This document shows positions 1 through 15,074 of a stretch of 15,074 nt of DNA, piece after piece (the first letter of the stretch is position 1; each line of letters starts with the position of its first letter). The DNA comes from Pseudomonadota bacterium (GTDB lineage Bacteria > Pseudomonadota > Gammaproteobacteria > Burkholderiales > Thiobacillaceae), in the NCBI GenBank assembly GCA_021802595.1, contig JAJZRT010000021.1:1-15074 (forward strand). Direction: 5' to 3'. The position numbers and the translations under genes are program-made. Below the pieces are notes generated by a model. The model ran no database searches, had not been told where the DNA came from, and saw only the letters and a program-made list of their open reading frames with translations.

Positions 1-387
1 ACCCTGAGTGGCTAGTCCATTTCGCATTGCTGCCGCTCGACCAGTTCCAACGAAAAATTCGGGCTGATACATTCAAGCGGCAGCTCCTCGATAACCGCTA
101 CCCACCCTTCCGACCCGCTGTGGTCAGCGCTGATTCCCGAAAGCTGGCACTCGCCGGCTTGAAAGGCGGCCACTCAAGAAGGTAGAGGTCGTGCCACGGA
201 CCAGAGTCGAACGTGCGCATTCAATTGTCTGCCGCCACAGATTTCAGGCTTCGATTTCGGCGCGGCCGCAGTTGAGCACGGTCCGGTGTCATTGATGCTC
301 GCCGGTATCCGATCTAACCTGCCCGCACAGTGCAGGCGCACGGCACGAAGTGGTGCCCCGGCACGTGGTGGGATAGGATGGTGTAGC
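1..387. other. Leader stretch without an assignable gene
   Basis: Nothing here matches a family I recognise. On the minus strand a 53-codon frame runs from a GTG at 173 to a TAG at 12. It encodes a peptide containing SEGWVAVIEELPLECI and ending ERQQCEMD, preceded directly by an in-frame stop and with no clear ribosome binding site. On the plus strand the overlapping frame is also open from base 3 to a TAG at 183-185, so a gene entering from the left on either strand is possible. Neither can be preferred by eye. From about 186 to 387 I see no gene, only the region upstream of the PfpI-type gene. Confidence 0.3.
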
Positions 388-394
388 GGAGGAG
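388..394 (+). promoter_or_regulatory. Ribosome binding site of the PfpI-family gene
   Basis: GGAGGAG lies six bases before the ATG at 401. This strong Shine-Dalgarno match fixes that start, against an overlapping out-of-frame ORF that begins upstream. Confidence 0.75.
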
Positions 395-400
395 ACTCGC

Positions 401-1078
401 ATGCAAATCGGATTCGTGATCTTTCCCAACCTCACGCAGCTCGATTTCACGGGGCCGCTGCAGGTGCTGGCGCGGCTACCTGGCGCGATCATACATGTCG
501 TGGCCAAGACGCTTCAACCCGTCGCATCGGATTCGGTGCTCATGCTCATGCCGACGACGACTTTTGCAGATTGCCCGACGCTCGATCTTCTCTGCATTCC
601 GGGCGGATACGGCGTCGATCAGGCGATGGAGGATGAAGAGACCATGGAATTCGTACGCCGGCAGGGCGCGGGTGCGAATTATGTCACGTCCGTCTGTACG
701 GGAGCGTTCATCCTCGGCGCCGCAGGCCTTCTGCGGGGCAAGAAGGCGACGACGCATTGGGCGTATCACCATCTGCTGCCACGCGTGGGCGCAATCCCCG
801 TGAAAGAACGTGTTGTTCGCGACGGCAACCGATTCACGGGTGGCGGCGTCACAGCGGGTATCGATTTTGCGCTCACCTTGATGGCGGAGATCGCCGGGCC
901 CGACATCGCGCAGGCCGTGCAACTCTCCCTCGAATACGATCCGCATCCCCCGTTTAGTTCCGGCTCGCCGCGCCTGGCACAGCAGGCCGTCAAGGAAGCG
1001 GCGGACGAGCGCTTTGCCGCGCGCCTCGGTGCTTTCGAGGCCGTACTCTCGCGGGTTTGCCAAGGTCCGGGCGCATGA
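401..1078 (+). CDS. DJ-1/PfpI family protein, isonitrile hydratase-like
   Basis: This 225-residue protein belongs to the DJ-1/PfpI (class I glutamine amidotransferase-like) superfamily and most resembles the isonitrile hydratase (InhA) branch. The N-terminal strand and loop contain D15 in QLDFTGPLQVL, where InhA has an aspartate important for activity. IPGGYG (66-71) is the usual glycine turn. The nucleophile elbow is SVCTGAF, with Cys99 as the predicted catalytic nucleophile followed by Thr. FTGGGVTAGIDFAL further on is typical of this branch. Length matches the family, and no AraC-type DNA-binding domain follows, so it is the stand-alone enzyme type. Isonitrile hydratases convert isonitriles to N-formamides, but many relatives have unknown substrates. 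No signal peptide is visible, so it is predicted cytoplasmic. It stands alone, with no operon partner within several hundred bases on either side. The family call is firm; the substrate is inference. Confidence 0.88.
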   Translation: MQIGFVIFPNLTQLDFTGPLQVLARLPGAIIHVVAKTLQPVASDSVLMLMPTTTFADCPTLDLLCIPGGYGVDQAMEDEETMEFVRRQGAGANYVTSVCTGAFILGAAGLLRGKKATTHWAYHHLLPRVGAIPVKERVVRDGNRFTGGGVTAGIDFALTLMAEIAGPDIAQAVQLSLEYDPHPPFSSGSPRLAQQAVKEAADERFAARLGAFEAVLSRVCQGPGA

Positions 1079-1907
1079 GCGCGCGATTATCATTCTGGCG
1101 TGCAATTTCCTTGCGATCTGGCGCCGTGTCGCGAGTCAGTCAATTCCCAATTCGTCTAGCCGTGCTGGTAAATGAGCCAATTTGGGGTGCTCGAACGGTT
1201 CAGGAATGAAGCGTTGATGTCTCCGAGTCGTTGACGCGACAGGAATGTGCGGCCGCTTACGAGTGAATTGGACGGCTCTATGCGACGGCAGCTTGTAGCC
1301 GGGACGGTCAATCAGCCTATGCGTATTCGTCGGCCTCAGCTGCCGTTGAGGCACTCCTATCTCTATGTCGTCTGTGTAATGTACTGCTGACCTTTTCCAT
1401 ATAGGTGCGCCGAACGTTCGCTTCGCGGTTTTTCGGCAATGCTACTCGGCTATACCGCCAAGAATCCACAGCTTTAGACATAGAGAGGTCTTCGCTTGAG
1501 GGATTGCTCTGCTGGCGGTACAAGAACGGGCAGTTTGAAGCCATATCCCAACCCATGATGATCTGTTCGCCATCGGCTGCGACAGCACCCCACCTCCAAT
1601 AGCGAGCCCGCGCTGTGTGGCGCGGAGGGTGACTTTGTTCAAAGACCCCGAACACTTGGTTGATCCTGCTGGCCAGCTTAAGCTTCATGATCGAGTGCCT
1701 GGGTATAGAGGATAAGCTATGCCTGTTTCTCGACCACTTCAGCGCGCCAATGGCCTGCCAAAGGCGAAACGTGACGCTTGATGAAGTGGCCTGACCGAAT
1801 TTTTTGTACCAGCGGCATAGTGAGATTAATGCATCGTTGGTGGCCACCGAGGCCCATCAGCGCTAAGCTTTGCGCAGCAAGCAAGCACCTAACTAGAACT
1901 CAGAAAA
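1079..1907. other. Intergenic stretch with doubtful ORFs only
   Basis: No confident gene. The longest open frame is on the minus strand (1847 down to 1317, 176 codons). It contains ARYWRWGAVAADGEQIIMGW, which looks protein-like, but the rest is low-quality and I recognise no domain. A 72-codon minus frame (1354-1136), a 65-codon plus frame (1405-1602) and a 33-codon minus frame (1818-1717, starting MPLVQKIRSGHFIKR) overlap it or lie alongside. The pattern of short protein-like pieces in different frames would fit a decayed gene on the minus strand with frameshifts, but this is a guess. A 10-bp perfect palindrome, GGTGGCCACC, lies at 1839-1848. The last 60 bases are AT-rich and probably hold the promoter of the SIR2-like gene. 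Confidence 0.3.
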
Positions 1908-1935
1908 TTTGGAACGGATACAAACAACGACAGAT

Positions 1936-1941
1936 AAGGGA
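1936..1941 (+). promoter_or_regulatory. Ribosome binding site choosing the GTG start of the SIR2-like gene
   Basis: AAGGGA lies six bases before the GTG at 1948. The alternative in-frame TTG at 1909 has no comparable purine-rich site, so the GTG start is preferred. It also puts the first Rossmann strand (NAIIVGAG) near the N-terminus, as usual for this family. Confidence 0.6.
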
Positions 1942-1947
1942 ACTCCG

Positions 1948-3048
1948 GTGAACTCAAAAGAGATTCACAACGCAATTATCGTTGGCGCGGGCTTTTCCTG
2001 TCACGCTGGTCTCCCGCTTCAGAGTGACTTTACGGAGGCGCTGCTCGAACCGCGGCACCAAGGTGGTCACCCCAATCAGGCACTTGTCCAAAATCTGTCG
2101 CAGTTCGTGCATGACGTGTTCGATCACAATGTCAATGCGAAATCGGCATTCTGGCCTGATCTTGAGGACATATTTACATCGATTGACCTGTCTGCCAATG
2201 CGGGGCACCATCTAAATTCGAAATACACGCCCAAGGAATTGCGGAAACTTCGGCGCGCGTTCATCGCACGGATCATCTGGATGTTGGATGAGCGGTTCAA
2301 TAATGCAAAATATCTGACGTCGCATGAATTTCAAGATCTGTCCGAGTTCTTCAAAAAAATTGACTCGGATCGCACGGCATTCATATGCATGAACTGGGAC
2401 ACGGTTATTGAACGGATGATCCAGCGAGTTAAGGGGATTAATTCCTTCAACTACGGATGCGCTGCACTGCCCGCTTCCTTTCCGAAAAAGAGGGGAGCAA
2501 TTAAGCAGGCGAAAAAAACGACTGGTCTGGGCTCGCTAAGAATCGTCAAGATGCACGGCTCGACCAACTGGCTCTATTGCGATAACTGTCGTCAACTATA
2601 TTGGTTCGATCCGAAGGACTCCCCAGAGATTGCCAAGCAACTCTGCGACGAAAATAACTCAAGTAATACCCCGCCATACTGGGAATGTCCAGAGTGCACA
2701 GGAGTGCGCCTTACGACGCGAATGGCAACTTTCAGCTATCTTAAAGCGCTTGATTTCCCTATGTTCCAACGTTCATGGCTAACAGCGGAAGATATCCTTC
2801 GAAATGCGAGTAAATGGGTGTTTATAGGCTATTCACTGCCCGCAGCGGATTATGAATTCAAGCACTTCCTGAAACGCATTCAAATGTCTCGGAAAAAGAC
2901 GCCGGATTTTGTGGTGGTAACTAAAGGACCCAATAGTCGGGACACCTACCTCAATTATCAGCGGTTCTTTGGACGAGGGATTGGGAAACGCACGAATTTC
3001 TTCAAAAATGGCCTAGACGCAACGGCTATCAACGCTGCTTTGACATAA
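1948..3048 (+). CDS. SIR2-like (SIR2_2 type) protein with four-cysteine insert, probable defence NADase
   Basis: This 366-residue protein (GTG start) has a sirtuin-type Rossmann fold. The NAD-binding loop is GAGFSCHAGLP (13-23), the NWD motif is at 149-151, and KMHGS (201-205) carries the predicted catalytic His203. GYSLPAADYEFKHFLKR (294-310) is the C-terminal nucleotide-binding stretch typical of bacterial SIR2-like proteins. Between His203 and that stretch are two CxxC pairs (C211/C214 and C247/C250), a possible zinc ribbon. Bacterial proteins of this group often act as NAD glycohydrolases in anti-phage defence (ThsA of Thoeris, DSR, SIR2-HerA) rather than as deacetylases. Here the role is inferred. 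No membrane segment or signal peptide is seen. The coding strand is clearly more AT-rich than the flanking DNA, suggesting transfer. The next gene starts 120 bp downstream on the same strand. A deacetylase role cannot be excluded, because sirtuins also carry a four-cysteine zinc site. Confidence 0.85.
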   Translation: MNSKEIHNAIIVGAGFSCHAGLPLQSDFTEALLEPRHQGGHPNQALVQNLSQFVHDVFDHNVNAKSAFWPDLEDIFTSIDLSANAGHHLNSKYTPKELRKLRRAFIARIIWMLDERFNNAKYLTSHEFQDLSEFFKKIDSDRTAFICMNWDTVIERMIQRVKGINSFNYGCAALPASFPKKRGAIKQAKKTTGLGSLRIVKMHGSTNWLYCDNCRQLYWFDPKDSPEIAKQLCDENNSSNTPPYWECPECTGVRLTTRMATFSYLKALDFPMFQRSWLTAEDILRNASKWVFIGYSLPAADYEFKHFLKRIQMSRKKTPDFVVVTKGPNSRDTYLNYQRFFGRGIGKRTNFFKNGLDATAINAALT

Positions 3049-3168
3049 TCGAACAATTTTTTGTGACGAGATCACAGCAAAGAATGCGAGGACTTGCTTT
3101 GCAATGGCTAGCAAATGGGAAATGATCAGATATCCACTATATGTTAGAAGGCGACTAACACTAGCGGA

Positions 3169-4293
3169 ATGGCCATAAACGAAGAAGACCTTCGCAAGAC
3201 CGGAGAATGGTGGGCAGACCCGTGGTGGCTTGAAGATAATTGGGTCGAGGTTACACCGCGCTCTATTGAAGAAGTGAAGGAAGCATTTGACTTCCTGAAA
3301 ACGATCTTTACGGCAGAATGGTGTCGATCTTATACCGGTGATTATTTCGACAATGTGTTTCTCCGATCTATTTTTTTCCGAGTATATACCAACCGCGAGT
3401 TCTTGCTTAGGCTTTCCGCGAGACTACGACGGATACAGGGGATACCTGGAAGCCATATTGTCATAGATGGACTTCTCAGCAGGGAGCGCAGCGAGTCGTC
3501 AGCCATGGAACTCGATATCGCGGACTGCTTCTTGAGCGAAGGATTCCGAGTGGAGTTTCCTATCCCAAAACCTTCTAAGGGAAAGATGCCCGATATCCGC
3601 GCGGCAAAGGGTTCTGAACAGATCGCGATCGAATGCAAACGATTGGAGGTTGGCGGGGTTACTGCGTGGCTGGATGCGGCTTATGATGCATTGTCACATG
3701 ACATAATGAACGCTGCAAGCGCCGCGGGGCTTCTGGTTAAATTTAATATCGTACCAGAGGTGTCGGAACGCCTGATCCGAGCGCGGTCAAGCAAAGAGAA
3801 CCCACGAGCGGCGGCGAGAAAAATCACGAAATTTCTGATGGAGCAGATAGAAATTGCTCGACAAAGGGATGTGTGGCCAGCGCTGATCGCAGTCGTTGGA
3901 TTGGGTCAAGGAATTTTCTGGTCCTCCGAGGTCAAGGAAGGATCGTCAGTCAGCTTCTCAAGCACGCCTGACGTACAATTGCTCAAGAGAATGCTAAGCA
4001 ATGCATTGATCCCGGCAGCCAAACAGCTGCGAAACGAATCCGCGCCAGGATTGGTAGTCATTCACGCACGTGATATTCCGTCGGGGGAATATCTTTCTGA
4101 TTATGTAAGACTACTGATGAATGGAGACCACACACCTTTGTCCAATGTCGTTGGGGTGCTAGTCCTACCTTGGCAGGGATGGTTCCACAGAATTCAGTCG
4201 TATTTAATTACCAACCCGCTGGTTCCCTTTAACTGGGAAACTAGTAGCTGCGCGGACGTCCTGAGGAACCATTTTGACCCGATCATCACTTAA
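3169..4293 (+). CDS. Unrecognised protein with PD-(D/E)XK nuclease core, putative defence partner of the SIR2-like gene
   Basis: I do not recognise this 374-residue protein as a named family. Its central region fits the PD-(D/E)XK nuclease fold: a helix with Glu114 (MELDIADCFLSEGF), a strand (FRVEFPIP), then MPDI with Asp142, and after 12 residues IAIECKRL with Glu155 and Lys157. These would be the metal-binding and catalytic residues. The N-terminal 90 residues are rich in Trp, acidic and aromatic residues (TGEWWADPWWLEDNW at 11-25) and may be a recognition domain. The C-terminal half contains helices and strands (VWPALIAVVGLGQGIFW, APGLVVIHARDI) with no motif I know. No signal peptide or membrane span is seen. 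The ATG at 3169 has only a weak upstream site; AGAAGG at 3146-3151 is too far away to decide. Same strand and similar AT-rich composition as the SIR2-like gene suggest a shared module. The target (DNA, RNA or none) is unknown. Confidence 0.72.
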   Translation: MAINEEDLRKTGEWWADPWWLEDNWVEVTPRSIEEVKEAFDFLKTIFTAEWCRSYTGDYFDNVFLRSIFFRVYTNREFLLRLSARLRRIQGIPGSHIVIDGLLSRERSESSAMELDIADCFLSEGFRVEFPIPKPSKGKMPDIRAAKGSEQIAIECKRLEVGGVTAWLDAAYDALSHDIMNAASAAGLLVKFNIVPEVSERLIRARSSKENPRAAARKITKFLMEQIEIARQRDVWPALIAVVGLGQGIFWSSEVKEGSSVSFSSTPDVQLLKRMLSNALIPAAKQLRNESAPGLVVIHARDIPSGEYLSDYVRLLMNGDHTPLSNVVGVLVLPWQGWFHRIQSYLITNPLVPFNWETSSCADVLRNHFDPIIT

Positions 4294-4873
4294 GCAGCTA
4301 CTGCCAATGCAGACTTTATTCCCCCAGGTGTCGCCGTGGTCACATATTCCGGTACCACGTGATTCCAGACCCTGACGGTAAATGGAAGATCTCATTCTGT
4401 GACGGCAGGTGGAAAGAGCCGGACACCGCGGCCCCTCACCCTGATGCCGTGCAGTAGGGAGACCGGTTGTACCAGCGCTCGGGACCTGTTGGTCATTGGC
4501 GCTCTTTTACGAAGGCAGCCCGATCGGAGGGCGCAGGAAATGACCACCGGCAATGACGCGGGCCCCCATTCACGCGGCATGTACACCCAACGCCCAAAAT
4601 AGGCGCGAGAGCAGACGTTCGATTGGGCTAGCGCCAGCGTCGGGTTTGGCCGAGGAAACGACGGTTCGAAAGGCCGACGACGACTCGTCGGCCGGAGTGG
4701 CCACTGAGATACACCGCGCGTTACGTCAGCAATGAAGCTGGTTGCTGCCGGTTACAATATCGGACAACTGAACGTCAGCTTTCAGCACCGATAAACTCAC
4801 ACTTTCGATTCTGAGCAGTTTTTCGATTTTCCCGAAGGCGGACGCTCCCAAACTTTCTCTCACTAACCCCCGC
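4294..4873. other. Intergenic region left of the first IS; no gene seen
   Basis: Several short frames are open on both strands (for example 4399-4602 plus and 4586-4392 minus), but none has family-like content or a good start site. GC content rises again after the nuclease gene, so the AT-rich module probably ends close to 4300. The stretch contains one strong hairpin (listed separately) and an AT-richer patch at about 4740-4860 just before the IS end. It contains no recognisable beginning of the COG4705 gene that is truncated on the other side of the IS. Confidence 0.45.
4672..4693. repeat. Perfect 9-bp-stem hairpin
   Basis: GGCCGACGA, loop CGAC, then TCGTCGGCC form a perfect 9-bp stem. No run of T follows on either strand, so a classical terminator is unlikely. 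It could be a protein-binding dyad or part of an old element end. Confidence 0.55.
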
Positions 4874-4893
4874 TGCCAGGATAGTTGTCGCCT
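4874..4893 (+). repeat. Left inverted repeat of IS copy 1
   Basis: TGCCAGGATAGTTGTCGCCT, pairing at 17 of 20 positions with the right end at 6506-6525. Confidence 0.8.
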
Positions 4894-4931
4894 CTTGTTC
4901 ATAACCTTGAGGGGGCGAAAGGGAGTCAACC

Positions 4932-5447
4932 ATGACGCAGTACGCAGTGGAACGGAAGGAGTCAGCGGTCCGCCGGATGCTGGCATCGCCTGAGCGGTCG
5001 ATCCGGGAATTGTCGCGGGAGACCGGCATCTCCACCTGGTCGCTGTATGATTGGCGCAAGAAAGCCATGAAGGAGGACCCTGCCGTGTCAGGCAAATCGA
5101 CACCACCCGGCAAACAGGCATCGGGCGCGAAGCGCTCCGCAGCCCAGAAGCTCGCAGCCGTGGCCGAGACCAGCGCACTCAACGAAGCGGAGCTTGCCGA
5201 ATACTGCCGTGCGAAGGGGCTATATCCCGAGGAGGTGAGAGCCTGGCGGGAGACGGCCGAAGGCGCACTCAGCGGCGGGATGGTGCCGGCGAAGGAGCTT
5301 CGCGAAGCCAAGGCCGCGGAGGCCAAGCGCGTGAAGGAACTCGAACGGGAACTTCGGCGCAAGGAAAAGGCGCTCGCCGAAACCGCAGCGCTGCTCACGC
5401 TTCGAAAAAAAGCGGCCGCGATCTGGGGCGAGGGAGAGGAAGAATGA
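4932..5447 (+). CDS. IS3-family transposase OrfA, copy 1
   Basis: This 171-residue protein binds the IS ends. An N-terminal helix-turn-helix at about residues 23-46 contains SIRELSRETGISTWSLYDW. A basic, alanine-rich linker follows, then a second segment with NEAELAEYCRAKGLYPEEV. A long heptad-rich helix at about 119-158 (ELERELRRKEKALAE) would form the dimerising coiled coil that OrfA shares with the frameshifted OrfAB transposase. The start is supported by AAGGGAG six bases upstream of the ATG. The 171-residue length is longer than the roughly 100-residue OrfA of many IS3 elements, and copy 2 has exactly the same length. Its TGA overlaps the orfB ATG (ATGA), which allows coupled translation of orfB. 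Confidence 0.88.
   Translation: MTQYAVERKESAVRRMLASPERSIRELSRETGISTWSLYDWRKKAMKEDPAVSGKSTPPGKQASGAKRSAAQKLAAVAETSALNEAELAEYCRAKGLYPEEVRAWRETAEGALSGGMVPAKELREAKAAEAKRVKELERELRRKEKALAETAALLTLRKKAAAIWGEGEEE
5405..5411 (+). promoter_or_regulatory. Programmed -1 frameshift site of IS copy 1
   Basis: Seven A residues read as A AAA AAA in the OrfA frame (codons CGA AAA AAA GCG). A -1 slip here enters the orfB frame, which stays open through the orfB start, giving an OrfAB fusion. This is the known way IS3 elements make active transposase. The same heptamer in the same register occurs in copy 2. Confidence 0.75.
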
Positions 5448-6499
5448 TCAGCACCCCGGATCGTGAGGCAGCAGTAGCGCTGATCGAAGAAGCTGTCCAT
5501 GCCGGTGCCCACCGCGCCCGCGCCTGTACCGAACTCGGCCTCACGGCACGCACCCTGGAGCGCTGGACACAGGGTGGCGCCGTCAAGGCGGATGGCAGGC
5601 CGGGGGCTTCGCGACCCGTGCCCGCAAACAAGCTCTCGGAATCGGAACGCATTACGGTGCTCGCCATCGTGAACACGTCGCGCTTTGCATCGCTCCCGCC
5701 CACCCAGATCGTGCCGAGGCTTGCCGATGAAGGCCGCTATCTCGCATCGGAATCGACCGTTTACCGCATCCTGCGGGAGGCCGATCAATTGCAGCACCGG
5801 GGTCGGGCCAAAGCACCGGACTGCCGTCCCGTGCCGCGCCAGTGCGCGAGCGGCCCGAATGAGCTGTGGTCGTGGGATATTTCATATTTACCGGGCCCGG
5901 TCCAGGGGATCTTCTACTTCCTCTATCTCGTGCTGGATGTCTATTCCCGCAAGATCGTCGCCCACGAGGTGCATGAGGTCGAATGTGCTGACAAGGCGGC
6001 AGCCCTCATCGCGCAGGCCTGTGCCCGCGAACGCATTGAGAGGCCGCTGATCCTGCACCAGGACAACGGCTCCCCCATGAAGGCCTCGACCTTCGCAGCG
6101 AAACTCGATCAGCTCGGCATCCACAGATCCTACAGCCGTCCGGGGGTCTCGGACGACAATCCATACTCCGAGAGCCTCTTCCGGACTGCCAAGTACCGCC
6201 CTGAATATCCTGGCGCGTTCGCAACGATCGAGGAGGCGCGGACCTGGATGCTCGCCTTCGTGCGCTGGTACAACACGGAACACAAGCACCGCAACTTGAA
6301 GTTCGTGAGCCCCGAAGAACGGCACGCGGGAAAGGATGCAGCCATCTTCGCGCAGCGCATCAAAATCTACGAGCAGGCCCGGTCGCAACATCCGGAACGC
6401 TGGAGCAGAAATATCCGTAACTGGTCGCTGCCGAGCGAAGTGTGGCTCAACCGGCCGGCCGACATTGCCGGCACAGACCCACAACGAGAGGCGGCGTGA
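5444..6499 (+). CDS. IS3-family transposase OrfB (DDE integrase domain), copy 1
   Basis: This 351-residue protein carries the catalytic domain, which cuts and joins the IS ends to target DNA, normally as the C-terminal part of OrfAB. An N-terminal helical region with TARTLERW looks like a second helix-turn-helix. The retroviral-integrase-type core has Asp145 in LWSWDISYLPGP, Asp207 in LHQDNGSPM and Glu243 in NPYSESLF. The last two are separated by 35 residues, the D-D-35-E signature of this group. The C-terminal WYNTEHKHRNLKFVSPEER is also typical. All catalytic residues are present, so the element may still be active. The ATG overlaps the orfA stop, and GAGGAAGA just upstream could serve as its ribosome site. 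Confidence 0.92.
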   Translation: MISTPDREAAVALIEEAVHAGAHRARACTELGLTARTLERWTQGGAVKADGRPGASRPVPANKLSESERITVLAIVNTSRFASLPPTQIVPRLADEGRYLASESTVYRILREADQLQHRGRAKAPDCRPVPRQCASGPNELWSWDISYLPGPVQGIFYFLYLVLDVYSRKIVAHEVHEVECADKAAALIAQACARERIERPLILHQDNGSPMKASTFAAKLDQLGIHRSYSRPGVSDDNPYSESLFRTAKYRPEYPGAFATIEEARTWMLAFVRWYNTEHKHRNLKFVSPEERHAGKDAAIFAQRIKIYEQARSQHPERWSRNIRNWSLPSEVWLNRPADIAGTDPQREAA

Positions 6500-6505
6500 A
6501 ATTCC

Positions 6506-6525
6506 AGGCGACAACTACCTTGACA
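6506..6525 (-). repeat. Right inverted repeat of IS copy 1
   Basis: Plus-strand AGGCGACAACTACCTTGACA, ending in CA. The identical sequence is found at the right end of copy 2. Confidence 0.8.
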
Positions 6526-6526
6526 G

Positions 6527-7126
6527 CCGCCGTTCCTGGCTGCCGTAATCGCGCAGGTCAAGGCCAAAGGGTTCCATCCATTCCTGTACTGGACCACCAT
6601 CATCGCCACCACCACGGTCGGCACGACGCTGGCCGATTTTGCGGATCGCTCGCTCGGAATCGGGTACGCCGGTGGTTCGAGCTTGCTGCTGGCTTTTCTG
6701 CTTAGCTCGCTCTTTGTCTGGCATCGCACCCTCGGCTCCGTGTCGGTGAGCACCGTCAGCTCGCCCAAGGCGGAAGCCTTCTACTGGATGACGATCATGT
6801 TCTCCCAGACTTTGGGCACGGCGCTTGGTGACTGGACCGCCGACACGGCGGGCCTGGGCTACACCGGCGCAGCTATCGTGTTCGGAGGATCGCTCGCCCT
6901 GATCGTGGCAGCCTACTACTGGACTCGGGTGTCGCGTATCCTGCTGTTCTGGGCGGCGTTCATCTTGACCCGCCCGCTGGGTGCTGTGGTCGGTGACTTT
7001 CTTGACAAGCCGCTGAGTGCGGGAGGCTTGGCGTTGAGCCGCTATTCAGCATCGGCCGCGCTGCTTGCGTTCATGTTGACCGGCATCCTGCTGTTCAGGC
7101 AACGGGCAGCGAGGACGGCACATTGA
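6527..7126 (+). pseudogene. COG4705-type multi-span membrane protein, 5' end lost at the IS
   Basis: The frame is open from the IS border to a TGA at 7124-7126, about 198 residues, with no proper start at its head. Its content is membrane-spanning repeats, including FLYWTTIIATTTVGTTLADF, AEAFYWMTIMFSQTLGTALG and LLFWAAFILTRPLGAVVGDF. These repeated (F/Y)W...T...G(T/A)..(A/G)D modules are characteristic of COG4705 membrane-anchored proteins, usually around 250 residues, so roughly the first 50-60 are missing. An internal ATG at 6683 could give a 147-residue product but would begin in the middle of a repeat unit. The family function is not established. A response-regulator start follows 22 bp after the stop, so this gene once headed a COG4705 to two-component operon. 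The missing 5' part is not beside the left end of the IS, which implies a deletion or rearrangement as well as insertion. Confidence 0.78.
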
Positions 7127-7148
7127 GCAACGAGAACTGATTGGGGGA

Positions 7149-7172
7149 ATGCGGGTATTGCTGGTCGAATAG
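7149..7172 (+). pseudogene. Response regulator remnant (first seven codons)
   Basis: ATGCGGGTATTGCTGGTCGAA encodes MRVLLVE, the usual beginning of an OmpR-type receiver domain, where acidic residues (EDD) should follow. Instead the frame meets TAG. A purine-rich TGGGGGA precedes the ATG. The sequence after the break bears no relation to a receiver domain and belongs to the uppP segment. With the histidine kinase tail at 8207-8371 this marks a disrupted two-component operon. The match is short, so the call leans on context. Confidence 0.55.
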
Positions 7173-7253
7173 TCGGTGCCGACAAGGGGGTTACTAACCT
7201 CTGATGCCCAATGTTGGCCCGTTTGATGGCTACATCAAAATCCCGGGCAAGGT

Positions 7254-8102
7254 TTACCCCACCCAAAGCACCACCAGGGAGGCCAGCAGGCAGTAGGCGC
7301 CGAAAAAATGCCAACGGCCCTGTTCCAGCCAGCGCGAGAGCCAGCGTAGTGCCACCAAACCCGCCAGGAAGCTCAACGCCATGCCGATCAGACTCGGGCC
7401 GACGAGTTGCATGAGCCCGCCTGTATGCGCTGCCATGGCGGCGCCCTGCGCCTGGTAAAGCCGATATGCTTCCTTGACGATCACTGCGGGGGTCAGCACC
7501 ACCGCCAGCGCGAAGCTGAACTCCTCTGCTCGTCGGCGGCCCACGCCCAAGGCAAGGCCGGTCGAGATAGTGGCGCCCGACCGGGAGAAGCCCCGAAATG
7601 GCAGGCACAGACCCTGCACTGCGCCTATCCATGCTGCGCTGCGCAGCGACAAATCATCATTGCCCGTGCTCTCGGGAAAACGCGACGACACGATGATCAG
7701 CACGCCGGCTGCGGCCAGCGCGGCGGCCATCAACCTGGCATTGCCGAACAGGTTCTCAATTTCGAAACCGGGCATGTTGCCAGCGACCACGTGTTTGATC
7801 AGTTGCAGCAGGGCCAGTCCCACTGCGCCAGTCGCTATCGTCGCGACCACTACACGGAGCGCGTTGGCACGAAATTTCTGGACTGAACCAAAGTAAGTAG
7901 TACGCCAAGACTTCCAGAAGTAGACGATGACCGCGAACATCGTTCCGGTGTGCAGCATCACCAGCAACAGCGTCATCTCGGGCACGGTGGGGTCCAGCCC
8001 CATCAACTTCTCGGCCACAATGACGTGAGCCGAACTGGAGACCGGCAAAAGTTCTGCCGCCCCCTGAACGATGGCGAGGATCAGGATCTGCAGGAGGTTC
8101 AT
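7254..8102 (-). CDS. uppP: Undecaprenyl-diphosphate phosphatase (BacA/UppP family)
   Basis: This 282-residue integral membrane protein belongs to the family that dephosphorylates undecaprenyl diphosphate to recycle the lipid carrier for peptidoglycan, which also underlies bacitracin resistance. The first signature is QGAAELLPVSSSAH (13-26), which satisfies (E/Q)xxxE with Q13 and E17 and places His26 at the position of the E. coli active-site histidine. The second is PFRGFSRSGAT (168-178), with Arg174; the usual PGxSRS turn has R in place of P. Several hydrophobic spans cover the rest, for example LMAAALAAAGVLIIVSS. The ATG at 8102 is chosen because it aligns with the family N-terminus and the longer upstream frame overlaps a histidine kinase remnant. 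Its ribosome site is poor. UppP-type phosphatases occur in some lead-resistance loci (PbrB supplies phosphate to precipitate exported lead), so a metal role here is possible but inferred. Confidence 0.9.
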   Translation of the reverse strand: MNLLQILILAIVQGAAELLPVSSSAHVIVAEKLMGLDPTVPEMTLLLVMLHTGTMFAVIVYFWKSWRTTYFGSVQKFRANALRVVVATIATGAVGLALLQLIKHVVAGNMPGFEIENLFGNARLMAAALAAAGVLIIVSSRFPESTGNDDLSLRSAAWIGAVQGLCLPFRGFSRSGATISTGLALGVGRRRAEEFSFALAVVLTPAVIVKEAYRLYQAQGAAMAAHTGGLMQLVGPSLIGMALSFLAGLVALRWLSRWLEQGRWHFFGAYCLLASLVVLWVG

Positions 8103-8182
8103 ACTAGAAAAATCTCGGATGACGACAAGGTGAGCATAACGTATGGGCAACTGAAGCCAGCGAGTCATTCTCGAATAGGTTC

Positions 8183-8199
8183 TGTCAATGCTATTGACA
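8183..8199. promoter_or_regulatory. Palindrome upstream of uppP, possible operator
   Basis: TGTCAAT, GCT, ATTGACA is a perfect 7-bp inverted repeat 81 bp upstream of the uppP ATG. Read toward uppP it contains TTGACA, a consensus -35 hexamer, but I find no convincing -10 at the right spacing. It may be a regulator site controlling uppP. Confidence 0.4.
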
Positions 8200-8206
8200 A
8201 TGATAG

Positions 8207-8371
8207 ACGCCCGTGCCCGAACGCTTCGCGCGGGGTAACACAGCGAGGAGCCAGCCTGGCAGTGGCCTCGCACTCGTCAAGGCGATCACGCACGCCCACG
8301 GCGGAAGACTGGAACTGACCGGTACGCCTGGCGATGGGCTGACTGTGCGGCTCAGCCTGCCTATCGCCTGA
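8207..8371 (+). pseudogene. Sensor histidine kinase remnant (last 54 codons)
   Basis: The frame opens right after a TAG at 8204-8206 and runs to TGA at 8369-8371. It encodes PERFARGNTA, then QPGSGLALVKAITHAHGG, then a final LTVRLSLPIA. This is the end of a HATPase_c domain: the F box (ERFARG), the G2 box (GSGLALVKAI) and the closing beta strands. No start codon, dimerisation domain or H box is present, so it is only the 3' end of a kinase gene. Its strand agrees with the response-regulator remnant at 7149, and the minus-strand uppP lies between them. The natural reading is a COG4705, regulator, kinase operon whose middle was lost and replaced by uppP. Confidence 0.8.
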
Positions 8372-8422
8372 ACCCAGGGATTGGCGGTCTTCTTTCGGCA
8401 GACATTCGGATCGTTGCCTTTT

Positions 8423-8779
8423 TTATTTTTGTACCAACCTGTCCATCGCCAAGCTGTGGACCATGCGGGCCACAAACTTCCTTTCCGCAGCAGAGAGGTT
8501 ATGAAAATCCACCAAGAAGTCATGCTCGAATTTCGAGCGAGCAGAGGATGGCTTGGTGTGACCATTCCCGAAGGTGAGCCACTCGGGCGATTTCCCTAGA
8601 ATTTTTGCCATTTGAAGCAGCGTGGAATGGCGCAATGACTTGATTTTTCCGTTTTCAAGGTTGCACAGCAGGGACGGAGAAACATCACAGCGCCTGGCGA
8701 GTTCAGCCTGACTCAGCCCTGCTCGAATCCTGGCATCTTTGATGCGATCAGCGAGCGTCATATCCCTCTGATTTGTCAT
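8423..8779 (-). CDS. XRE-family helix-turn-helix regulator
   Basis: This 118-residue protein has a Cro/CI-type DNA-binding domain at residues about 10-68: LADRIKDARIRAGLSQAELA, then SPSLLCNLENGK, then TLLQMAKILGKSPEWLTFG. The C-terminal 45 residues (KFEHDFLVDFHNLSAAERKF) are helical and probably dimerise. The ATG at 8779 is chosen because AGAGGAAG lies just upstream and family members begin close to the first helix; the frame is open for 59 more codons upstream but in non-conserved sequence. The promoter region contains a 12-bp palindrome overlapping a TATAAT box, consistent with self-repression. It faces away from the metal genes and overlaps no other gene. Its target is unknown; a phage- or element-derived regulator is as likely as a metal-related one. 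Confidence 0.85.
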   Translation of the reverse strand: MTNQRDMTLADRIKDARIRAGLSQAELARRCDVSPSLLCNLENGKIKSLRHSTLLQMAKILGKSPEWLTFGNGHTKPSSARSKFEHDFLVDFHNLSAAERKFVARMVHSLAMDRLVQK

Positions 8780-8790
8780 GATCTTCCTCT

Positions 8791-8802
8791 TTATAATTAT
8801 AA
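8791..8802 (-). promoter_or_regulatory. -10 region and palindromic operator of the XRE gene
   Basis: TTATAATTATAA is a perfect 12-bp palindrome in a patch of nearly pure A/T. Read on the minus strand it contains TATAAT ending 16 bases before the ATG, leaving room for a short leader holding the ribosome site. The -35 is not convincing. The overlap suggests autorepression. Confidence 0.45.
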
Positions 8803-9127
8803 TATGAATCTTGTAGCAATAATTTGCCACACAATTGCCGATAAACAGGACGCATGAGTTTTGCTGGCGTGCACTGCTAGGTGGGTGACAAGCGTTGACT
8901 GGAGACAAAAATCTGTGACATTGATATAGGCTAATTCCCTGATACACAACCTCCAAGCCGTCGAATGTTATCTTTTGGCAGTGTTGGAGAACTCTTTGAA
9001 AGTGGTTTGCAGCAGAGTGTTCTCAACACAATAGGCCAGTTTCAGACGGTCAGGTCGGTCACTATGACCATATCGTTATCGGCCTCACAGACCACCAAAT
9101 GTTGTTGGATAGCTCAAATATCCACCC
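8803..9127. other. Gap between the XRE gene and the DMT permease; no gene seen
   Basis: A plus-strand frame opens at 8965 but continues into the antisense of the permease and has no family content. The small dyad GGTCA-CTA-TGACC at about 9055-9067 is the only structure noticed. There is no obvious terminator for the permease transcript, which would end here from the right. Confidence 0.4.
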
Positions 9128-10177
9128 TCAATGGCTATGCCGGTGGTGAGCATCCGGGAAATGTGGGTGTGCGTGGATCAGGGGTTCATGCCGGTGCCGA
9201 TGGCTGTGTTTGGTGCCAGGCGTTACCGGAAAATCATGCGCATGCTGGTGGTGTTCGTCGTGGACATGCTCGTGGCGGTGTTCCATCTCTTCGTGCTGGT
9301 GTCCGTGCTCATGGCGCTCAGTTAGATGCAACCACGTGCCCAGCGCCATCAATGCACCGGCCATCAGCAGCGGCATGGTGACCGGCTCCCCCATCAGGAC
9401 AGCGAGCAAGGCACCGAAGAACGGCGCGACCGAGAAATAAGCCCCTGTGCGCGCCGTGCCAAGGTGGCGCAGACCTACAACGAATAGCGTCAAACTCACC
9501 CCATAGGCAAGCAAGCCTACGATCATCGCACCCGCCAAACTGGGCAATGCGGGCATCGACGCGCCTAGCGAGAAGGCTAGACCCAGATTGACGATGCCGG
9601 ATACCCAGCCTTTCACAGAGGCGATCCAGGTGGCATCGGTAAGCGACACCTTGCGGGTCAAATTGTTATCAACACCCCAGGCGAAACATGCGCCAAGGAT
9701 GGCCAGTGTCGGCCACAGTCCGGCAATACGCGCACCTGAGGGCACGCTCAGGACGACCGCACCGGCCACGATGGCAAGCATGCCCAGTGCGATGCGCCGG
9801 TCGAAGTTCTCCTTGAATGCAAACCACGCCAGCAACGCGGTGAACACACTTTCGGCATTCAGCAGGAGGGACGCGCCAGATGCGGGCATACCTGTCAGCC
9901 CGAACATCAGCAGTACAGGGCCGATGATCCCGCCTGACAAAATCGCCCCGGCAAACCACGGCACTTCATTCCCGGGGAGACGAACGACAGGGGCATGGGT
10001 CAGCCAACGATAAAGTGACAGGCCGACGCCCGACCCCAAATAGAGCAGTCCTGCCAACATCCACGGATTTACAGCATCAAGCAGCCCCTTTGCGAGCGGT
10101 GTTCCCGCCCCAAACAATAAGGCCGCACCGAGTGCGGCTGGCACGCCAGTCTGGCGGAAGCCTTCTTTCCAGTTCAT
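9128..10177 (-). CDS. DMT/EamA-family transporter with histidine-rich C-terminal tail
   Basis: This 349-residue protein has two EamA repeats, about 10-145 and 155-286, giving ten predicted membrane spans. Span sequences include PAALGAALLFGAGTPLAKG, ILSGGIIGPVLLMFGLTG and a closing AGALMALGTWLHL. The last 63 residues form a soluble tail with 23 histidines, ending PLIHAHPHFPDAHHRHSH. EamA proteins normally have both ends in the cytoplasm, so the tail would face the cytosol, where it could bind Zn, Ni, Co or Cd. Most family members move small metabolites, and the transported substrate is unknown. The ATG lies 15 bp after the MerR gene stop on the same strand, with a GCGGGAAAGAAA leader, so the two are almost certainly one operon under MerR control. 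That context argues for a metal-related function. Confidence 0.87.
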   Translation of the reverse strand: MNWKEGFRQTGVPAALGAALLFGAGTPLAKGLLDAVNPWMLAGLLYLGSGVGLSLYRWLTHAPVVRLPGNEVPWFAGAILSGGIIGPVLLMFGLTGMPASGASLLLNAESVFTALLAWFAFKENFDRRIALGMLAIVAGAVVLSVPSGARIAGLWPTLAILGACFAWGVDNNLTRKVSLTDATWIASVKGWVSGIVNLGLAFSLGASMPALPSLAGAMIVGLLAYGVSLTLFVVGLRHLGTARTGAYFSVAPFFGALLAVLMGEPVTMPLLMAGALMALGTWLHLTERHEHGHQHEEMEHRHEHVHDEHHQHAHDFPVTPGTKHSHRHRHEPLIHAHPHFPDAHHRHSH

Positions 10178-10192
10178 CCGTTTCTTTCCCGC

Positions 10193-10642
10193 TTAGTGGC
10201 TGCTGCGCACATGTCCGCCCGCTTTCTTGCGTTTGCTTCCCGCCCCGGAGGACAGGCCTTTCATAATCCCGCAGTTTTCTGTTCTCTGGGTGGTACGGCA
10301 TAGCCGCCTCAGGGCTTTGAGTTCCTGTTGCAGCCCCGTCAGTTCCTCAATGCGCTGGCTGACATGGTGGATATGTTCATCCAGCAGCGCATTGACCTCA
10401 CCGCAACTCGCCGAGGGGGTATCCCGGAACTTCAGCAGCGTGCGGATTTCATCCAGGTTCATATCCAGGCTCCTGCAATGACGGATAAACCTGAGCCGCT
10501 CGACATGGTCAAGCTCATAGAGCCTGAAGTTTCCGGCACTTCGAGCCGGAGTGGGGAGCAATCCTTCCCGCTCGTAATAACGGATGGTTTCAACCTGGCA
10601 ACCCGACTGCTTAGCCAGTTCACCGATCTTCATCTGAGACAT
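10193..10642 (-). CDS. MerR-family heavy-metal regulator, PbrR/CadR-like
   Basis: This 149-residue protein has the MerR winged-helix domain at the N-terminus (MKIGELAKQSGCQVETIRYY, then NFRLYELDHVERLRFI), a long dimerisation helix, and metal-binding cysteines at 80 (SASCGEVN), 115 (LRRLCRTT) and 124 (ENCGIMKGL). This three-cysteine pattern defines the Pb/Cd/Zn branch. The last two cysteines are nine residues apart, as I recall for PbrR-type sensors; CadR-type spacing is shorter. The tail ends basic with histidines (KRKKAGGHVRSSH). Members bind between a poorly spaced -35 and -10 and twist the promoter into activity when loaded with metal. The start could be Met1 or Met4; neither has a strong ribosome site. 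It is divergent to czcD and shares the intergenic operator with it, and is followed by the DMT gene in the same operon. The metal is inferred as Pb, Cd or Zn. Confidence 0.9.
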   Translation of the reverse strand: MSQMKIGELAKQSGCQVETIRYYEREGLLPTPARSAGNFRLYELDHVERLRFIRHCRSLDMNLDEIRTLLKFRDTPSASCGEVNALLDEHIHHVSQRIEELTGLQQELKALRRLCRTTQRTENCGIMKGLSSGAGSKRKKAGGHVRSSH

Positions 10643-10667
10643 CGTGTCTGCCGTTTCGCTTAAAGCC

Positions 10668-10698
10668 TTGACCCTATAGTAGCTACAAGGTGCAAGCT
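10668..10698 (+). promoter_or_regulatory. MerR-type promoter and operator for czcD
   Basis: TTGACC (10668-10673) as -35 is followed by a 19-bp spacer, CTATAGTAGCTACAAGGTG, and CAAGCT (10693-10698) as a weak -10. The spacer carries an imperfect dyad, ACCCTATAG-T-AGCTACAAGGT, closely like known pbr/cad/zntA operators. An over-long spacer is the hallmark of promoters activated by MerR proteins. It faces czcD, while the regulator gene starts 26 bp away on the other strand. Confidence 0.8.
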
Positions 10699-10776
10699 TC
10701 TCAATTATTGGGTTTCAGATATACGGCGCCGGGCCACTGCGCTGGCATTGGCGATTCAATTGATTTGGAGTTTTTC

Positions 10777-11706
10777 ATGGCGCACGACCACCACCACGAC
10801 CATCACGGGCATGGACACCCGCATGGCCCCGCCAATTATGGGCGTGCCTTCGCCCTCGGCATCACGCTCAACCTTGGCTTCGTCGGCGTCGAAGCGGCCT
10901 ACGGGTTGATGGCGAACTCCATGGCCCTGATTGCCGATGCCGGACATAACCTGAGCGATGTTCTGGCGTTGGCTCTGGCCTGGCTCGCCAGTCTGCTTGC
11001 GCAACGCAAACCCTCCGGTCAGTTCACCTACGGACTGCGCAGCAGTTCCATCCTGGCGGCCCTGGCCAATTCCATGCTCCTTCTGGTCGTCTCTGGCGCA
11101 ATTCTGTGGGAAGCCATCCTGAGACTGTTAAAACCCGAAACGGTGGGCAGCGGAACCATCATCTGGGTCGCAGCCATCGGGATTGTCATCAATACGGCAA
11201 CGGCCCTGATGTTCATGAAGGGACGTAAAGATGACCTCAACATTCGGGGCGCCTATTTGCACATGGCGGCTGATGCGCTGGTTTCGGCGGGCGTGGTGGT
11301 GGCCGGCCTGGGCATTATGTTGACCGGCTGGGCGTGGCTGGATCCGCTCGTGAGCATTCTCATCGTTTGCGCCATCCTCTGGAGCACATGGGGTCTGCTG
11401 GCAGACTCGGTTCGCCTGAGCCTGCATGCCGTGCCACCAGGGATCGACGCCAAGGCCATTCGCGACTATCTGGAGTCCTTGCCAAATGTGGCCGAAGTCC
11501 ATGATCTCCATATCTGGGGCATGAGCACGACAGAGACAGCTCTGACCGCCCACCTGGTGATGTCCAACGGCTACCCCGGTGATGCATTTATTGCCCAGAC
11601 CGTCCACGAATTGCATGAGCATTTCCAGATTGGGCATGCCACGATCCAGGTTGAAACAGCCGATGCGAATTACGCCTGCCCCCTGGCACCTGAGTATATG
11701 GTTTAG
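10777..11706 (+). CDS. czcD: Cation diffusion facilitator, CzcD-like Zn/Cd/Co exporter
   Basis: This 309-residue inner-membrane antiporter would export Zn, Cd or Co in exchange for protons. It opens with a histidine-rich stretch (HDHHHDHHGHGHPHG, 3-17) and has six predicted spans. The transport site is formed by ADAGHNLSD in the second span (His57, Asp61) and HMAADALVSAG in the fifth (His162, Asp166), the HD-HD arrangement linked to Zn/Cd in this family. The C-terminal cytoplasmic domain contains NVAEVHDLHIWGMSTTETAL, matching the CDF dimerisation domain (VHDLHIW). The ATG at 10777 is preceded by GGAG at 10767-10770. The frame is open upstream to 10690, but that would overlap the -10 element. 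Expression should follow metal through the divergent MerR regulator. Complete, with no missing key residue. Confidence 0.94.
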   Translation: MAHDHHHDHHGHGHPHGPANYGRAFALGITLNLGFVGVEAAYGLMANSMALIADAGHNLSDVLALALAWLASLLAQRKPSGQFTYGLRSSSILAALANSMLLLVVSGAILWEAILRLLKPETVGSGTIIWVAAIGIVINTATALMFMKGRKDDLNIRGAYLHMAADALVSAGVVVAGLGIMLTGWAWLDPLVSILIVCAILWSTWGLLADSVRLSLHAVPPGIDAKAIRDYLESLPNVAEVHDLHIWGMSTTETALTAHLVMSNGYPGDAFIAQTVHELHEHFQIGHATIQVETADANYACPLAPEYMV

Positions 11707-11725
11707 CCTTGCCTTCCTGATTCTG

Positions 11726-11746
11726 AGCCCGCCATGCTTGCGGGCT
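11726..11746 (+). terminator. Hairpin after czcD, possible weak terminator
   Basis: AGCCCGC, loop CATGCTT, GCGGGCT form a perfect 7-bp GC-rich stem 20 bases after the czcD stop. No T run follows, so intrinsic termination would be weak. Confidence 0.45.
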
Positions 11747-11953
11747 GCCCTGCGTTCAATGGGCATTCCGGGCCTGTGATTGGCGCTTCCTCGCAATCTG
11801 TTTCCACCCGGTTCATCGTGACAGGTAATCTGGCCCGCCCATTGGCAGTCAAGCGCGTTTACGGTGGCGATCATGCCGATTTCAGCACTTGAACTGCGTA
11901 TAGCCGGTGACAGATAACGCTCCGGCCTATCGTCGAATTCTGGCTATGCAAGC

Positions 11954-12262
11954 TTAGCCATGTCCATGGCGTGGATGCACTTCCAGGTTTTCAACCTCGC
12001 ATTCCTCGATGTAATGCACGAAACTGCGGCGCAGTCGCTCCGACCAGCCCTCGCCGAGCTTTGCGCCCACATTCCCCATCTTCGCTTCGAGCTGATTCGC
12101 AGTTGCTTGGAGCAGATCGTAGGTTATCGTCACCTTCTTGTCGTCCTGGATTTCTATTGCCTTCACCCCCATCATGGCGCCCAACTCCTCGGCCAAAATG
12201 GCGGCGCCTTGCGAGGTAAGTGGCATGTCGAGTTGAAAGCTTCTTCGCTTGAATAGCTCCAC
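11954..12262 (-). CDS. Small protein with HMA-like secondary-structure pattern, lacking CxxC
   Basis: I do not recognise this as a named family. The 102-residue sequence reads as a ferredoxin-like order of elements: strand SFQLDMPL (8-15), helix SQGAAILAEELGAMMG, strands VKAIEIQDD and KKVTITYDLL, then helix ANQLEAKMGNVGAKL. This is the pattern of heavy-metal-associated (HMA) domains, but there is no CxxC and only one cysteine. The tail EVHPRHGHG is histidine-bearing. Its place beside czcD suggests an accessory metal role, which is inference. The start is a GTG at 12262 with AGAAGG close upstream. The frame stays open toward the neighbouring IS end 34 bp away (upstream codons read EKAPKQKG), so the IS may have removed the true beginning or the promoter. 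Confidence 0.6.
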   Translation of the reverse strand: MELFKRRSFQLDMPLTSQGAAILAEELGAMMGVKAIEIQDDKKVTITYDLLQATANQLEAKMGNVGAKLGEGWSERLRRSFVHYIEECEVENLEVHPRHGHG

Positions 12263-12296
12263 GCCCTTCTGTTTGGGTGCCTTCTCACCCCCCCGC

Positions 12297-12316
12297 TGCC
12301 AGGATAGTTGTCGCCT
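12297..12316 (+). repeat. Left inverted repeat of IS copy 2
   Basis: TGCCAGGATAGTTGTCGCCT, identical to the left end of copy 1 at 4874-4893. Confidence 0.8.
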
Positions 12317-12355
12317 CTTCTGTTAAACCTGTGTGGGGCGGAAAGGGAGTCAACC

Positions 12356-12871
12356 GTGACGCAGTATGCGCTGGAACGTAAGGAGTCGGTGGTCCGCCGG
12401 ATGCTGGCATCGCCTGAGCTGTCGATCCGGGAATTGTCGCAGGAGACCGGCATTTCCACCTGGTCGCTGTATGATTGGCGCAAGAAAGCCATGAAGGAGG
12501 ACCCTGCCGTGTCAGGCAAATCGACACCATCCGGAAAGCAGTCATCGGGCAGCCGACGCAGCGCAGCGCAGAAGGTCGCCGTGGTGGCCGAGACCGCGGT
12601 ACTCAACGAAGCCGAGCTTGCCGAATACTGCCGTGCGAAGGGGCTTTATCCCGAGGAAGTGAGAGCCTGGCGGGAGGCAGCTGAAGGCGCGATGAATTCC
12701 GCCCTGGTTCCGCACAAGACGATGCGCGAAGCGAGGGCCGCTGACCAGAAACGCATCAAGGAGCTCGAACGCGAACTGCGACGCAAGGAAAGAGCACTCG
12801 CCGAAACCGCAGCGCTGCTCACCTTGAGAAAAAAAGCCGCGGCGATATGGGGGGAGGAAGAGGAGCAATGA
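12356..12871 (+). CDS. IS3-family transposase OrfA, copy 2
   Basis: This 171-residue counterpart of copy 1 OrfA has the same helix-turn-helix (SIRELSQETGISTWSLYDW) and C-terminal coiled coil (ELERELRRKERALAE). It starts at GTG where copy 1 has ATG, with the same AAGGGAG site upstream, so the start is assigned by comparison. The middle third (about residues 55-130) differs most from copy 1, for example MNSALVPHKTMREARAADQK. An A7 slip site occurs at 12829-12835 near the end, and its stop overlaps the orfB ATG. Confidence 0.87.
   Translation: MTQYALERKESVVRRMLASPELSIRELSQETGISTWSLYDWRKKAMKEDPAVSGKSTPSGKQSSGSRRSAAQKVAVVAETAVLNEAELAEYCRAKGLYPEEVRAWREAAEGAMNSALVPHKTMREARAADQKRIKELERELRRKERALAETAALLTLRKKAAAIWGEEEEQ
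12829..12835 (+). promoter_or_regulatory. Programmed -1 frameshift site of IS copy 2
   Basis: The A7 run reads AGA AAA AAA GCC in the OrfA frame. A -1 slip leads into the orfB frame. Retention in a diverged copy supports a functional role. Confidence 0.75.
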
Positions 12872-13923
12872 TCAGCACCCCAGATCGCCAGGCGGCCGTG
12901 ACGCTGATCGAAGAAGCGGTTGAGGCCGGTGCCCGCCGCGCCCGCGCCTGTACCGAACTCGGCCTCACGGCACGCACCCTGGAGCGCTGGACGAGGGGCG
13001 GTGCGGTGAAGTCCGATGGGCGCCCTGCGGCCTGCCGACCCGTGCCGCGCAACAGGCTCTCGCAGGAAGAGCGCAAGCAGGTGCTGACGGTGGTGAACGA
13101 GCCGCGCTTTGCATCGCTCCCGCCCGCCCAGATCGTGCCGAAGCTTGCCGATGAAGGGATCTATCTCGCCTCGGAATCGAGCTTCTACCGGATCCTGCGG
13201 GAGGCCGATCAATTGCAGCACCGGGGTCAGGCCAAAGCACCGGACTGCCGTCCCGTGCCGCGCCAGTGTGCCAAGGCGCCCAATGAGCTCTGGAGCTGGG
13301 ATATCAGTTATTTGCCGGGTCCGGTCCAGGGAATGTTCTACTTCCTCTATCTCGTGCTCGATGTCTATTCCCGCAAGATCATCGCCCACGAGGTGCATGA
13401 GGTCGAATGCGGGAAGCGGGCCGCTCGCCTGATCGAGCAGGCCTGCGCGCGCGAGCGCATCACGGACCTGCTCGTGCTGCACCAGGACAACGGCTCCCCC
13501 ATGAAGGCCTCGACCTTCGCAGCGAAACTCGATGAGCTCGGCATCCGCCGCTCCTACAGCCGTCCGGGGGTGAGTGACGACAACGCTTACTCGGAGAGTC
13601 TCTTCCGGACGTGCAAGTACCGCCCCGAATATCCTGGCGCGTTCGCAACGATCAAGGAGGCGCGGGCCTGGATGCTCGCCTTCGTGCGCTGGTACAACAC
13701 GCAACATAAGCACCGCAATCTCAAGTTCGTGAGCCCGGCCGAACGGCACGAGGGGAAAGACACCGCGATCTTCGCGCACCGCACCGCGGTCTACCAGCAG
13801 GCTCGATCGAAGCATCCCGAGCGCTGGAGTCGTGACATCCGCAACTGGTCGCTGCCAAGCGAAGTGTGGCTCAACCGTCCGGCCGACATTGCCGGCGCAG
13901 ACCCACAACGCGAGGCGGCGTGA
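12868..13923 (+). CDS. IS3-family transposase OrfB (DDE integrase domain), copy 2
   Basis: This 351-residue catalytic protein is intact. The triad is Asp145 (LWSWDISYLPGP), Asp207 (LHQDNGSPM) and Glu243 (NAYSESLF), with 35 residues between the last two. Differences from copy 1 are spread unevenly. The region before the second aspartate (CGKRAARLIEQACARERITD against CADKAAALIAQACARERIER) differs, while the DNA around that aspartate is identical over 57 bp. The start is the ATG overlapping the orfA stop. An in-frame ATG at 12847 lies within the frameshift extension and is not needed. Confidence 0.92.
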   Translation: MISTPDRQAAVTLIEEAVEAGARRARACTELGLTARTLERWTRGGAVKSDGRPAACRPVPRNRLSQEERKQVLTVVNEPRFASLPPAQIVPKLADEGIYLASESSFYRILREADQLQHRGQAKAPDCRPVPRQCAKAPNELWSWDISYLPGPVQGMFYFLYLVLDVYSRKIIAHEVHEVECGKRAARLIEQACARERITDLLVLHQDNGSPMKASTFAAKLDELGIRRSYSRPGVSDDNAYSESLFRTCKYRPEYPGAFATIKEARAWMLAFVRWYNTQHKHRNLKFVSPAERHEGKDTAIFAHRTAVYQQARSKHPERWSRDIRNWSLPSEVWLNRPADIAGADPQREAA

Positions 13924-13929
13924 AATTCC

Positions 13930-13949
13930 AGGCGACAACTACCTTGACA
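13930..13949 (-). repeat. Right inverted repeat of IS copy 2
   Basis: Plus-strand AGGCGACAACTACCTTGACA, identical to the right end of copy 1 at 6506-6525. Confidence 0.8.
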
Positions 13950-14009
13950 GCCGCCGACTCTGATGATCAACTGCTTCGTGGTGATAGGACCTCCTGTTGT
14001 CGAGAGGGA

Positions 14010-14495
14010 CTACAACAGTCCCCGCTCTGAAAAACTGATCACGCCTTCCCGCCCGACCACGAGGTGATCGAGCACCCGGATGTCCACCAGCGACAGCGCG
14101 TCCTTGAGCCGTTGCGTCAGGACTTCGTCTGCCGTGCTCGGTTCAGGATTTCCGCTCGGGTGGTTGTGCGTAAAAATGACTGCCGCCGCGTTGTGGGCGA
14201 GCGACCGCTTCACGACTTCCCGCGGGTAAACCGCCGTGCCGTTCAGCGTGCCCCGGAAGAGTTCCTCGAACGCCAGCACCCGATGTCGCTGATCGAGAAA
14301 CAGCACCCCGAAAATCTCGTGCTCCCGACCTGCCAGCCGGGCCCGCAGGAAGTCGCGGGCCAAGGCGGGATCGGTGAGGGGTTGACCGATCACGCGCTGA
14401 CCCAGGATGTCACTTGCCGAACTGAGCACTTCGGGTTCCTGTGCCCGGCGGTAGCGCCGGCTGCCGGGTTCGCGGACGTAGAGAATCGTCGCCAT
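14010..14495 (-). CDS. radC: RadC-type JAB-domain protein
   Basis: This 161-residue protein consists essentially of the RadC JAB/MPN domain. The JAMM-type metal site is complete: [17 protein letters not shown] contains His110, His112, Ser120 and Asp123, with Glu60 in [14 protein letters not shown] as the likely catalytic acid. [19 protein letters not shown] is the usual RadC strand and helix. The N-terminal HhH region of chromosomal RadC proteins (about 220 residues) is absent. This is the short form common on integrative elements and plasmids, often with an anti-restriction or unknown role despite the DNA-repair name. The ATG is supported by GGAGGG nine bases upstream. The neighbours and form suggest that this end of the window belongs to an integrative element. 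Enzymatic substrate is unknown. Confidence 0.9.
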
Positions 14496-14563
14496 GCTGT
14501 TTGCCCTCCGTTTCGGCGGCCCTCGCCGCCTTCGGGGAATCGGCGCGCGGGCGGGCAGGACGC

Positions 14564-14701
14564 ATGACAGCCGGGGTGAGATCCGGCTGGCGGGCGGCGT
14601 GCAAAGCGATGTGGCGTGCGGGAGCGGCGGCGAAGGTTGCGGCTATGGAGGAAGCGGGGCAGCCGTTGCTCGATTTCGTGTCCCGGGAGGGCGTAGCATG
14701 A
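14564..14701 (+). CDS. Possible small ORF, 45 residues, unrecognised
   Basis: The translation starts [20 protein letters not shown] and ends [13 protein letters not shown]. It looks more protein-like than the other frames, with an amphipathic alanine/arginine helix in the middle. AGGA precedes the ATG by three bases. The stop overlaps the ATG of the next frame (ATGA). No family is recognised, and the high GC content makes chance frames common. It would be divergent to radC. Confidence 0.3.
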
Positions 14702-14886
14702 CGCGGCAACGGCAGGAGCCGGAAAAGAGACCGTGCTCGGTGCGGCAGTTCGATGGGCGCGTCGGGAGGGGTTATCTCCTGCCCCGCACTGCGCCCCCGG
14801 ATTCCTTTTTTTTAACGCACCGCGAATCCAAACCACCCCCGCACGCCTCTTTAGCCGTGAAGGTGCCCCTCCAGGCACCGAAGTGA
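14698..14886 (+). CDS. Possible small ORF, 62 residues, unrecognised
   Basis: It starts at an ATG overlapping the previous stop and ends 10 bp before the DUF2892 start. The product begins [20 protein letters not shown], is basic and proline-rich, and has no motif I know. The evidence is only its tight position in a putative three-gene string. A run of eight T at 14807-14814 falls inside it, which argues against strong coding constraint. Confidence 0.22.
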   Translation: MTRQRQEPEKRPCSVRQFDGRVGRGYLLPRTAPPDSFFLTHRESKPPPHASLAVKVPLQAPK

Positions 14887-14896
14887 GGAGCGGAAG

Positions 14897-15074
14897 ATGA
14901 TCTACGTAAAAAACCTGCCCGTCTGGGAGCGGATCGCGCGCCTGGGCATCGGGGTGGCAGTCGCCCTTTATGGATTCACCGAACTCGGCGGTCGATGGGG
15001 GTGGGCCACGGTAGCGGGCGGCGCGGGTCTGGTACTGACCGCGGCATTCGGGTTCTGTCCGGCCTGCGCCCTGG
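14897..15074 (+). CDS. DUF2892/YgaP-like small membrane protein, cut by window end
   Basis: The first 59 residues are visible. It begins MIYVKNLPVWERIARLGIG, continues with the membrane span IGVAVALYGFTELGGRWGW and a second span AGGAGLVLTAAFGFCPAC. DUF2892 proteins (inner-membrane domain, as in YgaP) start with NLPxWERxxR, have two spans, and end the second with GFCPxC, so the match is strong. Function is unknown in general; some are fused to rhodanese domains, and whether this one is cannot be seen. The ATG has GAGGAG six bases upstream. The gene faces away from radC. Confidence 0.85.
   Translation, partial: MIYVKNLPVWERIARLGIGVAVALYGFTELGGRWGWATVAGGAGLVLTAAFGFCPACAL

Follow-up and report, generated by a model that had tools for sequence, protein, structure and literature searches.

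The Locus and Its Sequence Setting

The window, meaning the whole stretch of 15,074 bp analyzed here, carries two adjacent genes on the same strand, one for a SIR2-like sirtuin and one for a PD-(D/E)XK-type protein, and both ORFs occur in the ORF list of the window where the initial annotation had placed them. The pair had been described as AT-richer than its surroundings, and GC content between 1501 and 4500 is indeed 46–53% across six 500-bp bins; the other bins lie at 56–67%, with the sole exception of 8501–9000 (47%). The observation of a two-gene unit is confirmed, but its extent is corrected: the unit shared with a second locus, L001, is slightly larger than the two coding sequences first delimited. 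The features are as follows.

1787..4310, + strand: block shared with L001, comprising both genes with flanking sequence of about 160 bp before and 17 bp after them
1948..3048, + strand: SIR2-like sirtuin, 366 aa from GTG, with the GAGFS loop, N149, H203 and C211/C214/C247/C250
3049..3168, + strand: intergenic spacer of 120 bp (121 bp in the L001 counterpart)
3169..4293, + strand: PD-(D/E)XK-type nuclease of a family without a name, 374 aa, with E114, D142 and E155-C-K157
4867..6532 and 12290..13956: two copies of an element that we take to be IS3-like, 84.7% identical to each other, with transposase HTH and rve domains
Remaining genes of the window: DJ-1/PfpI, DUF347, BacA, HTH, RadC, EamA, a CadR-type regulator and a CDF cation efflux gene

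A terminator scan of the spacer found none on the + strand. A minus-strand open frame of 176 aa without a Pfam match (1317–1847) has its start within the shared block. The two IS3-like elements flank a segment with metal-efflux and membrane genes, possibly forming a composite element. The DUF347 region (6533–7169) is 86–88% identical to stretches of 12 plasmid records, including those of Delftia, Cupriavidus, Burkholderia and Variovorax; these 12 are all the records with a match to the window, and in each the region is the best-matching place.

L001 (JAJYEX010000001.1) belongs to the MAG "Proteobacteria bacterium isolate DBS1-1.bin70". Window positions 1787–4310 and L001 positions 7841–10364 are 91.4% identical; beyond this block, the window has no match in 17 kb of L001 at E 1e-3 or better, and a short-word search of the two found outside it only matches of 13–17 bp (E 0.81 or worse). 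The two genes are common to both loci as a single block between unrelated flanks. Pairwise dS between the two copies is 0.20 and 0.17 for the two genes, and this similarity is consistent with joint descent. Pairwise dN/dS, taken as point values without a significance test, is 0.35 for the SIR2 gene and 0.29 for the nuclease gene; values well below 1 are consistent with constraint on both.

The defense role initially suggested is supported by the setting of the second copy. On the upstream side of the L001 SIR2 gene, a phospholipase effector gene and a CBASS-type cyclase gene, with PADLOC scores of 549.8 and 452.3 bits, end at a distance of 4.7 kb. A HamC2-like gene (204.2 bits) ends closer, at 3.9 kb, and a gene for a WYL-domain protein is found beyond them. 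The surroundings of the L001 pair look like a defense island.

The SIR2-like Protein

Upstream of the GTG start at 1948, which also occurs in L001, the open SIR2 reading frame extends to a TTG at 1909. The motifs first reported in the protein are present, namely the NAD loop GAGFS (residues 13–17), NWD (149–151) and KMHGS with H203, and the GAGxS loop together with the catalytic Asn and His upholds its identification as SIR2. Gly13, Gly15, Ser17, Asn149, Asp151 and His203 are invariant in all 21 family sequences aligned, that of the window included. The protein database contains 676 SIR2 matches, counting its own copy, which is more than chance. Matches to PADLOC SIR2 models are weak (best E 2.3e-7), that to PF02146 is below the cut-off (E 0.047), and PF13289 is precomputed on several family members. 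The best PDB profile match is 8w9l, a SIR2-like domain protein (E 0.0081).

Four cysteines that had gone unremarked are conserved in the same alignment, Cys211, Cys214 and Cys247 in 21 of 21 sequences and Cys250 in 20 of 21. A CxxC...CxxC zinc-ribbon pattern downstream of the catalytic HG is found in 119 of the 120 proteins listed among the 676 matches, again including the window's own; the lone miss, P0019, has one cysteine altered. By locus, the pattern is present in L001–L004 and L006–L018 and absent, by the same pattern, from L005. Among the more divergent SIR2 loci, it is present in L019–L027, L029–L031, L033, L035 and L037, and absent from L032, L034, L036 and L038–L048. An FGE-type loop, which marks deacylases, was sought downstream of the ribbon with a simple pattern and occurs in none of the 120 listed proteins.

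SIR2_2 proteins are described as having no zinc-binding module, which canonical sirtuins require for deacetylation (PMC12700824, 2025). The family in the window departs from this description in its cysteine pattern and so appears to unite SIR2_2-type features with a putative zinc ribbon. The pattern leaves room for a SIR2 activity other than NAD depletion.

The PD-(D/E)XK-type Protein

The residues initially picked out in the 374-aa protein, Glu114, Pro141-Asp142 and Glu155-Cys156-Lys157, are all present, and the proposed nuclease-type fold is supported by an alpha-beta nuclease core. The family comprises 10 protein-database sequences including its own copy, and the other nine are 36–90% identical to it. 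Glu114, Asp142, Glu155, Cys156 and Lys157 are invariant in all 10, Pro141 varies (His or Ala in P0126/P0127), and the E..D..(D/E)xK pattern is also retained in four distant relatives. The best structural and profile matches are Holliday-junction resolvase Hjc, NucC and BsmI, which we take to be members of the PD-(D/E)XK superfamily; the Foldseek matches span about 45–50 residues. These three share the E..D..ExK pattern with the 374-aa protein, which differs in having N- and C-terminal parts of its own and no family name. It falls outside all Pfam, NCBIfam and PADLOC models (PADLOC gives no match at E 1), and no P-loop family match was found.

One distant relative, on an Agrobacterium plasmid (L052, 5680–7047), is labeled "transposase", a label that looks wrong; DUF4007 and cysteine desulfurase genes are nearby.

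Generality of the Pairing

The initial annotation had proposed that the two genes work together, and had named beforehand rare co-occurrence of their homologs as evidence against it. Rare co-occurrence is largely what was found. Among the 20 SIR2 loci with readable context (L001–L018, L053 and L068), a match to the nuclease profile occurs in L001 alone, leaving 19 without the nuclease, and a general conserved pairing is not upheld. These 20 loci are not independent, as L009, L013 and L014 are near-identical; L011, L016 and L017 start close to a contig end, and the fragmentary L019 and the divergent L020–L048 stand outside the count. On the nuclease side, no SIR2-profile match was found near the four distant nuclease relatives (L051, L052, L054 and, for downstream context only, L069), which come from plasmids of Serratia, Kosakonia and Agrobacterium and from one genome. 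For the other eight nuclease clusters (P0003, P0004, P0005 and P0126–P0130), a comparison by eye of the longest contig of each cluster gave no length in common with the 120 listed SIR2 clusters.

Genome searches with the nuclease covered 369 genomes in the class to which G001 belongs, with two matches, namely itself and a partial one (E 9.7e-4); 7 in its family, with itself as the one match; and 396 in the phylum of the L003 genome, where one distant relative matched. The partial match falls in a topoisomerase-like frame and is probably due to chance. In the class of the L015 genome, 0 of 385 matched in a search run without a positive control, an empty answer that shows nothing. For the SIR2 protein, a threshold of E 1e-60 left three matches among 396 genomes of the order that includes the L013 genome, two of them already known, and E 1e-40 left one among 57 genomes of the order that includes G001, again itself. 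The two pair-bearing loci may stem from one joining event.

Other Neighbors of the SIR2 Family

At 10 of the 20 SIR2 loci, the direct neighbor matches another catalogued defense gene, a count taken without a neighbor control and so a pattern, not a statistic. At 14 of the 20 loci, selected nearby genes were scanned with PADLOC and Pfam; L008, L010, L012 and L016 were read from ORF lists only, and L009 and L014 were judged by their likeness to L013. In L013, the zinc-ribbon SIR2 gene adjoins PD-lambda-4_A (9326–13126), a full-length model match of 1223.7 bits; near-identical frames lie in L014 (9361–13311) and L009 (9272–13071, frame-broken), and the SIR2 gene is at 7977–9116 in each. L010 has a close SIR2 homolog, and its ORF list holds no long downstream frame of the PD-lambda-4_A type. 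In Mycoplana dimorpha (L015, 7977–15475), the zinc-ribbon SIR2 gene is followed after 80 bp by an Avs3a match that is full-length and scores 3379.5 bits.

Lamassu-type genes are found at two loci: LmuA and LmuB (216.7 and 703.2 bits) end 451 bp upstream of SIR2 in L068, and the L011 neighbor resembles LmuA (46.7 bits) and also has a STAND match below threshold. L007 (6804–9933) is a tight run with a DndB-like gene upstream of SIR2 and, downstream of it, a gene for a RES domain, an NAD-degrading toxin. In the divergent L018 (4541–13801), a tight run consists of an HmaA-like helicase, SIR2, an HmaB/DUF1156 methylase and a TIR-domain protein, with a 20-bp overlap and a 3-bp gap at the SIR2 borders. 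AbiEii (264.8 bits) is the neighbor in L003, and Vsr (90.3 bits) lies 278 bp downstream of SIR2 in L053. The selected neighbors scanned in L002, L004, L005, L006 and L017 gave weak PADLOC matches or none; the L002 SIR2 gene faces an Abi_C gene, and that of L006 follows HATPase and receiver genes. Because one of the 20 loci has the nuclease and 10 others have different catalogued defense genes beside SIR2, the SIR2 protein looks like a roaming component, with the 374-aa nuclease as one of its partners.

Comparison with Named Systems

The statement that the pair corresponds to no named system holds for PADLOC 2.0, in which no system is matched by both genes. SIR2-HerA and HerA-DUF4297 likewise consist of two genes, one of them encoding a SIR2 or a nuclease; unlike them, the window has no recognized HerA ATPase. 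A partner gene for TIR, HerA or a short or long Argonaute, as in Thoeris, SIR2-HerA, SPARSA or BPAS, was not found beside the SIR2 gene in the window ORF list or by Pfam, NCBIfam and PADLOC scans of the main ORFs. Loci of the PD-lambda-4, Avs3 and Lamassu types (L013, L015, L068) have an adjacent member of the same SIR2 family, but its partners there are unlike the 374-aa protein and none is matched by the nuclease profile.

SIR2-bearing systems include Thoeris, DSR1/DSR2, Avs5 and SPARSA (PMC10952713), which, like the window, have a SIR2 domain whose catalytic residues include Asn and His; the catalytic mutant of DSR2, for example, is N133A/H171A (PMC10973363). The window differs from them in lacking a recognized TIR, APAZ, Argonaute or STAND domain and in the zinc-ribbon pattern of its SIR2. 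BPAN and BPAS consist of a long-B Argonaute with a PD-(D/E)XK nuclease or with Sir2_2, respectively, and the Sir2_2 effector of BPAS depletes NAD, kills alone and is restrained by its Argonaute partner (PMC10620215). As described there, the same two effector folds serve invader-triggered cell death, and SIR2 is controlled by a nucleic-acid-binding partner; each effector, however, is paired with an Argonaute and not with the other effector, and no Argonaute was recognized among the scanned ORFs of the window. No description of the pair turned up in the titles and opening abstract lines of the PMC papers found or in passages of PMC9519451 and PMC10952713; as the search mostly covered literature outside subscription journals, this does not prove that none exists.

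Proposed Function and Alternatives

Our leading, still tentative reading is that the pair is a small mobile two-gene module against phages or plasmids, combining a DNA-acting nuclease with an NAD-consuming sirtuin effector. The 374-aa protein would be the DNA-acting part, which recognizes and probably cuts invader DNA, and the zinc-ribbon SIR2 would consume NAD, slowing or killing the infected cell. From the two loci we infer joint action; a physical or functional coupling of the proteins, and the choice of which of them senses, would be further parts of this proposal. Both catalytic sets are intact, dN/dS is low, the genes are shared as one block and L001 offers an apparent defense island, all of which supports the module at the sequence level. 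The similar dS of the two genes, the nuclease-type fold and the defense genes adjoining SIR2 relatives also speak for it. Each half has a published parallel (PMC10620215), BPAS being the one for a Sir2_2 that depletes NAD under Argonaute control. Counting against the module are the small number of pair-bearing loci (two), the 19 of 20 SIR2 loci without the nuclease, the four distant nuclease relatives with no SIR2 beside them, the 120-bp spacing and what PMC12700824 says about zinc.

The main competing explanation is that two roaming genes act independently: a self-contained SIR2 defense gene and a stand-alone restriction-type nuclease would lie side by side with no joint action, which is quite possible, if on the whole improbable. 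The many different, or unrecognized, neighbors of SIR2, the distant nuclease relatives without a SIR2 match and the 120-bp spacer all fit such independence, but the comparison with L001 yields a shared block containing almost nothing besides the two genes, at near-identical spacing.

A broader proposal, which we regard as doubtful, makes the zinc-ribbon SIR2 a common plug-in of immunity, added to Avs3, PD-lambda-4, Lamassu-, Dnd- and AbiE-type systems and found in its smallest form with the nuclease; its role would be to modify or license a partner that acts on nucleic acid, either in place of draining NAD or in addition to it. It is rather unlikely that the SIR2 is a protein-modifying sirtuin (a deacylase or an ADP-ribosyl transferase) that switches its nuclease partner or a phage protein and is not an NAD-depleting toxin. 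The four-cysteine pattern in nearly all listed proteins, in view of the zinc requirement for canonical deacetylation and the missing module of SIR2_2 (PMC12700824), and the occurrence of family members next to Avs3a, PD-lambda-4_A and other large multi-domain proteins speak for protein modification; the uniform lack of an FGE-type loop, a ribbon that is putative and a best PDB profile match to a SIR2-like domain protein, itself only at E 0.0081, speak against it. That the genes are mere passengers of a mobile region with a non-defense role such as element maintenance, as the two IS3-like copies and the RadC gene could suggest, is very improbable given the defense-gene neighbors of SIR2 relatives and the CBASS-type genes near the L001 pair.

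If the two-gene module is real, it would add a compact defense module whose nuclease family is nameless in the libraries searched, and the pair is compact enough to be cloned whole. The SIR2 protein would represent a zinc-ribbon sirtuin family with varied defense partners, contrary to the stated view that SIR2_2 has no zinc module, and it raises a directly testable question: does a zinc-ribbon sirtuin destroy NAD or modify proteins?
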